This document shows positions 1 through 64,000 of a stretch of 64,000 nucleotides of DNA, in pieces. Each line of letters starts with the position of its first letter. The first letter of the stretch is position 1. Under the pieces are notes generated by a model. It saw only the letters and a program-made list of their open reading frames with translations, ran no database searches and was not told where the DNA came from. This stretch comes from Modestobacter versicolor (GTDB taxonomy: Bacteria > Actinomycetota > Actinomycetes > Mycobacteriales > Geodermatophilaceae): assembly GCF_014195485.1 (NCBI RefSeq), contig NZ_JACIBU010000001.1, positions 1,984,001-2,048,000 on the forward strand. The letters are read 5' to 3'. Both the position numbers and the translations under genes were made by a program.

Positions 1-398
1 ACGACGTCCAGCGCCCCGACGTGCAACCGCCCGGCAACGGGCGCGGGCTGTTCACCACCGACGCCGAGGGGCGGTTCTGGTTCACCACCGTCGTCCCGAG
101 CTATTACCCGATCCCGACTGACGGGCCGGTCGGTCAGCTGCTCGGCGCCACCGGCCGGCACCCCAACCGGCCCGCGCACGTGCACCTGATCGTCGACGCC
201 GAGGGCTTCGTGCCGGTGACGACGCACGTGTTCGTGGCCGGCAGCGCGTACCTGGACTCCGACGCCGTGTTCGCGGTGAAGCGCAGCCTGGTGCGCGACT
301 TCGCCCAGGTCGACGACCCCGACGAGGCCGCCCGGTTCGGCGTGGCCAACCCGTTCCGGCACGCGCAGATCGACGTGGTGGTGGAGCGGGCCGGCTGA
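1..398 (+). CDS. Intradiol ring-cleavage dioxygenase, C-terminal part (5' truncated by window)
   Basis: The frame is open from the first bases to the TGA at 396-398, so the gene starts outside the window. It encodes about 132 residues of an Fe(III) intradiol dioxygenase, the family that opens catechol or hydroxyquinol rings in aromatic catabolism. Visible family features are the strand TDAEGRFWF, the SYYPIPTDGP segment carrying one of the two iron-ligand tyrosines, and RPAHVHLIV with the two iron-ligand histidines. The wording PTDGPVGQLLxATGRHPxRPAH most resembles hydroxyquinol 1,2-dioxygenases, but without the N-terminus the substrate cannot be settled. The first iron-ligand tyrosine lies upstream of the window. 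The downstream gene is convergent. Confidence 0.85.
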   Translation, partial: DVQRPDVQPPGNGRGLFTTDAEGRFWFTTVVPSYYPIPTDGPVGQLLGATGRHPNRPAHVHLIVDAEGFVPVTTHVFVAGSAYLDSDAVFAVKRSLVRDFAQVDDPDEAARFGVANPFRHAQIDVVVERAG

Positions 399-407
399 CG
401 CCAGACG

Positions 408-2063
408 TCAGTCGGCGCAGGCGGGCAGGGCGTCGACCGCCGCGACCAGCGGCGCGGAGTCGGTCGCGCCGAGGACGACGGTGACCTGCAGGACGGCGGT
501 CTCGCGCAGCACGGCCGCGCCGCCCAGCGCCTCGGCCAGCCACTGCGCGCCGGCCGACTCGCCCTCCGGGTGCTCGATCCCCGAGACGCCGGCCTCGGCC
601 GTGGTGACCGTGCCGACGGTCAACCCGGCGGCGGTGAGCCGGGCGACCACCTCGTCGGCCAGCGCCGGGTCACCGGTGCCGTTGACCACGTCCACCGTCG
701 CCGGTGCGGCGTCAGCCGGGCAGGCGTCGGGCGCCGGCTCCGGGCTGGGGGTGGGCGTCGGCGTGGGCGTCGGGGTCGGCGTGGGGGTCGGCTCGGGGCT
801 GGGCGTCGGCTCGGGGCTGGGCGTCGGCGTGGGGGTCGGCGTGGGGGTCGGCTCGGGGCTGGGCGTCGGCTCGGGGCTGGGCGTCGGCGTCGGCGTCGGC
901 TCGGGGGTCGGCGTCGGCTCGGGGGCCGGCGTCGGCGTCGGCTCGGGGGCCGGCGTCGGCGTCGGCTCGGGGGCCGGGGCTGGCGGGGCGGGGGCGGGCG
1001 GGGCGGGGGCGGGCGGTGCGGGGGCGGGCGGTGCGGGGGCGGGCGCCGGGGCGGGGGCGGGCACGACGACCGGCGCGGGCGGCACCGGGGCCGGCGGGGC
1101 CGGGAGGGCCGGCGGGCGGACCGGGTCGGCCGGCGGGAGGTCCGGCTCCTCCTCGGCGTCCACGGTGGGGACCTCGACCGGCGTCGTCCCGGCGTAGGTG
1201 GCGGCCAGGCCGAGCACGGAGTCCACGTACTCGTCGGAGTGGTTGTAGGCGAAGACGGCGCGCGCCTGCCCGGCGGGAGTCGTGAGGTCGCCGCCGGAGG
1301 CGCAGAGGTAGTCGGCCGCCGCGGCGGCCGCGTCGAAGATGTTGAACGGGTCGTCGACGCCGTCGCCGTTGCCGTCGGCGCCGTAGATCGCCCAGGTCGA
1401 GGGGATGAACTGCATCGGGCCGACGGCGCGGTCGTGCACCGTGTCGCGGTCGAACCGGCCGCCGTCGGTGTCCAGGATGCGCGCGGTGCCGGCGCCGGTC
1501 AGCGGGATGCCGACGACCGGCGGGGTGGACGTGCCGTCGGTGTGCAGGACGGCGCCGCCGAACCGGCCGTGGTTGGACTCGACCCGGCCGATGGCGGCGA
1601 TCAGCGTCCAGTCGATGACGCAGTCGGCGTCCAGCGCGGCGAAGGTGTAGGCCTCCAGCGCGGTGGTGGGGATGCCGCTGGCGGCGAGCGGCGACGCGGC
1701 ACCAGTCGGGTCGCCCACCTCGGGCAGGTCCAGGTCGGACAGGCCGAGGTCGGCGAGGTCCAGCCCGAGGTCGAGCCCGAGGTCGAGGTCCGACGACCCG
1801 CCGTCCAGCAGCTCGTCGTCCGGCAGCCCGCCGTCCAGGGCGGGGACCATCTGCCGCGACCGCCCCTCGGTGGTGCCCCGCTCGGTGACCCGGGAGCCGG
1901 CCTGCTCCTCGGTGGCCGTGGAGCGCGAGGGCGCCGCCAGCGAGGAGACGCCGATCGGGGCGGCGCTGGCCGCGGGGAGCACGGCCAGCACGGCGACCAG
2001 CGACCCGGCGGTCAGCCCCACCCCGAGGCCGCGCGCGAGGCGGTGCTCGTCCCGCCGGCTCAC
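408..2063 (-). CDS. Secreted SLT-domain protein with Pro-rich linker and LytR_C-like domain
   Basis: About 551 residues from the GTG at 2063. A basic start ([10 protein letters not shown]) and a hydrophobic segment ending ASAAP form a signal peptide at residues 1-35. An acidic Leu/Asp repeat stretch follows. A lytic-transglycosylase (SLT_2-like) domain occupies about residues 130-295, with the catalytic-Glu context GRVESNHGR (Glu162), [12 protein letters not shown] and YNHSDEYV. Then comes a long Pro/Thr/Glu/Ala linker (about 300-450), and the C-terminus resembles the LytR_C domain ([20 protein letters not shown]). It probably cleaves peptidoglycan at the cell wall and is held in the wall by its tail. 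The frame stays open to 2210, but the signal peptide fits 2063, where the start overlaps a tiny upstream ORF (GTGA). Confidence 0.8.
741..1060 (-). repeat. Degenerate short-period repeat encoding Pro/Thr/Glu/Ala linker
   Basis: GTCGGCGTGGGGGTCGG-like 6- to 18-bp units recur on the plus strand and read on the minus strand as [16 protein letters not shown] and APAPPAP repeats in the SLT protein. It is a wall-spanning linker, and unit number is likely to vary between strains. Open frames on the opposite strand here are artefacts of the repeat. Confidence 0.85.
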
Positions 2064-2104
2064 GGGACCAGCACCCGCGAGCTGCAGTGCCAGGTGTGCG
2101 GCAT
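2060..2104 (-). CDS. Possible 14-codon leader ORF coupled to the SLT gene
   Basis: An ATG at 2104 is preceded by a strong GGGGGAG Shine-Dalgarno 5 nt upstream and opens 14 codons ([14 protein letters not shown]). Its TGA (2062-2060) overlaps the GTG start of the SLT protein as GTGA. The SLT GTG itself has no recognisable ribosome site, so translational coupling from this ORF would explain its expression. Not recognised as a known peptide. An alternative is that the SD belongs to an SLT start I have misassigned, but the ATG is not in the SLT frame. Confidence 0.4.
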
Positions 2105-2179
2105 CGACGCTCCCCCTCGGCTCTCCCCTGCTGCCGGTCCGGGGCCGGCGCACGACGGCGCCCGACCCGGACGATGTCG

Positions 2180-2185
2180 ACCGTA
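2180..2185 (-). promoter_or_regulatory. Candidate -10 (TACGGT) for the SLT gene
   Basis: The minus strand reads TACGGT, matching the actinobacterial TANNNT -10 consensus, about 76 nt upstream of the small leader ORF. No convincing -35 is visible. Weak evidence. Confidence 0.3.
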
Positions 2186-2258
2186 AGCCGAGTGGAGCCC
2201 GACACGCCATGTCCGGGAGCTGAACTCCTCACGACGCCTCCCGCGCCGGTGACGCGCC

Positions 2259-2264
2259 TACCGT
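2259..2264 (+). promoter_or_regulatory. Candidate leaderless -10 (TACCGT)
   Basis: TACCGT ends exactly 6 nt before the ATG at 2271, so transcription would begin at or next to the start codon. There is no Shine-Dalgarno in front of that ATG, which agrees with a leaderless mRNA. Confidence 0.5.
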
Positions 2265-2270
2265 GGCGAC

Positions 2271-2999
2271 ATGCCCACCGACCAGCGCGACCCCGCCGCC
2301 GGCGCCCCGGTGGGCCGGCGGGTCTTCCTGGGGCTGCTCGGCCTGGGCGCGCTGGGGACCGTCACCGGCACCGCTCTCCAGGACGGGCTGAGCGCCGCGC
2401 TGGCGCCGATCCAGACCCGCGACCCGACCGGGCTGGTCTCCCTGCTGCCGCTGGGCAACACCTTCCGGTACTACTCGGTGACCGGCGGCGTCGACGAGCA
2501 GGACGCGGGCGAGTACCGGCTCGCCGTCTCCGGCCTGGTGCAGCGGACCGGCCGGCACACGCTGGCCGACCTCGCCGCGATGCCGCAGACCGAGCTGGTG
2601 CGCGACTTCCAGTGCGTCACCGGCTGGCGGGTGCCCGACGTCCGGTGGTCCGGGGTGCGGCTCGCCGACCTGATCGACCTGGCCGGCCCGGACCCCGCCG
2701 CGACCGCCGTCCGGTTCAGCTCCTTCGACGGCACGTACACCGAGAGCCTGACCCTGGAGCAGGCCCGGCGGCCCGACGTGCTGGTGGCGCTGCGGATGCT
2801 CGACGGGCCGGTGACCCACGACCACGGCGGGCCGGTGCGGCTCTACGTCGCGCCGATGTACGGCTACAAGAGCCTGAAGTGGCTGTCCGGCATCGAGCTC
2901 ACCCGCGACGTCGAGCCCGGCTACTGGGAGGACCGGGGCTACTCGGTCGACGCCTGGGTCGGCTCGTCCAACGGCCGGGCCGATGACCCGACCAGCTGA
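2271..2999 (+). CDS. Tat-exported molybdopterin-dependent oxidoreductase (sulfite-oxidase fold)
   Basis: 242 residues. The N-terminus carries a twin-arginine signal (GRRVFLGLLGLGALG, Arg16-Arg17), so the protein is exported folded with its molybdenum cofactor. The core is the oxidoreductase molybdopterin-binding domain of the sulfite oxidase/MsrP group. DFQCVTGW (Cys115) supplies the conserved molybdenum thiolate, and YGYKSLKWLSGIEL is also family-typical. The next gene encodes a cytochrome b and overlaps it by 17 nt, so electrons probably pass between this extracytoplasmic subunit and the membrane quinone pool. The substrate (sulfite, methionine sulfoxide or other) cannot be read from sequence. 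The start follows a leaderless-type -10. Confidence 0.85.
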   Translation: MPTDQRDPAAGAPVGRRVFLGLLGLGALGTVTGTALQDGLSAALAPIQTRDPTGLVSLLPLGNTFRYYSVTGGVDEQDAGEYRLAVSGLVQRTGRHTLADLAAMPQTELVRDFQCVTGWRVPDVRWSGVRLADLIDLAGPDPAATAVRFSSFDGTYTESLTLEQARRPDVLVALRMLDGPVTHDHGGPVRLYVAPMYGYKSLKWLSGIELTRDVEPGYWEDRGYSVDAWVGSSNGRADDPTS

Positions 3000-3612
3000 C
3001 GCCCCGCCCGTCGAGCCGGAGCTGGCCCGGTTCGGCCGGCCGGCCCGGTGGGTGCACGGGCTGGTCGGTGTGCTGATGCTGGTCTGCATCGCGACCGCGG
3101 CAGTGCTCTACAACAGCTCGCTGCAGCTGCTGGTCGGGCACCGGCGGGCGGTCGAGCTGGTGCACGTCTGGGCCGGGTACGCGCTGCCGGTGCCGCTGCT
3201 GGCCGGGCTGCTCTCGGCCGGCTACCGCGCCGAGCTGCGCCGGCTGAACCGGTTCACCGGCCACGACTGGCGTTGGCTGCGCTCCCGCACCCGCCGCGAC
3301 GGGCGGATCCCGGTCGGCAAGTACAACGCCGGGCAGAAGCTCAACGCCTCGCTCAGCGGCGGGGCCATCGCCGTCCTGCTGCTGACCGGCGCCGTCATGC
3401 AGGCCACCGACCTGGCCCCGCTGGCCTGGCGCACCGGGGCGACGCTGATGCACGACTGGTTCTCCCTGGCCGTGGGCCTGCTCGTGCTCGGCCACCTGGC
3501 GTTCGCGCTCCGCGACCCGGTGGCGCTGCGCAGCCTGCGCACCGGCACGGTGCCCCGGCGGTGGGCCCGCTCCGAGCACCCGGCGTGGGCCGACGAGGTC
3601 GAGGACCGCTGA
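2983..3612 (+). CDS. Cytochrome b-type membrane subunit paired with the molybdoenzyme
   Basis: 209 residues with about four transmembrane helices, at roughly residues 27-45, 60-80, 120-140 and 155-178. Histidines suited to haem ligation sit in RWVHGL, VGHRRAVELVHVW, LMHDW and VLGHL. This is the layout of the cytochrome b561/formate-dehydrogenase gamma type. It should anchor the molybdoenzyme encoded immediately upstream and shuttle its electrons to or from quinone. The ATG lies inside the 3' end of the previous gene, so the two are translationally coupled. It ends in EDR-stop inside a perfect palindrome shared with the convergent neighbour. Confidence 0.8.
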   Translation: MTRPADAPPVEPELARFGRPARWVHGLVGVLMLVCIATAAVLYNSSLQLLVGHRRAVELVHVWAGYALPVPLLAGLLSAGYRAELRRLNRFTGHDWRWLRSRTRRDGRIPVGKYNAGQKLNASLSGGAIAVLLLTGAVMQATDLAPLAWRTGATLMHDWFSLAVGLLVLGHLAFALRDPVALRSLRTGTVPRRWARSEHPAWADEVEDR

Positions 3613-3624
3613 GCTCAGCGGTCC
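3603..3624. terminator. 22-bp perfect palindrome spanning two convergent stop codons
   Basis: Arms GGACCGCTGAG and CTCAGCGGTCC abut with no spacer. The plus-strand TGA (3610-3612) and the minus-strand stop (3615-3617) both lie within it, so each protein ends in Asp-Arg. It can fold in either transcript and is a candidate bidirectional terminator, though there is no T-tract. Confidence 0.5.
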
Positions 3625-5015
3625 CGCTGGTAGCCGAAGAACCCGCGCTTGCGGATCAGGCCGCTCACCGCCGGCGGCACCATCGCCTCCCACGACTCGT
3701 CGTCGGTGGGGATCCGGCGCAGCACGTCGCGGCTGAGGATCGGCAGGTGGGCGGGGTCGTAGTCGGCCAGCCCGACGAAGCTGCCGCGCCGGGCGAGGTA
3801 GTCGTAGAGCGGCTGCAGCTCCTCGGCGACCCGGACGGTGTCGACCGTGACCACCTCGCCGTCGCGCAGCATCGGGTGCACGAACAGCCGCAGGTCGTTC
3901 TTCAGCAGCCGGCCGAAGCTCTCCAGGATGCCGCCGGGCAGGTGCGCGTGGGTGGCCTCGTCGAACATCTCGATCAGGCTCGGGACGCCCATGACCATGC
4001 CGATCCGCCGGTCGGTCCGCCAGCTCAGGTACGCGGCCAGCCGGTGGTAGGCCAGGAAGTCCGAGATCAGCACGGTCATCCCGCACGCGGCCAGCAGGTC
4101 GGCGCGGGCCAGGAAGTCCCGCCGGTCCACGACGTCGCCGCCGGCCCGCAGGTTCGCCATGGTCAACTCGGTGAGGACCAGGACGTCGGCCTCGTCGACC
4201 GCCGGGTCCTGCACGAACTGCTCCTGCGCCTTCTCCAGCATGGCGATGTTGACCACCGTGGGCGGGCGGAAGCTGCCGCGCTCGACCAGGATGGCGCGCT
4301 TGCGCAGCACCTCGCTGGGCTGCAGGACCTGCCGGTCGGGGCCGAACATCGCCGCGCCGCTGAGCCCGAGCTGTACCAGCTTGAGCGCGATCAGCCGGTT
4401 GTCGACCGCGCGGAACTCGATGCCGCGCAGCTCGATCATGTCGATCTCGATGCGCCCGGTGGTCAGCCGGTCGAGCAGGTTCTCGACCAGCCGCTCCGGC
4501 TCGTGGTGCAGGAAGAAGGCGGCGTGCAGCAGGTTGACGCCGACCACGCCCAGCGCCTCCTGCTGGAGGGCCGCCTCGTCGTCGAGCATCCGCACGTGGA
4601 CGACGACCTGGCTGGGCTCGTCGCGGGGGTGGGACTGGAACTTCACGCCCATCCAGCCGTGGCACTCGTTCCCGCCGCGGTAGCTGCGCGCCACGACGGT
4701 GTCGGCGAAGGCGAAGAACGCCGTCTCGTCACCGCGCTGGTCGCTGAGCCGGTCCAGGTTCAGCTGGTACTCGTGGTCGAGCATCGCCTGCAGCCGGCCC
4801 TTGGACACGTACCGGTCGGACTTGCCGTAGACCGCGTCGCTCACCGACATGTCGTAGGCCGACATCGACTTGGCCACGGTGCCCGCGGCCCCGCCCGCCC
4901 GGAAGAACCAGCGCGCGACCTCCTGGCCGGCGCCGATCTCGGCGATCGTGCCGTACCAGCGGGGGTCGAGGTTGATCTGCAGCGCCTTCTGCAGGGTGTC
5001 CGCACCGGCGTCCAT
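3615..5015 (-). CDS. Conserved protein of unknown function (INLDxxxYGTIAEIGAGQEVARWFF family)
   Basis: 466 residues from the ATG at 5015, which has a good AGGAG ribosome site (minus strand, 6-7 nt upstream). Upstream codons in the same frame are discarded. The N-terminus reads LQKALQINLDPRWYGTIAEIGAGQEVARWFFRAGGAAGTVAKSMSAYD in overlapping pieces and belongs to a widespread soluble family. From memory, databases have labelled members inconsistently (TonB receptor, nicotinate-nucleotide adenylyltransferase). I see no receptor barrel, signal peptide or nucleotidyltransferase motif that supports either name. There are no transmembrane segments. It faces the molybdoenzyme pair convergently and the GntR gene divergently. 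Function not assigned. Confidence 0.75.
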   Translation of the reverse strand: MDAGADTLQKALQINLDPRWYGTIAEIGAGQEVARWFFRAGGAAGTVAKSMSAYDMSVSDAVYGKSDRYVSKGRLQAMLDHEYQLNLDRLSDQRGDETAFFAFADTVVARSYRGGNECHGWMGVKFQSHPRDEPSQVVVHVRMLDDEAALQQEALGVVGVNLLHAAFFLHHEPERLVENLLDRLTTGRIEIDMIELRGIEFRAVDNRLIALKLVQLGLSGAAMFGPDRQVLQPSEVLRKRAILVERGSFRPPTVVNIAMLEKAQEQFVQDPAVDEADVLVLTELTMANLRAGGDVVDRRDFLARADLLAACGMTVLISDFLAYHRLAAYLSWRTDRRIGMVMGVPSLIEMFDEATHAHLPGGILESFGRLLKNDLRLFVHPMLRDGEVVTVDTVRVAEELQPLYDYLARRGSFVGLADYDPAHLPILSRDVLRRIPTDDESWEAMVPPAVSGLIRKRGFFGYQRDR

Positions 5016-5053
5016 GTCGGGCTCCTGTCCTGGTGCCGCTCGGATGTGGCGGC

Positions 5054-5059
5054 AGGGTA
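5054..5059 (-). promoter_or_regulatory. Candidate -10 (TACCCT) for the unknown-family gene
   Basis: The minus strand reads TACCCT, giving a leader of about 30 nt before the AGGAG/ATG at 5015. It lies back-to-back with the GntR promoter in a 140-bp divergent intergenic region. Confidence 0.35.
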
Positions 5060-5116
5060 GCGACCCCGGGTGGCCGCCGCGTGTCGGTCGGACGACGTCC
5101 CGTAACACTCCTCCGC

Positions 5117-5122
5117 TAGCGT
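5117..5122 (+). promoter_or_regulatory. Candidate -10 (TAGCGT) for the GntR gene
   Basis: TAGCGT matches TANNNT and would give a leader of about 27 nt with GGAGGGAGG before the GTG. The same hexamer in a similar context (CTAGCGT) precedes the transporter gene at 5905. Confidence 0.4.
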
Positions 5123-5155
5123 CCCGGCCTCCGGCGGTGGAGGGAGGCGGTCGAC

Positions 5156-5848
5156 GTGTCGAGGCAACGGCCGCCCGCGCCGTGGGTGCAGGCCCTGGCC
5201 AGCGCCCGGGACACCCCGTCGCAGGCGCTGGCGCTGGAGGAGCTGCGGTCGGCGATCCTCTCCGGCCGGGTGCGGCCCGGTGCGCCCATCCCGGTGGACG
5301 ACGTCGCGGCGCGGTTCTCGCTCAGCCACATCCCGGTGCGGGAGGCGCTGAAGACGCTGGTGGCCGAGGGGCTGGTCGAGCACCAGCCGCGCGGGGCCTA
5401 CGTCGTCGCCCGGCTGACCCGCGAGGAGCTGGCCGAGCTCTACGTCGTCCGGGCCAGCCTGGAGACCGCCGCCCTGCCCGCGGCGGTGTCCCGGGCGACG
5501 GCGGAGGACGTGCAGGTGGCGGCGTCCGCGCTGCGCGAGCTCGAGCGGGCGACCGCGACCGGCGGGCTGGCCGACCACCACCGGTCCAGCCGCCGGTTCC
5601 ACCTGGCCCTGATCGCGCCGTGCCAGATGCACCGCCTGCTGCAGATGTTCGAGCGGGCCTGGAACGTCACCGAGCCCGGCCGGCCGATGTCGCACGCCTC
5701 TGCTGCTGCCACGGCCGCGCTCGCCGACGACCACGTGGCGATGCTCGACGCCTTCGCCGCCGCGGACGCCGACGCGCTGATCACCCTGACCGGCGTCCAC
5801 TACGCCCGGCTGCAGGAGATCGTCGCGGCCCTGCCCGAGGACCGCTGA
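5156..5848 (+). CDS. GntR-family transcriptional regulator (FadR/FCD type)
   Basis: 230 residues from a GTG with a strong GGAGGGAGG site upstream. The N-terminal winged helix (about residues 22-85) contains LEELRSAILSGRVRPGAPI, DVAARFSLSHIPVREALKTL and EGLVEHQPRGAYVV, all standard GntR signatures. The C-terminal all-alpha FCD domain (about 90-225) has DHHRSSRRFHLAL and a histidine in DDHVAMLDAF, positions that in this family bind a metal or a carboxylate effector. It is followed by an NCS1 transporter and a racemase, so it probably controls their uptake/catabolic pathway in response to a substrate or intermediate. Confidence 0.88.
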   Translation: MSRQRPPAPWVQALASARDTPSQALALEELRSAILSGRVRPGAPIPVDDVAARFSLSHIPVREALKTLVAEGLVEHQPRGAYVVARLTREELAELYVVRASLETAALPAAVSRATAEDVQVAASALRELERATATGGLADHHRSSRRFHLALIAPCQMHRLLQMFERAWNVTEPGRPMSHASAAATAALADDHVAMLDAFAAADADALITLTGVHYARLQEIVAALPEDR

Positions 5849-5904
5849 GCTCCGGGCCGCTGCGGATATACCCGCGGGGACACGCACGGGCAACACCCGC
5901 TCCC

Positions 5905-5910
5905 TAGCGT
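5905..5910 (+). promoter_or_regulatory. Candidate -10 (TAGCGT) for the NCS1 transporter gene
   Basis: TAGCGT about 100 nt upstream of the ATG at 6014 suggests a promoter separate from the regulator gene. The sequence between it and the regulator stop (5849-5904) would hold any GntR operator, but I do not see a clean palindrome. Confidence 0.35.
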
Positions 5911-6013
5911 TCGCGCCGTCGATCCCGGACGGCCGCTCCCCCGGCACCTCCCGGCCACCGACGCGCTCGTCACCCGCCGCTGCCGCACCAGCCGACGACC
6001 CGCAGGAGCCTCC

Positions 6014-7564
6014 ATGACGACCACCTCGCCCGAGCCGACGACGCTCGCGACCGACGTCCCCGCCGGCCACTCCGGGACGGCGCCGTCCGCGGCCGCGCCC
6101 GGCGGGGCCCTGATCGGCGCGGACTACGACCCCCGGCTCACCAACGAGGACCTCGCGCCGCTGCGCCAGCAGCGCTGGGGGTCCTACAACATCTTCGCGT
6201 TCTGGATGTCCGACGTGCACAGCGTCGGCGGGTACGTCACCGCGGGCAGCCTCTTCGCCCTCGGGATCGCCGCCTGGCAGGTGCTCATCGCGCTGGTGGT
6301 CGGGATCGTCATCGTCCAGGTGTTCGTGAACCTGGTGGCCAAGCCCAGCCAGAAGACCGGCGTGCCCTACCCGGTGATCAACCGGGCGGTGTTCGGCGTC
6401 AAGGGCGCCAACATCCCGGCGATCATCCGCGGCCTCATCGCGGTCGCCTGGTACGGCGTGCAGACCTTCCTGGCCGCCAGCAGCCTGAACATCATCTGGC
6501 TGAAGTTCATCCCGGGCTCGGAGTCGCTCCTCGACACGTCGTTCCTGGGCCTGGAGGCGCTGGGCTGGATCTCCTTCGCCGTGCTGTGGGTGGCCCAGGC
6601 GGCGCTCTTCTGGCGGGGCATGGAGACCATCCGGAGGTTCATCGACTTCGCCGGCCCGGCCGTCTACGTGGTGATGATCATCCTGGCCGTCTACCTGGTC
6701 TCCGAGGCGGGCTGGTCGAACATCGACCTCAGCCTGCACACCGGCCCGACGCTGACCGGCTGGGCGACGGTCACCACGATGCTCGGCGCGATCGCGCTGG
6801 TGGTCTCCTACTTCTCCGGGCCGATGCTGAACTTCGGCGACTTCGCCCGCTACGGGAAGAGCTTCGCCGCGGTGAAGCGGGGCAACCTGCTGGGGCTGCC
6901 GCTGAACTTCCTGTTCTTCTCGATCCTCACCGTCGTCTGCGCCTCGGCGACCGTGCCGGTGTTCGGCGAGCTGATCACCGACCCGATCGCCACGGTGGAG
7001 GCCATCGACTCGACGTTCGCGATCCTGCTCGGTGGGCTGACCTTCGTCATCGCGACGGTCGGCATCAACATCGTCGCCAACTTCATCGCCCCGGCGTTCG
7101 ACTTCTCCAACGTCTCGCCGCAGAAGATCAGCTGGCGGGCCGGCGGGATGATCGCCGCCGTCGGCTCGGTCCTGCTCACCCCGTGGAACTGGTACGACAG
7201 CGCCGAGGGCATCCGGTTCACCCTCGGCATCCTGGGCAGCCTGATCGGCCCGCTGTTCGGCATCCTGATCGCCGGCTACTACCTGGCGAGCCGGCAGCGG
7301 ATCGCCGTCGACGACATGTACTCGATGGCGCCGACGGGTCGGTACTGGTTCCGCGGCGGGTACAACCCGAACGCCGTCCTGGCGGTGGTCGGGGCCGGCG
7401 TGCCGACGATCCTGCTGACGCTGTTCGCCTCGGTCGGCGACTACGGCTGGTTCATCGGCTGCGCGCTGGGCTTCGTGCTCTTCGCCGGGCTGGAGCGGGT
7501 GCGGCCGATGATCGTGCTGCTGGACCCGGCCGAGGCCGGCGTCTCCGACGGAACCGTCGCCTAG
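6014..7564 (+). CDS. NCS1-family nucleobase/hydantoin:cation symporter
   Basis: 516 residues with about 12 hydrophobic segments. The N-terminal region carries the NCS1 hallmarks: DYDPRLTNEDLAPL and QRWGSYNIFAFWMSDVHSVGGY, then KPSQKTGVPYPVINRAVFGVKGANIPA and IRGLIAVAWYGVQT. In this family these line the substrate site for uracil, allantoin, cytosine or hydantoins. The racemase gene follows after 8 nt and a GntR regulator precedes it, pointing to uptake of a hydantoin, ureide or purine breakdown product. Exact substrate is unknown. The preceding gene ends 165 nt upstream. Confidence 0.9.
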   Translation: MTTTSPEPTTLATDVPAGHSGTAPSAAAPGGALIGADYDPRLTNEDLAPLRQQRWGSYNIFAFWMSDVHSVGGYVTAGSLFALGIAAWQVLIALVVGIVIVQVFVNLVAKPSQKTGVPYPVINRAVFGVKGANIPAIIRGLIAVAWYGVQTFLAASSLNIIWLKFIPGSESLLDTSFLGLEALGWISFAVLWVAQAALFWRGMETIRRFIDFAGPAVYVVMIILAVYLVSEAGWSNIDLSLHTGPTLTGWATVTTMLGAIALVVSYFSGPMLNFGDFARYGKSFAAVKRGNLLGLPLNFLFFSILTVVCASATVPVFGELITDPIATVEAIDSTFAILLGGLTFVIATVGINIVANFIAPAFDFSNVSPQKISWRAGGMIAAVGSVLLTPWNWYDSAEGIRFTLGILGSLIGPLFGILIAGYYLASRQRIAVDDMYSMAPTGRYWFRGGYNPNAVLAVVGAGVPTILLTLFASVGDYGWFIGCALGFVLFAGLERVRPMIVLLDPAEAGVSDGTVA

Positions 7565-7572
7565 GTCGCCCG

Positions 7573-8385
7573 GTGCTCATTCAGGTCGTCAACCCGAACA
7601 CCACCGCGTCGATGACCGACCTGATCGGGAGCAGTGCCCGGGCCGCCGCCGGCCCGGGCACCGCGGTGGTCGCCGTGCACCCCGACATGGGGCCGGCGTC
7701 GATCGAGAGCCACTACGACGAGGCGCTGGCGGTGCCCGGGTTGCTCCGCCAGGTCGCCGCCGGGGAGGCCGCCGGCGCCGACGGGCACGTGATCGCCTGC
7801 TTCGGCGACCCGGGGCTGGACGCCGCCCGCGAGGTGGCCGTCGGCCCGGTGGTCGGGATAGCCGAGGCCGGCATGCGCACCGCGACCTACCTCGGCCGGA
7901 CGTTCGGCGTCGTCACCACGCTGCGGCGCACCACCGGCCGGGCCTGGGAGCTGGCCGACCGGTACGGCGTGCGGGAGCAGTGCGCGACGGTGCGCGCGGT
8001 GGAGATCCCGGTGCTCGCGCTGGAGACCGACCCGGAGGCGCGCTCGCGGATCGCCGCCGAGTGCGCGGACGTCGTGGCCACCACGGGCTGCGACGCGATC
8101 GTGCTCGGCTGCGCCGGGATGGCCGACCTCGCCGCGGAGCTCACCGCCCGGGTGGGGGTGCCGGTGGTCGACGGCGTGGCCGCGGCGGTGGCGACCGTGG
8201 AGGGGCTGGTCCGGCTGGGGCTGGCGACCGGCAAGCGCGGGGAGTTCGCTCCCCCGCCGCCGAAGCCCTACACCGGGGCACTGGCCCGGTTCGGCAGTGC
8301 GCCGCATGCCGCCGAAGGAGCACCTCGACCATTCGATCGTTCCGTCGATGAACTGCCCAGAATGGTCGGTCGTCGCTCTGGGTGA
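7573..8385 (+). CDS. Asp/Glu/hydantoin racemase family protein
   Basis: 270 residues from a GTG 8 nt after the transporter stop. The N-terminus MLIQVVNPNTTASMT is diagnostic of the hydantoin racemase branch. The two catalytic cysteines of this two-base racemase fold are present in HVIACFGDPGLDA (Cys76) and DAIVLGCAGMADL (Cys180). It should epimerise a hydantoin or related substrate delivered by the adjacent transporter. Family members usually stop soon after a KPYTG segment; this one runs about 35 residues further (FGSAPHAAEGAPRPF and on), perhaps through loss of the original stop. No hydantoinase or carbamoylase gene is in the window. Confidence 0.85.
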   Translation: MLIQVVNPNTTASMTDLIGSSARAAAGPGTAVVAVHPDMGPASIESHYDEALAVPGLLRQVAAGEAAGADGHVIACFGDPGLDAAREVAVGPVVGIAEAGMRTATYLGRTFGVVTTLRRTTGRAWELADRYGVREQCATVRAVEIPVLALETDPEARSRIAAECADVVATTGCDAIVLGCAGMADLAAELTARVGVPVVDGVAAAVATVEGLVRLGLATGKRGEFAPPPPKPYTGALARFGSAPHAAEGAPRPFDRSVDELPRMVGRRSG

Positions 8386-8541
8386 ACTGCATGTGACCTG
8401 ACCCCTGGCATGAAGGCGCTGCTCGGAGAAGAGGTGTCGGCACGAAGTCGCTCGATCGGGTGACATGCGGATGAGTTCGCCATGACGCTGGGTAAGGGGC
8501 GCCGGCGGCACCCGGCCGCATTCTCCGAGAAAGGGACGACG

Positions 8542-8838
8542 ATGAGCCAGAGCACGGGCTACAACGATCAGACCAGCACCGTCACGCGCACCCGGGGCAC
8601 GAACGGCCTGGCGATCGCCGGGCTGGTGTGCGGCCTGGTGGGGCTGCTCTTCCTGCCGGTGATCCTGGGCCCGCTGGCCGTGATCTTCGGGGCGGTCGCG
8701 CTGAACAAGGCCAAGCAGGGCGCCGGGCTGCGCGGCATGGCGATCTCCGCGATCGTGCTGGGCATCGTGGACATCGCCATCTTCGTGGCCCTGCTCGCGC
8801 TGGCTGCGGACAGCGGCGCCTTCTCGACCAACTTCTGA
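8542..8838 (+). CDS. DUF4190-type small membrane protein
   Basis: 98 residues from the ATG at 8542, which follows an AAAGGGA site. The longer in-frame start at 8482 lacks support. A short polar N-terminus (SQSTGYNDQTSTVTRT) precedes two transmembrane helices: NGLAIAGLVCGLVGLLFLPV, then AISAIVLGIVDIAIFVALLA. Between them lies AVIFGAVALNKAKQGAGLRG. This matches DUF4190 proteins, which are common in actinobacteria and lack an assigned role. It is a single gene ending in a strong convergent hairpin. Confidence 0.75.
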   Translation: MSQSTGYNDQTSTVTRTRGTNGLAIAGLVCGLVGLLFLPVILGPLAVIFGAVALNKAKQGAGLRGMAISAIVLGIVDIAIFVALLALAADSGAFSTNF

Positions 8839-8847
8839 CCGGCACCT

Positions 8848-8875
8848 GGGGAGCCGGGGCACCCCCCGGTTCCCC
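8848..8875. terminator. Convergent hairpin terminator
   Basis: Twelve-base arms GGGGAGCCGGGG and CCCCGGTTCCCC (one G-T pair) with a 4-nt loop lie between the convergent DUF4190 and GGDEF genes. No long T-run, as is usual at this GC content. Confidence 0.65.
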
Positions 8876-8895
8876 GGGCCGGCGGGGCCGACCGG

Positions 8896-9966
8896 TCAGC
8901 GGACGGCGAGCGCCGCCTCCCACTGCACGGGGGTGTCCGGGAAGCCGTTGTGCGGGTCGCCGGCCAGCCAGGCCTGGTCCCGCCCGGCGTGCTTGGCGCA
9001 GTAGGTCGCCCGGTCGGCGTCCGCGAGCACCTGCTCCACGGTCTGCCCGGGCCGGACGACCGCGAGCCCGGCGGAGAAGGTGATGCCCAGGTCGGCCTCG
9101 GCGACCGACCTCCGCAGCCGCCGGACGAGCTCCTCGCCGCAGCGGTCCTCCTCGGCGCAGCGGAGCAGCACGAGCATCTCCTCGCCGCCGGAGCGGGCCG
9201 CCCGGTCGCGGGTGCGCAGCTGCTGCAGGAGCAGCCGGCCGAAGCCGGCGAGCACGTGGTCGCCGACCGCGTGCCCCTGCTCGTCGTTGACCTGCTTGAA
9301 GTGGTCCAGGTCGATGACGATGAGCACGTCGCCCGGTGCTGCCTCGGTGAGGAAGCGGGCCTGCCCGCGGCGGTTGGCCAGACCGGTGAGCGGGTCGACG
9401 AGGTTGTCGGCCTGGAGCTGCGCGACCAGGGCGTCGTGCCGGCGCTGCAGCCGGCCGAGCAGCTCGGCGAGGGTGAGCCAGGCGAGCGCGACGAACGCAG
9501 TGCGGACGTAGAGCTGCGAGGTCATCGCCGTCGCCGTCGCCATGTAGGCCGTCACCGCGGGGAGGAGCAGCGCCCAGCCACCACGCGGCGGCAGGAAGAG
9601 CCCGGCGTAGGCGAAGCAGAGCACGAAGAACCCGGCGAGGACCCCGCCGAGACCGGGCGCGGCGTCCGTCGCGATGACCAGCCCCGCCAGGGACAGCAGG
9701 GGGAACGCGAGCAGCGCCCAGGGCGACCAGCGGCCCCACGGCAGCACGAAGCTGAGCCACACCGCGACCAGGTGGAACGCGGCGACCCCGGCGAGCTGGG
9801 CACCGTGCACCGGGGTCGGGTACAGCACCACGAGGGCGAGCGCGGTGGCCAGCAGCGAACCGAGGCCGAGCAGCCGACCGTAGCCGACGGCCTCTCCGCC
9901 GCGCCACCACCAGCCGGGCAGCACGAGCGCCGGAACGCGGCCGGTCGACGGGTGACGAGTCCTCAC
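8896..9966 (-). CDS. Membrane-bound GGDEF-domain protein (predicted diguanylate cyclase)
   Basis: 356 residues from a GTG at 9966; codons further upstream overlap the threonine synthase region and look non-coding. Six hydrophobic helices (about residues 30-180) form a membrane sensor region. A short linker with LGRLQRRHDALVAQLQADNLVDPLTGLANRRGQ in pieces leads into the GGDEF domain (about 205-355). DLDHFKQVNDEQGHAVGD carries the metal and substrate residues. The signature loop is SGGEEM rather than GGDEF/GGEEF: Glu replaces Asp, which is tolerated, and Met replaces Phe. It probably makes c-di-GMP, though the altered last position leaves activity open. No EAL domain. Confidence 0.8.
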   Translation of the reverse strand: MRTRHPSTGRVPALVLPGWWWRGGEAVGYGRLLGLGSLLATALALVVLYPTPVHGAQLAGVAAFHLVAVWLSFVLPWGRWSPWALLAFPLLSLAGLVIATDAAPGLGGVLAGFFVLCFAYAGLFLPPRGGWALLLPAVTAYMATATAMTSQLYVRTAFVALAWLTLAELLGRLQRRHDALVAQLQADNLVDPLTGLANRRGQARFLTEAAPGDVLIVIDLDHFKQVNDEQGHAVGDHVLAGFGRLLLQQLRTRDRAARSGGEEMLVLLRCAEEDRCGEELVRRLRRSVAEADLGITFSAGLAVVRPGQTVEQVLADADRATYCAKHAGRDQAWLAGDPHNGFPDTPVQWEAALAVR

Positions 9967-10037
9967 CCCCGCTGGATCGGCGCGCACCCGCCCTCCGCTG
10001 GAGGGCTGCGCGCCACGTTCCTCCCGACGGGTGAGAC

Positions 10038-11249
10038 CTACGGGATGACGCCGTCCTTGGCCAGCGTGGGGACGTCGACCGGCACGGTGTCCGGGTAGAG
10101 CAGGCCGCTGCCGGTGTTGAGGACGACGACCTCCTCGGTGCCGTCCAGCCAGCCGCTCTCCCGCAGCTGCCCGACCGCGGCGAAGCACGCCGCGCCCTCG
10201 GGGCAGACCCAGGCGCCCTCGTCGCGGGCCAGCTGGTGCTGGGCCGCGAGCAGCTCCTCGTCGGTGACGGCGATCGCGGTGCCCCCGGTCGACCGGACGG
10301 CGTCGAGCACCAGGAAGTCGCCGAGCGCCTTGGGCACGGTGATGCCGAAGGCGACGGTGTGCGGCGCGGCCGGGGCGGTGCTCTCGGCCAGGCCGGCGTC
10401 GAAGGCGTCGACGATGGGCGCGCAGCCGGCGGCCTGGACGGCGACGAGCCGCGGCAGGTCGCCGGTGATCCAGCCCAGCTCCCGCAGCTCGAGCAACGCC
10501 TTGTGGATCGCGATGATCCCGACCCCGCCGCCGGTCGGGTAGAGGATGACGTCGGGGCAGCGCCAGCCGAGCTGCTCGGCGATCTCGTAGCCCATCGTCT
10601 TCTTGCCCTCGATCCGGTACGGCTCCCGCAGCGTCGAGGTGTCCTGGTAGCCGGTGCGCGCGGCGACGGCCTGCCTGACCAGCGCGCCGGCGTCACCGAT
10701 CAGCCCGTCGACCAGGTACAGCTCGGCGCCGGTGACGACGCATTCCCGGCGGGTGATCTCCGGGGCGTCGACCGGCATGGCGATGAGCGCGTCCAGGCCG
10801 GCCCGCGCGGCGTACGCGGCCCAGGCGGCGCCGGCGTTGCCGTTGGTGGGCATGGCGATCCCGCGCACCCCCAGCTCGGCTGCGCGGGAGACCCCGACCG
10901 CGGCACCGCGGGCCTTGAAGGCACCGGTGGGCACGAGGCCCTCGTCCTTCATCGCCAGCCGCGGGACGCCGAGGCGCGCGCCGTGCCGGGGCAGGTCGAC
11001 CAGCGGCGTCATCCCCTCGCCCAGGCTGACCACGTTGCGCTCGCTCCGGACCGGCAGCAGCTCGTGGTACCGCCACAGCGTCGGCGGCCGGTGGCCGATC
11101 TGCTCGCGGGTGACGGTGTCGGCGACCTGCGCCAGGTCGTAGCGGGCGAGCAGCGGGGCGCCGATCGGCGAGGTGCCCTGGACGACGTCGGCGTCGTGCC
11201 GGGACCCGTCGCGGGAGCACTCCAGGTGGGACAGCGAGGAGAACGTCAC
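10038..11249 (-). CDS. thrC: Threonine synthase-like PLP enzyme
   Basis: 403 residues from the GTG at 11249, giving the usual family opening TFSSLSHLECSRDG with a cysteine-containing N-terminal motif. It is a fold-type II PLP enzyme: PTGAFKARGA contains the Schiff-base lysine (Lys112), and the phosphate-binding loop is PTGGGVGI. It would convert O-phosphohomoserine to threonine, or act as a paralogue on a related substrate, since no other threonine-pathway gene is nearby. A TTG four codons upstream is an alternative start. The GGDEF gene begins 72 nt downstream on the same strand. Confidence 0.8.
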   Translation of the reverse strand: MTFSSLSHLECSRDGSRHDADVVQGTSPIGAPLLARYDLAQVADTVTREQIGHRPPTLWRYHELLPVRSERNVVSLGEGMTPLVDLPRHGARLGVPRLAMKDEGLVPTGAFKARGAAVGVSRAAELGVRGIAMPTNGNAGAAWAAYAARAGLDALIAMPVDAPEITRRECVVTGAELYLVDGLIGDAGALVRQAVAARTGYQDTSTLREPYRIEGKKTMGYEIAEQLGWRCPDVILYPTGGGVGIIAIHKALLELRELGWITGDLPRLVAVQAAGCAPIVDAFDAGLAESTAPAAPHTVAFGITVPKALGDFLVLDAVRSTGGTAIAVTDEELLAAQHQLARDEGAWVCPEGAACFAAVGQLRESGWLDGTEEVVVLNTGSGLLYPDTVPVDVPTLAKDGVIP

Positions 11250-11283
11250 CGGTGCATTCAACCGTCGCGCCGCGTGCCGCCGG

Positions 11284-12075
11284 TCAGGCGTCGGAGGACC
11301 ACACGTCGGCCAGCGTGACGGTGACCAGCTGCCGTTCCTCGATGAGCTGCACGAACTGCGGGAGGACCTCGGTGACGGCGGGCCGGTTCGCGTGGCCGAC
11401 GACGACGGCCTGCGCGAGGAACCACTCCTGCGCGTACCCGAGCAGCTCCTGCGGGCCGATCTGCCGGTGGTCGCCGAGCGTCCCGTTCCACAGCGCGATG
11501 GTCGGGTGGCCCAGGTCGGCGGCGATCCGGTCGACCTGGTCGGTGTGCGACCCGAACGGCGGGCGGAGGAACGGTGCCGAGGTGACGCCGTAGGTCGTCT
11601 TGAGGAACTCGTCGGCCCGGGTGATCTCCTCGGCCACCTCCCCGTCGCTGAGGGTGGCGAGGTCGGGGTGGGACCAGGTGTGGTTGCCGAAGGCGACCTG
11701 GCCGGACTCGACGAGCGGTCGCAGCGCCGGGGCGACGTCGGTCCAGGAGCTGTAGACGCCGTTGGGGAAGAAGGTGAGCCGGACGCCGGTCGTGGCGGCC
11801 AGGTCGACGAAGGCGGCGACCACCTCGGTGCTGGTGCCGTCGTCGATGGTGAGCGCGAGGGTCTGCGCCGGCCCGGGCAGGCTGGTCACCGGGCCGACGG
11901 GCGGGGCGACCGGGACGACGCCGTCCGGTCGGGTGTTGGGCGTGAGCAGCCGGGCGCGGTCGGCGGCGGGGGCGCCGGAGAGCGGGGCCGGGCCGGACGG
12001 GCTGGCGGTGCTCCGGCCGACGGCAGCACCGATCATCCCGGCGGCGATCACCGTGAGGAACGACCTGCGGTCCAT
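11284..12075 (-). CDS. Tat-type exported polysaccharide deacetylase (NodB domain)
   Basis: 263 residues. MDRRSFLTVIAAGMIGAAVG is a Tat-like signal. The NodB homology domain (about 70-260) shows motif 1 as TIDDG (Asp78-Asp79), motif 2 as NHTWSHPDL (His132 and His136, the metal ligands) and motif 3 as RPPFGSH. It probably deacetylates a cell-wall or exopolysaccharide glycan outside the membrane. The ATG is placed 6 nt behind a TACGTT -10, so the transcript is likely leaderless. The threonine synthase gene follows on the same strand after 34 nt, but a functional link is not evident. Confidence 0.85.
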   Translation of the reverse strand: MDRRSFLTVIAAGMIGAAVGRSTASPSGPAPLSGAPAADRARLLTPNTRPDGVVPVAPPVGPVTSLPGPAQTLALTIDDGTSTEVVAAFVDLAATTGVRLTFFPNGVYSSWTDVAPALRPLVESGQVAFGNHTWSHPDLATLSDGEVAEEITRADEFLKTTYGVTSAPFLRPPFGSHTDQVDRIAADLGHPTIALWNGTLGDHRQIGPQELLGYAQEWFLAQAVVVGHANRPAVTEVLPQFVQLIEERQLVTVTLADVWSSDA

Positions 12076-12081
12076 GCCGGG

Positions 12082-12087
12082 AACGTA
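12082..12087 (-). promoter_or_regulatory. Candidate leaderless -10 (TACGTT)
   Basis: The minus strand reads TACGTT, then 6 nt, then the ATG of the deacetylase. The spacing equals that at 2259 and 18395. Confidence 0.5.
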
Positions 12088-12221
12088 GGGAGCCCGCTCG
12101 GCGCGTCCGCGAGGCCGGCGAGGTGACGCGCCGGGCCCCCTCGGGAGGTCGGCCGGTCACAACGCGGCGTGCCGACCACGCCCACGAGCGTGAGGGCTGT
12201 CGTGGAGTGGCCGCTGCCGGC

Positions 12222-13445
12222 TCAGACGAGCAGCGGTGCGCCGAGTAGTGGCTGGGCGAGCAGGATCTCGGTGCCGTCGGGTCGCCAGGTGCGCCACCGC
12301 CCGCCGGGGTCTCGTTCGATGCGGAAGCCGTGGTGGACCTTCGTGTGGTGGCGTTCGCAGAGCAGTGCTGAGTTGGTCAGCGATGTCTCTCCACCGTGCA
12401 GCCAGTGGACGAGGTGGTGGACGTCGCCCCAGTGGGTCGGTGCGGTGCAGCCGGTGAAGACGCAGTGCCCGTCGCGCTGCTCCACCGCCCGCCGGATGTG
12501 CGCCGGCACCACGCGGTGGGTGCGGCCGACGTCGAGTGGGAGCCCGTCGGGGCCCATCACGATCCGGGAGACGGTGCCGTCACAGGCCAGCCAGCGGGCG
12601 CGGGCGGCGGAGATCCGTGCCCCGAACCCGGTCGCGGCCGCACCGGGTCCGGTGGTGGAGGTGTCGGCGAGGTCGTCGGCGTCGATGGTCACCACGACGT
12701 GCGGCTTCACCGTGCGCAGCGTGGGCAGGGTGCCGGCGGCGAGCTGGTTGTCGCAGAGCTGCACGAGCGCGTCGGCGTTCTGCTGGCCGCGGGTCCGGTC
12801 GTCGCCCTTCGGGCGGGAGGCTTGCACGATCGACTCGATCGCGGCCTGCACCTTCTCGCCACCCACGGCATCAAGGTCGAAGCGTCCGGTGACGCTGCCG
12901 TCGGTGTGCCGCGCGATCGTCAGCCGCCGACCCTCGGTGGGGTCGGGCTCCACACCATCGGGATCGAGAGCAGCCTCGAACGCCTGCACCGCGGTCTTCA
13001 GCACGTCGTGCGGCGACTCGACCGCGACCGCCGTCCAGGCCTCATCGAACGGCGCCAGGTCGATGCCCTGCTCTTCGGCCCGCGCGACCTCGCCCGGGCC
13101 GACCGTGCGCGCGACGACGTCCACCTGCTCGGCCGTGACCTCGCCGTCGGCAAAGCCGGCGGCCATCGCCGGGAAGTGCTCCAACGCCCGCCCCGACCGC
13201 ACCACCCGCGACGCCTCCGCCGGCGCAAACCGGACGTGCTCGATCAGCCACGACCGCATCGACTTCAGCCCGTCGCGCTCCGCGGCCTGGCGGACCTCAG
13301 CATGGCGCACGGTGCGGGTCAGCTCAGCCGCCACTCGGTTCCCCACGGCCACCAGCAGAGCCACCCGCTCCAGCACCTCACCGTCAGAGAGGCCGTGCAG
13401 CTCGTCGCCCGCCAGCGCATCCAGGACCGACCGCAACTCGCTCAC
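12222..13445 (-). CDS. DUF222 / HNH endonuclease domain protein (13E12-like)
   Basis: 407 residues from a GTG with a GGGAGG site. The N-terminal two thirds form the helical DUF222 region (AELTRTVRHAEVRQAAERDG, VRSGRALEHFPAMAAGFADG and similar). The C-terminus has an HNH nuclease motif: CVFTGC, then HWGDVHHLVHW, then SALLCERHHTKVH, with the Cys pair and His residues that bind zinc and the catalytic metal. Such genes are multicopy in actinobacteria and resemble the mycobacterial 13E12 repeat family. Their role is not established. They may be selfish elements or DNA-processing enzymes. A candidate -10 TAGACT lies at 13484-13479. Confidence 0.85.
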   Translation of the reverse strand: MSELRSVLDALAGDELHGLSDGEVLERVALLVAVGNRVAAELTRTVRHAEVRQAAERDGLKSMRSWLIEHVRFAPAEASRVVRSGRALEHFPAMAAGFADGEVTAEQVDVVARTVGPGEVARAEEQGIDLAPFDEAWTAVAVESPHDVLKTAVQAFEAALDPDGVEPDPTEGRRLTIARHTDGSVTGRFDLDAVGGEKVQAAIESIVQASRPKGDDRTRGQQNADALVQLCDNQLAAGTLPTLRTVKPHVVVTIDADDLADTSTTGPGAAATGFGARISAARARWLACDGTVSRIVMGPDGLPLDVGRTHRVVPAHIRRAVEQRDGHCVFTGCTAPTHWGDVHHLVHWLHGGETSLTNSALLCERHHTKVHHGFRIERDPGGRWRTWRPDGTEILLAQPLLGAPLLV

Positions 13446-13478
13446 GACACCTCCCGATCGACTCGAACACCTGTACGA

Positions 13479-13484
13479 AGTCTA
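13479..13484 (-). promoter_or_regulatory. Candidate -10 (TAGACT) for the DUF222/HNH gene
   Basis: The minus strand reads TAGACT 33 nt upstream of the GTG at 13445, with GGGAGG between. The surrounding 60 bp is less GC-rich than its neighbours. Confidence 0.4.
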
Positions 13485-13582
13485 GCCGAACGGGAGCGCC
13501 CCGACCACCCGTATCCGCAGGTCAGGCGCCTGTCCACAGATCACGACCGGCCCTTGACAGGGCCGGCCGCGAGCCGGATGAG

Positions 13583-14434
13583 TCAGCGGTTGGTGCGGCC
13601 CAGGTCGACCGGGAGCTGGATGCCGGTCACGTGCCGCGCCTCGTTAGACGCCAGCCACGCCACGGCGGCGGCGATGTCGTCGGCCTGGCTGACCGGGTCC
13701 GGCAGCTGGCCCATGTAGAGCGTGCTCAGCGTCGGGCTGGCGTCCTGGATCATCGGGAACAGCTCAGGCACCGTGAGGCCGGTCTGCACGCCGTGCGGGT
13801 GCACCGTGTTGACCCGGATCCGGTACTCGGCGAGCTCGTTCGCCAGCGTCTTGGCCAGCCCGGTGACGCCGTGCTTGGCCGCGACGTAGCCGGCGAGGTA
13901 CGGCAGCCCGCGCAGGCCGGCGACCGAGCTGGTGAAGATGATCGCCCCACCGGTGCCCTGCTCGATCATGATCGGGATCGCCGCCTTGGCGGTGTGGAAC
14001 GGCCCGGTCAGGTTGGTGTCGATCTGCTCCTTCCAGTGGGCCGCGTCGATCTCCCAGGTCCTCGCGGCGGTCGTCGTCCCGGCGTTGGCGATGACGACGT
14101 CCAGCCGGCCGAGCTCGGCGACCCCGGCGTCCAGCGCGGCCTTGAGGCCGTCGTAGTCGCGGATGTCGGCCTGGGTGGCGACGATGCGGCGGTCCAGCGC
14201 CTCGACCAGGCGCACCGTCTCGGCCAGGTCCTCCGGGGTCGAGCCCTCGTACTGGGTCTCCGGTACCTGGGCGGCGATGTCGACGGCGATGACGTCGGCA
14301 CCCTCGGCCGCGAGCCGAACCGCCTCGGCGCGCCCCTGACCGCGGGCGGCGCCGGTGATGAAGGCGACCTTGCCCTCGAACCGGCGGGCGATCGGGTCGT
14401 GCGGGACAGGGGCTTCGGGAACCGGGTTCGTCAT
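13583..14434 (-). CDS. SDR oxidoreductase, mycofactocin-coupled type
   Basis: 283 residues; ATG with a GGAGGAG site upstream. The Rossmann dinucleotide loop is TGAARGQGR, the catalytic Tyr/Lys pair is in GYVAAKHG, and NAG is present. The GARGQGR loop, the insertion after the second strand (IAAQVPETQYEGSTPEDLAETVRLVE in pieces) and VNTVHPHGVQT are typical of SDRs that hold NAD(H) tightly and recycle it through the peptide redox cofactor mycofactocin. It probably oxidises an alcohol or terpene-like substrate. No mycofactocin biosynthesis genes are in the window. A strong dyad lies about 60-90 bp upstream. Confidence 0.85.
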   Translation of the reverse strand: MTNPVPEAPVPHDPIARRFEGKVAFITGAARGQGRAEAVRLAAEGADVIAVDIAAQVPETQYEGSTPEDLAETVRLVEALDRRIVATQADIRDYDGLKAALDAGVAELGRLDVVIANAGTTTAARTWEIDAAHWKEQIDTNLTGPFHTAKAAIPIMIEQGTGGAIIFTSSVAGLRGLPYLAGYVAAKHGVTGLAKTLANELAEYRIRVNTVHPHGVQTGLTVPELFPMIQDASPTLSTLYMGQLPDPVSQADDIAAAVAWLASNEARHVTGIQLPVDLGRTNR

Positions 14435-14495
14435 CGCGCGTCTCCTCCAGGTCTGCGTCGTCGCAGGGCCGGGCGGCCCGACGCGGACTCTGCCA

Positions 14496-14522
14496 CGCTC
14501 GTGGCACTCTGTGCCACGAGCG
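14496..14522. promoter_or_regulatory. 12-bp perfect inverted repeat between flavoprotein and SDR genes
   Basis: CGCTCGTGGCAC and GTGCCACGAGCG are separated by 3 nt. A second, overlapping dyad TGCCAC/GTGGCA shares the left arm. The repeat sits right after the stop of the flavoprotein gene and about 62-88 bp upstream of the SDR start. It could be a terminator for the former or a repressor operator for the latter. The nested dyads favour an operator. Confidence 0.5.
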
Positions 14523-14524
14523 GG

Positions 14525-15610
14525 TCAACCGAAGCGGTCGACCCGGAAGGTCGCGAGCAGCGAGCTGGGTTCCCCGGTGAGCACCTCCTCGGCGAGCAGC
14601 TCGCCGACGACCAGGCCGAGCGTCGCGCCGCTGTGGGTGAACGCGACGTGCAGCCCGTCGACGCCGGGGACGGCGCCGACCACGGGCTGCCCGTCGCCCG
14701 GGATCGGCTTGCGGCCCGCGCCCCAGGACGCCGCCGTCAGCAGCGGACGCCCGGCCAGCACGTGCGAGGCCTCGCGCAGCAGACCGGCGACCGTCGCGTC
14801 GCGGACCTCGAACGTGCCGTCGTCCCGGGCGACGACCTCCTCCTCCGACCAGGCCGCGTCCAGCACGAGCCCCCCGCCCGGAGCCGGCCGCAGGGCGACG
14901 CGAGGCGTGTTGAGCACGGCGTGCAGCGGCGTGTCGACCGGCGCGGTGCGCACCAGCAGGGCGAGGGACGTCGCATCGGGCACCGGAACGCCGAGCTCGG
15001 CGAGCGCCGCTGGGACGGCGGCTCCGGTGGCCAGCACGACGGCGTCGCCCGCGTGCACCGCACCGTCGCCGCCGCGCACGCCCACCACCCGCCCGCCCCG
15101 GACGACGGGTTCGCACCGGCCGGCGCCGGTCCGGACCTCTCCCCCGGCGGTGGTCAGGTCACCCACCAGCTGGCCGACCAGCGACGGCAGGTCCACCCAC
15201 CCCTCGTCCGGGTTCAGCACCGCGCCTTCTGCGGCGACGGCGGCCGGGTCGACGCCGGGCACCCGCCCGGCGACGTCCTCCGGCGACAGCCACTCGGCCG
15301 GGTAGCCGACCTGCTGCTGGCGGGTGAAGGCGTCGCGCGCGCCGTCGCCCCAGTGCAGCCCGCCGTCGAAGCGCACGTGCGCGCCGCCGTCCGGGAGGGC
15401 GCGGTAGCGCTCGAGACCGAGCAACCGGAGCCGGCGGTATTCCTCGCGGTACGGGCCGGCGGAGTTGAGCCAGGACAGCGACCGCCCCGACGCCCCGCTG
15501 GCCAACGTGCTCTCGGTCAGCAGCGTGACCTCGGCGCCACCGGCCGCCAGCCGTGCCGCGGTGGACGCACCGAGCACCCCACCGCCGACGACCGCCACTC
15601 GCTGTGCCAC
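14525..15610 (-). CDS. FAD-dependent amine/D-amino-acid oxidase-like protein (DAO family)
   Basis: 361 residues from a GTG at 15610 with a GGGAGGG site. In-frame upstream codons are dismissed. The start runs directly into the FAD-binding loop VAVVGGGVLGASTAARLAAGG. The C-terminal DAO features include WGAGRKPIPGDGQPVVGAVPG and HVAFTHSGATLG. Members oxidise N-methyl or D-amino acids, or similar amines; the substrate here is unknown. It lies between an M48 protease gene and the SDR gene, all minus-strand, but a strong dyad separates it from the SDR. Confidence 0.8.
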   Translation of the reverse strand: MAQRVAVVGGGVLGASTAARLAAGGAEVTLLTESTLASGASGRSLSWLNSAGPYREEYRRLRLLGLERYRALPDGGAHVRFDGGLHWGDGARDAFTRQQQVGYPAEWLSPEDVAGRVPGVDPAAVAAEGAVLNPDEGWVDLPSLVGQLVGDLTTAGGEVRTGAGRCEPVVRGGRVVGVRGGDGAVHAGDAVVLATGAAVPAALAELGVPVPDATSLALLVRTAPVDTPLHAVLNTPRVALRPAPGGGLVLDAAWSEEEVVARDDGTFEVRDATVAGLLREASHVLAGRPLLTAASWGAGRKPIPGDGQPVVGAVPGVDGLHVAFTHSGATLGLVVGELLAEEVLTGEPSSLLATFRVDRFG

Positions 15611-15681
15611 GCGCCCTCCCGTCCGCCCGGCGAGGAGACCCGGGCCGGGCTCCATCCTGACGCCGGCGGGCGGGTCGCGGC

Positions 15682-17340
15682 TCAGCCGGTGAGCGAGATG
15701 AGCAGCCAGGCAGCTCCGCCGACCGCTGCGATCGCCACGGCCAGGGCGTACGCGACCACCCACTGGAAGCCGCGCACGCGCCTGCCATCGGCCGGCACCA
15801 GCTCGCGCAGCTCCAGCACCGGCGCCGGGCTGCGCCGGTACCAGCCGCGGACGACGACGTCCGCGTCCACCAGGTCGGGGACCCGGAGCAGGCCGAACAG
15901 GCTGCGGGCGAAGGGCCACGGCTGCTGGTAGAGCACCGGCACGAAGCCGGACTCGTCCTGCACGACCAGGTCGGGGCTCAGCACGTAGCCGGGGGTGCCG
16001 CGACCGACCACCCGCCCGCGGAGCTCCACCGGCAGCCCGGTGACGGGGCTGGCATCGAGCCGGGTCAGCAGCTCGGTGACCCGGGACGTGGGCCGGCTGG
16101 AGCCGAGCGGACGGCCGAAGGCGGTGCGCACGAGCAGTGCCACGCCGCCGACGGTGCCGGCCTGCGCGAGCAGCAGCCAGTCGTCCGACCCCCACGCGAC
16201 CGCGCCGACCAGGAGCGCGATCAGCGGCAGGTACCGCACCGGCAGCTCCAGCCAGAAGCGCCGTCGCGCCCTGGCCAGCTCCGGGCCGACGCAGGACCGC
16301 GCCACCTCGTGCGCGCTCCACCGTTGCGGGGCGCCGGGCAGCCCGCTGTCCTCCAGGGCGGCGATGCGCCGCACGATCAGCGGGTGGGTGCTGAACAGCT
16401 GGGTCCAGCGGGCCCACGGGTTGCAGGTGTCCCAGCGGAGCGCGCCGATCACCTCGCGTGGCTCGAGACCGCGTTCCCGGGCGGCCAGGACGGTGGCCCC
16501 CTGTCCCTGGTCGGCGATGCCGAGCAGACCGGCCGCCCGCATGCGCTGGTGCCGCCGGTCCTCCTTCGCCAGCGCCTTCCGCCGCTCCTTCTGCTTGTTC
16601 TGCGCCGCCTCGTGCGCGGCGGCCGCTCGCTCCGCGTCCACCTGGCCCATCCCGTAGCCGATGGTGACCAGCGCGGAGCAGAGCGCGTCACCGTCACCGG
16701 TGACCGAGCAGCTGTAGTGGTCGGCGCCGAGCTCGCGGGCCCGGCTGAGGGCCAGCACGACCAGCTGCGAGAGCAGGTAGCCGATGTAGCTGATCACCGC
16801 CGGGATGGCGGTGTTGGCGTTCCGGTCGTTCCGCAGCGCGAGGAAGACGTAGTAGAGGAGGACGGGCACGGTGCTGGCGATCGCCATGGCGAGGACGTCG
16901 TTGTGCTTGACGTGGCCGACCTCGTGGCTGACGACGGCGTCCAGCTCGCGCTCGTCCAGGCGCTCGAGGAGCCCGCGGGTCACGTAGATGCGGGCGTTGC
17001 CGCGGGTGTGGCCGAACGTGAACGCGTTCGGCGTCCCGTCCTCGACGATGCCGAGGCGCACCGGCCCGACGCCGGCCCCGGCGCAGCGCCGGGCGACGAT
17101 GGCGCCGACCGGGTGACCGGTCTGGTACTCCCCGTCGGCCCAGGGGACCCGGGTGGCCGGGATGAGCCACTGGATCAGGGCGGGCGCGACCGCGTACTGG
17201 ACGGCGACGAGCACCACCGCCAGCACGATCGGCACCCACAGCGGGGCACCGAGGACGACCAGCACCCCACCGCCCGCGGCGAGCAGCGCGGCGAGCAGGG
17301 TCAGGGAGAGCGCGGAGCGGCGGAGCACGTAGCCGGTCAT
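15682..17340 (-). CDS. M48-family membrane metallopeptidase
   Basis: 552 residues from the ATG at 17340. Two N-terminal helices (about residues 8-30 and 34-60) precede a peptidase domain with the zinc motif VVSHEVGHVKHND (HEVGH at 139-143). Further helices around 165-210 interrupt it in HtpX fashion, with RARELGADHYS providing the third zinc ligand region. The C-terminal half adds a basic region, two helices, a small beta-rich segment and a final membrane helix. It is longer than HtpX (about 290 residues), so the extra C-terminal part is a lineage-specific extension. It probably degrades damaged membrane proteins. Confidence 0.85.
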   Translation of the reverse strand: MTGYVLRRSALSLTLLAALLAAGGGVLVVLGAPLWVPIVLAVVLVAVQYAVAPALIQWLIPATRVPWADGEYQTGHPVGAIVARRCAGAGVGPVRLGIVEDGTPNAFTFGHTRGNARIYVTRGLLERLDERELDAVVSHEVGHVKHNDVLAMAIASTVPVLLYYVFLALRNDRNANTAIPAVISYIGYLLSQLVVLALSRARELGADHYSCSVTGDGDALCSALVTIGYGMGQVDAERAAAAHEAAQNKQKERRKALAKEDRRHQRMRAAGLLGIADQGQGATVLAARERGLEPREVIGALRWDTCNPWARWTQLFSTHPLIVRRIAALEDSGLPGAPQRWSAHEVARSCVGPELARARRRFWLELPVRYLPLIALLVGAVAWGSDDWLLLAQAGTVGGVALLVRTAFGRPLGSSRPTSRVTELLTRLDASPVTGLPVELRGRVVGRGTPGYVLSPDLVVQDESGFVPVLYQQPWPFARSLFGLLRVPDLVDADVVVRGWYRRSPAPVLELRELVPADGRRVRGFQWVVAYALAVAIAAVGGAAWLLISLTG

Positions 17341-17476
17341 GGGGGCTTCCCGATCGTCGACGACAGAGTGCGGTGCCGGTCCCCCCACGCCCCGCAGCAA
17401 GATCACGAAGCGCGCCGGACGAGATCGTCCCCATCCACCGCACCGTCCGCAACCCGACGAGGTGCCGGACCGCAGG

Positions 17477-18304
17477 TCAGGCGTCGGTGGAGGCAGCGAC
17501 CTCGCGCTGCGGCAGCACCGCCGCGAGCCGGGCCTCGAGCGTCGCGGTCACCGCGGTCCAGGCGTCGGTGCCGAGCACCAGCCGGAGCGGCGCGGGGTGC
17601 TGGTCGACGCTGGCGATCATGGCCGCGGCCATCCGCGCCGGGTCACCGACGACCCCGGGCGGGCCGCCGTCGCGAAAGGCCCGCACGGCCGCGGCAGGCG
17701 AGCCGTCGTAGGCGGCGAGCGGGTCGGCGAAGCGGAGCCCGCCGTGCCCGAAGTCGGTGCGGGCGCCGCCCGGTTCGACGATCGTCACGCCCACGCCGAA
17801 CGGCGCGACCTCGGCGGCGACGGCCTCGCAGAAGCCCTCGATGCCCCACTTCGCCGCGTTGTAGAGCGAGGAGCCCGGCCAGGCGACCTGCCCGGCCGAG
17901 GAGGACAGCTGCAGAACCCGCCCGCCACCGGCGGCGCGCAGGTGCGGTAACGCGGCCCGGATGAGCTGGATCGAGCCCAGCAGGTTCGTGTCGAGCTGGT
18001 GCCGCACCTGCTCGTCGGTGAGCTCCTCGGCGGCGCCGAACAACCCGTAGCCGGCGTTGCTGACGACGACGTCGAGCCGGCCGGCCCAGGCGTGCGCGGC
18101 ATCGACCACCTCGCGGATGCGGTCGGTGTCGGTGAGGTCGAGGAGGTGGACGGAGAAGGCGTCGCCGTGGGCCTCGACCAGGTCGGCGACGGCCTCGGGG
18201 CGCCGCACGGTGCCGGCGACGCGGTCGCCGCGGGCCAGCAGCTGCTCGGCGAGCTGCCGGCCGAAGCCGCTGCTCACCCCGGTGACGAGCCAGGTTCGTG
18301 TCAT
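17477..18304 (-). CDS. SDR-family oxidoreductase (outer pair 1)
   Basis: 275 residues from the ATG at 18304; the longer open frame runs antisense through the regulator gene and is ignored. Classical SDR features are TGVSSGFGRQLAEQLLARG for the cofactor, NAGYG, LSSSAGQ with the catalytic Ser, and YNAAKWG with Tyr/Lys. It is divergent from an MmyB-like regulator gene across 102 bp, the arrangement known for this regulator family. The regulator probably represses this gene and responds to its substrate or product. The substrate is unknown. Confidence 0.85.
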   Translation of the reverse strand: MTRTWLVTGVSSGFGRQLAEQLLARGDRVAGTVRRPEAVADLVEAHGDAFSVHLLDLTDTDRIREVVDAAHAWAGRLDVVVSNAGYGLFGAAEELTDEQVRHQLDTNLLGSIQLIRAALPHLRAAGGGRVLQLSSSAGQVAWPGSSLYNAAKWGIEGFCEAVAAEVAPFGVGVTIVEPGGARTDFGHGGLRFADPLAAYDGSPAAAVRAFRDGGPPGVVGDPARMAAAMIASVDQHPAPLRLVLGTDAWTAVTATLEARLAAVLPQREVAASTDA

Positions 18305-18394
18305 GCCCCGAGCGTCCGGGGAGCGCCGCGGAGGAGCCAGAGCCCCGCCGAGAGGGGTGCCGGCAGGGCCACCCGGCACCGGCGCCCGCCGTCC

Positions 18395-18400
18395 TATGGT
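18395..18400 (+). promoter_or_regulatory. Candidate leaderless -10 (TATGGT)
   Basis: TATGGT ends 6 nt before the GTG at 18407, with no Shine-Dalgarno, so the regulator mRNA is likely leaderless. The 102-bp divergent region 18305-18406 must hold both promoters and any operator. Confidence 0.55.
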
Positions 18401-18406
18401 CCAGGG

Positions 18407-19252
18407 GTGGCGCAGAACCTGGTCGGTGAGTACCTGCGGGCCCGCCGGGAGCAGGTGCGCCCGGCGGACGTCGGGATCACGGTGACCAGCTCCCGCCGGG
18501 TCGCCGGCCTGCGCCGCGACGAGCTGGCGATGCTCGCCGGCATCAGCACCGAGTACTACACGCGGCTGGAGCAGGGGCGCGACCGGCACCCGTCCGCCCA
18601 GGTCCTCGACGCGGTCGCCCGGGCTCTCGGGCTGGACACCGCATCTGCCGCGCACCTGCACGACCTCGCGGACCCCGCGCCGCGGCGCCGGCGTGCGCCC
18701 CGCCGCAGCGAGCGGGTCCGGCCGAGCGTCGCGCAGCTGCTGGCCGCCTGGGACCGGACGCCCGCCTTCGTGCAGGGGCGCCACCTCGACGTGCTGGCCG
18801 CCAACCCGCTGGCCGTGGCCCTGTCCCCGCTCTTCCGCCCGGGCACGAACCTGCTCCGCGCCGTCCTGCTCGACCCCAGCGCCTCCGGCCTCGAGCACGA
18901 CCGGGAGGCGACCGCCGCCGAGCTGGTCGCCGTCCTGCGCCGCGCCGCGGGTCCGGACGTCGACGACCCGCGGCTGGCCGAGCTGGTCGGCGAGCTGTCG
19001 GTGCGCAGCGACCTGTTCCGGCGGCTGTGGGCGCGGCACGACGTGCGCCGGCACCCCGGCGGGGGCGTCTACCGGGTGCAGCACCCGCAGGTCGGTGACC
19101 TGGAGCTGCGCTACGACAAGTTCTCCGTCGCGGACGCCGGGGACCAGGTGCTCGTCGTCTACCAGGCAGAGCCCGGCTCCCGGTCGGCCGAGGCCCTGGC
19201 CCTGCTCTCCTCCCTGTCGGACGCGACCGCGCCGGCGGTCAGGACGGCGTGA
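18407..19252 (+). CDS. MmyB-like transcriptional regulator (HTH + ligand domain), copy 1
   Basis: 281 residues from a GTG. The N-terminal XRE-type helix-turn-helix (about residues 3-75) reads GLRRDELAMLAGISTEYYTRLEQGRDRHPSAQVLDAVARAL in pieces. The C-terminal PAS-like MmyB ligand domain starts at about residue 105 (VAQLLAAWDRTPAFVQGRHLDVLAANPLA). This family is known to sit divergent to short-chain dehydrogenase genes in actinomycetes, as here. Its last 14 nt overlap the 3' end of a second, convergent MmyB-like gene. Confidence 0.88.
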   Translation: MAQNLVGEYLRARREQVRPADVGITVTSSRRVAGLRRDELAMLAGISTEYYTRLEQGRDRHPSAQVLDAVARALGLDTASAAHLHDLADPAPRRRRAPRRSERVRPSVAQLLAAWDRTPAFVQGRHLDVLAANPLAVALSPLFRPGTNLLRAVLLDPSASGLEHDREATAAELVAVLRRAAGPDVDDPRLAELVGELSVRSDLFRRLWARHDVRRHPGGGVYRVQHPQVGDLELRYDKFSVADAGDQVLVVYQAEPGSRSAEALALLSSLSDATAPAVRTA

Positions 19253-20066
19253 CCTCCACCGCCCCGAGGGTGCGGATCAGGTCGAACCGGGACGCGTCCT
19301 CGGTGCCCGGCTCGGCCGTGTAGGCGACGATCCGCAGGTCGGTGCCGATGGCGGTGAGGACGTCGCAGTCCAGCGTCACCTCACCGACGAGCGGGTGCAC
19401 GAAGGTCTTGGACTGGAACCGGTGCTCGACCACGGTGCCCTCGGCCCACAGCTGGGCGAAGCGCGGGTACGCCTGCAGCTCGGCGATCACGGCCCGCACC
19501 GCCGGGTCGTCGGGGTAGCGGATCATCGCCGTCCGCAGGTCAGACACCAGGGCGCGCTCGTGCCGCTCGTGGTCGCCCTCCTCCCACACGACCTCGGGGG
19601 CCCGGCCGGTGAACTGCGCGACGACCAGGTTGAGGCCGGGGCGCATCGGGCCGAGCAGCGCGACCCACGCCGCGTTGGCGGTCAGCAGCGTCCAGTGCGC
19701 CGTCCAGACGCCGACGGCGACGTCCGGCAGGCGGGCGAGCAGCCGCTGCACGCTGGCCGGGATGTGCGTCGGGACGGCGCTCGGCAGCGGCGCGGGCAGG
19801 CCGGCGGCGAGGTGCAGCTGGTCGCGCTCGAGGTCGGACAGCTGCAGGACGCGGGCCAGCGAGGCGACGACCTGGGCCGACGGCCGGTCGGCCCGCCCCT
19901 GCTCGAGCCGGACGAGGTAGTCGACCGAGACGCCGGCCAGCAGGGCGACCTCCTCCCGGCGGAGCCCGCTGGTGCGGCGGTTGCCCGTGGGGAACCCCAC
20001 CGCCGCCGGCTGCAGCCGTTCGCGCCACGCACGCAGCAGCGCCGCGAAGTCCCCTCGGTCAGCCAT
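19239..20066 (-). CDS. MmyB-like transcriptional regulator (HTH + ligand domain), copy 2
   Basis: 275 residues from the ATG at 20066; an in-frame ATG at 20084 is possible. The helix-turn-helix contains GLRREEVALLAGVSVDYLVRLEQGRADRPSAQV in pieces, clearly paralogous to copy 1. The ligand domain follows (SVQRLLARLPDVAVGVWTAHWTLLTANAAW). It is divergent from a second SDR gene across about 100 bp and overlaps copy 1 tail-to-tail by 14 nt. It probably controls that SDR. Confidence 0.88.
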   Translation of the reverse strand: MADRGDFAALLRAWRERLQPAAVGFPTGNRRTSGLRREEVALLAGVSVDYLVRLEQGRADRPSAQVVASLARVLQLSDLERDQLHLAAGLPAPLPSAVPTHIPASVQRLLARLPDVAVGVWTAHWTLLTANAAWVALLGPMRPGLNLVVAQFTGRAPEVVWEEGDHERHERALVSDLRTAMIRYPDDPAVRAVIAELQAYPRFAQLWAEGTVVEHRFQSKTFVHPLVGEVTLDCDVLTAIGTDLRIVAYTAEPGTEDASRFDLIRTLGAVEVTPS

Positions 20067-20167
20067 GCGCCCATCGTCGTCCATCGGCGGCGGACTGGGT
20101 GGTACTGCCGGTCATACGGTCGAACGGGCCCACCGGCCCGGGCCGGGACGGCCGCACAGTCGGTGCC

Positions 20168-20863
20168 ATGACGACGACAGTGATCACGGGTGGCAACAAG
20201 AGCCTCGGCTACGAGACGGCCCGGCGGCTGAAGGAGCACGGGCACCGGGTGGTCATCGGCGCCCGCGACGCCGAGCGCGGGCGGCAGGCCGCCGAGGAGC
20301 TGGGCGTGGAGTGGGTGCAGATCGACGTGACCTCCGACGAGTCGGTGGCCAAGGCCGCCGCCGACGTGCGGGCGCGGTTCGGCGGGCTGGACGTGCTGGT
20401 CAACAACGCCGGCATCTCCGGGCCGTTCGCCGCGGTCGACGAGTTCGACGGGCCGTCGGTGCTGGCCGTGCTGGACACCAACACCGTGGGCATCGTCCGG
20501 ACGACGCACGCCTTCCTGCCGCTGCTGCGCGAGTCGGCGGCGCCGGTGGTGGTGAACGTGACCAGCGGGCTGGGCTCGTTCACCGTGCGCGGTGACGAGT
20601 CGCGGATCGAGCACTCGCTGCCGACGCTGGGCTACTCGGCCAGCAAGGCGGCGGTCAACATGATCACCTCCGTCTACGCCCAGTTCCTGCCCGAGCTCCG
20701 GGTCAACACGGTCGACCCGGGCTACACGGCGACCGACTTCAACGGCCACTCCGGCCCGCAGACCGTCACCGAGGGCACCGACGCGATCGTCGCGATGGCG
20801 ACCATCGGCGCCGACGGCCCGACCGGCACCTTCACCGACCGGCACGGCGCCGTCGGCTGGTGA
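20168..20863 (+). CDS. SDR-family oxidoreductase (outer pair 2)
   Basis: 231 residues from the ATG at 20168, the first in-frame start that leads straight into the Rossmann strand (TTTVITGGNKSLGYETARRL). The TGGNKSLG loop, NNAGISG, VTSGLGS and YSASKAAVN supply cofactor and Ser-Tyr-Lys catalytic features. It is a compact NAD(P)-dependent SDR, divergent from MmyB-like copy 2. Substrate unknown. This gene and the three genes to its left form a mirror-image four-gene block. Confidence 0.85.
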   Translation: MTTTVITGGNKSLGYETARRLKEHGHRVVIGARDAERGRQAAEELGVEWVQIDVTSDESVAKAAADVRARFGGLDVLVNNAGISGPFAAVDEFDGPSVLAVLDTNTVGIVRTTHAFLPLLRESAAPVVVNVTSGLGSFTVRGDESRIEHSLPTLGYSASKAAVNMITSVYAQFLPELRVNTVDPGYTATDFNGHSGPQTVTEGTDAIVAMATIGADGPTGTFTDRHGAVGW

Positions 20864-20902
20864 GCCCCCGTGGTGCGGCGGCCAGGGCCGCCGCACCACG
20901 AC

Positions 20903-20951
20903 ACTGTGCCACTTGGCTCAGTGTCTGCAACACTGTGCCTCATGGCACAGC
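20903..20951 (+). promoter_or_regulatory. Two tandem dyads, candidate ArsR-family operator
   Basis: Dyad 1 is ACTGTGCC-actt-GGCTCAGT (20903-20922, one mismatch). Dyad 2 is ACTGTGCC-tcat-GGCACAGC (20932-20951). The dyads are 29 bp apart and have the same 8-4-8 layout. Dyad 2 covers the ATG of the ArsR-type gene at 20942, so a bound repressor would block its own expression. Confidence 0.6.
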
Positions 20952-21277
20952 ATGAGGACGAGCTGGACGGGGTCTTCGTCGCGCTCGCCGACCCGACCCG
21001 TCGGCAGGTGGTCCGCCGGCTGGGCCGGGGACCGGCCAGCGTCGGCGAGCTCGCGCGTCCGTTCGCGATGACCCTGCCGTCGTTCATGAAGCACGTGCGC
21101 GCCCTGGAGGCGAGCGGCCTCATCCGGACGGCGAAGTCCGGGCGGGTGCGCACCTGCGTCCTCAACCGCGACCGCCTCGGGCTGCTGGACGACTGGCTGG
21201 CCGAGGAGCGGCGCGGCTGGGAGGCCCGCACCGACCGCCTGGAGCACGTCGTGACCCACCCGGAGGAGACCCCGTGA
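20942..21277 (+). CDS. ArsR-type winged-helix regulator
   Basis: 111 residues from the ATG at 20942. The domain reads VFVALADPTRRQVVRRLGRGPASVGELARPFAMTLPSFMKHVRALEASGLI in pieces, the ArsR pattern. No metal-binding Cys pair is seen. It belongs to the branch usually found next to AHSA1/SRPBCC genes. The following gene starts within its stop (GTGA, 4-nt overlap). It probably autoregulates through the dyads at 20903-20951. Confidence 0.85.
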   Translation: MAQHEDELDGVFVALADPTRRQVVRRLGRGPASVGELARPFAMTLPSFMKHVRALEASGLIRTAKSGRVRTCVLNRDRLGLLDDWLAEERRGWEARTDRLEHVVTHPEETP

Positions 21278-21765
21278 CGACCCCTGCGTTCGACCCCGCG
21301 CACGACCTGGCGCTGCAGCGCGTCATCCGCGCCCCACGCGAGGACGTCTGGCGCGCTTGGACCACCCCGGCGCTCCTGGAGCGCTGGTGGGTGCCCGCGC
21401 CGACGCAGAGCCGGGTCGACGTGCTCGACGTGCGCCCCGGGGGCGGCTTCGTCACCTGCATGAGCGAGGACGGCCGCAGCTTCGTCCCGCACACCGACTC
21501 CGTCTTCCTGCTCGTCGAGGAGGGGCGCCGCCTGGTGTTCACCAACGCGGTCACCAGCGCGTGGCGGCCGGCGTCCCCCGAGCCGGTGGCGATGACCGCC
21601 GAGATCGTGCTCGGCGAGCACCCGGAGGGCACCGACTACCGGGCGGTCGTCCGGCACGGCGACCCCGCCTCCCGCGACCGGCACGAGGAGCTCGGCTTCC
21701 TCGACGGCTGGGGTTCGGTGACCGCGGCGCTGGCCGCCCTCGTCGAGCAGGGCGCGGCGTCGTGA
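21274..21765 (+). CDS. SRPBCC / AHSA1-family protein
   Basis: 163 residues from a GTG overlapping the ArsR-type gene. The helix-grip fold signatures are RVIRAPREDVWRAWTTPALLERWWVP and LVFTNAVTSAW. Proteins of this fold bind hydrophobic ligands, and those next to ArsR genes are often called SRPBCC-domain proteins of unknown role. Translationally coupled on both sides, it belongs to the three-gene operon with the regulator and a RibD_C protein. Confidence 0.82.
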   Translation: MTTPAFDPAHDLALQRVIRAPREDVWRAWTTPALLERWWVPAPTQSRVDVLDVRPGGGFVTCMSEDGRSFVPHTDSVFLLVEEGRRLVFTNAVTSAWRPASPEPVAMTAEIVLGEHPEGTDYRAVVRHGDPASRDRHEELGFLDGWGSVTAALAALVEQGAAS

Positions 21766-22379
21766 AGGTCGCCGTCCTGCAGTTCGTCGCCCTGGACGGC
21801 GTCAACCAGGGGCCCGGCTCCGCGGACGAGGACACCACCGACGGGTTCGACCGCGGCGGGTGGCTCGTGCCCCACCTGGACGACGACTTCGTGCGGCAGA
21901 CCTCGGACTGGCTGGACCTGGCCGACGGGCTGCTGCTCGGGCGGCGCACCTACGAGGCGTTCGCCCGCGACTGGCCGCAGATCGCCGATCCCGACCCGTT
22001 CACCGCCCGGATGAACGCGCTGCCGAAGTACGTCGTCAGCAGCACCCTCACCGCCGGCACCTGGGAACCGACCACGGTGCTGACCGGCGACCCGCTCGCC
22101 GCGGTCCGCGCGCTGAGGGAGCAGCCGGGCCGGGAGCTGCAGGTGCACGGCAGCGCCCGCCTGGCCGCGTCGCTGCTGGCGGCGGGTGTGGTCGACGTCG
22201 TCCGGCTCGCGGTCGCCCCTGCCGTCGTCGGCCGTGGACGGCGGTTGTTCGACGGCCCGGACGTCGGCCTGCGGCTCGTCTCGCACCGGGCGACGCCGAA
22301 CGGCGTCCTGGTGCTCGAGTACGAGCCGACCGGTGCCGCACCCCGCGCCGAGTACGCGGGGGTCTCGGCCTTCGGCTGA
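21762..22379 (+). CDS. Dihydrofolate reductase/RibD_C-family protein
   Basis: 205 residues from a GTG overlapping the previous stop (GTGA). The order is VAVLQFVALDGVNQGPGS, GLLLGRRTYEAFARDW, KYVVSSTL, ELQVHGSARLAASLLAAG, and VAPAVVGRGRRLFDG. This is the RibD C-terminal reductase pattern of stand-alone actinobacterial proteins, an NADPH-binding fold with unknown substrate. Last gene of the ArsR-AHSA1-RibD_C operon. Confidence 0.85.
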   Translation: MKVAVLQFVALDGVNQGPGSADEDTTDGFDRGGWLVPHLDDDFVRQTSDWLDLADGLLLGRRTYEAFARDWPQIADPDPFTARMNALPKYVVSSTLTAGTWEPTTVLTGDPLAAVRALREQPGRELQVHGSARLAASLLAAGVVDVVRLAVAPAVVGRGRRLFDGPDVGLRLVSHRATPNGVLVLEYEPTGAAPRAEYAGVSAFG

Positions 22380-22444
22380 CGGACCGAGCCACCCCGACCC
22401 CCTCGATCCGGTCAGGTCCGTTCCCCTTCACCCGACGGCCGCCC

Positions 22445-22450
22445 TACTGT
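22445..22450 (+). promoter_or_regulatory. Candidate -10 (TACTGT) for the Ltp-family gene
   Basis: TACTGT gives a leader of about 30 nt before the ATG at 22487, which has GGGGAAC just upstream. No convincing -35. Confidence 0.4.
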
Positions 22451-22486
22451 GCAGCGTCCACTGCTGACGCACAGACGGGGAACAGC

Positions 22487-23170
22487 ATGAGCCAGCCGCC
22501 CTTCCAGCAACCGCCGCAGCAGTGGTGGCCGCCCACCGGCCCGCCCACCCCCGGGCCGCCGCCGCGGACCGCACAGCCGGTCCACCGGCGGGCGTGGTTC
22601 CTCGCGCTGGCCGGCGTCGTGGTGCTGCTGGTCGGCATCGGGATCGGCGCGGCGGGCGGCAGCACGCCGACCAGGCCGGTGGCCGACGACACCTCGGTCG
22701 CCGGGCCGGCGCGGGCGACGACGACGGTCACCGCCCCGGCTCCGGCACCCGCGACGGTGACCGTGACGGCGACGCCGCCCGCCGCCGCGACGGCCAAGGC
22801 ACCCCAGCCCGCCCCTGCACCGGCGCCCGCACCCGCGCCCGCCCCGGCTCCAGCCCCGGCACCCGCGCCCGCGCCCGGGCAGACCGCCGGGCAGCGGAAC
22901 GCGCTTGGGTCGGCCAACGACTACCTCGACTACTCGGCGTTCTCCCGGTCGGGGCTCATCGAGCAGCTGGAGTACGAGGGCTACTCGACCGCCGACGCCA
23001 CGTGGGCCGTGGACAACACCGGTGCCGACTGGAACGAGCAGGCGGCCAAGAGCGCCCAGGCCTACCTCGACTTCACGTCGTTCTCCCGGGCCGGGCTGGT
23101 CGAGCAGCTCGAGTACGAGGGCTTCACCCGCGAGCAGGCCGAGTACGGGGTCAGCCAGACCGGCCTCTGA
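22487..23170 (+). CDS. Membrane-anchored Ltp-family protein with two C-terminal repeats
   Basis: 227 residues. A Pro/Gln-rich cytoplasmic start leads to one transmembrane helix (about residues 39-58, WFLALAGVVVLLVGIGIGAA) and a long Ala/Pro linker (about 80-140). Two copies of the roughly 45-residue Ltp module follow (YLDYSAFSRSGLIEQLEYEG, then YLDFTSFSRAGLVEQLEYEG). The family includes host surface lipoproteins such as phage TP-J34 Ltp, which blocks superinfection, but chromosomal copies have no proven role. A degraded relative lies at 29528-29794. Confidence 0.82.
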   Translation: MSQPPFQQPPQQWWPPTGPPTPGPPPRTAQPVHRRAWFLALAGVVVLLVGIGIGAAGGSTPTRPVADDTSVAGPARATTTVTAPAPAPATVTVTATPPAAATAKAPQPAPAPAPAPAPAPAPAPAPAPAPGQTAGQRNALGSANDYLDYSAFSRSGLIEQLEYEGYSTADATWAVDNTGADWNEQAAKSAQAYLDFTSFSRAGLVEQLEYEGFTREQAEYGVSQTGL

Positions 23171-23189
23171 GCCCTCGACGGGACGTCGG

Positions 23190-23219
23190 CTGACGGGCCC
23201 GGACCGGGCCCCCCGTCAG
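23190..23219. terminator. Convergent hairpin terminator
   Basis: CTGACGGGCCCGG pairs with CCGGGCC plus CCGTCAG, with a 2-nt bulge and 1-nt loop. The right arm covers the stop codon of the convergent response-regulator gene. Confidence 0.55.
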
Positions 23220-23878
23220 GGGGCCCGGACCAGGCCCTCCTGGTAGGCGATGACGACGAGCTGGGCGCGATCGCGGGCGCCCAGCTTCGCCATCGCCCGG
23301 TGCACGTGGGTGCGCACCGTCAGCGGGCTCACCACCAGCCGCGCGGCAATCTCCTGGTTGGACAGGCCCAGCGCGGCCAGCCCGGTGATCTCGCGCTCGC
23401 GGTCGGTCAGCGTGGGCAGGAGCCCTCGGGGCAGGTCGCCGACGCCGTCCGGGCTGGCGAGAAACCGGTCGACCAGCACCCGGGTGGCGACCGGTGAGAG
23501 CAGCGCCTCGCCGGCGACGACGGTGCGGATGCCGTCGAGCAGCCCGGCGGTCGAGACGTCCTTGCCGAGGAAACCGCTGGCGCCGGCCTTGAGCGCGGCG
23601 GCCACGTGCTCGTCGGACTCGAAGGTGGTCAGGACCAGCACCCGGGTGCCGGTCAGGTCGGGGTCGGCGCAGATCTGCCGGGTCGCCGCCACGCCGTCGA
23701 GCACCGGCATCCGGATGTCCATCACCACCAGGTCCGGGTGGTGGCGCCGGGTCAGGTCGACCGCCTGCGCGCCGTCTGCGGCCTCGCCGACGACCGTCAG
23801 GTCGTCCTGCGCGTCGATGAGCATGCGGAACGTCGAGCGCAGCAGCGCCTGGTCGTCGGCGAGAAGCACCCGGATCAT
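23216..23878 (-). CDS. NarL/LuxR-type response regulator
   Basis: 220 residues. The receiver domain starts MIRVLLADDQALLRSTFRML with phospho-acceptor Asp54 (VVMDIRMP) and a Lys in GFLGKDV. The LuxR helix-turn-helix (about 150-210) contains LTDREREITGLAALGLSNQEIA and VRTHVHRAMAKLGARDRAQ. Its ATG overlaps the stop of the sensor kinase gene. Together they form a two-component pair co-transcribed with an MMPL transporter gene. Confidence 0.9.
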   Translation of the reverse strand: MIRVLLADDQALLRSTFRMLIDAQDDLTVVGEAADGAQAVDLTRRHHPDLVVMDIRMPVLDGVAATRQICADPDLTGTRVLVLTTFESDEHVAAALKAGASGFLGKDVSTAGLLDGIRTVVAGEALLSPVATRVLVDRFLASPDGVGDLPRGLLPTLTDREREITGLAALGLSNQEIAARLVVSPLTVRTHVHRAMAKLGARDRAQLVVIAYQEGLVRAP

Positions 23879-25038
23879 CGGGGTCCCTCCCAGGGCGCCA
23901 GCGGGACGGCGAGGGTCACCGCGTACCGATCGGAGCCGACCGGGCCCGCGACCACCGAGCCGCCCAGCGCGAGCGCGCGCTCGCGCATCCCGATCAGCCC
24001 GTAGCCCGACCCGGTCGGGCCCGGCCGGACGCCGGTGTTCACCACCTCGACGGAGAAGGTGTCGTCGGTCCGGGTCAGGGTGACCGTGACCGACGGCTCG
24101 ACCGCGTGCTTGGTGACGTTCGTGAGGGCCTCCTGGACGAACCGGAACGCGGTGAGGTCGACCAGTGCGGGCAGGCCGGCCAGTGACCCGTGCCGGAGCA
24201 CCGTGACCTCGATCCCGGCCGCGCGGCAGGGCTCGACCAGGTCGTCGAGCCGGTCGAGACCCGGTGCCGGGACGGGGTCCGCCGAGGTCTCGTCGTCGGC
24301 ACTGCGCAGCACCGCCACGGTGGCCTTGAGCTCCCGCAGCGCCGCCGACGTGGAGGTGCTCAGCCCGGCCACCAGCTCCCGGGCCTGCGCCGGGCGCTCG
24401 TCCAGCAGGTGGCCCGCCGTGCCGGCCTGCGCATGGGCGACCGCGAGGTGGTGCGCGACGACGTCGTGCAGCTCGCGGGCGATGCGCAGGCGTTCCTCGC
24501 CCACCCGGTGCCGGACCTCGTCGTCCCGGGTGCGCTCGGCGTCCTCGGCGCGGGCCCGCACCACCTCGAGGTAGGACCGGTGGGCCTGCGTCGTCCGGCC
24601 GGCGAACACCGCGGGCAGCAGCCACAGCGCGACGCCGACGGTGCGCAGCACCAGCGAGCCGCCGGTGGGGGTGTCCGTCAGGCCGCCCAGGATGACCGCG
24701 GCCACCGCGACGCCGGTCCACCACGCGACCGCCCGCACCGACCCGACGACGGTGAGCCAGTACAGGCAGCCGATCAGCGGGGCGAGCAGCAACGGCGTGG
24801 GCAGGTAGCCGAGCGCGCACGCGGCGGTCTCGCAGCAGATCGCCACGGCCGTCGCGGCGCGCGGCCACCGGGCCGCGACGAGCAGTGCTCCGCTGGCGAC
24901 CAGGCTGAGCAGCACGCCGGGGACGAGCACGGCCGGACCGACGATCCCCTGGGTGCCGATGCTGGCACCGAGGGCGGCGAAGAGGAACGCGACGAGCGCG
25001 GCCGCCGCGTCCCGCACCCCGACCCGGCCGGTGCTCAT
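23875..25038 (-). CDS. Sensor histidine kinase, HisKA_3 type
   Basis: 387 residues from the ATG at 25038. Several N-terminal membrane helices (about residues 10-145) are followed by the dimerisation/phosphorylation helix RIARELHDVVAHHLAVAHAQ with His191. The ATPase domain has FRFVQEALTNVTKHA (N box) and GSGYGLIGMRERALALGG (G box). It is the NarL-partner kinase type, and the response-regulator gene overlaps its end. Its ATG overlaps the MMPL stop by one base (TGATG), so the operon order is transporter, kinase, regulator. Confidence 0.88.
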   Translation of the reverse strand: MSTGRVGVRDAAAALVAFLFAALGASIGTQGIVGPAVLVPGVLLSLVASGALLVAARWPRAATAVAICCETAACALGYLPTPLLLAPLIGCLYWLTVVGSVRAVAWWTGVAVAAVILGGLTDTPTGGSLVLRTVGVALWLLPAVFAGRTTQAHRSYLEVVRARAEDAERTRDDEVRHRVGEERLRIARELHDVVAHHLAVAHAQAGTAGHLLDERPAQARELVAGLSTSTSAALRELKATVAVLRSADDETSADPVPAPGLDRLDDLVEPCRAAGIEVTVLRHGSLAGLPALVDLTAFRFVQEALTNVTKHAVEPSVTVTLTRTDDTFSVEVVNTGVRPGPTGSGYGLIGMRERALALGGSVVAGPVGSDRYAVTLAVPLAPWEGPR

Positions 25039-27218
25039 CAGCGGCTGGTCAGCGCCAGGTCGGGCCGCGCCTCGGCCGGTCCCAGGTTTGCGCCATCGAC
25101 GTCGACCTGCGGCAGCCGCCGGTCGAGCCAGCGCGGCAGCTCCCACGCCCGCTCCCCGAGGAGCTGCAGGACGGCGGGCACCAGCGTCAGCCGGACGACG
25201 AACGCGTCGAAGAAGACTGCGGCGGCGAGCCCGAGGCCGACCATCTTGATGAGCGGCTCGGAGGCGGCCGCGAACCCGCCGAAGACCGCGATCATGATCA
25301 CCGCGGCGGCGACCACGACCTTCGAGCTCTGCGCGAAGCCGGTGCTGATGGCCTGGCGGGCCGGGACGCCGTGCACGTGCGCCTCGCGCATCCGGGACAC
25401 CAGGAACACCTCGTAGTCCATCGCCAGCCCGAACACGATCCCCACCAGCAGGATCGGCATCAGGCTCATCACCGGGCCAGTCTGCTCGACGCCGAGCAGA
25501 TCACCGGCCCATCCCCACTGGAAGACCGCGACGATCACCCCGATCGAGGCCGACAGCGAGAGCAGGAAGCCGGCCGCTGCCGTGACGGGCACCCAGATCG
25601 AACGGAACACCACCAGCAGGAGCAGCACCGCGAGGCCGACGACGAGCGCGACGTAGGGCACGAGGGCCGACTGGGTCTTCTGCGCCATGTCGATGTCGAG
25701 CGCCGTCGTCCCGGTGATCTCGTAGCTCACGCCCTGGTCGCGCTCCACGCCCGGGCGGGCGTCGCGCAGCGACTCCACCACCTGCTCGGTGCGCTCGTCG
25801 GTCGGCCCGGTGGTCGGGACGGCGGTGAGGACGGCGGTGTCGCCCTGCTCGTTGAAGGTCGGGGGCGACACGGAGGCCACGCCCTCGGTCGCCGCGAGGT
25901 CGTCCGCGACGGCAGTCACCGCGGTCTGCGGGTCGCTCGCACCGCGGGCGTCGACCACCACCGTCAGCGGGCCGTTGGAACCTGGGCCGAACGCCTCGGC
26001 CCGCAGGTCGTAGGCCCGGCGTTCGGTGGCGGTGGTCGGCAGCGAGGCGTCGCCGGGGGTGCCGAGCTGCAGCGACAGCGCCGGGACGGCGACGGCGGCG
26101 AGCACCGCCACCCCGGCCACCGTGACCAGCAGCGGGCGGCGCAGCACCAGCCGCATCCACGCCCGGGCGACCGGGACGCGGGGCGTGGTGCGCCCGTTCC
26201 GCCGCTGCGCCCGCGACCGGACCCGGTTCGGGGCCATGCCCAGCAGCGCCGGGACCAGGGTCAGCGCCACCAGGACGGCGACGACGACGGCGCCAGCGGC
26301 GGCCAGGCCCATCTTCATCAGCGACGGGATCCCGACCACGGACAGCCCGGCGAGCGCGATCACGACCGTCGTCCCGGCGAAGACGACCGCCGAGCCGGCG
26401 GTGCCGACGGCGCGGCCGGCCGCCGTCTCGGCGTCGTCCTCCTTCTGCCGTTCCTCCTGGTAGCGCGAGACGACGAACATCGCGTAGTCGATGCCGACCG
26501 CGAGCCCCAGCATCAGCGCGAGCATCCCGCTGGTGATCGCCATGCCCAGCGGGCCGGCCACGGCCCAGACGCCGAGGAACGAGACGGCCACCCCGATGAC
26601 AGCCGTCAGCAGCGGCAGGCCGGCGGCCACGAGCGACCCGAAGGTCATCAGCAGGACGACGGCCGCGATCGCGACGCCGAGGAGCTCGGTGGCGCTCATG
26701 GCGGTGGGGCTCTTGAGCGCCGAGCCGCGCATCTCCGCGGTCAGCCCGGCGGCCCGTGCCTGGTCGACGGCCTCCTCCAGCACGGCGCGCGACTCGTCGG
26801 TGACCTCCGCCGAGGGCACGTCGTAGGTCACCGACGCGACGCCGGTGGAGCCGTCGGCGCTGATGCTGGTGCCCGCCGCGGGAGGCGTCACCCGGGCCAC
26901 CTGCGGGCTGGCGGCGACGGTGGCCAGCGCTGTGTCGACGGCCGCGCGGTTCGCCGGGCTGTCCAGCTGGCCGCCCGCCGGGGCGACGAAGACGAGGGTC
27001 GCCGTCGCCGAGTCCGAAGGAGTGTCCGGGAAACGCTCCGCGAGGAGGTCGAAGGCGTCCTGCGACTCGATGCCCGGGATGGTCGCCCGGGTGTTGACCG
27101 GGCCCTCGGAGGTGACGGCGGCCGTCACCGCCCCGGCGAGGACGAGCAGCCAGAGGACGACGACCGACCACCTCCGGCGGAAGGAGAAGCGGCCGAGACG
27201 ATCGAGCAGACCTGCCAT
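25038..27218 (-). CDS. MMPL-family RND transporter
   Basis: 726 residues. There are two similar halves, each with one N-terminal helix, a periplasmic-type loop and a cluster of five or six helices (about 180-370 and 530-700). Motifs include GIDYAMFVVSRYQEER in half one and GLAMDYEVFLVSRMREAHVHG in half two, typical of MmpL/ActII-3 exporters. Members export lipids, siderophores or antibiotics using proton flow. As the first gene of an operon with a NarL-type two-component system, it probably answers an envelope or drug signal sensed by that kinase. Confidence 0.9.
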   Translation of the reverse strand: MAGLLDRLGRFSFRRRWSVVVLWLLVLAGAVTAAVTSEGPVNTRATIPGIESQDAFDLLAERFPDTPSDSATATLVFVAPAGGQLDSPANRAAVDTALATVAASPQVARVTPPAAGTSISADGSTGVASVTYDVPSAEVTDESRAVLEEAVDQARAAGLTAEMRGSALKSPTAMSATELLGVAIAAVVLLMTFGSLVAAGLPLLTAVIGVAVSFLGVWAVAGPLGMAITSGMLALMLGLAVGIDYAMFVVSRYQEERQKEDDAETAAGRAVGTAGSAVVFAGTTVVIALAGLSVVGIPSLMKMGLAAAGAVVVAVLVALTLVPALLGMAPNRVRSRAQRRNGRTTPRVPVARAWMRLVLRRPLLVTVAGVAVLAAVAVPALSLQLGTPGDASLPTTATERRAYDLRAEAFGPGSNGPLTVVVDARGASDPQTAVTAVADDLAATEGVASVSPPTFNEQGDTAVLTAVPTTGPTDERTEQVVESLRDARPGVERDQGVSYEITGTTALDIDMAQKTQSALVPYVALVVGLAVLLLLVVFRSIWVPVTAAAGFLLSLSASIGVIVAVFQWGWAGDLLGVEQTGPVMSLMPILLVGIVFGLAMDYEVFLVSRMREAHVHGVPARQAISTGFAQSSKVVVAAAVIMIAVFGGFAAASEPLIKMVGLGLAAAVFFDAFVVRLTLVPAVLQLLGERAWELPRWLDRRLPQVDVDGANLGPAEARPDLALTSR

Positions 27219-27531
27219 GTCGGAGCTCCCCAGTTCGCGTTGCTGTCACTGAAGAGGCTTCCGGCCGGGCAGGGCCCCGTCGTCGTGCAGACGCAGGCTC
27301 CGCATACGGGGATCGCAGTACCCGACCCGCCGCAGGGGGCCGGCGCGGCTGGACCTGTCTGCGGTATGCGCGAGCTCGCACGCAGGCTGTCGAGCCAGAA
27401 GGTGTCCGCCGGTGACGAGGACGAGTAGCTGTGCTCGTGGCTGCTAACGACACGCGCCATACGAATCCGACGTGGGGAAGCGGCTGCGGCAGCAGAACTA
27501 GGGGCAGATCACATGTCCTGCCGGTGTCGTC
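27219..27531. other. Intergenic region upstream of the MMPL operon
   Basis: No credible gene. A dyad CGCATAC (27301-27307) and GTATGCG (27364-27370), centres 63 bp apart, could be two half-sites for the NarL-type regulator encoded downstream. No clear -10 for the MMPL gene. Open frames here do not resemble proteins. Confidence 0.4.
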
Positions 27532-28197
27532 CTACTCGCGCTTCTTCTTGAAGGCCGCGAGTCGCGACATCAGACTGTCAAGCTGGTAAACCGCTTTCAG
27601 CAGCTCCTTGGCGACGTCGAGCGCCAAGCGCACCTCGGTCTGCCCGACCTCCTCGTAATCGCGCGCATCCACGTGTGCTGCGTCGTTGCCGAGCAGCCTC
27701 AGGTCATCCAGGGCCAGAAGCAGCGCCTCCGGGAGGACGGCCTTCTGGCCGAGCGCCTGCAACCGCTTGACCAACGTCGGCCCGGCCGCACCCTGGTCGT
27801 CACACACCAGCTCCAGCGTCCGCCGGGTCATCAGCGCGCTGGCGCGATAGCACTCGTTGGCCTCACACCGGATCGCCTCTTGGAACGCGTCCAGGACGTG
27901 CGGCGGGAGGCCCGTGGCATCCCAATCCACGGTCTCCGGCGGGTACGAGTGCAGAACCACGGCGGTGCCGTCCCCCTGGCGGAGGGCCACTACGAAGACG
28001 ATCCCCTCGCAGTCCCGCCGGGGACACGTCCGAACGCCATAGTTGACCCACCCGGTGGGGAAGCTCGTGTACACGTCCTTGCCCTTGCCGGTGAAGACGC
28101 CCTGGTGGCGGCAGTGTGGGCAGCGCAGCGCGACCTGGACGGTGCCGCCCTCCTGCAGCGAGGACGGCAGGAGGTAATTGCTGGCTGGCTTCGTCAT
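27532..28197 (-). CDS. DUF4145-like protein with N-terminal zinc ribbon
   Basis: 221 residues from the ATG at 28197; an in-frame ATG at 28233 is an alternative. The N-terminal half has two zinc-binding pairs, CPHC and CPRRDC, around a beta-rich segment. The C-terminal half (about 110-215) resembles DUF4145: FQEAIRCEANECYRASALMTRRTLELVC, then LGNDAAHVDA. DUF4145 is often found near restriction and defence genes, but its function is undetermined. It lies just outside the left att site of the integrated element in DNA that is less GC-rich than the core. Confidence 0.7.
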   Translation of the reverse strand: MTKPASNYLLPSSLQEGGTVQVALRCPHCRHQGVFTGKGKDVYTSFPTGWVNYGVRTCPRRDCEGIVFVVALRQGDGTAVVLHSYPPETVDWDATGLPPHVLDAFQEAIRCEANECYRASALMTRRTLELVCDDQGAAGPTLVKRLQALGQKAVLPEALLLALDDLRLLGNDAAHVDARDYEEVGQTEVRLALDVAKELLKAVYQLDSLMSRLAAFKKKRE

Positions 28198-28517
28198 GCT
28201 CGGAAGTGTCACCCAACGAGCAGTGAACGACATACACGCTGGTCAGCGGGTCGGAAGCGTGCGAGAAGCTAGCTAAGATGGAGGTGACCGCGGGCATCCA
28301 GGGTTGAGCGCCGTGGCAGAGACACCGGCCGGCGGACGGCGCAGGAGAACACCGGCGTAGCACCCAGGGCGTCGGACTCAACGAGCGCGGACGCAGGGCG
28401 TCGACCGGCCGGGCGCGCACCGGACGCCCTACCCCAGGACAGACCCTGGGGAGGATGGTGCTTGTGCAGCGCGGGTGGGGGCCACCAAGTATTTCGCACG
28501 CTTGGTGGAGGCCCATC
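28198..28517. other. Gene-poor stretch left of the element
   Basis: No ORF with convincing coding character. Base composition is more mixed than in flanking core genes. The promoter of the DUF4145 gene must lie at its left end (a TAGCTAGC-like stretch at about 28268-28276). Confidence 0.4.
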
Positions 28518-28940
28518 GTGGCCACCGTCCTCCCACTCACCCGCGAGGAACGAGTTCGGAAGGCTGGACTGGCGTCCCAGCGGCCGGAGATCCTCGCGGC
28601 CAGGCTGGTCCGTGACTGGCCCATGCTGCCCTCCGAGCACAGCGCCGCGCTCTGGCCGATCCTGCGGAACGGCCAGGGAACGACGAAGCCCGCCCCCAGG
28701 CGGGAATGGGATCCGTCGGTGTCGGGTCTGGCGAGGACTACACCACCGAGGCTAAGGGCCAGGAAGGCGTGCTGGCGGCCTTGGCCGCCAAGGGATCGGA
28801 CGTCCGAGAGCACGACGGCCCGAGCGGCGAGCGGTACGTGGCGTTTGGCAGCGGCGCTCCGCGTAAGGGCCCTCGGGCGACACACGAAAGGCCCGACAGC
28901 CATCGCTGTCGGCCCTTGCGTGTGGTTGAGGTGGAGTTGA
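28518..28940 (+). CDS. Possible small hypothetical protein (low confidence)
   Basis: A GTG at 28518 opens VATVLPLTREERVRKAGLAS, then RPEILAARLVRDWPMLPSEH and AALWPILRNG. This is a helical, compositionally plausible start of about 55 residues with GC-rich third positions. After that the frame loses coding character and runs through a terminator hairpin into the tRNA relic. It could be a truncated gene or chance. A competing frame (28706 onward) is no better. Confidence 0.25.
   Translation: MATVLPLTREERVRKAGLASQRPEILAARLVRDWPMLPSEHSAALWPILRNGQGTTKPAPRREWDPSVSGLARTTPPRLRARKACWRPWPPRDRTSESTTARAASGTWRLAAALRVRALGRHTKGPTAIAVGPCVWLRWS
28888..28917 (-). terminator. Rho-independent-type terminator, originally downstream of tRNA-Ala
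   Basis: CCGACAGC and GCTGTCGG pair around a 4-nt loop, and the minus strand continues GGGCCTTTCG. It sits 15 nt beyond the tRNA 3'-end relic, where a tRNA terminator belongs. It therefore marks the original chromosomal flank before integration. Confidence 0.6.
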
Positions 28941-28973
28941 GGGGACTCGAACCCCTGACCCCCACACTGCCAG
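28932..28973 (-). repeat. attL: displaced 3' half of tRNA-Ala
   Basis: Copy of the T-arm, variable loop and acceptor 3' strand of tRNA-Ala(GGC), ending in the anticodon loop. The one difference (28937) would break a C-G pair in the acceptor stem, as expected for a non-functional relic free to mutate. Confidence 0.88.
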
Positions 28974-29527
28974 GGGAACTTGATCATGTTCACCGACGTC
29001 CGCTGGAGTCCAAAAACGCCTGCTCAGCAGGAAGTTTACTGTTTCGCCGGACGACGACGAACGAGGGCGAACCAAGACCGATTTGAGCCAAGTGCAACCA
29101 AAACTGCAACCACTGCCGCCGGTCGTTAGCACGGCTCATGAGTCCGGAGCGATGGTCGATGGAAGGCCGACGCGGTGCGGAAACCACCGGGCGCGGCACT
29201 GGCCGGGCCCGCGTGACGGCGTGCTGCTGGCGGCCGGTGAAGTGATGTCCGGGGTGGCTCAACACCCCGCCTGCTGTTCGGGGAAGGAGCCGGGACCGGG
29301 CGGCGGCGCCGTCGGACGAAGGGTGCTGTTCCTGGACCAAAAGCCGGCTTTCGAGCTGAGCCGGTGATGCGGGAGGTGCCTGTTCCCATGCAGCGCCTCG
29401 ACGGCGCCAGCGACACCCTGTCGATCCCCGACCTGCGCCAGCACCTCACGGCTGGGTTGGACGGTCTGGACGAGCTGGTCATCAGCAGCTTCGCCGCCCT
29501 ACTCCCCCGCGGACGCGTCGTCGGCTC
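28974..29527. other. Gene-poor left end of the element
   Basis: Short open frames on both strands (for example 29083-29367 plus and 29126-29482 minus) show no recognisable domain and no consistent codon bias. Probably eroded DNA between the att site and the gene fragments. Confidence 0.45.
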
Positions 29528-29794
29528 TCATCGGAAGGCCTTGGCGGCTGCGGCTTCGGCTTCGCTCTGGGTGAAGCCTTCGGAGGTGAGCTGCCGTGCG
29601 AGCCCGGACTGGGAGAAGGAACTGTAGGACGGGTACTCGCTCGCCTTCTTCGCCGCCTGCTCATCCCAATCTGCGCCCACGTTGGCGACGGCGAACTCCG
29701 ACTCGTCCTGGGTGAAGCCTTCGGAGACGAGTTGCCGTGCGAGCCCAGACCGGGAGAAGGAACTGAAGGACAAATACTCGCTCGCCTTCTTCGC
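29528..29794 (-). pseudogene. Ltp-family fragment: two repeat modules without signal or anchor
   Basis: The frame encodes YLSFSSFSRSGLARQLVSEG and, 45 residues on, YPSYSSFSQSGLARQLTSEG, with GADWDEQAAKKASEY between them. These are two Ltp modules like those of the intact protein at 22487-23170. The reading frame is blocked directly upstream by the TAG that ends the WYL fragment, so no signal peptide, membrane anchor or start remains. It looks like the 3' remnant of an Ltp gene joined by deletion or recombination to another gene remnant. Confidence 0.65.
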
Positions 29795-30292
29795 CTAGAT
29801 CCGGTCAAGGCGGAACCAGCGCGGGGCTTCGCGCCAGCGGCACCAGCCGACGAGGTACCAGTGGTCGTCGGCGCGGGCGAGCAGGTGGGGCTCCACGTGG
29901 CGCTTGGTAGGTCGACCGGCGGCGTCCTCGGACTCCAGAGCGAGCACCCTGCGGGTGGCCAGCGCCTCCCCTACAGCACCGGTCGCGGCGGTGGTCCCGA
30001 GTGCGGTGTCTTCATCACGGAGCCAGACCCGAGCGCCGAGTTCCTCGGCCCACCGGCGGTCGGCGGCGTGCATGACGTCGAGCACCTTCTCCAGCGCTAC
30101 CCGGCCTTCAGCGGCGTAGGAGGCACCCCGCTGGGCGGCGAGGGCGGTGGCGAACGCGATGGCCTGCGCGGGCGTGATGTTGACCGGCGGCAGGGGGGCC
30201 CGCGCGTCCAGGACGTAACCACCTCCTGGACCTACCTGCGCCCCAGCCGCTCCAGTGACCACCGCGCAAGGGATCATCACCGGCATCGTCAC
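29795..30292 (-). pseudogene. Truncated WYL/YafY-type regulator, HTH domain missing
   Basis: 165 residues beginning MTMPVMIPCAVVTGAAGAQ. From GPGGGYVLDARAPLPPV onward it matches the middle of YafY-type regulators, including the WYL core VEPHLLARADDHWYLVGWCRWREAPRWFRLDRI in pieces. The roughly 45-residue N-terminal winged helix is absent, and the protein stops at FRLDRI where homologues continue. The next bases belong to an Ltp fragment. It starts 28 nt after the PycTM-like gene. It might still be translated as a ligand-binding domain, but loss of both ends suggests a remnant. Confidence 0.6.
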
Positions 30293-30320
30293 CGAAGAGG
30301 TAGCCGATCGAGGCCAGCGA

Positions 30321-30815
30321 TTACCGGAGCAGGGCGGCGAGAACTACCAGCGCTGTACCGACGACAGCACAGAGCAGTGACACTTCGACCAGCAGGTGCT
30401 TGCGCCAGGCGATCTTGCTCATATTGACCAGCTGGCGCGTCAGGACCGGCAGCAGCGGCCTCTCCGCCAGCGCCACCTCCAGGTCGGCCGGCGACCAGAA
30501 CTGCAGATGCCCGAAGAATATGTAGTTCTGCGGCCACTCCCCCGCGACGTCCCGGCGGCGCACCCGCGGCTTGACCACCAGCGCCACAGCGACGACCCCC
30601 AGGATGATGGCGGACACCCCGATCCAGAAGATGACCCGGGCACCGCCGTCCAGCCCGTAGAGCCGCCGGCCCGAGCCGCTGAGAGCGACGATCGTCACCA
30701 GCAACGCCGATTCGATCGTCAAGACGAACGACGCCTTGGTGTCCACCTTGCCGGTCCAGTCGGCCAGGGCACCGTGGATGCGCCAGGCACTGTCGACCGG
30801 GTCCTGCTCCGTCAC
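30321..30815 (-). CDS. pycTM: PycTM-like Pycsar effector (predicted membrane-disrupting)
   Basis: 164 residues from the GTG at 30815, 13 nt behind the stop of cyclase B. An in-frame ATG at 30881 overlapping that gene is possible. Residues 11-30 (WRIHGALADWTGKVDTKASF) carry the DxKAxF-type motif of Pycsar transmembrane effectors. Helices span about 30-46, 61-81 and 141-163. Between them are KPRVRRR and NYIFFGHLQFW (97-107), also typical. In known Pycsar systems this protein binds cCMP or cUMP made on phage infection and damages the inner membrane, killing the cell before phage release. The same role is inferred here from family and operon. Confidence 0.8.
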   Translation of the reverse strand: MTEQDPVDSAWRIHGALADWTGKVDTKASFVLTIESALLVTIVALSGSGRRLYGLDGGARVIFWIGVSAIILGVVAVALVVKPRVRRRDVAGEWPQNYIFFGHLQFWSPADLEVALAERPLLPVLTRQLVNMSKIAWRKHLLVEVSLLCAVVGTALVVLAALLR

Positions 30816-30828
30816 TGGCTTCCCGCCT

Positions 30829-31554
30829 TCAGCTGTAGCCCCAACGCCAGCTCGAGCCCCTGACGTTGATCTTACGGCCACCCACCGTGATGGTTTCCCG
30901 GTGCGGCCACATCTCGGTGTAAGGGCCGTTGGAGCCCAGCGCTTCCAGGTAAGAGACGTCCCAGTTCATCGGGGTGTATGCCTCCTCGGTCGCATGCAGA
31001 GCGTGCCCATCCCGGATGTCGCTCAGCTTGGCCGCCACGTTGGGGGCTCGGCCGATGGAGACGATGTCAGCGTTGTTCCGGATGCCCGCCCGGATGATGA
31101 GTGCCTTGCCGGTGTCGATCCCGACGCCGTGCTTGAGCTGCCACCCAGCCGCCTTTACACTCGGCAGCTTGTCTGGCACCCAGGCGCTCATCACGTTGAC
31201 GTAGTGGTTCAAGGCCAGAGCAGCCCGTCCCGCTCGCGTCTCCTTGTTGTCACCGACAAAGATGCCCATCACCCGGTCCCCGTCGAAGCTTCGTATGTGC
31301 CCATCGCCCCTACGGATGATCTTCACCGCGATGTTCACATAGGCCCGCATGACCCGGGCAGCGTCGAGCGGGTCGACCTTCTGCGCCAGCCCACTGCTGT
31401 CTGCCAGGTCCGCGTAGAGATAGGTCGCGTCCAGCTCCATGGCCTGACTGCTGGTGATCGTCTCGTCAGTCGGGACGGCGCGTCCGGTCCGGACCGTGTA
31501 CTTCTGGCCAAGCTGCCCGACGATCGTGATTAGCAGCTCGTCATCCATGCCCAT
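30829..31554 (-). CDS. pycC: Class III nucleotidyl cyclase, Pycsar type (cyclase B)
   Basis: 241 residues from the ATG at 31554 with a GGGGAG site 7 nt upstream. The open frame to 31743 is not needed. Metal motif 1 is YLYADLADSSGLA (45-57, Asp49) and metal motif 2 is FDGDRVMGIFVG (90-101, Asp93). Then come HGVGIDTGKALI and SIGRAPNVAAKLSD with the conserved Asn of class III cyclases. The tail reads VRGSSWRWGYS. YxYADxADSSG in place of the purine-cyclase FxDIxGFT pattern places it with PycC enzymes that make cCMP or cUMP. It is directly upstream of the effector gene. All visible catalytic residues are intact. Confidence 0.82.
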   Translation of the reverse strand: MGMDDELLITIVGQLGQKYTVRTGRAVPTDETITSSQAMELDATYLYADLADSSGLAQKVDPLDAARVMRAYVNIAVKIIRRGDGHIRSFDGDRVMGIFVGDNKETRAGRAALALNHYVNVMSAWVPDKLPSVKAAGWQLKHGVGIDTGKALIIRAGIRNNADIVSIGRAPNVAAKLSDIRDGHALHATEEAYTPMNWDVSYLEALGSNGPYTEMWPHRETITVGGRKINVRGSSWRWGYS

Positions 31555-31602
31555 GGGCCACTCCCCGCGTCCGTCAGTTCCCGGCGACCCGGGCCACTCG
31601 GG

Positions 31603-31608
31603 AGAGTA
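31603..31608 (-). promoter_or_regulatory. Candidate -10 (TACTCT) inside the gap before cyclase B
   Basis: The minus strand reads TACTCT about 48 nt upstream of the cyclase B ATG, in a 213-nt gap that is long for one operon. It would let cyclase B and the effector be transcribed without cyclase A. Confidence 0.35.
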
Positions 31609-31767
31609 GGTGCTGGGTACGACAGAAGCGGGTGCAGCGGCCGACCACCGACTCCCCTTCTCGCCATCGGATTTCGGATCAGGACTGCGAGCGGTCTGGA
31701 AGAAGCAACACCGGACGATCAACCCGCCGACCTGATCGAACATGGAGGGCTAGTTGACGACACTCAA

Positions 31768-32478
31768 TCAGGGGCGCCAGTACCACGATGAGCCATAGAC
31801 GCTGATCGACTTGCCGCCCACATTTTCTATCCCAATATAGGTAAACCGCTCCCGCCCGTCTGCATGGACCTTCGTATCATCGCGAAGGTGGTTGAAGACT
31901 CCATCCGAGATGAAAGTGGGACCTTGGGAGCGTAGGTCGCTTAGCTTCGCCGCAGCGTTGGGCGCCGACCCAACCGAGATGAGGTCACTATTGTCACGGG
32001 CACCGCCACGGACGATGAGCGCTTCGCCGGTATCGATACCTATTCCGTGATGCAACGTCCACCCAGCCTTCTCGGTCGACGGGAGGGTTGACTTGATGCT
32101 GGCCCGGAGGTGTTGAGACACGTAGTAGTTGATCCCCAAGGCCGCACGAACAGCATTCGTATTTTTCGCGTCTCCAATGAAGATTCCCATAACGCGGTCA
32201 CCATCGAACGAACGGATCTCGCCCCCTCTGGAGCGTATGACCTTTACGGCCATGTGGACGTAAGAACGCATGACACGCGCCGCCACTACATCGGCGACAC
32301 TCTGGGCCAAACCGCTCGAGTCGGCCATATCCGCATAAAGATAGGTTGCAGTAACGCGCACGGCCCCATTCTTCATGACAACGTCATCCGTCTGCGGAAC
32401 GACTTGGCCAGCCCGCTCATTCCATGGCACCGACAGTATGTCGTTGGTCGAGGTCAGGATTTCGTCATGCAAAGCCAT
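31768..32478 (-). CDS. pycC: Class III nucleotidyl cyclase, Pycsar type (cyclase A)
   Basis: 236 residues from an ATG with a GGGGAG site. Motif order is the same as in cyclase B: YLYADMADSSGLA (46-58, Asp50), FDGDRVMGIFIG (91-102, Asp94), HGIGIDTGEALIVRGG (144-159), LISVGSAPNAAAKLSD (Asn174, Lys178), and the tail VYGSSWYWRP. The two proteins are clear paralogues along their whole length but well diverged, and no catalytic residue is lost. The gene is distinctly poorer in GC than everything around it. It is the first gene of the locus and would make a cyclic pyrimidine nucleotide, either as a homodimer or as a heterodimer with cyclase B. Confidence 0.82.
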   Translation of the reverse strand: MALHDEILTSTNDILSVPWNERAGQVVPQTDDVVMKNGAVRVTATYLYADMADSSGLAQSVADVVAARVMRSYVHMAVKVIRSRGGEIRSFDGDRVMGIFIGDAKNTNAVRAALGINYYVSQHLRASIKSTLPSTEKAGWTLHHGIGIDTGEALIVRGGARDNSDLISVGSAPNAAAKLSDLRSQGPTFISDGVFNHLRDDTKVHADGRERFTYIGIENVGGKSISVYGSSWYWRP

Positions 32479-32931
32479 TGCCTGTCTCCCCTTTGTGTTT
32501 ACTAAGACTCTACCCCGCTGAGCGAGCTCAATCTTTGAAATCTTAATGTGAGGAATGTGGATAGACCATTCGCGCGGAGGGGGTCACGTAGGGGACTACC
32601 CTTCCCCTTCGGTTGACTCGATGACCTGTCCCACGGCTCCGTGAAACTACCCCGGGCAGTGAGCGCGGCCTTTATCTCAAGACTGTCTTCAGTGGGCAGC
32701 GCGCAGCGCCTACCCTGACGCACCGCCGACAGCGGAGTACAGCCGTAGACCAGCGCGCCGTCATCGCAGCGCCGGCGTCACCCGAGCGCCACAGACGGCA
32801 TCTGTTGAGCCGCTGCCGCCCCTCTCACAAACAAGATCATGACCGACACACCTCTTGCATCCAGGACTCCCGTTGCGTCGTGACGCATCGGGGTGACGTC
32901 GGCCGGGACGTTGATCCGGAGTGTGATCGGT
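32479..32931. other. Divergent intergenic region of the element
   Basis: 453 bp between the minus-strand Pycsar locus and the plus-strand zinc-finger gene. The left 80 bp are AT-rich and hold the likely cyclase promoter. The rest has only short open frames without recognisable similarity (such as 32502-32723 minus). Confidence 0.45.
32507..32512 (-). promoter_or_regulatory. Candidate -10 (TAGAGT) for the Pycsar locus
   Basis: The minus strand reads TAGAGT 29 nt upstream of the cyclase A ATG in AT-richer DNA (32480-32560). No well-spaced -35; TTGAGC lies only 13 nt upstream of it. Confidence 0.35.
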
Positions 32932-33417
32932 ATGAACAGACGTCGGAGTGCATCGGGTCGCCCAGCGGCGAGGCGGCAGCCACGGCGGCCGAGCACGCCG
33001 CCGTCCGGCGACGCGAGTGCGAATGCGGCGGAGACGGTCGAGCGTGTTGGGCAGCCTCGGCGACGCGCCGCCTCCGTGTGCGGGTGGTGTGGTGGGCCGA
33101 TTGCCGTCAAGGCGACTGGGCGCCTGCCGAAGTGGTGCTTAGCGTCGTGCCGACAACGAGCGTGGGTGCAGTCCCGGGCGGCCTCGTCGGGGCTCTCGGT
33201 GGTTCAGGTCGTCGAGCGACGAGTCGAGACGCCCGTGCCGCTCCCACCGACCCGCCACGATTGGCCCCGCTTGCTCGGCGAGCTCGCCGTCCAGCTCGAC
33301 ACCGGCCGCATCTACAACCGCGACCTCGACGAGCTCTTCGTCGCCCTCGCGGCCGCTGACGTCGCTCTGACCCGCCGGATGTGCATCCGCAGCCGTACGA
33401 CTCCCCACCCGCGCTGA
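32932..33417 (+). CDS. Small Cys-rich zinc-finger-like protein of the element
   Basis: 161 residues from the ATG at 32932 (GGAG 10 nt upstream). A basic N-terminal part (MNRRRSASGRPAARRQPRR) is followed by CGWCGGPI, then KWCLASCRQRAW, a CxxC-CxxxC zinc-finger-like arrangement with a basic helix. The C-terminal half is helical (RLLGELAVQLDTGRIYNRDL). I recall similar small proteins beside integrase/excisionase genes in actinobacterial elements, without known function. It might bind DNA. Confidence 0.55.
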   Translation: MNRRRSASGRPAARRQPRRPSTPPSGDASANAAETVERVGQPRRRAASVCGWCGGPIAVKATGRLPKWCLASCRQRAWVQSRAASSGLSVVQVVERRVETPVPLPPTRHDWPRLLGELAVQLDTGRIYNRDLDELFVALAAADVALTRRMCIRSRTTPHPR

Positions 33418-33645
33418 CCACGAGGCGCGGGGTGACGTCCAGGCGGGCCCAGGGGTGACGTCGACGACCTGGACGTCACCCCGGACGGAGGCACCGGACG
33501 TCACGGTTCAGCACCGCCCCGGGCGGCCCACCCCTGTTCGATTCTTCCGGTCCAGCCGTCACCAATCGCCCGAGGAAGGCGCCTTCTCCGTATGAGATGC
33601 GACCCCACCCCGCCGGTCGCCGTAACCGCCCACCGGGAGGACAGC

Positions 33646-33954
33646 GTGCGACTCGATCATCGACCAGCAGCGGACGCGAGCAGCGACCGGCTGCTGCTCA
33701 CCACCGGAGAAGCGGCTGACGTTCTCGGGGTCGGGCGCACGACGGTGTACGCCCTGATCAAGGAGGGCCAGCTGAGGCCGGTGCACATCGGCCCTAGCTG
33801 CCGGATCTCCTGTGCCGAAATCGAGCGCTACGTCAGCCTGCTGGACGCTCCCCCACCGGCCGACCCGGGACGCCCACGGCGGCGCCGGCCCACCCCTGTG
33901 GACGAGCCGGCGCTGTCCCCACCGAGCGGTGGCCGCCCGTATGTGGGTTGCTGA
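33646..33954 (+). CDS. Excisionase-family (MerR-like HTH) DNA-binding protein
   Basis: 102 residues from the GTG at 33646, which has GGGAGGA upstream; the longer frame from 33592 lacks such a site. The domain LLLTTGEAADVLGVGRTTVYALIKEGQLRPVHIGPSCRISCAEIERYV, given in pieces, is the small winged helix used by excisionases (Xis) and related factors. A Pro/Arg-rich tail follows. It directly precedes the integrase, so it was probably the recombination directionality factor of the element. Confidence 0.8.
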   Translation: MRLDHRPAADASSDRLLLTTGEAADVLGVGRTTVYALIKEGQLRPVHIGPSCRISCAEIERYVSLLDAPPPADPGRPRRRRPTPVDEPALSPPSGGRPYVGC

Positions 33955-33992
33955 ACACTGCCCGGCACCGACGACGACGACGGGGACAAGAC

Positions 33993-35202
33993 TTGGCAGG
34001 GCGCGCAGCGAACGGTGAGTCGACGATCTACCAGGACGCCAAGGGGCGCTGGCACGGCTACGTCTCCGTCGGCTTCAGTCTCATCGGCGAGCCCGACCGC
34101 CGCCACGTCACCGGCAAGACCAGGGCCGTGGTCGTGGCGAAGGTCCGCGACCTGGAGCGCAAGCGCGACGCCTGCACCATCAACGCCGTCTCCACCCCGA
34201 CCGTCGCCGACTGGCTGGAGCACTGGCTCACCACCATCGCCCCGCGCCGAGTGCGACAGCGGACGCTGGAGAGCTATGAGTCCGCCCTCCGCAAGCACCT
34301 GGTCCCCGGACTCGGACGGCATCGCCTCGACCGGCTGCGCCCCGAGCACCTCGACAAGCTCTACACCGCGCTCCTCGACGCCGGCTACTCCCCCGCCACC
34401 GTGCTGCGCCAGCACCGCATCCTGTCCCGCACGCTCACTGTCGCCGTGCAGCGGGGTCACATCGCCCGCAACGTCGTCACCCTCGTCGGACCCGCCGGCG
34501 CAGAAGCAAAGCGACGTCGCCACCGCCCTGGAAGTCGGCGAGGCACGCGCCGTCCTCGCCGCGGCCGCCCGAACGCGGAATCCGGCCCGCTGGACCGTCG
34601 CGCTTGCGCTCGGCCTGCGCCAGTCCGAGGCGCTGGCCCTGCAGTGGAAGGACATCGACCTGCTGACCGGCACCCTGACGGTGCGGCGCAGCATCCACCG
34701 GGTCCGCGGCGGCGGGCTGATCTACGAGGAGCCCAAGACCCGCCGCAGCCAGCGCACGCTTACCCTGCCGATGCCTCTCGTCGGTGAGCTGCACCAGCAC
34801 AAGGCCGCGCAGCTCGCCGAGCAGATGCTGGCCGGCTCCGAGTGGCAAGACGAGGACCTGGTCTTCGCCCAGCCGAACGGCCGGCCGATCGACAAGAAGA
34901 CCGACCACGACGACTGGACCCGGCTGCTCCACAAAGCCGGCGTCCGCCACGTGCGCCTGCACGACGGCCGGCACACCGCTGCCACCTTGCCGCTGAGCGA
35001 GAACGTGCACCCGCGGGTGGTCATGGAGCTGCTCGGCCACAGCTAGATGCGCACGACCATGGACATCTACAGCCACGTCATGCCTGCCCTGGCCCTCTAG
35101 GCCGCCGACCGGATGAGCGCCCTGCTGCTGCCTGGTGGAGCAACTCCGACTGCGGCCAATTACGACGAGAGCCGCCCTCCGGTGGGAGAACGGCCTGTCT
35201 AA
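33993..35202 (+). pseudogene. int: Tyrosine recombinase (integrase), frameshifted and with two stop codons
   Basis: Start at TTG 33993 (AGRAANGESTIYQDAKGRW). The N-terminal SAM-like and core domains read in one frame to about 34488 (HIARNVVTLV), then continue one base later (DPPAQKQSDVATALEVGEAR), so there is an extra base near 34488-34490. The Arg box is ALGLRQSEAL, the HxxR box HDGRHTAATL, then MELLGHS. A TAG at 35044 stands where homologues have Gln, and the catalytic-Tyr segment MRTTMDIYSHV lies beyond it. A second TAG stands at 35098. The repaired frame ends at TAA 35200-35202, 3 bp from the tRNA, giving about 403 residues. Inactive unless recoded. Confidence 0.85.
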
Positions 35203-35205
35203 GGG

Positions 35206-35278
35206 TGGAGCTGAGGGGACTCGAACCCCTGACCCCCACACTGCCAGTGTGGTGCGCTACCAGCTGCGCCACAGCCCC
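35206..35278 (-). tRNA. tRNA-Ala (anticodon GGC)
   Basis: 73 nt. The acceptor arm GGGGCTG pairs with CAGCTCC, discriminator A. D-arm GCGC...GCGC, anticodon stem CCACA/TGTGG with loop CTGGCAG (anticodon GGC), T-arm AGGGG-TTCGAGT-CCCCT. CCA is not encoded. Its 3' half (35206-35247) is the att core of the neighbouring element and was supplied by the element on integration. Confidence 0.95.
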
Positions 35279-35332
35279 TTGCCGACCCGGTCTGGTGTGT
35301 CCGAGCCGTCGACAACCTTACAGCGCCGCGAA

Positions 35333-35366
35333 CGGCACCCGGCGAGGGGGTCCCCGCCGGGTGCCG
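35333..35366 (-). terminator. Hairpin terminator of the kdp operon
   Basis: Perfect 12-bp arms CGGCACCCGGCG and CGCCGGGTGCCG with a 10-nt loop, 17 nt downstream of the kdpC stop. Confidence 0.7.
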
Positions 35367-35382
35367 CGTGTCGCGCCGCCGC

Positions 35383-35988
35383 TCAGCCCACCTGGCCGAA
35401 CTCCCTGTCCAGCGCCAGGTTGAGCTCCAGCACGTTCACCCACGGCGCCCCGATGAAGCCAAGGTCCCGACCGTGCGTCGCCTCCGCCACCAGCGCCTCA
35501 ACGTCGCCGACCGGCACCCCGCGCTCCGCCGCCACCCGGGCGACCTGCAGCTCGGCGTAGGCAACCGAGATCCCCGGGTCGAGCCCGGACGCCGACGCCG
35601 TCACTGCGTCGGCCGGCACCTCGGAGGCATCAACGCCCTCGAGCGCAGCCACCGCAGCCCGACGGGAGGCCACGAGCTCCAGCAGCTCGGCCGAGTTGGG
35701 CCCCAAGTTCGACCCGCCCGACGCCGTCCCGTCGTAGTCCGACGCCGACGGCCGCGACTGGAAGTACTGCGGCAGCGGGTCACCGTCCGAAGCCACGAAC
35801 GCCTGGCCGATCAGCGAGGAGCCCACCACCTCGCCGTCCCGGACCAGCAGCGACCCCTCGGCCCGACCCGGCACCAGCTGCGCGAACAGCGTGATCACCA
35901 GCGGGTACACCACCCCCAGCACGATGGTGGCCACGAGCAGGAACCGGACGGCGGCCACCAGCTGGCGGCCCGAACGCAGAGCGGACAT
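35383..35988 (-). CDS. kdpC: Potassium-transporting ATPase subunit C
   Basis: 201 residues from the ATG at 35988; a GTG one codon earlier overlaps the kdpB stop. There is a single N-terminal membrane helix (about 14-38, FLLVATIVLGVVYPLVITLF). Conserved KdpC segments are GSSLIGQAF, YFQSRPSASDYDGTASGGSNLGP and SGLDPGISVAYAELQVARVA. KdpC stabilises the KdpFABC complex and promotes ATP binding. Last gene of kdpFABC; a strong hairpin follows. Confidence 0.93.
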   Translation of the reverse strand: MSALRSGRQLVAAVRFLLVATIVLGVVYPLVITLFAQLVPGRAEGSLLVRDGEVVGSSLIGQAFVASDGDPLPQYFQSRPSASDYDGTASGGSNLGPNSAELLELVASRRAAVAALEGVDASEVPADAVTASASGLDPGISVAYAELQVARVAAERGVPVGDVEALVAEATHGRDLGFIGAPWVNVLELNLALDREFGQVG

Positions 35989-38039
35989 CACGCGATCCCG
36001 GGGATGAGGGAGACGAGCAGGTCGATGAGCTTGATCCCGACGAAGGGCAGCAGCACGCCACCGAGGCCGTAGACAGCCAGGTTGCGGCGCAACATCGCCG
36101 ACGCCGAACCGGGCCGGTACCGCACGCCGCGCAGCGCCAGCGGCACCAGCGCCACGATGATCAGCGCGTTGAACACGACGGCCGAGAGGATCGCCGACTC
36201 CGGCGACGCCAGCCGCATCACGTTCAGCTTGTCGAGCCCGGGGAACGCAGAAGCGAACATCGCCGGCAGGATCGCGAAGTACTTCGCCAGGTCGTTGGCG
36301 ATGGAGAACGTGGTCAGCGACCCGCGGGTGATCAGCAGCTGCTTGCCTATCTCCACGATCTCGATCAGCTTCGTCGGGTCGGAGTCGAGGTCGACCATGT
36401 TGCCGGCCTCCTTCGCCGCCGACGTCCCGGTGTTCATCGCCACCCCGACGTCGGCCTGCGCCAGCGCCGGGGCGTCGTTCGTCCCGTCGCCGGTCATCGC
36501 GACCAGCCGGCCGCCGTCCTGCTCACGGACGATCAGCGCCAGCTTGTCCTCCGGCGTCGCCTCGGCCAGGACGTCGTCGATGCCGGCCTCCGCGGCGATC
36601 GCCCGCGCCGTCCGCTCGTTGTCGCCGGTGATCATCACCGTGCGGATCCCCATCCGGCGCAGCTCGGCGAACCGCTCGGCCATCCCCTCCTTGACCACGT
36701 CCTTGAGGTGGATGACGCCCAGCACCCGGGCGCCGGCCGCGTCGGCGCAGGCGAGCAGCAGCGGCGTCCCGCCCGAGGCGGAGATGCCGTCCACCACCTC
36801 GGCGACGTCCCGCGGCACCGCACCGTCCAGCGAGCGCACCCACGCTTGGACCGACCCCGCGGCGCCCTTGCGCAGCTGCCGACCGTCGGGCAGGTCGACC
36901 CCGCTCATCCGGGTCTGCGCGGTGAACGGCACGAACACGGCGTCGACCGTGGCCCGCTCCCCCAGCCCGTACGCGCTGCGAGCCAGCGCCACGACGCTGC
37001 GTCCCTCGGGCGTCTCGTCGGCCAGCGACGCCAGCTGTGCCGCATCGGCGACCTCGCTGTCGGAGCAGCCCCCCACACCGACGAACGCTGCCGCCTGCCG
37101 GTTGCCGAGGGTGATCGTGCCGGTCTTGTCCAGCAGCAGCGTGTTCACGTCGCCGGCCGCCTCGACCGCGCGGCCGCTCATCGCCAGCACGTTCCGCTGC
37201 ACCAGCCGGTCCATCCCGGCGATGCCGATCGCCGACAGCAGCGCGCCGATCGTCGTCGGGATCAGGCAGACCACGAGCGCGATCAGCACCGTGGTCGACT
37301 GCTCGGCGCCGGAGTAGACCGCCAGCGGCTGCAGCGTCACCACCGCGAGCAGGAAGACGATCGTCAGCGAGCTGAGCAGGATGTTCAGCGCGATCTCGTT
37401 CGGCGTCCGCTGCCGCGAGGCACCTTCGACCAGGGCGATCATCCGGTCGACGAACGTCTCCCCCGGCCTGCTGGTGATCTCCACGACGATCCGGTCGCTG
37501 AGCACCGTCGTCCCGCCGGTCACCGCCGAGCGGTCGCCGCCGGACTCCCGGATCACCGGCGCCGACTCCCCGGTGATGGCCGACTCGTCGACGCTGGCGA
37601 TGCCCTCGACGACGTCGCCGTCGCCCGGCACGACCTGCCCGGCCTCGACGACGACGCGCATCCCGGGCTGCAGCGAGGCGGCGGAGACCTCCGAGCCGTC
37701 CTCCAGGACGGCGACCGTCGTCGTCCTGGCCTGGCGGAGGGTGGCCGCCTGCGCCTTGCCGCGGCCTTCGGCGACGGCCTCGGCGACGTTGGCGAACAGC
37801 ACGGTGAGCCACAGCCACGCGGTGATCAGCCAGCCGAACACTGACGGGTCGAGCACGGCCAGCACGGTGGAGAACACCGAGCCGACCCAGACCACGAAGA
37901 CGACGGGCTGGCGGACCAGGCCGCGGGGGTCGAGCTTGCGCACCGCGCCGACCAGGGCGGGGCCCCAGTCGATGGTGGCACGCCGGTCGGGGCGGGGTGC
38001 ATCCGGCGGGGCGGGACGACGATCGAGCGCCGCGGTCAT
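35988..38039 (-). CDS. kdpB: Potassium-transporting P-type ATPase subunit B
   Basis: 683 residues, normal length. Phosphorylation motif [12 protein letters not shown] with Asp304, TGES in the actuator loop (around 156), [20 protein letters not shown] and [22 protein letters not shown] for the P domain. Membrane helices flank these. It hydrolyses ATP to power K+ uptake through KdpA. It overlaps kdpA by 4 nt and kdpC by 1 nt. Confidence 0.96.
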
Positions 38040-39697
38040 GACAGTCCTTCTGCGAGGGGTCCGAGCGAGAGCACGGGGAAGTAGGTGAGCCCGACGACCA
38101 CCAGGACGACGGCGGTCAGCAGCCCGACGAACAGCGGGCGGTGGGTGGGCAGCGTGCCGGCGGTGACCGGGGTGCGGCCCTGGGCGGCGAGCCGGCCGGC
38201 CAGCGCGAGCACCAGCACGATCGGCAGGAACCGGCCGAGCGCCATCGCGAGCCCCAGCGCCACGTTGTAGAACGGCGTGTTCGCGCTCAGCCCGGCGAAC
38301 GCCGAGCCGTTGTTGTTGCCGGCGGAGGTGAAGGCGTAGAGCACCTCGCTCAGCCCGTGCGGGCCGTCGTTGAGCATCGAGCTGCGCCCGGCGTCGACGC
38401 TCATCGCGACCGCCGTGCCCACGAGCACGATCGCCGGGGTGGCCAGCACGTACAGCGAGGCCAGCGTCATCTCCGGGCGGCCCAGCTTCTTGCCCAGGTA
38501 CTCCGGGGTGCGCCCGACCATCAGGCCGGCGACGAAGACCGCGATGACGGCCAGCACGAGCACCCCGTAGAGCCCCGAGCCGACGCCGCCGGGCGCGACC
38601 TCGCCCAGCATCATGTTCGCCATCACCACCAGCCCGCCGGTGGGCGTGAAGCTGTCGTGCTGGGCGTTGATCGCGCCGGTCGAGGTGAGCGTGGTCGCCG
38701 TCCCGAACAGCGCCGACAGCGGGCCGCCGAACCGGACCTCCTGGCCCTCGGTCGCCGCACCGGCGAGCTGCAGCGCCGCTCCCCCGGCCCGGGCCTGCGC
38801 CCAGCTGGTCAGCGCCAGCGAGGCGGTGGCCAGCGTGGCCATCACGCCGAGGACCGCGTACCCCTGCCTCGTGTCGCCGACCAGCCGGCCGAACGTGCGC
38901 GGCAGCGAGAACGGGATGACCAGCAGCAGGAACACCTGGAACAGCGAGGTCCAGGCGCTCGGGCCCTCGAAGGGGTGCGCGGAGTTGGCGTTGAAGAAGC
39001 CGCCGCCGTTGGTGCCGAGCTCCTTGATCGCCTCCTGCGAGGCCACCGGCCCGCCGGGCAGGAACTGCGTCGCGCCGGACAGCGTGGTCGCCTCGGCGCC
39101 CGCGCTCAGGTTCTGCACCACCCCGCCGAGCACCAGGACGACGGCGGCGACGGTGGCCAGCGGCAGCAGCACCCGGGTCACCGCCCGGGTGACGTCGACC
39201 CAGGCGTTGCCCAGCCGGTCGGTGCGGGTGCGGGCGAACCCGCGCACCACCGCGACCGCCACCGCCAGGCCGACCGCCGCGGAGAGGAAGTTCTGCACCG
39301 CCAGCCCGGCCATCTGCACGAGGTGGCCCATCGTCGACTCACCCGCGTAGCCCTGCCAGTTCGTGTTGGTCACGAAGCTGACCGCGGTGTTCCAGGCGCT
39401 GCCCTCCTCGACCGCGGCCATGCCGTTGCCCAGCGGCAGCCACTGCTGCACCCGCTGGAGCAGGTAGAGGAACAGCACCGACACCAGCGAGAACGCCAGC
39501 ACGCTGCGCAGGTAGGTGGGCCAGCGCTGCTCGGTGCCGGGATCCACTCCCACGGCCCGGTAGACCAGCCTCTCCACCCGCCAGTGCCGCTCGGCGCTGA
39601 ACACCCGGGCCATCCAGTCGCCCAGCGGGCGGTGCACGGCGGCGAGCGCTCCCACCAGCAGCGCCACCTGCAGCCAGCCGGCCACGGCGCTGCTCAT
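38036..39697 (-). CDS. kdpA: Potassium-transporting ATPase subunit A
   Basis: 553 residues, about ten membrane helices, with the four selectivity-filter-like loops of Kdp[53 protein letters not shown] and [21 protein letters not shown]. It forms the K+ entry pore of the Kdp complex. ATGA overlap with kdpF upstream and a 4-nt overlap with kdpB downstream. Confidence 0.96.
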
Positions 39698-39786
39698 CAG
39701 AACCGCTCCGGGAACAGCAGCGACGCCAGCAGGTAGAGCACCAGGCCGCCGGCCACCAGCAGCCCGACCCAGGACTCGGCGTTCAC
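39697..39786 (-). CDS. kdpF: Potassium-transporting ATPase small subunit F
   Basis: 29 residues from a [23 protein letters not shown] then SLLFPERF, a single helix ending in the FPERF tail typical of KdpF. It stabilises the Kdp complex. The start overlaps the stop of an even smaller ORF (GTGA), and its stop overlaps kdpA. Confidence 0.88.
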
Positions 39787-39866
39787 AGCCGCTCCACCCC
39801 GCGCACCACGAGGGCCAGCAGTCCGAAGACCGCCAGCGTGAGGAGCAGGTAGACCACGTCGGTCAC
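39783..39866 (-). CDS. 27-aa membrane peptide upstream of kdpF
   Basis: A GTG at 39866 opens [19 protein letters not shown] then VRGVERL, a one-helix peptide whose TGA overlaps the kdpF GTG. Tight coupling, a clean transmembrane helix and a basic tail argue that it is translated. It may be an extra Kdp subunit or a leader peptide. From memory, similar short ORFs precede kdpF in other actinobacteria, but I cannot confirm that here. A similar-looking peptide (TDSLIIALWG) lies upstream of kdpD at 42555. Confidence 0.6.
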
Positions 39867-39927
39867 GTCTCGAGCACCTTCGTCCGATCCCGGCGGACGA
39901 CCTGTCGTCGTCCACGTCCGAGCGGCG

Positions 39928-39933
39928 ACGCTA
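39928..39933 (-). promoter_or_regulatory. Candidate -10 (TAGCGT) of the kdp operon
   Basis: The minus strand reads TAGCGT about 62 nt upstream of the first small ORF. The two KdpE-box candidates lie just upstream (39962-40010), at activator-like distance from the inferred start site near 39921. Confidence 0.45.
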
Positions 39934-39961
39934 GGAGCGCGTCGAGGTGCTGAGCCGGGTC

Positions 39962-40010
39962 TTGACGAGTTCCTGACGCCCGCTGCGGCTCCCTTGACGC
40001 GCTCCTGACG
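39962..40010 (+). promoter_or_regulatory. Two candidate KdpE boxes upstream of kdpFABC
   Basis: TTGACGAGTTCCTGACG (39962-39978) and TTGACGCGCTCCTGACG (39994-40010) are copies of one motif, 32 bp apart, about three helical turns. Inside each, TTGACG and CTGACG are half-sites 11 bp apart, the usual spacing for OmpR/PhoB-type regulators. The same motif recurs at 42498 and 42746 near kdpD. Confidence 0.6.
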
Positions 40011-40161
40011 GCGGGATCTCCGGGTCGGCTCAGGGCGTTCCCCGATGGTCGGCGCGGCCGTGCGCCGACAGGGTCGTGTCAGCGGGATGTCAGAGGGACC
40101 GATCAGTCTGGGCCGCGGCGCGGGTCAGGAGGAACGTGGGGACGACGAGGAGGCAGTGGTG

Positions 40162-40782
40162 GTGAGCTCGGTCCTGGACGCCGTCGGCAGCTGGCCGGCC
40201 GGGCTGGTGCTCGCCGTGGCCGCCGTCGTGCTGGCCCTGGAGAGCGGCGTCGTGTTCGGCGTGTTGCTGCCCGGCTCGACGCTGCTGGTCGCCCTCGGGG
40301 TGTGGTCCGCGGCGTCTGAGACCCCCGCCGTCCTCCCGATCGCCGTGGCCGCGACGGCCAGCGTGCTGGGCGCCCTCGCCGGGTGGGCCCGCGGGCACGG
40401 CCGGCGCGCGGCCACCGGCAGCCACGGCCGGCTGCGCGCCCGGGTCGACCCGGCGGTGCGGCGGGCCCGCAGCTGGCTGGCCACCCAGGGCCCGGTCGGC
40501 TCAGCAGCCGTGCTCGCCGTCGCGCACTGGGCCGCGGTCACCCGCACGCTGGTGCCCCGGGTCGCCGGCGGCGCCGGGGTGCCGTTCGCGCTGGCCGCCC
40601 CGGTGATCGCGGTCAGCGGCACCGCGTGGGCCACCACCGTCGTGCTGCTCGCCCGGGCGCTGGGCGAGCAGGTGGCCGACGACGCGAGCTGGGCACCGGC
40701 CGTCGTCCTCGGGGTGGTCGGGGTGGCGCTCGTCGTCCGCCAGTGGCGCGCCCACCACTCCGACACCGCGCACGCCGGCTGA
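40162..40782 (+). CDS. DedA-like (VTT-fold) membrane protein, copy 1
   Basis: 206 residues from one of three successive GTGs behind AGGAGG (40148-40153); 40162 has the best spacing, with 40159 next. The pattern is that of DedA proteins: LESGVVFGVLLPGSTLLVALG near the start, an amphipathic middle with GHGRRAATGSHGRLR, then VAHWAAVTRTLVPRVAGGAGVPF and the terminal helix. DedA proteins are membrane transporters, several of which flip phospholipid or undecaprenyl phosphate. Close paralogue of the next gene. It lies between the kdp operon and its regulators, so KdpE control is possible. Confidence 0.75.
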   Translation: MSSVLDAVGSWPAGLVLAVAAVVLALESGVVFGVLLPGSTLLVALGVWSAASETPAVLPIAVAATASVLGALAGWARGHGRRAATGSHGRLRARVDPAVRRARSWLATQGPVGSAAVLAVAHWAAVTRTLVPRVAGGAGVPFALAAPVIAVSGTAWATTVVLLARALGEQVADDASWAPAVVLGVVGVALVVRQWRAHHSDTAHAG

Positions 40783-40961
40783 GCGCCGGTCAGCCCCGGG
40801 GATGACCGCACGTCAACCGTCGGGGGCAGCCGCGGCGACGCGATGACCACCCCCTGCGGCGACGCGGGAGGAGATCCCGGGACGAGAGCGTCGTCACGTC
40901 CCGATCACCCGCATCCGGAGGTCGCCGTGCCCACCCCCGTCGCGACCCACCGGACCCGGTG

Positions 40962-41708
40962 ATGGTGGGTCTCCTGCTCGAGCGGGTCGGCGCCTGGCCG
41001 GCCGTGCTGGTGCTCACCGTGACCGCCGTCGTCCTGACGCTGGAGAGCGGCGTGGTGCTCGGCGTGGTCCTGCCCGGGTCGACGACCCTCGTCGCGCTCG
41101 GGCTGTGGTCGTCGGCCACCGGCACCGACCCAGTGCTGCCCATCGCGGCCGCCGCCGCCGGCAGCGTCACCGGTGCACTGCTGGGACTGCGGCAAGGGCA
41201 CACCCGTCGAACGGCCCACGGCCCCGGTCACCCGTGGGTGCGTTCGCGCGTCGACCCGGTGGTCCAGCGGGTCCACGGCTGGCTGTCCAGGCAGGGCGCG
41301 GCCGGCACCGTCACGCTGCTCGCCGCTGCGCACTGGGTCGCGGTCGTCCGCACGCTGACCCCGCGGGTCGCCGGTGGAGCGGGCATCCCGCTGCGGCTGG
41401 CCGGGCCGGTGATCGCGGTCAGCGGCACCGCGTGGGCCGCCACCGTCGTGCTGCTCGCCCGCGCAGTGGGGCAGCGGGTCGCCGACGACGCGAGCTGGGC
41501 ACCGGCCGTCGTCCTCGGCGGGGTGGCCGTCGTGCTGCTGGTGCGCGCAGCGCGACGGCACCACCGGCCGGGGCGGGACGTCAGGACGTGGGTGGTGGGG
41601 TCATCTGGGCGACCCGGATCGAGTTGCCGAACGGGTCGCGGAAGCCGAAGTCGATGCCGTAGGGCTGCACGACCGGCTCCTCGGGCAGGTCGATGCCCTT
41701 CTCCTTGA
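40962..41708 (+). CDS. DedA-like (VTT-fold) membrane protein, copy 2, with antisense tail
   Basis: 248 residues from the ATG at 40962 (a GTG precedes it). Residues 1-205 match copy 1 throughout: LESGVVLGVVLPGSTTLVALG, VRTLTPRVAGGAGIPLRL, GPVIAVSGTAWAATVVLLAR, DDASWAPAVVLGG. After RRHHRPGRDVRTW the frame has no stop until 41708, running 128 nt antisense into the convergent VOC gene and adding about 40 Arg/Ser/Pro-rich residues. The original stop was probably lost, and the tail is unlikely to be functional. Confidence 0.7.
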   Translation: MVGLLLERVGAWPAVLVLTVTAVVLTLESGVVLGVVLPGSTTLVALGLWSSATGTDPVLPIAAAAAGSVTGALLGLRQGHTRRTAHGPGHPWVRSRVDPVVQRVHGWLSRQGAAGTVTLLAAAHWVAVVRTLTPRVAGGAGIPLRLAGPVIAVSGTAWAATVVLLARAVGQRVADDASWAPAVVLGGVAVVLLVRAARRHHRPGRDVRTWVVGSSGRPGSSCRTGRGSRSRCRRAARPAPRAGRCPSP

Positions 41709-42003
41709 GGGCCGCGTGGGTCTTGTGCGCGTCGTCGGTGGTGAAGAAGAGGTTCCCTCCCCCGGCGCCCTTGGTGACCAGGTCGCGCACCGTGTCGGCG
41801 ATCTCCGCGCTCACCGAGGGCGGCGCCGGCCGCTCGAGCAGCACCGCGTGCCCGGGGTCGGTGGGCAGCGCGACGGTGAGGAAGCGCATCGGCCCGAACT
41901 GCTGGTCGGTCTGGACCGCGAAGCCGAGCTTGCCGACGTAGAAGTCGAGTGCCTCGTCCTGGTCCAGCACGTAGAGGGAGGTGATCGAGATGGTGTTCAA
42001 CAT
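41581..42003 (-). CDS. VOC-family (glyoxalase/bleomycin-resistance fold) protein
   Basis: 140 residues. Two beta-alpha-beta-beta-beta modules: ITSLYVLDQDEALDFYVGKLGF in the first, NLFFTTDDAHKTHAALKEKG and YGIDFGFRDPFGNSIRV in the second. Such proteins bind a metal in dioxygenases, lyases or antibiotic-binding proteins; the role here is unknown. The AraC-type gene lies 10 nt upstream on the same strand, so the two form a small operon. The DedA copy 2 frame overlaps its 3' end. Confidence 0.82.
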   Translation of the reverse strand: MLNTISITSLYVLDQDEALDFYVGKLGFAVQTDQQFGPMRFLTVALPTDPGHAVLLERPAPPSVSAEIADTVRDLVTKGAGGGNLFFTTDDAHKTHAALKEKGIDLPEEPVVQPYGIDFGFRDPFGNSIRVAQMTPPPTS

Positions 42004-42013
42004 GCCCGGAACG

Positions 42014-42448
42014 CTAGGGCCGGGCCGGTGCCCCGGGCTTCTCCGGAACTGCGGTGTTCGAGCCGGGACGCAGCCAGCGCATGCCGAAGCAGCTGGGCAC
42101 CGGCGCGAGCGGGCCGCGCCGCCGGTGGACGCTCGGCGGCTCCCCCACGATCTCGGCGAACACCCGGCTGAACGTGCCCAGGCTGTTGAAGCCGACCGCC
42201 ATGCAGATGTCGGTGACCGTCTGGTCGGTGCTGCGCAGCAGGAACATCGCCCGCTCCACCCGGCGGCGCTGCAGGTACCGCTTGGGCGTCTCGCCGAACG
42301 TCGCCTTGAAGGTGCGGATGAAGTGCGCCTCGGAGACGTGCGCGATCCGGGCCAGCGCGGGGACGTCGAGCGGCTCGGCGTAGGAGCGGTCCATCGCGTC
42401 CCGGGCCCGCAGCATCCGCCGGTTGGAGTCCTCGCTCGCCCGGCTCAC
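42014..42448 (-). CDS. AraC-family regulator (DNA-binding domain only)
   Basis: 144 residues. Two helix-turn-helix units: LDVPALARIAHVSEAHFIRTFKATFGETPKRYL and VTDICMAVGFNSLGTFSRVFAEIVGEPPS, given in pieces. There is no ligand-binding domain, so it is a short AraC-type protein, usually co-transcribed with a small binding protein, here the VOC gene 10 nt downstream. A KdpE-box-like sequence lies 50 bp upstream of its start. Confidence 0.85.
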   Translation of the reverse strand: MSRASEDSNRRMLRARDAMDRSYAEPLDVPALARIAHVSEAHFIRTFKATFGETPKRYLQRRRVERAMFLLRSTDQTVTDICMAVGFNSLGTFSRVFAEIVGEPPSVHRRRGPLAPVPSCFGMRWLRPGSNTAVPEKPGAPARP

Positions 42449-42497
42449 GGCGCGATCATGGCAGCCGGCGGAAACCCGTCAAGGACGCCGGGGCGCG

Positions 42498-42515
42498 CGT
42501 CAGGACGGTGTCAAG
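42498..42515 (-). promoter_or_regulatory. Candidate KdpE box (third copy)
   Basis: The minus strand reads CTTGACACCGTCCTGACG, matching all 14 conserved positions of the motif. It lies between the AraC gene (start 42448) and a small membrane-peptide ORF (start 42555), so it may act on either. Confidence 0.55.
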
Positions 42516-42554
42516 ACGCTGGTCCGCCGGCTCGGCGCGGCGTCCGATGGAGGC

Positions 42555-42680
42555 GTGACCGACTCGTTGATCATCGCGCTCTGGGGTCTGCTGGCCATCG
42601 GCGTCAACACCGCGGTGGGCCGGTGGTGCCGTCGTCCCCGCGAGCAGCGGTCAGCACCGCCCGGAGACCTCCAGCGGTGA
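42555..42680 (+). CDS. 41-aa membrane peptide upstream of kdpD
   Basis: A GTG at 42555 opens TDSLIIALWGLLAIGVNTAV followed by GRWCRRPREQRS, a single helix with a basic tail, between two KdpE-box candidates. GGAGG lies very close to the GTG, so the start is not certain. It resembles in layout the 27-aa peptide in front of kdpF. Not a known family. Confidence 0.4.
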   Translation: MTDSLIIALWGLLAIGVNTAVGRWCRRPREQRSAPPGDLQR

Positions 42681-42745
42681 CCTCGTGCTCTGCTCCCCCA
42701 CCGGGAGCAGAGCACAAGCGTCCGGGAACACCTCGTCGGAGTGGT

Positions 42746-42763
42746 CTTGACGCGATCCTGACG
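42746..42763 (+). promoter_or_regulatory. Candidate KdpE box (fourth copy) upstream of kdpD
   Basis: CTTGACGCGATCCTGACG, 36 bp before the kdpD start. It differs from the copy at 39993 by one base. Suggests autoregulation of kdpDE. Confidence 0.6.
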
Positions 42764-42799
42764 CGGCACGGCGGCCGACCGGCCCCGGGCGGGACGATC

Positions 42800-45316
42800 A
42801 TGGAGGTCATGGCCCGCGGCACGTTGCGCATCTACCTGGGCGCCGCACCCGGCGTCGGGAAGACCTTCGCCGTCCTCGGCGAGGCGCACCGCAGGCAGGA
42901 GCGCGGCCAGGACGTCGTCGTCGGGGTCGTCGAGACCCACGGCCGCCCCCGCACGCTCGAGCAGCTCGACGGCCTCGAGGTGCTGCCCCGCGCGGAGGTC
43001 GCCCACCGCGGCGTCACGCTCACCGAGCTGGACGTCGACAGGGTGCTGGCCCGCCGGCCCGAGGTCGTCGTCATCGACGAGCTGGCGCACAGCAACGCCC
43101 CCGGTTCCCGCAACGCCAAGCGGTGGCAGGACGTGGAGCAGCTGCTGGCCGCCGGGATCAGCGTGCTCACCACGGTGAACGTGCAGCACCTGGCGAGCCT
43201 CACCGACGTCGTCGAGCAGATCACCGGCGTCGCCCAGCAGGAGACGGTGCCCGACGAGGTGGTGCGCCGCGCCGACCAGGTCGAGCTGGTGGACATGTCG
43301 CCCGAGGCGCTCCGGCGGCGGATGGCGCACGGCAACGTCTACCCCGCCGAGCGCGTCGACGCCGCGATGGGCAACTACTTCCGGGTCGGCAACCTGACCG
43401 CGCTGCGCGAGCTCGCCCTGCTCTGGCTCGCCGACCGGGTCGACGAGGGGCTGCGCCGCTACCGCTCCGACCACGACATCGACCACGTGTGGGAGACCCG
43501 GGAGCGGGTCGTCGTCGCGCTCACCGGCGGACCGGAGGGCGAGACGCTCATCCGCCGCGCCGCCCGGGTGGCCCGGCGCAACGGCGAGGGCGTGCTGCTG
43601 GCGGTGCACGTGCTCCGCTCCGACGGCCTGGCCGGGGTCTCCCCCGACGCCCTGCGGGCGCAGCGGGCGCTGGTCGAGGGCCTCGGCGGCAGCTACCACC
43701 AGGTCGTCGGCGACGACGTCGCGACCGCGCTGCTGAGCTTCGCCCGCGGTGCCGACGCCACCCAGCTGGTCATCGGCACCAGCCGGCGCACCCGGTGGGC
43801 CCGGGCGGTGCGCGGAGGCGTCGGCGGCGAGGTCGTCGCACGGTCCGGCGAGATCGACGTCCACATCGTCACCCACGCCGCCGCGGGCACCCGCGGCTGG
43901 CGGCTGCCCGTGCTCACCACCGCCGTCACCTGGCGCCGCCGGTGGGCCGCCCTCGCGCTCGCCCTGCTCGGCGTCCCGCTGGTCACCCTGCTCTGCCTGG
44001 CCGCCGACCCGGTGATCTCGCTGGCCAGCGTGCTGCTGGTCTTCCTGCTGCTGGTGGTGGCGGTGGCCCTGGTGGGCGGGCTGGGTCCGGCGATCGTGGC
44101 GGCGGTGGTCGGGGGTCTGGCGGAGAACTGGTTCTTCACCGCGCCCACCGGACGGCTCACCATCAACCGCGTCGACGACGTCGTGGCCCTGCTGGGCTAC
44201 CTGGTGGTGGGCGTCGCCGTCGCCACCGTGGTGGACCGCTCGGCCCGCCGGGCCACGGCCGCCGCCCGGTCGGCCGCCGAGACCGAGATGCTCGCCTCGC
44301 TGTCCCGCGCCGTCCTCGCCGGTGAACGCGCGCTGCCGAGCATGCTGGAGCAGATCCGGGAGGCGTTCGGCCTCGACGAGGTGACGATGGTCGAGCGCAC
44401 CGCCGACGGCGAGCAGACGGTGAGCACCTGCGGGCACGGCGGCGGCGGGCACAGCGAGGACGTGCCGATCACCGAGACCATCGCGCTGCGGCTGTGCGGC
44501 CGGACGCTGGACGCCGGCGACCGCCGCGTGCTGGTGGCGTTCGCCGAGCAGGCCGCCGTCGCCCTCACCCAGGGCCGGCTCACCGCGCAGGCCGCCGAGG
44601 CCGACCGGCTGGCGGCCGGCAACAGCATGCGCACCGCCCTGCTGGCCGCGGTCAGCCACGACCTGCGCACCCCGCTCGCCGGGATCAAGGCCGCCTCCTC
44701 GGCGCTGCGCTCCCCCGAGCTGGCGCTCACCGACGAGGACCGCGACGAGCTGGTCGCCACCGTGGACGAGTCCGCCGACCGGCTCACCGGGCTGGTCGAC
44801 AACCTGCTGGACATGAGCCGGCTGCAGTCCGGTGCGGTCGCCCCGGCGCTGAGCCCCACCGACCTGATCGGCGTGCTGCACACCGCCCTGACCTGGCTGG
44901 AGGCACCGCAGCGGGCGCGGGTGGTGCTCGACGCCCCCGACGACGTGCCCGCGGTGCTCGCCGACGCCGGGCTGCTGGAGCGGGTGGTGGCCAACCTCGC
45001 TGCGAACGCCACCCAGCACGCCCCGACCGGCCCGGTGGTGCTGCGGGCCGGTGCTGCGGCCGGGCAGGTCGAGCTGCGGGTCGTCGACCGCGGCCCCGGG
45101 GTGCCGACGGCCGACCGCGAGCGGGTCTTCGCCCCGTTCCAGCGGCTCGGCGACGCCCCGGCCGGTCAGGGCGTCGGGCTCGGCCTGGCGGTGGCCCGCG
45201 GGCTCACCGAGGCGATGGGCGGCACGCTCACCGCGGAGGACACCCCCGGCGGCGGGCTGACCATGGTCGTCGCGCTGGCCGAGGCGCCGCGGCCCGCCCC
45301 GGTGGCCCAGGCGTGA
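42800..45316 (+). CDS. kdpD: Osmosensitive K+ channel sensor histidine kinase
   Basis: 838 residues from the ATG at 42800 (GGGA 7 nt upstream); ATG 42809 is the alternative. KdpD N-terminal domain: RGTLRIYLGAAPGVGKTFAVL with the Walker A motif, DELAHSNAPGSRNAKRW and NVQHLASL. A USP-like region follows, then about four helices (DUF4118, about 385-480), a GAF-like linker, the His box AAVSHDLRTPLAGIKAAS (His620) and the ATPase domain (NLAANATQHAP, DRGPGV, GVGLGLAVARGL). It senses K+ limitation and phosphorylates KdpE. It overlaps kdpE by 4 nt. Confidence 0.94.
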   Translation: MEVMARGTLRIYLGAAPGVGKTFAVLGEAHRRQERGQDVVVGVVETHGRPRTLEQLDGLEVLPRAEVAHRGVTLTELDVDRVLARRPEVVVIDELAHSNAPGSRNAKRWQDVEQLLAAGISVLTTVNVQHLASLTDVVEQITGVAQQETVPDEVVRRADQVELVDMSPEALRRRMAHGNVYPAERVDAAMGNYFRVGNLTALRELALLWLADRVDEGLRRYRSDHDIDHVWETRERVVVALTGGPEGETLIRRAARVARRNGEGVLLAVHVLRSDGLAGVSPDALRAQRALVEGLGGSYHQVVGDDVATALLSFARGADATQLVIGTSRRTRWARAVRGGVGGEVVARSGEIDVHIVTHAAAGTRGWRLPVLTTAVTWRRRWAALALALLGVPLVTLLCLAADPVISLASVLLVFLLLVVAVALVGGLGPAIVAAVVGGLAENWFFTAPTGRLTINRVDDVVALLGYLVVGVAVATVVDRSARRATAAARSAAETEMLASLSRAVLAGERALPSMLEQIREAFGLDEVTMVERTADGEQTVSTCGHGGGGHSEDVPITETIALRLCGRTLDAGDRRVLVAFAEQAAVALTQGRLTAQAAEADRLAAGNSMRTALLAAVSHDLRTPLAGIKAASSALRSPELALTDEDRDELVATVDESADRLTGLVDNLLDMSRLQSGAVAPALSPTDLIGVLHTALTWLEAPQRARVVLDAPDDVPAVLADAGLLERVVANLAANATQHAPTGPVVLRAGAAAGQVELRVVDRGPGVPTADRERVFAPFQRLGDAPAGQGVGLGLAVARGLTEAMGGTLTAEDTPGGGLTMVVALAEAPRPAPVAQA

Positions 45317-45987
45317 GCCGGGTACTCGTCGTCGACGACGACGTCCAGCTGCTGCGGGCCCTGCGGATCAGCCTGCGCGCCGCCGGGCACGAGGTGGTCA
45401 CCGCACCGGACGGGACGACGGCGCTGCGCGAGGCGGCGGCCGCGCACCCGGACGTGATCGTGCTGGACCTGGGCCTGCCCGACCTCGACGGCACCGAGGT
45501 GCTGGCCGGGCTGCGGCCCTGGTTCACCGGCCCGGTGCTGGTGCTCTCCGCGCGCGCCGACAGCCAGGACAAGGTGGCCGCGCTGGACGCCGGCGCCGAC
45601 GACTACGTGACCAAGCCCTTCGACATGGCCGAGCTGCTCGCCCGGCTGCGGGCGGCGGTGCGTCGCGGCGGCACCGCCCCCGGCGAGTCCGTCGTCGTCA
45701 CCGACTCCTTCACCGTCGACCTCGCCGCCAAGCAGGTGACCGTGGACGGCGTCCCGGTGCGGCTGACCCCCACCGAGTGGGCGCTGCTGTCGGAGCTGGT
45801 GCGGGCGCCCGGCCGGCTGGTCGGCCAGCGGCAGCTGCTGCAGTCGGTGTGGGGGCCGGCCTACGAGCGGGAGACCAACTACCTGCGGGTGTACCTGGCT
45901 CAGCTGCGCCGCAAGCTCGAGCCGGACCCTGCGCACCCGCGGCACCTGCACACCGAACCGGGCATGGGCTACCGCTTCACCCCGTGA
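45313..45987 (+). CDS. kdpE: Response regulator of the kdp operon (OmpR type)
   Basis: 224 residues from a GTG overlapping the kdpD stop (GTGA). Receiver: SRVLVVDDDVQLLRALRISL, phospho-acceptor Asp52 (VIVLDLGLPD), and DDYVTKPFDMAELLARL. Winged helix: VRLTPTEWALLSELVRAPGRL, TNYLRVYLAQLRRKLEPD, TEPGMGYRF. It should activate kdpFABC by binding direct-repeat sites, for which the four CTTGACnnnnTCCTGACG copies in this region are candidates. Confidence 0.94.
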   Translation: MSRVLVVDDDVQLLRALRISLRAAGHEVVTAPDGTTALREAAAAHPDVIVLDLGLPDLDGTEVLAGLRPWFTGPVLVLSARADSQDKVAALDAGADDYVTKPFDMAELLARLRAAVRRGGTAPGESVVVTDSFTVDLAAKQVTVDGVPVRLTPTEWALLSELVRAPGRLVGQRQLLQSVWGPAYERETNYLRVYLAQLRRKLEPDPAHPRHLHTEPGMGYRFTP

Positions 45988-46019
45988 CTTCTCTGTTGCC
46001 CACCAGCTCTGCGTCGTAG

Positions 46020-46025
46020 TACTTT
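46020..46025 (+). promoter_or_regulatory. Candidate leaderless -10 (TACTTT) with flanking dyad
   Basis: TACTTT ends 6 nt before the ATG at 46032. GTAG and CTAC flank it (46016-46031), giving an imperfect dyad over the promoter that the XRE protein could use for autoregulation. Confidence 0.5.
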
Positions 46026-46031
46026 TGCTAC

Positions 46032-46316
46032 ATGCCGCCGCGCAAACGCTCCGACGAGGTCGAGCTGTACAACCGGCTCGCCCTGCTGCGAGCCGAGCGC
46101 GGCCTGTCCCGGCAGGAGCTGGCCGATGCGGTCGGCGTCCACTACCAGACCATCGGCTACCTCGAGCGCGGCGAGTACAGCCCCAGCGCGACCCTGGCCC
46201 TCCGGCTCGCCGCCGTCTTCGGGCTGCCGATGGAGGCGGTCTTCTCCCTCACCCCGTTCCGCGCACTGTCCGAGCAGGTCTACGGCACCCGACCCGACCC
46301 CCAGGAGACGCGATGA
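46032..46316 (+). CDS. Small XRE-family regulator
   Basis: 94 residues. The helix-turn-helix covers most of the protein: NRLALLRAERGLSRQELADAVGVHYQTIGYLERGEYSPSATLALRLAAVFG in pieces. It is the short XRE type that commonly precedes a membrane protein gene, with which it overlaps here by ATGA. Likely leaderless and autoregulated. Confidence 0.85.
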   Translation: MPPRKRSDEVELYNRLALLRAERGLSRQELADAVGVHYQTIGYLERGEYSPSATLALRLAAVFGLPMEAVFSLTPFRALSEQVYGTRPDPQETR

Positions 46317-46795
46317 CCACGAGCACCCGCACCGAGCGCCGCGCCGCACGCCTCGACGACCCGCGGTTCGAGCACCTGCGCACGCTGCGCGCCCGACGCC
46401 TGCTGGTCGGCGCCCTGTGCGCCCTGCTGGTCGTGGAGACGGCCCTGTTCGCGGTGCTGGACCGCGCACCCGTCGCCTCGGTGATCGGGCTGGGGGTGCT
46501 CGTGCTGGCCTTCGTCGTCTGCCTGGGCACCCTCAAGGCGAGCACCCGCGGGCTGGAGGAGCTGCCGGAGGAGGCGCTGGACGAGCGCCAGTGGCAGCTC
46601 CGCGGCGAGGTGTACGCCCTCAGCTACCGGATCGGGCTGGGGCTGCTGACCGCCGGGCTCGCGGTGGTGGCCGTCTGGCTGGCCGCGGGCTGGCCGGCAC
46701 CGGGCGAGGGCGTCCGGACCGCGGCGGTCGTGGTGCCCTTCCACGTCGCCCTGGTGCTGCCGACGCTGGTGGCCGCCTGGTCCCGCCGGGCCTGA
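46313..46795 (+). CDS. Four-helix membrane protein paired with the XRE regulator
   Basis: 160 residues. A charged N-terminus (TERRAARLDDPRFEHLRTLR) is followed by helices at about 31-48, 53-70, 104-124 and 133-155. A conserved-looking cytoplasmic loop reads EELPEEALDERQWQLRGEVYALSYR. That LDERQ motif occurs in small actinobacterial membrane proteins co-transcribed with XRE regulators, of unknown function. Confidence 0.7.
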   Translation: MTTSTRTERRAARLDDPRFEHLRTLRARRLLVGALCALLVVETALFAVLDRAPVASVIGLGVLVLAFVVCLGTLKASTRGLEELPEEALDERQWQLRGEVYALSYRIGLGLLTAGLAVVAVWLAAGWPAPGEGVRTAAVVVPFHVALVLPTLVAAWSRRA

Positions 46796-46817
46796 CGCAC
46801 CCGACCCGTCCGCCGGC

Positions 46818-46913
46818 CGCGCGCACTTTCCCGCGCGAAACCGCGCGTGCTTTCCCGCGCGAAACCGCGCGTGCTTTCCCGCGCGAAACCGCGCGTACTT
46901 TCCCGCGCGAAAC
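46818..46913. repeat. Four tandem 24-bp repeats with TTTCCCGCGCGAAA core
   Basis: Four head-to-tail copies at 46818, 46842, 46866 and 46890. The middle two are identical and the outer two differ by one or two bases. Each contains TTTCCCGCGCGAAA, an almost symmetrical core that resembles the cores of the palindromes at 59509-59587. They lie between convergent genes and may act as a terminator or protein-binding array. Confidence 0.85.
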
Positions 46914-46929
46914 CGCGACGGGGATCCGG

Positions 46930-47760
46930 CTACAGCTCGACGCCGCGCTCGCGGAGCCAGGCCACCGGGTCGACGCGCTTGCCGTCCATGCCGCCGCGGT
47001 GCACCTCGAAGTGCAGGTGCGGGCCGGTCGACTGGCCCCGGCTGCCGAGCAGCGCGATCCGGTCGCCGGCGCTGACGACGTCGCCCGGCGAGACCAGGAT
47101 CTTCTCCATGTGCCCGTAGACGGTGACGTCGCCGCTGACGCCCAGGATGTAGACGGCCTGGCCGTAGCCGCTGGCCGCGCCGGCGCGGAGCACCACGCCG
47201 TCCTCGGCCGCGTACTCGGGCGTCAGCATCGGCGCCGCCAGGTCGATGCCCCAGTGCATGGTGCCCCAGCGCATGCAGAAGCAGGTGGTCATCCGGGCGT
47301 TGTCCACGGGCGCCACCGCCTTGGGCCGGGCGGCCTCGGCAGCAGCCTCGGCGGCGGCCTGCTCCTGGGCGGCCTGCTCGGCCCGCTCGGCGCGGTTGGC
47401 CGCCACCTCCTCGAGGCGGGCCCGGGCCTCGACCTCGGTGATCGCCTCCTGCGGGCTCAGCGGCTCCATCTCCAGCATGCCCTCGGCGTCCGAGCCGAGG
47501 AGCTCGGAGACCGCGATGTCGTCGGCGGCGTCGGCCGCGGGCAGCGCCTGGGTGCCGATCAGCCCGGCGGCGAGACCGCCGGCGACCAGGGCGGCCAGCA
47601 GGGCGGCCGGACGGCGGCGGCCGGCGGCGGTGCGGCGGCGGGTGCGCCCCGGGATGACGGCGGGGAGCCCGGCGGAGGCGGCGGGGATGCTGGGCGAGGA
47701 CGGGGGCTCGACGTCGGTCCGGCGGCTGCGGACGGTCGTGCCGGCGTGCCTCGAACCCAC
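46930..47760 (-). CDS. M23-family metallopeptidase (LytM type), membrane-anchored
   Basis: 276 residues from a GTG at 47760; in-frame codons further upstream are not credible. A basic stretch (PGRTRRRTAAGRRRP) and one helix (about 54-74) form a signal anchor. A Glu/Ala-rich coiled segment follows (about 100-145, EARARLEEVAANRAERAEQ). The peptidase domain (about 160-275) has WGTMHWGIDLAAP with zinc ligands His and Asp, VYGHMEKI, and TGPHLHFEVHRGG with the HxH pair. It should cleave peptidoglycan cross-bridges outside the cell. The convergent tandem-repeat array lies just beyond its stop. Confidence 0.85.
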   Translation of the reverse strand: MGSRHAGTTVRSRRTDVEPPSSPSIPAASAGLPAVIPGRTRRRTAAGRRRPAALLAALVAGGLAAGLIGTQALPAADAADDIAVSELLGSDAEGMLEMEPLSPQEAITEVEARARLEEVAANRAERAEQAAQEQAAAEAAAEAARPKAVAPVDNARMTTCFCMRWGTMHWGIDLAAPMLTPEYAAEDGVVLRAGAASGYGQAVYILGVSGDVTVYGHMEKILVSPGDVVSAGDRIALLGSRGQSTGPHLHFEVHRGGMDGKRVDPVAWLRERGVEL

Positions 47761-47978
47761 AGTGCCTGCCCCTCGATCGTGTCCGGCATCCCCCGTGCAC
47801 CGGATCGGTCTCGCGGGGTAGCAAAACATCAAATGACAGACTTGTAATTCGGCACTCGGCGTGTTGGGCAGGACACGCCGTGCAGGCGCTCTCGATCGGT
47901 CCGGAACGGGCCGAACCGGGAGGCGCAGGTGTCGACACGGCGACCTGTCGACGTCGTCGGTGTCGACACGTCGACCGG

Positions 47979-49037
47979 TCAGCCCCGGGAGTCCGCCGCC
48001 TCCTGCCGGACCACGTCCCGGAACCGGCGGGCCGCACCGACCCCGCCGACGACCAACCCGAGCCCGACTGCCACCAGCACCGCCACCGCGGCCCGGGCCA
48101 GCAGCTGCGGCCCGGCCGCCAGCGCGTGCGCCGTCCAGAGCACGTCGACGTCCGGCAGCCCCTGCACCAGCAGCAGCCAGCCCACGACCACCGCCACCAG
48201 CCCGGTGAGCACGCCCCGGTCGTGCAGCGCCGCCCGCACGCCCACCGCGGCGACCAGCAGCACCAGCAGCGCCGGCAGCAGGGCCGACACCACGGCGCCC
48301 AGGTGGGAGGAGACGCTGGCGGCCGGCGCCGGCGTGGTCACCGCGTGCACGAGCGCGGCGGCAGCACCGGCGGCCACCGCCACGGCCAGCGGCCGCGGCC
48401 CGCGGGCCCACCAGCCGGCGAGCACCGTCGCGGCCAGCAGCAGGACGTACACCGGCCAGACCAGCCAGGCCGGCGGCGGCGGGCTCCAGGTCAGCTCGCC
48501 CGCCACGACGACGTCGGTGCCGCCGTAGGTCATCGGCACCGTCCACTCGCTCACCGTGTGCGCCCGGGACGGGTCCGCGGCGACCACCGGCGGCAGCAGG
48601 CCCTCGGTCATCCAGTGCGTGCGGTGGTCGTGCCACGCGTACATCGGCTGGGTCGACACCTGCTCCCACCGCGGCGCGGCGTCGACGTCGACGTCGTCGG
48701 GCACCGGCGTGCGGCCGTACCGGTCGAGGTTGAGCCAGGTGGCCGGGCTCAGCTCGTTGCGCCAGACGCCGTCCGGGCCGATCCGCAGGTACGGCTCACC
48801 TGAGTACCCAGGCACCTCGAGCTCGGTGCCGGTGCGGTTGACCACCTCGAGCTGGTCGCCGAACTCCAGCACCCGCACGGTCACCCCGGGCAGGTCCGGG
48901 GAGACCGAGCGCAGCGCCCCGTCGAAGTCGCTGCCGGCCGCCCCACCCCCCACGTGGGCGCGGGCCGGCCCCGCGACGGCCAGGACGGCGAGCAGCCCGA
49001 GCAGGACCACCAGCACCCGGCCGGCGGCCACGATCAC
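47979..49037 (-). CDS. Exported membrane protein of the copper/SCO operon
   Basis: 352 residues from a GTG 10 nt after the SCO1 gene. Signal peptide RVLVVLLGLLAVLAVAGPARAHV leaves an N-terminal His after cleavage, as in copper-binding exported proteins. An extracytoplasmic domain follows (about 30-200, with YAWHDHRTHWM rich in His). Then come about five membrane helices (200-340). It is the last gene of an operon with CopCD, YcnI and SCO1, which suggests a part in copper handling or oxidase assembly. I do not recognise a named family. Confidence 0.65.
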   Translation of the reverse strand: MIVAAGRVLVVLLGLLAVLAVAGPARAHVGGGAAGSDFDGALRSVSPDLPGVTVRVLEFGDQLEVVNRTGTELEVPGYSGEPYLRIGPDGVWRNELSPATWLNLDRYGRTPVPDDVDVDAAPRWEQVSTQPMYAWHDHRTHWMTEGLLPPVVAADPSRAHTVSEWTVPMTYGGTDVVVAGELTWSPPPPAWLVWPVYVLLLAATVLAGWWARGPRPLAVAVAAGAAAALVHAVTTPAPAASVSSHLGAVVSALLPALLVLLVAAVGVRAALHDRGVLTGLVAVVVGWLLLVQGLPDVDVLWTAHALAAGPQLLARAAVAVLVAVGLGLVVGGVGAARRFRDVVRQEAADSRG

Positions 49038-49047
49038 CGGGCCGGCC

Positions 49048-49707
49048 TCACTCGGCGGCGACGAGGGCCAGGTCGTGGGCGATGTCGCCGGCGGTGTTCT
49101 CCGCGTCGAAGGCGACGTCGGCCTCACCGTCGGTGCCGTAGAGCAGCAGCAGCGCGGAGTGGCTCTCGCCGTTGTCCTGGGCCAGCGGCACGCCGGCCGC
49201 CAGCTGCGCCTGCTCGATCTGCGCCTGGTCGCCGGTGAGCCCGACGAACTTCGTGGTCAGGCTGCCGTCGAACCGGCCGAGGAACTCCGCCAGCACCTCG
49301 GGGGTGTCCCGGGCCGGGTCGGTGGTCACGAAGACGACGTTCGTCTCCGCCGCCACCTCGGGGTCGACGTCGCCCAGCGCGAGCATCACGTCGGCCATCG
49401 TGGTGGGGCAGATGTCCGGGCAGTGGGTGTACCCGAAGAACAGCAGCGTCGGCCCGGCACCGGTGCGGGCGGCGAAGTCGAAGGGCGCGCCCGCCGTGTC
49501 GGTGAGGGTGAACTCCGGCTTCTGGTACGGCTCGGTCAGGTGCAGGCCCTCGTACGGGCCGTCGTCGGTGGTCTGGACGTCGGCGACCGCCGCGGAGTGG
49601 TCGTGCTCCTCACCGGCTGCGTCGGCGTCGCCACCGCAACCGGCCAGCAGCACAGCGGCGGCCAGGGCGAGGGAGGCCAGCCCGCCGGCACGGGAACGAG
49701 AGCTCAC
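49048..49707 (-). CDS. SCO1/SenC-family copper chaperone lipoprotein
   Basis: 219 residues. Lipobox LLAGC (Cys24), then a His-rich linker (GEEHDHSAA). The thioredoxin-like domain has FFGYTHCPDICPTTM with copper-ligand cysteines Cys96 and Cys100, and a later His in ESHSALLLLYG for the third ligand. SCO proteins deliver copper to the CuA site of cytochrome c oxidase. ATGA-type overlap with the YcnI gene upstream. Confidence 0.9.
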   Translation of the reverse strand: MSSRSRAGGLASLALAAAVLLAGCGGDADAAGEEHDHSAAVADVQTTDDGPYEGLHLTEPYQKPEFTLTDTAGAPFDFAARTGAGPTLLFFGYTHCPDICPTTMADVMLALGDVDPEVAAETNVVFVTTDPARDTPEVLAEFLGRFDGSLTTKFVGLTGDQAQIEQAQLAAGVPLAQDNGESHSALLLLYGTDGEADVAFDAENTAGDIAHDLALVAAE

Positions 49708-50420
49708 GAGGACACGGTACGTCGGCGCGCGGTCAGACCGAGGCCGAGACCGGCGAGCCCGGCGAGCAGGCCGAGGACGGCGAGCACCAGCGCGACGGTC
49801 GCGGTCGTGCTGCTGCCGTCGTCACCCTCGGCGGGAGCGGCGGCGGTGTCGGGGGTCGTCGGGGCGGCGTCCTCGTCGGCGGAGGCGAGCGTCAGCACGG
49901 GGGCCGGGCGCTCCGGCTCCGGCTGCCCGTCGACGGTCGGCTCGATCCAGGCGGCCTCGGTGCCGTCGCTGTAGCTCTGCACCGCGGCGAAGGTCAGCGC
50001 CTCGGCGTCCGGGAACGGCCCACCGGACAGCGCGAACTCCTGGAACTCACCCGGCGCGATGCCCCCGCCCGCGTCGGCCCGGAACTCGACGACCGAGACG
50101 GCGGAGTCGATCGTCTCGCCGTGGGCCTCGACGGGCGGGTCGAGCGGCGTGGTGGTCAGCTCGACGGTCCAGCCGGGCACCGGCTGGGCCCGCAGCGAGG
50201 TGAGCGGGGTGTCGGTGGGCACCTGGATGCGCAGCGCGACCGTGCTGGCGGTGTCGCTCTCGTTCGGCACCCGGAAGGTGAGCTTGCCGTACCCGCCCGG
50301 CGATGCGTCGGCCGACGAGACCGTCACGTGCGCCGAGGCGACGCCGGTGCCGGCGACGAGCACCCCGGCGAGGGTGAGCAGCACGACGGCGAGACGGGAG
50401 GCAGGGCGGGCGGGGTTCAA
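49704..50420 (-). CDS. YcnI-like (DUF1775) copper-binding protein
   Basis: 238 residues. The signal peptide ends ASAHVTVSSADASPGG, so the mature protein starts with His, the copper-brace ligand of DUF1775. The domain contains YGKLTFRVPNESDTASTVAL, the conserved Trp in VPGWTVEL, and FQEFALSGGPFPD. A C-terminal helix (about 208-230) followed by ARRR anchors it outside the membrane. It lies 33 nt behind the CopCD gene and overlaps SCO1. Confidence 0.88.
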   Translation of the reverse strand: MNPARPASRLAVVLLTLAGVLVAGTGVASAHVTVSSADASPGGYGKLTFRVPNESDTASTVALRIQVPTDTPLTSLRAQPVPGWTVELTTTPLDPPVEAHGETIDSAVSVVEFRADAGGGIAPGEFQEFALSGGPFPDAEALTFAAVQSYSDGTEAAWIEPTVDGQPEPERPAPVLTLASADEDAAPTTPDTAAAPAEGDDGSSTTATVALVLAVLGLLAGLAGLGLGLTARRRTVSS

Positions 50421-50453
50421 CGGTTCTCCTCGATCGGGGGGACGTGCGGGGGT

Positions 50454-52190
50454 TCAGCGCACCGGGAAGACGGTGCTGGCGGTGACGGCCGTGAACTCGT
50501 CCAGCCGGACGGTGACGGTCAGGGTCCAGCTCCCGGCCGACGGGAGGACCGGGTCGCCGACGTAGTGGCCCGGTCCGGCGGCCGCCAGCTCGACGTCGAG
50601 CGGGCCGATCTCCTGGGCGAGCTCGGCCAGGCCGACGCTGATCTCCCGGGGCTGGACCAGCCGGCCGTCGGCGTCGAAGAGGTAGACGTGCAGCGTGGTC
50701 GGGCCGGGGCTCGCCGGGTCGACGGTGACCTGGACGGTGCCGGCGTCCGCCGTCGCGGAGGCCGAGCGGAGCGGGAGGGTGACGTCGACCGGGGTGGGCA
50801 TCGACGCCTTGGCGGGAGGCTGGCTGACCAGCACCGCCGACACCACCAGGACGACGACGGCGCCGACCAGCTCGACCAGCACCGAGCGGCGGAGCACCCC
50901 GAGGGACGCGGGCGGCTCGTCGTCCACGGCCTGCGCGGAGAACGCCTGGGCGACGACCCGGCGGCGCGACCCGCCCGGCCGGCGGCCGCCCCCGACGCGC
51001 TGCTGCACCCAGTCCCGGCTCACCAGCGCGGCGACCAGCACGACCAGCACCACGGCCAGCTTGGCCACCAGCAGCCAGCCGTAGCCGGTTGACACCAGCG
51101 CGGAGAAGGAGCCGACCTCGCGCACCGACTGCAGCACGCCGGTGACCACCAGCGCGCCGATGTAGCCCCCGGCCAGCCGGGACCAGCGCGGCAGGGCGGC
51201 GTCCAGCTCGGCGCGCGGCGTCGTCGCCCGGAGCACCCCGGCGAACAGCACCACCAGCCCACCGAGCCAGCCGGCCATCGCGGCCACGTGGACGCTGCTC
51301 GACGCCACCGCCAGGCCCACCAGCGATCCGGCCACCGGGTGCCCGACGGCGGCGACCGCGACGACCAGCCCGGCCGCCAGCACCGGGGCCACGGCGAGCA
51401 GACCGGTGCCCGGCGCCCGCCCGTGGCGCCACCCCCGGGCCAGCACGACGGCCAGCAGGAGGGCGAGCGCGATGCGCACGAGCAGGGTGCGGCCGTAGCC
51501 GGAGTCGACCGTGGCGCCCAGCAGCTGCGGGTCGACCAGCGACCCCAGCCCGGCCCCGGCCGCGTAGGGGCCCTGGCCGAGCAGCAGCAGCACTCCCCCG
51601 CCGGCGACCGCGGCCAGCCCGCCCAGGGCCGCGCGGCGCAGCCGGGGTGCCGCCCAGCCGCCGGGCCAGCAGGTGGCCAGGGCGAGCGGGACGCCGACGC
51701 CCAGCACCAGCCCCGCGTACCCGGCCCAGCGGGCCAGCGGGAGCAGCGTGGCGATCCCCGGGTCGGTGCTGTCGGTGCCGTCGACCGAGCCGGCGGGCAG
51801 CAGCTCGCCGTCGCCGACGACGAAGGAGAAGGCCCCGGAGACGGGGTGCGAGTCGGCGGAGCCGACCCGGTAGGTGACGACGTAGCCGGCGTCGGGGAGG
51901 TCCGGGCGCAGCGGGACGGTGACCACGCCGTCGGTCACCTCGGCCGCGCCGGTGTCCACCCGCTCGCCGTCGCCGTCGAGCACCCGGGCGTAGCCGGCGC
52001 CCAGCGACACCGCCTCGTTGAACTCGATGGTGACCTCGGTGGGCGCTGCCTCCAGCCGGGCGCCGTCGCCGGGGGTGGTGGTGACCACCGCGGCGTGCGC
52101 GGCCGCCGGGCGGGCGGTGACGACGTCGAGCAGCAGCCCGGCCCCGAGCAGCGCGAACAGCAGGAGGACGGCAGCCGGGAACCGCTTCAC
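50454..52190 (-). CDS. CopC-CopD fusion copper protein
   Basis: 578 residues from a GTG at 52190 that places a signal peptide at once (KRFPAAVLLLFALLGAGLLL). It is cleaved before HAAVVTTTPGDGARLEAAP, the CopC domain with its N-terminal copper-ligand His; VGSADSHPVSGAFSFVV is the second ligand region. Eight or nine helices of CopD follow (about 140-430), with SSVHVAAMAGWLGGL. A C-terminal extracytoplasmic beta domain (about 450-578) completes it. It is thought to import or buffer copper for oxidases. First gene of the operon. Confidence 0.88.
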   Translation of the reverse strand: MKRFPAAVLLLFALLGAGLLLDVVTARPAAAHAAVVTTTPGDGARLEAAPTEVTIEFNEAVSLGAGYARVLDGDGERVDTGAAEVTDGVVTVPLRPDLPDAGYVVTYRVGSADSHPVSGAFSFVVGDGELLPAGSVDGTDSTDPGIATLLPLARWAGYAGLVLGVGVPLALATCWPGGWAAPRLRRAALGGLAAVAGGGVLLLLGQGPYAAGAGLGSLVDPQLLGATVDSGYGRTLLVRIALALLLAVVLARGWRHGRAPGTGLLAVAPVLAAGLVVAVAAVGHPVAGSLVGLAVASSSVHVAAMAGWLGGLVVLFAGVLRATTPRAELDAALPRWSRLAGGYIGALVVTGVLQSVREVGSFSALVSTGYGWLLVAKLAVVLVVLVAALVSRDWVQQRVGGGRRPGGSRRRVVAQAFSAQAVDDEPPASLGVLRRSVLVELVGAVVVLVVSAVLVSQPPAKASMPTPVDVTLPLRSASATADAGTVQVTVDPASPGPTTLHVYLFDADGRLVQPREISVGLAELAQEIGPLDVELAAAGPGHYVGDPVLPSAGSWTLTVTVRLDEFTAVTASTVFPVR

Positions 52191-52274
52191 GCAGATGCCC
52201 GCTGCCGGTCGTCGTGCTGCACGAGGAGACAGTCGTCGGCGGGGCCGGTCCAGTTCCCGCGTCGTCCGACGACA

Positions 52275-52293
52275 GGGTGAACGGAGGGTGAAC
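52275..52293 (-). promoter_or_regulatory. Pho box (PhoP direct repeat)
   Basis: On the minus strand, GTTCACCC occurs twice with an 11-bp period (52275-52282 and 52286-52293 on the plus strand as GGGTGAAC). This equals the actinobacterial PhoP consensus GTTCACC. It lies just upstream of a TATGCT -10 for the DUF47-Pit genes, implying induction under phosphate limitation. Confidence 0.7.
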
Positions 52294-52304
52294 GGCGGGA
52301 GACC

Positions 52305-52310
52305 TATGCT
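52305..52310 (+). promoter_or_regulatory. Candidate -10 (TATGCT) for the DUF47-Pit operon
   Basis: TATGCT lies 12 bp downstream of the Pho box and about 66 nt before the GTG at 52376. The Pho box overlaps the -35 position, as in PhoP-activated promoters. Confidence 0.55.
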
Positions 52311-52375
52311 CCCCGAGGTCGCCTGCCCGCGCGGGAGGACGGCCACCGACGTCCTCACCACCTCCGGAGCACCGC

Positions 52376-52993
52376 GTGGCCTTCCGCCTGACACCCAAGG
52401 ACTCGAGCTTCTACGACATGTTCACCGCCTCGGCGGAGCACCTGGTCGAGGCCACCGACGTCCTGAGCGAGTTCGTGCACGAGCACACCCGCCGCGAGGA
52501 GCTGGGCAACCGGCTGCGCGACCTGGAGCACACCTGCGACCAGGCGACCCACGCGATCTTCCGGCAGGTGAACTCCAGCTTCGTCACGCCGTTCGACCGC
52601 GAGGACATCTACAACCTGGCCAGCGACCTCGACGACGTCATGGACTGCATCGAGGCCGCCGCCGACCTGGTGGTGCTGACCAAGCTCGGCACGCTGCCGG
52701 CGGAGATGGGCCAGCAGGTCGCGCTGCTGCAGCGCTGCGCCCAGGTCACCGCCGAGTCGATGCCGCGGCTGCGCTCCATGAAGGACCTCGCCGACTACTG
52801 GATCGAGGTCAACCGGCTGGAGAACGAGGCGGACAAGCTCTACCGCCGGCTGCTGTCCCGGCTGTACTCGGGCGAGTTCGACGCCCTGGAGATCCTCAAG
52901 CTCAAGGAGGTCGCCGACCAGCTCGAGGAGGCCGCCGACGCCTTCGAGCACGTGGCGAACGTCGTCGAGACGATCGCGGTCAAGGAGTCCTGA
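52376..52993 (+). CDS. DUF47 (PhoU-like) protein, Pit accessory
   Basis: 205 residues, all helical: FRLTPKDSSFYDMFTASAEHL, LEHTCDQATHAIFRQVNSSFVTPFDREDIYNLASDLDDVMD in pieces, and VNRLENEADKLYRRLLSRLY. The ExxxD/DxxxD clusters resemble the metal-binding motifs of PhoU. DUF47 genes are regularly followed by a low-affinity Pit phosphate transporter, 7 nt away here, and are thought to modulate it. Confidence 0.9.
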   Translation: MAFRLTPKDSSFYDMFTASAEHLVEATDVLSEFVHEHTRREELGNRLRDLEHTCDQATHAIFRQVNSSFVTPFDREDIYNLASDLDDVMDCIEAAADLVVLTKLGTLPAEMGQQVALLQRCAQVTAESMPRLRSMKDLADYWIEVNRLENEADKLYRRLLSRLYSGEFDALEILKLKEVADQLEEAADAFEHVANVVETIAVKES

Positions 52994-53000
52994 CCCGCCC

Positions 53001-54002
53001 ATGGACGGGTACGTCCTCGCCCTCATCGTCATCGTCGTCGTCGCGCTGGCGTTCGACTACACCAACGGCTTCCACGACGCCGCCAACGCGATCGCCGTGG
53101 CCGTCTCCACCAAGGCGCTGACCCCGCGCGCCGCCCTGGCGCTGGCCGCGGTGGCCAACCTCATCGGTGCGCTGATCTCCACCAAGGTCGCCAAGACCGT
53201 GGGCGCGGGGATCATCGACGCGCCGACCGGCAGCGAGGGCCTGCAGATCGTCTTCGCCGCGCTGATCGGCGCCATCGTGTGGAACCTGATCACCTGGTAC
53301 TTCGGGCTGCCCTCGTCGTCCTCGCACGCGCTGATCGGCGGGCTGGTCGGCGCCGCGCTGGCCGCGGCGCACTCGGTGCAGTGGATGGGGATCCTGGACA
53401 AGGTCGTCATCCCGATGGTGCTGGCCCCGCTGATCGGCTTCGGGCTGGGCTACCTGTTCATGCTCGCCGTGCTCTGGACCTTCCGGCGGGCCAACGCGCA
53501 CAAGGCCAACCGCGGCTTCCGGTACGCCCAGATCGCCAGCTCGGCGGCGATGGCGCTCGGCCACGGCATGCAGGACGCGCAGAAGACGATGGGCATCATC
53601 ACCCTGGCGTTGGTGACGGCCGGGGAGATCGACACCTTCGAGGTGCCGCTCTGGGTGGTGCTGGCCGCCGCGCTGGCCATCAGCGCCGGCACCTACGCCG
53701 GCGGCTTCCGGATCATGCGCACGCTGGGCCGCCGGATCATCCAGCTCACCCCGGCCGGCGGGTTCGCTGCGCAGACCGTCGCCTCCAGCGTCATGGTCAC
53801 CACCGCGACCGTGTTCGCCGTACCGGTCTCCACGACCCACATCACGACGACGTCGATCATGGGCGTCGGCGCCACCCGGCGGCTGTCGGCCGTGCGCTGG
53901 GGCGTGGCCGGCAACATCGTCGTCGCCTGGGTGGTGACGCTGCCGGCCGCCGGCCTGGTGGCCGCCCTCACGTTCTTCGTGACCCACGCGATCGTGGGCT
54001 AG
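53001..54002 (+). CDS. pit: Inorganic phosphate transporter, PiT family
   Basis: 333 residues, about ten helices. Both Pit signature repeats are visible: FDYTNGFHDAANAIAVAVSTKALTP near the N-terminus and the second half around SSAAMALGHGMQDAQKTMG. GLPSSSSHALIGGLVGA and VPVSTTHITTTSIMGVGA are the serine-rich substrate loops. It imports metal-phosphate with protons. Co-transcribed with DUF47 under a Pho box. Confidence 0.93.
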   Translation: MDGYVLALIVIVVVALAFDYTNGFHDAANAIAVAVSTKALTPRAALALAAVANLIGALISTKVAKTVGAGIIDAPTGSEGLQIVFAALIGAIVWNLITWYFGLPSSSSHALIGGLVGAALAAAHSVQWMGILDKVVIPMVLAPLIGFGLGYLFMLAVLWTFRRANAHKANRGFRYAQIASSAAMALGHGMQDAQKTMGIITLALVTAGEIDTFEVPLWVVLAAALAISAGTYAGGFRIMRTLGRRIIQLTPAGGFAAQTVASSVMVTTATVFAVPVSTTHITTTSIMGVGATRRLSAVRWGVAGNIVVAWVVTLPAAGLVAALTFFVTHAIVG

Positions 54003-54011
54003 GAAGGTCCC

Positions 54012-55466
54012 ATGACCTCGTCCCCACCCGCCGCGGAGGGGACCTCACCCGAACCGGTCGGCCCGGTCGCCGCCGACCCCGTCCGGCTGGGCACCGCCCC
54101 GGGCCGGTGGGTGCTGCTGGCCACCGTGCTCGCCTCCGGGATGGCGATGCTCGACGCCAGCGCGGTCAACGTCGCGCTGCCGGCCATCGGCCGCGACCTG
54201 GGCTCGGGGCTGGCCGGCCTGCAGTGGACGCTCAGCGGCTACACGCTGGCGCTGGCCTCGCTGATCCTGCTGGGCGGCGCGCTGGGCGACCGGTACGGAC
54301 GGCGCCGCGTCTTCGTGGTCGGCGTCGTCTGGTTCGCCGTCACCTCGCTGGGCTGCGGGCTGGCCCAGACCACCGGGCAGCTGGTGGCGATGCGGGTGCT
54401 GCAGGGCATCGGCGGCGCACTGCTCACCCCGGGCAGCCTGGCGATCATCCAGTCGGCCTTCCCGCACGCCGACCGGCCCCGGGCGATCGGCGCCTGGTCG
54501 GCGTTCGGCGGGGTCGCCGGGCTGGTCGGGCCGTTCCTCGGCGGCTTCCTGGTCGACACGGTGAGCTGGCGCTGGGTGTTCCTGGTCAACGCACCGCTCG
54601 CCGTCGTCGTGGTGCTGGTCGCGGTGCGGCACGTGCCGGAGAGCCGCGACCCCGGGCGCACCGGCCGGTTCGACGCCCTCGGCGCGGTGTGGGGCGCCCT
54701 CGCCCTGGCCGGGGTCACCTACGCGCTGATCGCGGCCGGCGACGGGCCGGGGCGGCCGCAGGTCTGGGTCTCCGCGGCCGTCGGCGTGCTGGCCGGGGTG
54801 GCCTTCGTCGTCCGGGAGCGGCGGGCGCGGGAGCCGATGCTGCCCACCGGGGTCTTCGCCGACCGGGAGTTCACCGGGGCCAACCTGAGCACGTTCGCCA
54901 TCTACGGGGCGCTGGGCGGCTGGTCGTTCTTCCTGGTCGTCGAGCTGCAGACGGTGCTGGGCTACAGCGCCACCGCGGCCGGGGCGGCGACGATCCCCTC
55001 GATCGTGGTGCTGAGCCTGCTGTCGGCCCGGGCGGGGGCGCTCGCCCAGCGGACCGGGGCCCGGCTGCCGATGACCGTCGGCCCGCTCATCGCCGCCGTC
55101 GGCGTGCTGCTGCTGGCCCGGATCGGGCCGGGCAGCTCCTACTGGCTCGACGTGCTGCCCGGGTCGCTGGTCAGCGGCGTGGGGCTGGCGCTGCTCGTGG
55201 CGCCGCTGACCGCCACGGTGCTCGACGCCGCCCCCGACCACCTGGCCGGCGTGGCCAGCGGGGTGAACAACGCGGTGGCCCGGGCGGCGCAGCTGCTGGC
55301 GGTGGCCGCGCTGCCGGTGGCGGTCGGCCTCGGCGGCGACGACTACGCCGACCCGGCGAGCTTCGACGCCGGCGCCGGCACGGCCATGCTGGTCTGTGCG
55401 GGGCTGCTCGTCGCGGGCAGCCTGGTCGCCTGGCTGACCATCCGGCCCGACACGCTGAAGACGTGA
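54012..55466 (+). CDS. MFS transporter, DHA2 (14-helix drug/H+ antiporter) type
   Basis: 484 residues with about 14 helices and an AGGAAGG ribosome site. Motifs: MLDASAVNVALPAIGRDLG (helix 1), LGGALGDRYGRRRVFVVG (motif A), LQGIGGALLTPGSLAII (motif C region) and WRWVFLVNAPLAV. Such proteins export drugs or metabolites; specificity is not readable. It starts 9 nt after the pit stop and may be read through from that operon. Confidence 0.9.
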   Translation: MTSSPPAAEGTSPEPVGPVAADPVRLGTAPGRWVLLATVLASGMAMLDASAVNVALPAIGRDLGSGLAGLQWTLSGYTLALASLILLGGALGDRYGRRRVFVVGVVWFAVTSLGCGLAQTTGQLVAMRVLQGIGGALLTPGSLAIIQSAFPHADRPRAIGAWSAFGGVAGLVGPFLGGFLVDTVSWRWVFLVNAPLAVVVVLVAVRHVPESRDPGRTGRFDALGAVWGALALAGVTYALIAAGDGPGRPQVWVSAAVGVLAGVAFVVRERRAREPMLPTGVFADREFTGANLSTFAIYGALGGWSFFLVVELQTVLGYSATAAGAATIPSIVVLSLLSARAGALAQRTGARLPMTVGPLIAAVGVLLLARIGPGSSYWLDVLPGSLVSGVGLALLVAPLTATVLDAAPDHLAGVASGVNNAVARAAQLLAVAALPVAVGLGGDDYADPASFDAGAGTAMLVCAGLLVAGSLVAWLTIRPDTLKT

Positions 55467-55523
55467 CCCAGGCCACCTGCCCTCGTTTCCCGCAATCTGC
55501 ATCGGGATGGTAGGAATGTGCCC

Positions 55524-55619
55524 GTGCCGACGACGACCGCCCTCCCGGGCGACCTCCTGGTGAGCCGTCTGCACGTCGACCTGCTCCGGGTCAGCACCGC
55601 CGCCTGTCTGCGCGGCTGA
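55524..55619 (+). CDS. Putative leader peptide with cysteine codon (HVDLLRVSTAACLR type)
   Basis: 31 codons from GTG 55524 (GTG 55518 or 55560 also possible). The C-terminal part SRLHVDLLRVSTAACLRG matches the short actinobacterial leader peptides (RxHVDLxRVSxxxCR) that precede sulfur and cysteine genes. A TAGGAA -10-like sequence at 55511 almost touches the start, suggesting a leaderless transcript. The next gene is a TauE/SafE sulfite exporter. Stalling at the Cys codon would couple its expression to cysteine supply. Confidence 0.7.
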   Translation: MPTTTALPGDLLVSRLHVDLLRVSTAACLRG

Positions 55620-55709
55620 CCTCCCGCGCCCACGGCGCCCCCTCGTTCACCGCGGTCCGCAGCGCCCTGCCGGCGCGCCCGCCCCCTCGAAGCCCCGGAG
55701 CACATCCTC

Positions 55710-56702
55710 GTGAAGACCATCGTCCTGCTCGCGCTCGTCGGCCTGGGCGCGCAACTGGTGGACGGCAGCCTGGGCATGGCCTACGGCGTCACCTCCACCA
55801 CGCTGCTGCTGGCCATCGGCACCAACCCGGCGGCCGCCTCGGCCACGGTCCACCTCGCCGAGATCGGCACGACCCTCGCCTCGGGTGTGGCGCACTGGCG
55901 GTTCGGCAACGTCGACTGGAAGGTCGTCGCGAAGATCGGCCTCCCGGGTGCGATCGGCGCCTTCGCCGGCGCGACCGTGCTGTCCCACCTCTCCACCGAG
56001 GTCGCGGCGCCGGTCATGGCGCTGATCCTGCTGGCCCTCGGCCTGTACCTGCTGATCCGCTTCACCCTGCGCGGCATCGACCGGCGCAACCTCGGCAAGC
56101 CGGTCCGCAAGCGGTTCCTCGCGCCGCTCGGCCTGGTCGCCGGCTTCGTCGACGCCACCGGCGGCGGCGGGTGGGGCCCGGTCGGCACGCCGGCACTGCT
56201 GGCCAGCGGCCGGATGGAGCCGCGCAAGGTGATCGGCTCGATCGACACCTCGGAGTTCCTCGTCGCCCTCGCCGCCAGCCTCGGCTTCCTGTTCGCCCTC
56301 GGGAACCAGGGCATCGACTTCGCCTGGGTGGCCGCCCTGCTCATCGGCGGTCTGATCGCCGCTCCCATCGCGGCCTGGCTGGTCCGGCACGTGCCGCCGC
56401 GGCTGCTCGGCTCGCTGGTCGGCGGCATGATCGTGCTGACCAACACCCGCACCCTGCTGCGCAGCGACTGGATCGACGCCCCGGACGCCACCCGGTACGC
56501 CTGCTACGCGCTCATCTACGTGGTGTGGGCCGCCGCGGTCGCCTGGTCGTTCCGCGAGTACCGCAAGGACGGCGCCCGGGAGACGGCCGACGCCCTCGCG
56601 GCCGAGGCGGCGCGGCTCGCCGAGACCGACGCGCCCGGGGACGCCACCCGTGCCGACGGTGCGACGGTCACGGCCGGCCGCCCCAGCGCCCCGACCGACT
56701 GA
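55710..56702 (+). CDS. TauE/SafE-family (TSUP) sulfite/organosulfur exporter
   Basis: 330 residues, about eight helices in two related halves: LGAQLVDGSLGMAYGVTSTTLLLAIG, then LGLVAGFVDATGGGGWGPVGTPALLASG, both with the Gly-rich TSUP signature. PRKVIGSIDTSEFLVALAAS follows. The cytoplasmic tail (about 285-330) is Ala/Asp-rich. The cysteine-type leader peptide 90 nt upstream supports a sulfur-linked role such as sulfite export. Confidence 0.85.
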   Translation: MKTIVLLALVGLGAQLVDGSLGMAYGVTSTTLLLAIGTNPAAASATVHLAEIGTTLASGVAHWRFGNVDWKVVAKIGLPGAIGAFAGATVLSHLSTEVAAPVMALILLALGLYLLIRFTLRGIDRRNLGKPVRKRFLAPLGLVAGFVDATGGGGWGPVGTPALLASGRMEPRKVIGSIDTSEFLVALAASLGFLFALGNQGIDFAWVAALLIGGLIAAPIAAWLVRHVPPRLLGSLVGGMIVLTNTRTLLRSDWIDAPDATRYACYALIYVVWAAAVAWSFREYRKDGARETADALAAEAARLAETDAPGDATRADGATVTAGRPSAPTD

Positions 56703-56821
56703 GCCCCACCGGCCGGCCTTGCCGGTCCAGCAAAGAAGTTTGTCGCTGACTGCTCCATGGCTGCAGTCTCGGTGCACGGCGGTCGCCTCCCGCGACCGGC
56801 CGGACGAGCCGAGGAGCAGCC

Positions 56822-57826
56822 ATGGAGCAGCAGTACGACGTCGTGGTCATCGGCGGGGGCGCCGCCGGTCTGAGCGGAGCGCTGGCGCTGTCCCGCGCCC
56901 GCCGGTCGGTGCTGGTGGTCGACAGCGGGTCACCGCGGAACGCGCCCGCCGGCCACGTGCACAACTACCTCGCCCGCGAGGGCACCCCACCCGGTGAGCT
57001 GCTGGCGATCGGCCGGGCGGAGGTCGCCGGGTACGGCGCGGAGGTCGAACCCGGCGAGGCGGTCGCGGCACGGGCGGTCGACGACGGGTTCGCCGTCGAC
57101 CTGGCCGACGGCCGCGCGGTGCGGGCCCGGCGGCTGCTGGTGACCACCGGGCTGGTCGACGAGCTGCCGAACGTGCCGGGGGTGCGCGAGCTCTGGGGCA
57201 GCAGCGTGCTGCACTGCCCGTACTGCCACGGCTGGGAGGTGCGCGACCAGGCGATCGGGATCCTGTCCACCAGCCCGTTCGGCGTCCACCAGGCGCAGAT
57301 GTGGCGGCAGTGGAGCGCCGACGTGACCCTGTTCCTGCACACCGGCCCGGAGCCCTCCGACGAGGAGTGGGAGCTGCTGGCCGCCCTCGACGTCAGCGTC
57401 GTCGTGGGCGAGGTGGCGGCCCTCGAGTCGACGGGCGACCGGCTGACCGGCGTCCGGCTCACCTCCGGGCAGGTGGTCCCCCGCAGCGCCGTGGTCGTCG
57501 CACCGCGGTTCACCGCCCGGTCGGGCCTGCTGGAGTCGCTCGGGCTGGCCGCCGAGGAGCTCGAGATGGGCGGTCACGTGTTCGGCAGCGCCGTCCCGGC
57601 CGACCCCACCGGCCTCACCGCCGTCCCCGGGGTCTGGGTGGCCGGCAACGTCACCGACCTGCGCGCCCAGGTGATCAGCTCCGCCGCCGCCGGGCTGAAC
57701 GCCGGTGCCATGATCAACGCCGACCTGATCCAGGAGGACACCCGGCGGGCCGTGGCGGCCCGGCAGGGGTCGTCCCCGACCGACCACCGCGAGCTGGTGC
57801 TGGGCACCCCGCGGTCCGGGAACTGA
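56822..57826 (+). CDS. Thioredoxin-reductase-like FAD/NAD(P) oxidoreductase
   Basis: 334 residues. FAD loop DVVVIGGGAAGLSGALALSR, redox-active pair HCPYCHGWEVRDQ (Cys132, Cys135) and the C-terminal FAD motif VPGVWVAGNVTDL. The NADPH loop region GILSTSPFGVHQAQMW departs from the usual GxGxxA pattern. It therefore belongs to the stand-alone thioredoxin-reductase-like group, some of which act as thiol oxidases. A methyltransferase gene follows after 10 nt, so they are an operon. Confidence 0.85.
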   Translation: MEQQYDVVVIGGGAAGLSGALALSRARRSVLVVDSGSPRNAPAGHVHNYLAREGTPPGELLAIGRAEVAGYGAEVEPGEAVAARAVDDGFAVDLADGRAVRARRLLVTTGLVDELPNVPGVRELWGSSVLHCPYCHGWEVRDQAIGILSTSPFGVHQAQMWRQWSADVTLFLHTGPEPSDEEWELLAALDVSVVVGEVAALESTGDRLTGVRLTSGQVVPRSAVVVAPRFTARSGLLESLGLAAEELEMGGHVFGSAVPADPTGLTAVPGVWVAGNVTDLRAQVISSAAAGLNAGAMINADLIQEDTRRAVAARQGSSPTDHRELVLGTPRSGN

Positions 57827-57836
57827 GGAGGAGACC

Positions 57837-58463
57837 GTGCACGACCACGAGCAGCAGCCGGCGTCGACCGGCCACGACCACGCCTCCTGGGAGGACCGCT
57901 ACGCCTCCGCGGCGGCCCTGTGGAGCGGCCGGGTCAACGCGCCGCTGGCCGAGCACGCCGGCGACCTGACCCCCGGCCGCGCGCTGGACGTCGGCTGCGG
58001 GGAGGGCGCCGACACGCTGTGGCTCGCCGCCCGCGGGTGGCAGGCGACCGGCCTGGACTGGGCGCAGACCGCGCTCGACCGCGCCGCCGTCCACGCGGCC
58101 GACGCCGGGCTGACCGACCGGGTGAGCTGGCTGCAGGCGGACATCGCCGTCTGGCAGCCGCCGCCCGCCGCGTTCGACCTGGTCACGGCGCACTTCCTGC
58201 ACCCGGAGGCCGCGCTGCGCCGGGAGCTGGTGCCCCGGCTGGCCTCCGCGGTCGCGCCGGGCGGCACGTTCCTGTGGGTGGGCCACGCCCACGACGCCGA
58301 GCGGGCCGCGATGTGGGGCGAGGACCGTTTCGCCTCCGCCGCCGACGTGGCCGCTCAGCTGGACCCGCAGGAGTGGGACGTCGAGGTCGCCGGTCTGCGC
58401 CCGCGCCCGGCCGACGCGCACGGCCACCACGCCGACGAGGTGGTGCGGGCCCGCCGCCGCTGA
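57837..58463 (+). CDS. Class I SAM-dependent methyltransferase
   Basis: 208 residues from a GTG with GGAGGAGA upstream. Motif I is ALDVGCGEGADTLWLAARGW, followed by the acidic residue in VTGLD-like ATGLDWAQ, motif post-I QADIAVW and FDLVTAHFLHP. The N-terminus WEDRYASAAALWSGRVNAPL is typical of small actinobacterial methyltransferases found with thioredoxin-reductase-like genes. Substrate unknown. It ends 2 nt from a convergent gene. Confidence 0.85.
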   Translation: MHDHEQQPASTGHDHASWEDRYASAAALWSGRVNAPLAEHAGDLTPGRALDVGCGEGADTLWLAARGWQATGLDWAQTALDRAAVHAADAGLTDRVSWLQADIAVWQPPPAAFDLVTAHFLHPEAALRRELVPRLASAVAPGGTFLWVGHAHDAERAAMWGEDRFASAADVAAQLDPQEWDVEVAGLRPRPADAHGHHADEVVRARRR

Positions 58464-58465
58464 CC

Positions 58466-59443
58466 TCAGCGCCCGGCGAGCAGCTCCGCCTCGAGCGCAG
58501 CGGGCAGGCCGGGCAGCTCCCGGCCCGGCCGCGGGGTCGGGCGGCCGCTCTGCTGGAGCCAGGCCCAGGTGTCGGCCACCGAGTCGCGCACCGGGCGGGA
58601 GGGCAGGCCGAGCTCCCGGGCGCGGCCGGTGTCGACGTCCCAGGCGGTGCGGGCCGTCGCGGCCTGCAGCCACAGCGGCAGGTGCACCCACTCCTCGACG
58701 CCGGCCGCGAGCAGGTCGGCGTCGGGGACGGGCACCCACTCGGCGTCCCCGCCGGTCACCTCCCGGCAGGTCGCCAGCAGCCCGCCCAGCGTGGTCATCC
58801 CGGCGGGTCCGGTGGTGTTCACCGGCCCGGACAGCCCCCGCTCGGCGGCCTCCACCAGCCATCCGGCCAGGTCGCGGGCGTCGACCAGCGCGATCGGCTG
58901 GTCCCAGCTCTCGGCCGGGACGACGACCCGGCCGCCCGCGGCGATGCGCTCCAGCCACCAGCCGAGCCGGTGCACGGGGTCGTACGGCCCGACGATCAGA
59001 CCGGCCCGCGCGGTGACGAACCCGTCGCCCACCGCCGCACCGAGCACCCGCTCGGCGTGCGCCTTGTCCTGCCCGTAGCCGTCCTCGTCGGTGTCCCAGG
59101 TCGGGCCGTCCTCGCCGCGCACCGGGCCGGGCGGCCAGTCGCGGTAGGCGTTCAGGCTGCTGACGAAGGCGTGGCCCGCGACGTCGCCCAGCACGGCGGC
59201 GGCGTTGTCGGCGGCGGCCCGGGTCTGGCAGGAGGTGTCGACGACGAGCTCGGGAGCCCAGCCGTCGAGCGCCGCGGGGAGCGCCGCCGGGTCGTCGCGG
59301 TCACCGTGCAGCGCCCGGGCACCCGCCGGCGGTGCGCCGGAGACCCCGCGGGTGAAGGTCGCCACCTCGTGCCCGCGCTCGAGGGCCGCCGTCGCGACGT
59401 GCCGGCCGAGGAAGTGGGTGCCGCCGAGGACGAGGAGTCGCAT
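58466..59443 (-). CDS. NAD-dependent epimerase/dehydratase-like protein (extended SDR)
   Basis: 325 residues. N-terminal GGTHFLGRHVATAALERGHEV is the TGGxGxxG-type dinucleotide loop (here LGGTHFLG). VSSLNAYRDWPPG and YGQDKAHAE give an atypical YxxxK pair, and RAGLIVGPYDPVHRLGWWLERIAAG is the substrate region. Atypical extended SDRs of this kind have varied or non-catalytic roles. No pathway is suggested by the neighbours. Confidence 0.8.
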   Translation of the reverse strand: MRLLVLGGTHFLGRHVATAALERGHEVATFTRGVSGAPPAGARALHGDRDDPAALPAALDGWAPELVVDTSCQTRAAADNAAAVLGDVAGHAFVSSLNAYRDWPPGPVRGEDGPTWDTDEDGYGQDKAHAERVLGAAVGDGFVTARAGLIVGPYDPVHRLGWWLERIAAGGRVVVPAESWDQPIALVDARDLAGWLVEAAERGLSGPVNTTGPAGMTTLGGLLATCREVTGGDAEWVPVPDADLLAAGVEEWVHLPLWLQAATARTAWDVDTGRARELGLPSRPVRDSVADTWAWLQQSGRPTPRPGRELPGLPAALEAELLAGR

Positions 59444-59508
59444 GGCCCGACCTCAGCCCAGCCCGCACCCGCCGTCCAGCCGGTTCACTCCCGGCGTAGC
59501 GCCGTCCC

Positions 59509-59587
59509 GTTGGCTTTCGGCGCCGAAAGCCAACGGTCCCGGTTGGCTTTCCGCGCGGAAAGCCAACCGGCTTTCGGCGCCGAGAGC
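59509..59587. repeat. Cluster of three related palindromes, two of them perfect
   Basis: Palindrome 1 (59509-59534): arms GTTGGCTTTCGGC and GCCGAAAGCCAAC, no spacer. Palindrome 2 (59539-59570): arms CCGGTTGGCTTTCCGC and GCGGAAAGCCAACCGG, no spacer. Palindrome 3 (59569-59587): GGCTTTCGGC and CCGAGAGC, one mismatch. All share the core GGCTTTCSGCGCSGAAAGCC. They lie in the gap between two minus-strand genes and are far longer than a normal operator. Confidence 0.9.
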
Positions 59588-59601
59588 TGGGGGTCCTTCG
59601 A

Positions 59602-60102
59602 CTAGCCGGCGCGGACGCCGGTGATCGGGACGACCTCGGGCCGCGGACGCGAGCCGGCGGCGGCGAGCACCCGCTGCGGGCTGCTGCTGTCCTCGCGCAG
59701 GCCGGCCATCCGCAGCGCGCGCACCCCGGTCAGCGCGTCGGCCTCCGGCGGGACCACCAGCAGGTCAATGCGCCGGTCGCCCTCCACCACCAGGGAGACC
59801 AGCTGCGGGTCCATGCTGCGGAAGGCGCCGGTGCGCACCGTGCGCCCGGCGACGGTCACCTTGCGCTGGACCTGGTGCTCCCAGGCCTCGACCGGGTAGG
59901 TGAAGCGCTCGACCCGCACGCCCAGGGTGTCCAGCGCGGCGATCAGCTCCGGGAGCTCGGCGCCCAGGTCCCGGCTGCGCGGCCACCACGCGCCGTCGAA
60001 GGTGACGTCGGCCGACGGCACCCCGGTGCGCAGCCGCACCCGTACGTCGATGCCGTTCCGGAAACCCGCTGCCCGCTGCACCGTCATCGGTCGCCCGACC
60101 AC
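59602..60102 (-). CDS. DUF5994-like protein
   Basis: 166 residues from a GTG at 60102; ATG 60087 is equally possible. Features: FDGAWWPRSRDLGAELPELIAALD, RVERFTYPVEAWEHQVQRKV and GAFRSMDPQLVSLV, the pattern of DUF5994, a small soluble actinobacterial family without known function. Monocistronic; the palindrome cluster follows its stop by 15 bp. Confidence 0.75.
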   Translation of the reverse strand: MVGRPMTVQRAAGFRNGIDVRVRLRTGVPSADVTFDGAWWPRSRDLGAELPELIAALDTLGVRVERFTYPVEAWEHQVQRKVTVAGRTVRTGAFRSMDPQLVSLVVEGDRRIDLLVVPPEADALTGVRALRMAGLREDSSSPQRVLAAAGSRPRPEVVPITGVRAG

Positions 60103-60451
60103 CTCTCGTGCTCACTCCCCCAGGCGTGCGCGGCCTTCCCCTGCCGCGCGCACCTCTCCCGACCGGAACGTACGAGCCGTCGAGCGACACCCCGGCGCGC
60201 CACGAGGGAGCCGTCGGCAGGTGTCCGGCCACCACGGCCGGTCATCACGCAGTGTGATCGGAGGGCAACTCTCGCCACAGGGGCACCTGGCGTTGTGTCA
60301 GCAGCCGCCCGCACCCCGGTGCCGACACGCCGCCCGGGGACGACGAACGCCGCCGTCCCCGCAGGGACGACGGCGTTCGACGCGATGGAACGGCCCCGCT
60401 GCAGGGGCCCGCCGCGAGCTCGCGAGCGGTGGGGGGCAGCGGGGTCCTTGA
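60103..60451. other. Intergenic region between typA and DUF5994 genes
   Basis: No credible gene. It contains the terminator hairpin at 60344-60379, a small dyad ATCAC...GTGAT (60243-60257) and self-complementary GC-rich stretches next to the typA stop. Open frames across it are shadows. Confidence 0.5.
60344..60379 (-). terminator. Hairpin terminator downstream of typA
   Basis: Sixteen-base arms CGAACGCCGCCGTCCC and GGGACGACGGCGTTCG (one mismatch) with loop CGCA, about 75 nt beyond the typA stop. Confidence 0.65.
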
Positions 60452-62353
<1,902 letters not shown>

Positions 62354-62458
62354 CTCAGGAGATCGCGTGGGGGTCTGCGCGCAGCGGCGCGCGACACTGG
62401 GTCAACGACCATCCGGGCCGAGACCTTCCCGGCCAGAGTACGGGACGTGCGCGGTCTC

Positions 62459-62830
62459 TCAGGCCGGTTGTGACCGGTCCCCCACTCGGACGGACGACCC
62501 GGGACGGTCCGCGACCACCCAGGACAGCACGGCCGCTGCGGCGGTGACCACGCCCACGGCCAGCCAGGACGGCCAGCCGACGCCGAGGGCCAGCACGTGG
62601 GCGAGCACGAAGGCGACCACGTAGACGGCGCCGAGCACCGCGGCCACGGCCGCACCGCGACGGCGGTACCAGAGCCAGCCGGCGGCCAGCCCGCCCGCGG
62701 CGAACACCACGCCGCCCAGCGCCCGGACGCCGGTGCCCTGCGCGACGCCGAAGCCGGCGGCCAGGCCGACGGCGACCGCCACGGCCGACGGGAAGCGGGT
62801 CTGCACGCGGGCCAGGGTCGAGGCGGACAT
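62459..62830 (-). CDS. Small four-helix membrane protein
   Basis: 123 residues from the ATG at 62830 (GTG 62836 possible). Hydrophobic helices at about 14-32, 36-51, 58-80 and 84-104, an YRRRGA loop and a polar tail (SVRVGDRSQPA). No recognised family. It lies between the DsbA-like and typA genes on the same strand. Confidence 0.6.
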   Translation of the reverse strand: MSASTLARVQTRFPSAVAVAVGLAAGFGVAQGTGVRALGGVVFAAGGLAAGWLWYRRRGAAVAAVLGAVYVVAFVLAHVLALGVGWPSWLAVGVVTAAAAVLSWVVADRPGSSVRVGDRSQPA

Positions 62831-62868
62831 GCCCACCAGTGTCCCAGCGCGCGGGCCGGGAGGGCGGG

Positions 62869-63630
62869 TCAGCCCTGGGCCGCGGCCACCGCGGCGGCGA
62901 TCCCGTCGGGGGTGAGCTGGTCGCCGTCCAGCTGGTCGCCGTCGACGAACACGGTGGGCGTACCGGTGACGCCGTCCTCGCTGGCCCGGTCAGTGGCGGC
63001 GGCGACCCAGTCGGCGTACCGGCGGTCCTCGATGCCCTGCGCGACGTCGGCGCCGGTCGCTCCGGCCTGGGTGGCGTACTCGACGAGCTGGTCGTCGCTC
63101 AGCCCCGCGCTGCCCTCCTCGGGCTGGTTGGCGAACAGCAGCTCGTGGAAGGCGCGGAAGGCGTCGGTGCCGGACTCGGCGACGACCGCCGCGGCGTTCA
63201 GCGCGCGGGTGGAGTACTCGGTGCTCGAGGCCCGGTCGAGGAACGCCATGCCGTGGTAGCGCACCTGCACGGTGCCGTCGTCGACGAGCTCGGCGATGGT
63301 GCTGCCGGCGGTCGACTCCAGCTGGGCGCAGACCGGGCACTGGAAGTCCTCGTAGACGTCCATCGTCACCGGGGCGTCGGCCGAGCCGACGGCGAAGGCG
63401 TAGCCGCCGTCGGTGGTGTTCGGCGGTGCGGCCGCGTCGGCCGAGGTGGAGGTGCGCTGGGTCTGCACGACGATGACGACGATCAGCGCCACCACCAGGA
63501 CGGCGGCCGCCAGCACCCCGCCGGTCACCGCCCGTCGCCGGCGGGCAGCCGCCGCGTGGGCCGCGGCCTCGGCGGCGCGCTTGGCGGCGATCCGCTGCCG
63601 GGCGGCCTCCCGCTTGGTCTCACCGGACAT
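62869..63630 (-). CDS. Membrane-anchored DsbA-like thioredoxin-fold protein
   Basis: 253 residues from the ATG at 63630 with a GGAGGAGG site. A basic/Ala-rich cytoplasmic start (ETKREAARQRIAAKRAAE) leads to one helix (about 35-56). The extracytoplasmic thioredoxin fold has YEDFQCPVCAQLE (CPVC, Cys98 and Cys101) and the cis-Pro loop GVTGTPTVFVDG. This is the actinobacterial thiol:disulfide oxidoreductase type that pairs with MauE/VKOR partners. The first 11 nt overlap the upstream MauE-like gene, so they are translationally coupled. Confidence 0.9.
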   Translation of the reverse strand: MSGETKREAARQRIAAKRAAEAAAHAAAARRRRAVTGGVLAAAVLVVALIVVIVVQTQRTSTSADAAAPPNTTDGGYAFAVGSADAPVTMDVYEDFQCPVCAQLESTAGSTIAELVDDGTVQVRYHGMAFLDRASSTEYSTRALNAAAVVAESGTDAFRAFHELLFANQPEEGSAGLSDDQLVEYATQAGATGADVAQGIEDRRYADWVAAATDRASEDGVTGTPTVFVDGDQLDGDQLTPDGIAAAVAAAQG

Positions 63631-64000
63631 GTGCGAGCTCCTCCTCCGAGTGGCCGCCGAGGGCGAGCCGGGACGCGGGCCGGCGGGCCAGCGCGAGTGC
63701 GACGAGCAGCAGCCCGACGTCGCGGGCCACCTCGCCCGGGTAGGCGGTGCGGCCGGCGGCGACCTCGCCACCACCGCCGAAGCAGCCGCAGTCGATCTGC
63801 AGGCCGCGGGCCCAGGCCGAGCCGACGCCGACCAGGAAGACCACCATCAGCGCCGCGGCGGCGAGCGCCGCCGTGCGCACGAAGACCCCGGCGAGCAGGG
63901 CCAGCCCCACCGCGATCTCAAGGACCGGCAGGCCGAAGGCGACCGGCCCGACCAGCCCCTCGGGGAGCAGCCGGTAGGCGCGCACCGCCCGCACCGCGGC
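63620..64000 (-). CDS. MauE/DoxX-family redox membrane protein (5' truncated by window)
   Basis: About 126 residues are visible; the frame is open to the window edge, so the start lies outside. Three hydrophobic helices and the motif GLQIDCGCFGGGGEV, the Cys pair typical of MauE-like proteins that work with DsbA-type partners in disulfide formation. The DsbA-like gene overlaps its 3' end by 11 nt. Confidence 0.85.
   Translation of the reverse strand, partial: AAVRAVRAYRLLPEGLVGPVAFGLPVLEIAVGLALLAGVFVRTAALAAAALMVVFLVGVGSAWARGLQIDCGCFGGGGEVAAGRTAYPGEVARDVGLLLVALALARRPASRLALGGHSEEELAHVR

What the first reader, a model, noticed from the sequence alone, without database searches (positions are those of the whole stretch)
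39962..42763. An 18-bp motif repeated four times only around the kdp promoters
CTTGACnnnnTCCTGACG occurs at 39961, 39993, 42498 (minus strand) and 42746, upstream of kdpFABC and its leader ORF, the AraC/small-peptide gap, and kdpDE. Each holds half-sites TTGACG and CTGACG 11 bp apart, the repeat geometry of OmpR-type regulators, and the first two copies are 32 bp apart. This is a strong candidate for the KdpE operator in this lineage and suggests kdpDE autoregulation. Copies near the kdp operon point away from it, so the reading direction is unresolved.
Basis: partly seen in the sequence, partly recalled or inferred. Interest (0 to 1): 0.7.

Follow-up and report, generated by a model that had tools for sequence, protein, structure and literature searches.

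The report
Conserved KdpE potassium-response operator
The repeated motif is almost certainly the DNA docking site of KdpE, the regulator that switches on potassium import; the same site, spacing and promoter layout recur across actinobacteria, and in relatives that lost the Kdp pump the site stands next to a different potassium transporter gene.

Summary
CTTGACnnnnTCCTGACG has four exact copies in the 4.6-Mb genome, all at kdp. On the kdpFABC strand it reads CGTCA[AG]G[AG]nnnCGTCAAG[AG], an 11-bp direct repeat. In 33 of 36 family genomes with kdpA a pair of sites 32-33 bp apart lies upstream of kdpF. The site, in the same orientation, occurs in 53 of 79 kdp loci from 16 of 21 other families of the class; 33 of 40 spaced pairs are exactly 32 bp. 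A -10 element falls only 26-27 bp downstream. The footprinted Mycobacterium smegmatis KdpE site matches at 14 of 16 positions. Another site sits 35-38 bp from the kdpD start in 29 of 34 divergent loci. Where kdpDE remains without kdpFABC, sites lie ahead of kimA or trkH. Several unnamed small-protein genes share these promoters. KdpE binding and K+ response were not tested experimentally. Verdict: a real KdpE operator; a new variant of a known kind, with a wider regulon than known.

The parts
39960..39978 (-). KdpE operator O1 (promoter-proximal) of kdpFABC: CGTCAGGAACTCGTCAAGA
   Evidence: PWM score 32.1; exact motif; conserved in relatives
39992..40010 (-). KdpE operator O2 (distal) of kdpFABC, 32 bp from O1: CGTCAGGAGCGCGTCAAGG
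   Evidence: PWM score 28.0; pair spacing conserved
39928..39933 (-). -10 element TAGCGT of the kdpFABC promoter, 26 bp after O1; no conserved -35
   Evidence: conserved block TCCTAGCGTCG in 34 relatives; offset peak 26-27 in the class
39895..39913 (-). leader RNA hairpin GGACGAC-n5-GTCGTCC in the 5' UTR
   Evidence: compensatory and G-U changes across 34 leaders
39783..39866 (-). conserved 27-aa membrane ORF (working name LdrP) ahead of kdpF
   Evidence: found in about 70 of 79 kdp loci, 18 of 21 families; no Pfam/NCBIfam family
39697..39786 (-). kdpF, 29 aa
   Evidence: PF09604 E=7.5e-8
38036..39697 (-). kdpA
   Evidence: PF03814 E=2.6e-227
35988..38039 (-). kdpB
   Evidence: PF00122/PF00702
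35383..35991 (-). kdpC
   Evidence: PF02669 E=1.4e-66
42498..42516 (+). KdpE operator of the small-protein gene SmlP: CGTCAGGACGGTGTCAAGA
   Evidence: same layout in relatives
42466..42483 (-). half-degenerate partner site 32 bp from the previous one (CTTGACGGGTTTCCGCCG)
   Evidence: full 32-bp pairs at this place in relatives L108, L109, L110, L119
42543..42548 (+). putative -10 of SmlP (TCCGAT), 26 bp after the operator, 6 bp before the start codon
42555..42680 (+). SmlP, 41-aa membrane protein ORF, probably leaderless
   Evidence: family core LWGLLAI...GRWCR; profile search E=1e-15 to 1e-23 at five other kdp loci, unlinked in two more genomes
42745..42763 (-). KdpE operator of kdpDE, 37 bp from the first kdpD start codon; opposite orientation with respect to its gene
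   Evidence: PWM 29.8; near-constant position in relatives
42796..42801 (+). putative -10 GATCAT of kdpDE; leaderless start would then be ATG 42809
   Evidence: conserved GATCATGG block; role inferred
42800..45316 (+). kdpD (start ATG 42800 or 42809)
   Evidence: PF02702 E=2.7e-95, HisKA, HATPase_c
45313..45987 (+). kdpE, OmpR/PhoB-family response regulator
   Evidence: E. coli KdpE (4kny) E=3.2e-62; Response_reg + Trans_reg_C

Best explanation
The motif is the operator of KdpE. Each 18-19 bp site holds two 6-bp half-sites (TTGACG and CTGACG read one way) with a 5-bp spacer, for one KdpE dimer bound head to tail. Two sites 32 bp (three helical turns) apart put two dimers on one face of the DNA. 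At kdpFABC the nearer site ends 26 bp before the -10 element, about where a -35 would otherwise lie, so phosphorylated KdpE probably recruits RNA polymerase in place of a -35 when K+ is scarce. The same layout, ending in a leaderless start codon, drives small-protein genes; a reversed single site upstream of kdpD probably makes kdpDE autoregulated (activation inferred). Shown here: sites, spacing, conservation, genomic specificity, match to a footprinted KdpE site. Inferred: binding in this organism, phosphorylation dependence, sign of regulation.
For: Genome-wide uniqueness. Family: 33 of 36 kdpA-bearing genomes (window included) have a pair of sites 32-33 bp apart upstream of kdpF; a further site 35-38 bp from the kdpD start in 29 of 34 divergent loci. 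Class-wide: 53 of 79 loci, 16 of 21 families, same orientation (53 against 8 in reverse; Wilcoxon p=4e-12), 33 of 40 spaced pairs at exactly 32 bp; -10 only at 26-27 bp. M. smegmatis KdpE site CCGTAAAGAAACCATCAAGGCC (PMC5401905) fits the consensus at 14 of 16 positions in the same orientation; 4 of 200,000 shuffles do so. E. coli KdpE uses 6-bp repeats TTTATA/TTTACA with a 5-bp spacer (PMC3264566); contact residues R193, R200 and T215 named there are present here. Where kdpFABC is absent but kdpDE remains, sites lie ahead of kimA (L128, L321, L325) or trkH, with an APC permease between in one case (L320, L322, L323, L324). Deletion scars L127 and L130 keep intact or decaying sites beside kdpC scraps.
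Against: No binding or expression data for this organism. In M. smegmatis a kdpD promoter fusion was weak and did not depend on kdpE (PMC5401905), so autoregulation may be limited to this family. 26 of 79 class loci fall below the threshold (for example f32, f44 and most of f46), so the sequence or place of the site varies. The kdpD site is reversed relative to its gene, so activation is not assured. The published M. smegmatis promoter was read as SigF-type, unlike the TAnnnT element seen here.
Confidence: 0.92

Rival explanations
1. The sites belong to another OmpR/PhoB-type regulator (for example PhoP, MtrA or a GlnR-type regulator) that also binds 11-bp direct repeats and happens to control kdp.
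For: Such regulators use the same repeat geometry (general knowledge); several solved actinobacterial response regulators are homologous to this KdpE.
Against: Exact copies occur only at kdp in this genome; of 40 strict site pairs found in 399 genomes, 35 lie at kdp loci or a kdp deletion scar; sites stay with kdpDE when the transporter differs; match to a footprinted KdpE site.
Confidence: 0.05
2. The sites are bound by the neighbouring AraC-type protein (42014-42448).
For: One site lies just upstream of that gene; AraC-type proteins bind sites of about this length (general knowledge).
Against: The araC gene accompanies kdp only in genus g1 and L112, while the sites persist in genera and families without it.
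Confidence: 0.01
3. CTTGAC is a sigma -35 element, i.e. the copies are promoters rather than operators.
For: TTGAC resembles the housekeeping -35.
Against: At kdpFABC the TTGAC strand points away from the operon; the conserved -10 lies 26 bp past the site on the other strand, with no -35 between; both repeats are conserved, not only one.
Confidence: 0.01
4. A variant of the main reading: the kdpD-proximal site represses rather than activates kdpDE, so KdpE limits its own amount.
For: The site is reversed relative to its gene, and an M. smegmatis kdpD promoter was not KdpE-dependent (PMC5401905).
Against: Its distance to the putative -10 (about 31 bp) is near the activator distance at kdpF (26 bp) and it does not cover the -10.
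Confidence: 0.3

Closest known systems
Mycobacterium smegmatis KdpE operator (Ali et al. 2017, PMC5401905)
   Same: 11-bp direct repeat, 14 of 16 consensus positions, same orientation relative to kdpF
   Different: One site described there; here a 32-bp pair, a conserved TAnnnT -10 at 26-27 bp, sites at kdpD and at small-protein genes. The paper saw no likeness to other KdpE sites and called the region ahead of kdpF a 120-nt 5' UTR; in relatives a 27-aa ORF lies there.
Escherichia coli KdpE operator (Narayanan et al. 2012, PMC3264566)
   Same: [quoted passage not shown] contact residues R193, R200, T215 conserved
   Different: AT-rich half-sites, a single known site, and opposite orientation relative to kdpF
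PhoB-type activation (pho box replacing the -35)
   Same: Direct-repeat operator just upstream of a -10 that lacks a -35
   Different: Different regulator; the likeness is mechanistic, from general knowledge, and was not tested

Membership tests
[quoted passage not shown]
   geometry as in PMC3264566
KdpE operator | lies upstream of kdpFABC and is conserved there in relatives | tested here: met
KdpE operator | sequence match to an experimentally mapped KdpE site of the same phylum | tested here: met
   against PMC5401905
KdpE operator | cognate KdpE present with conserved DNA-contact residues | tested here: met
KdpE operator | confined to the kdp region in the genome | tested here: met
   (own genome); in genus g9 there are unlinked small-protein targets as well
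KdpE operator | KdpE binds it and low K+ induces the promoter | not testable with these tools
   needs EMSA/footprint and reporter fusions
SigF-type kdpF promoter as proposed in M. smegmatis | GTTC/GTTT-n13-17-GGG(C/T)A promoter elements | tested here: not met
   the conserved element in this family is TAGCGT with no conserved -35
kdpDE autoregulation | KdpE site at the kdpD promoter | tested here: met
   effect on expression not tested

The most novel reading that the evidence does not exclude
In actinobacteria KdpDE is a general K+-limitation regulator with exchangeable transporters: kdpFABC, kimA and trkH have replaced one another behind the same operator. Its regulon also includes at least four unnamed families of small proteins (LdrP, SmlP, SmlQ and a Cys-rich 70-95 aa protein), some of which may be extra subunits or regulators of the K+ uptake systems.
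Probability: 0.55. Interest if true: 0.75.

Novelty: new variant of a known kind. Interest (0 to 1): 0.62.

Why it matters
KdpE sites at kdp had been identified in four species by 2017, and the mycobacterial one was said to resemble none of the others (PMC5401905); KdpDE had not been analysed in any Streptomyces model by 2023 (PMC10117811). The analysis gives one site definition, one spacing and one promoter layout that predict the KdpE regulon over much of the class. It brings the mycobacterial site into line with the E. coli geometry, shows the regulator keeping its site while the transporter differs, and points to small K+-linked proteins that annotation has missed.

Tried and rejected
A scan of named genomes for a slightly degenerate M. 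smegmatis site returned no mycobacterium, so family f8 is taken as Mycobacteriaceae only by inference and M. tuberculosis was not examined. tblastn of LdrP against plasmids found nothing. A search centred on E. coli relatives is not supported by the tool, so the second E. coli-like site was not tested for conservation. Pair matches at L255 and L256 lie at no kdp gene, and those at G184 and G256 are low-complexity repeats; all are treated as chance. Pattern hits of the leaderless layout in f8 (G304:C10:242707, G334, G394) resemble one another and may lie in coding sequence; not pursued. The site at L326 points away from the neighbouring permease gene and was not counted. The reverse-strand null for the LdrP scan was contaminated by one locus (maximum 85), so its printed OK/no labels were ignored and the 95% value (15) was used instead. 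In one search the KdpD query was frame-shifted; positions were redone with the correct protein.

Full report
Observation. Simulation gives 0.017 exact copies per 64 kb. The genome that holds the window (4.59 Mb) has exactly four exact copies, all of them these; with up to 2 mismatches the count is no higher than the reversed-pattern control. A better consensus gives the same picture: three exact matches, plus copy 3 at one mismatch; the only other one-mismatch match is CGTCAGGACCCCGTCGAGG at 1,048,398.

Conservation in the family. Of 115 family genomes, 36 (window included) carry kdpA above the Pfam cut-off. Regions around kdpA were fetched and annotated. In 33 of the 36 a pair of sites 32-33 bp apart lies upstream of the kdpF region; in one of these (L106) the partner was found only with the weight matrix. 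The exceptions are L110, whose sites sit further away, L114 (divergent kdp), and L108, with one weak site there. From 69 sites a matrix was made; on the kdpFABC strand the consensus is CGTCA[AG]G[AG]nnnCGTCAAG[AG], an 11-bp direct repeat. Scanning with it found a further site 35-38 bp from the kdpD start in 29 of 34 loci with divergent kdpD, including genera where kdpD and kdpF are far apart; L113, L118, L124 and L125 have it at 26-52 bp and L098 has none above threshold. An alignment shows this site and a GATCATGG block at the start of kdpD as the conserved features upstream of kdpD.

Conservation beyond the family. In 79 kdp loci from 21 other families of the class, the matrix, trained only on this family, finds a site within 500 bp of kdpA above the shuffled 99% level (10.1) in 53 loci and 16 families. 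The orientation is as here in 53 loci; 8 loci have a site in the reverse orientation. Of 40 spaced site pairs 33 are exactly 32 bp apart. TAnnnT downstream of the nearer site occurs at offsets 26 and 27 (15 occurrences in 55 loci) and at no other offset from 18 to 35. In the family alignment the equivalent is an almost invariant TCCTAGCGTCG, with no conserved -35.

Who binds it. The published M. smegmatis KdpE minimum site is CCGTAAAGAAACCATCAAGGCC, and KdpE activates kdpFABC there (PMC5401905). It matches the consensus at 14 of 16 positions and in the same orientation; 4 of 200,000 shuffles do as well. In E. coli KdpE binds TTTATA and TTTACA, 6-bp direct repeats with a 5-bp spacer, using R193, R200 and T215 (PMC3264566). 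The window's KdpE aligns over its length to E. coli KdpE (E=3e-62) and keeps those residues. The three sets of half-sites, TTGACG/CTGACG here, TTGATG/TTTACG in M. smegmatis and TTTATA/TTTACA in E. coli, form a plausible series; that they are homologous is inference.

Exchange of transporter. Nine genomes without kdpA over the cut-off keep a close kdpE, apart from the deletion scar G051; seven of the nine are over 95% complete, G039 and G083 are not. In three of the nine (L128, L321, L325) kdpDE follows a gene for a KimA homologue. The L128 protein matches KimA 6s3k at E=3e-100, and sites lie upstream; in L128 the pair is 32 bp apart with the start codon 39 bp on. In four others (L320, L322, L323, L324) a site lies just after kdpE and ahead of trkH (PF02386, E below 1e-49 in the three scanned; L322 by 83% identity to the L323 protein), with an APC permease gene between in L322. 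At the threshold used, 0.047 chance hits per 10 kb are expected. L326 and L327 are inconclusive. L127 and L130 are deletion scars with kdpC scraps beside an intact or decaying site.

Small-protein genes. Copy 3 (42498) belongs to a promoter for SmlP (42555-42680). In relatives the start codon lies 38-39 bp after the site in most cases, with a -10-like hexamer ending six bases before it, as for a leaderless transcript. A profile search finds SmlP at kdp loci in six genomes, the window's included (E=1e-15 to 1e-23), and unlinked in two genus g9 genomes; both unlinked copies have a perfect site and the same spacing. In three other g9 genomes the same promoter layout precedes a Cys-rich small protein, which is kdp-linked in L096. 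Ahead of kdpF lies a 27-aa ORF, here LdrP, present in about 70 of 79 kdp loci and 18 of 21 families. None of these has a Pfam or NCBIfam family.

Mechanism. Two head-to-tail KdpE dimers, three turns apart, end 26 bp before a -10 that lacks a -35; the simplest reading is activator-dependent recruitment of RNA polymerase. This step, phosphorylation dependence and the sign of regulation at kdpD are inferred. The reversed kdpD site is compatible with activation or repression.

Limits. No experiment was done. About a third of class loci fall below the threshold. The shuffled control treats loci as independent although many are related; the agreement across families and the single spacing peak argue against a phylogenetic artefact. 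The literature search covered open-access papers only; in that library no account of KdpE sites in Streptomyces or at kimA or trkH was found, and one review says KdpDE had not been analysed in any Streptomyces model (PMC10117811).

Noticed in passing
39783-39866 (-): A 27-aa membrane ORF ahead of kdpF is conserved in about 70 of 79 kdp loci of other actinobacterial families, mostly at about -169 from kdpA, with no Pfam or NCBIfam family; in M. smegmatis the stretch ahead of kdpF was called a 5' UTR.
   Followed up: partly
39895-39913 (-): A hairpin in the kdp leader RNA shows compensatory and G-U changes across 34 relatives; role unknown.
   Followed up: partly
L261, E. coli MG1655 kdp promoter, about 89 bp upstream of the known KdpE site: TTGATG-GTTTA-TTTACA has the same 6-5-6 layout and matches the M. 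smegmatis site at 15 of 19 positions, better than the known E. coli site (12 of 19); a possible second KdpE site.
   Followed up: no
40159-40782 and 40959-41579 (+): Two tandem weakly DedA-like membrane protein genes (best NCBIfam hit far below cut-off) lie between kdpF and the glyoxalase/AraC genes; homologues stay at kdp in the genus and in deletion scar L127.
   Followed up: no
L323:2970-3062 (-): A kdpC scrap next to kdpD in a genome where trkH now follows kdpDE: a trace of kdpFABC loss.
   Followed up: partly
L099, L109, L119, L279, L283: A second small membrane protein (SmlQ, core LxxxAxFxxxxWLxxxVDxxYR) occurs near SmlP, or at its place, behind KdpE sites.
   Followed up: partly
42680-42720 (+): Strong inverted repeat GTGCTCTGCTC...GAGCAGAGCAC after SmlP, also in L095; looks like a terminator or palindromic element.
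   Followed up: no
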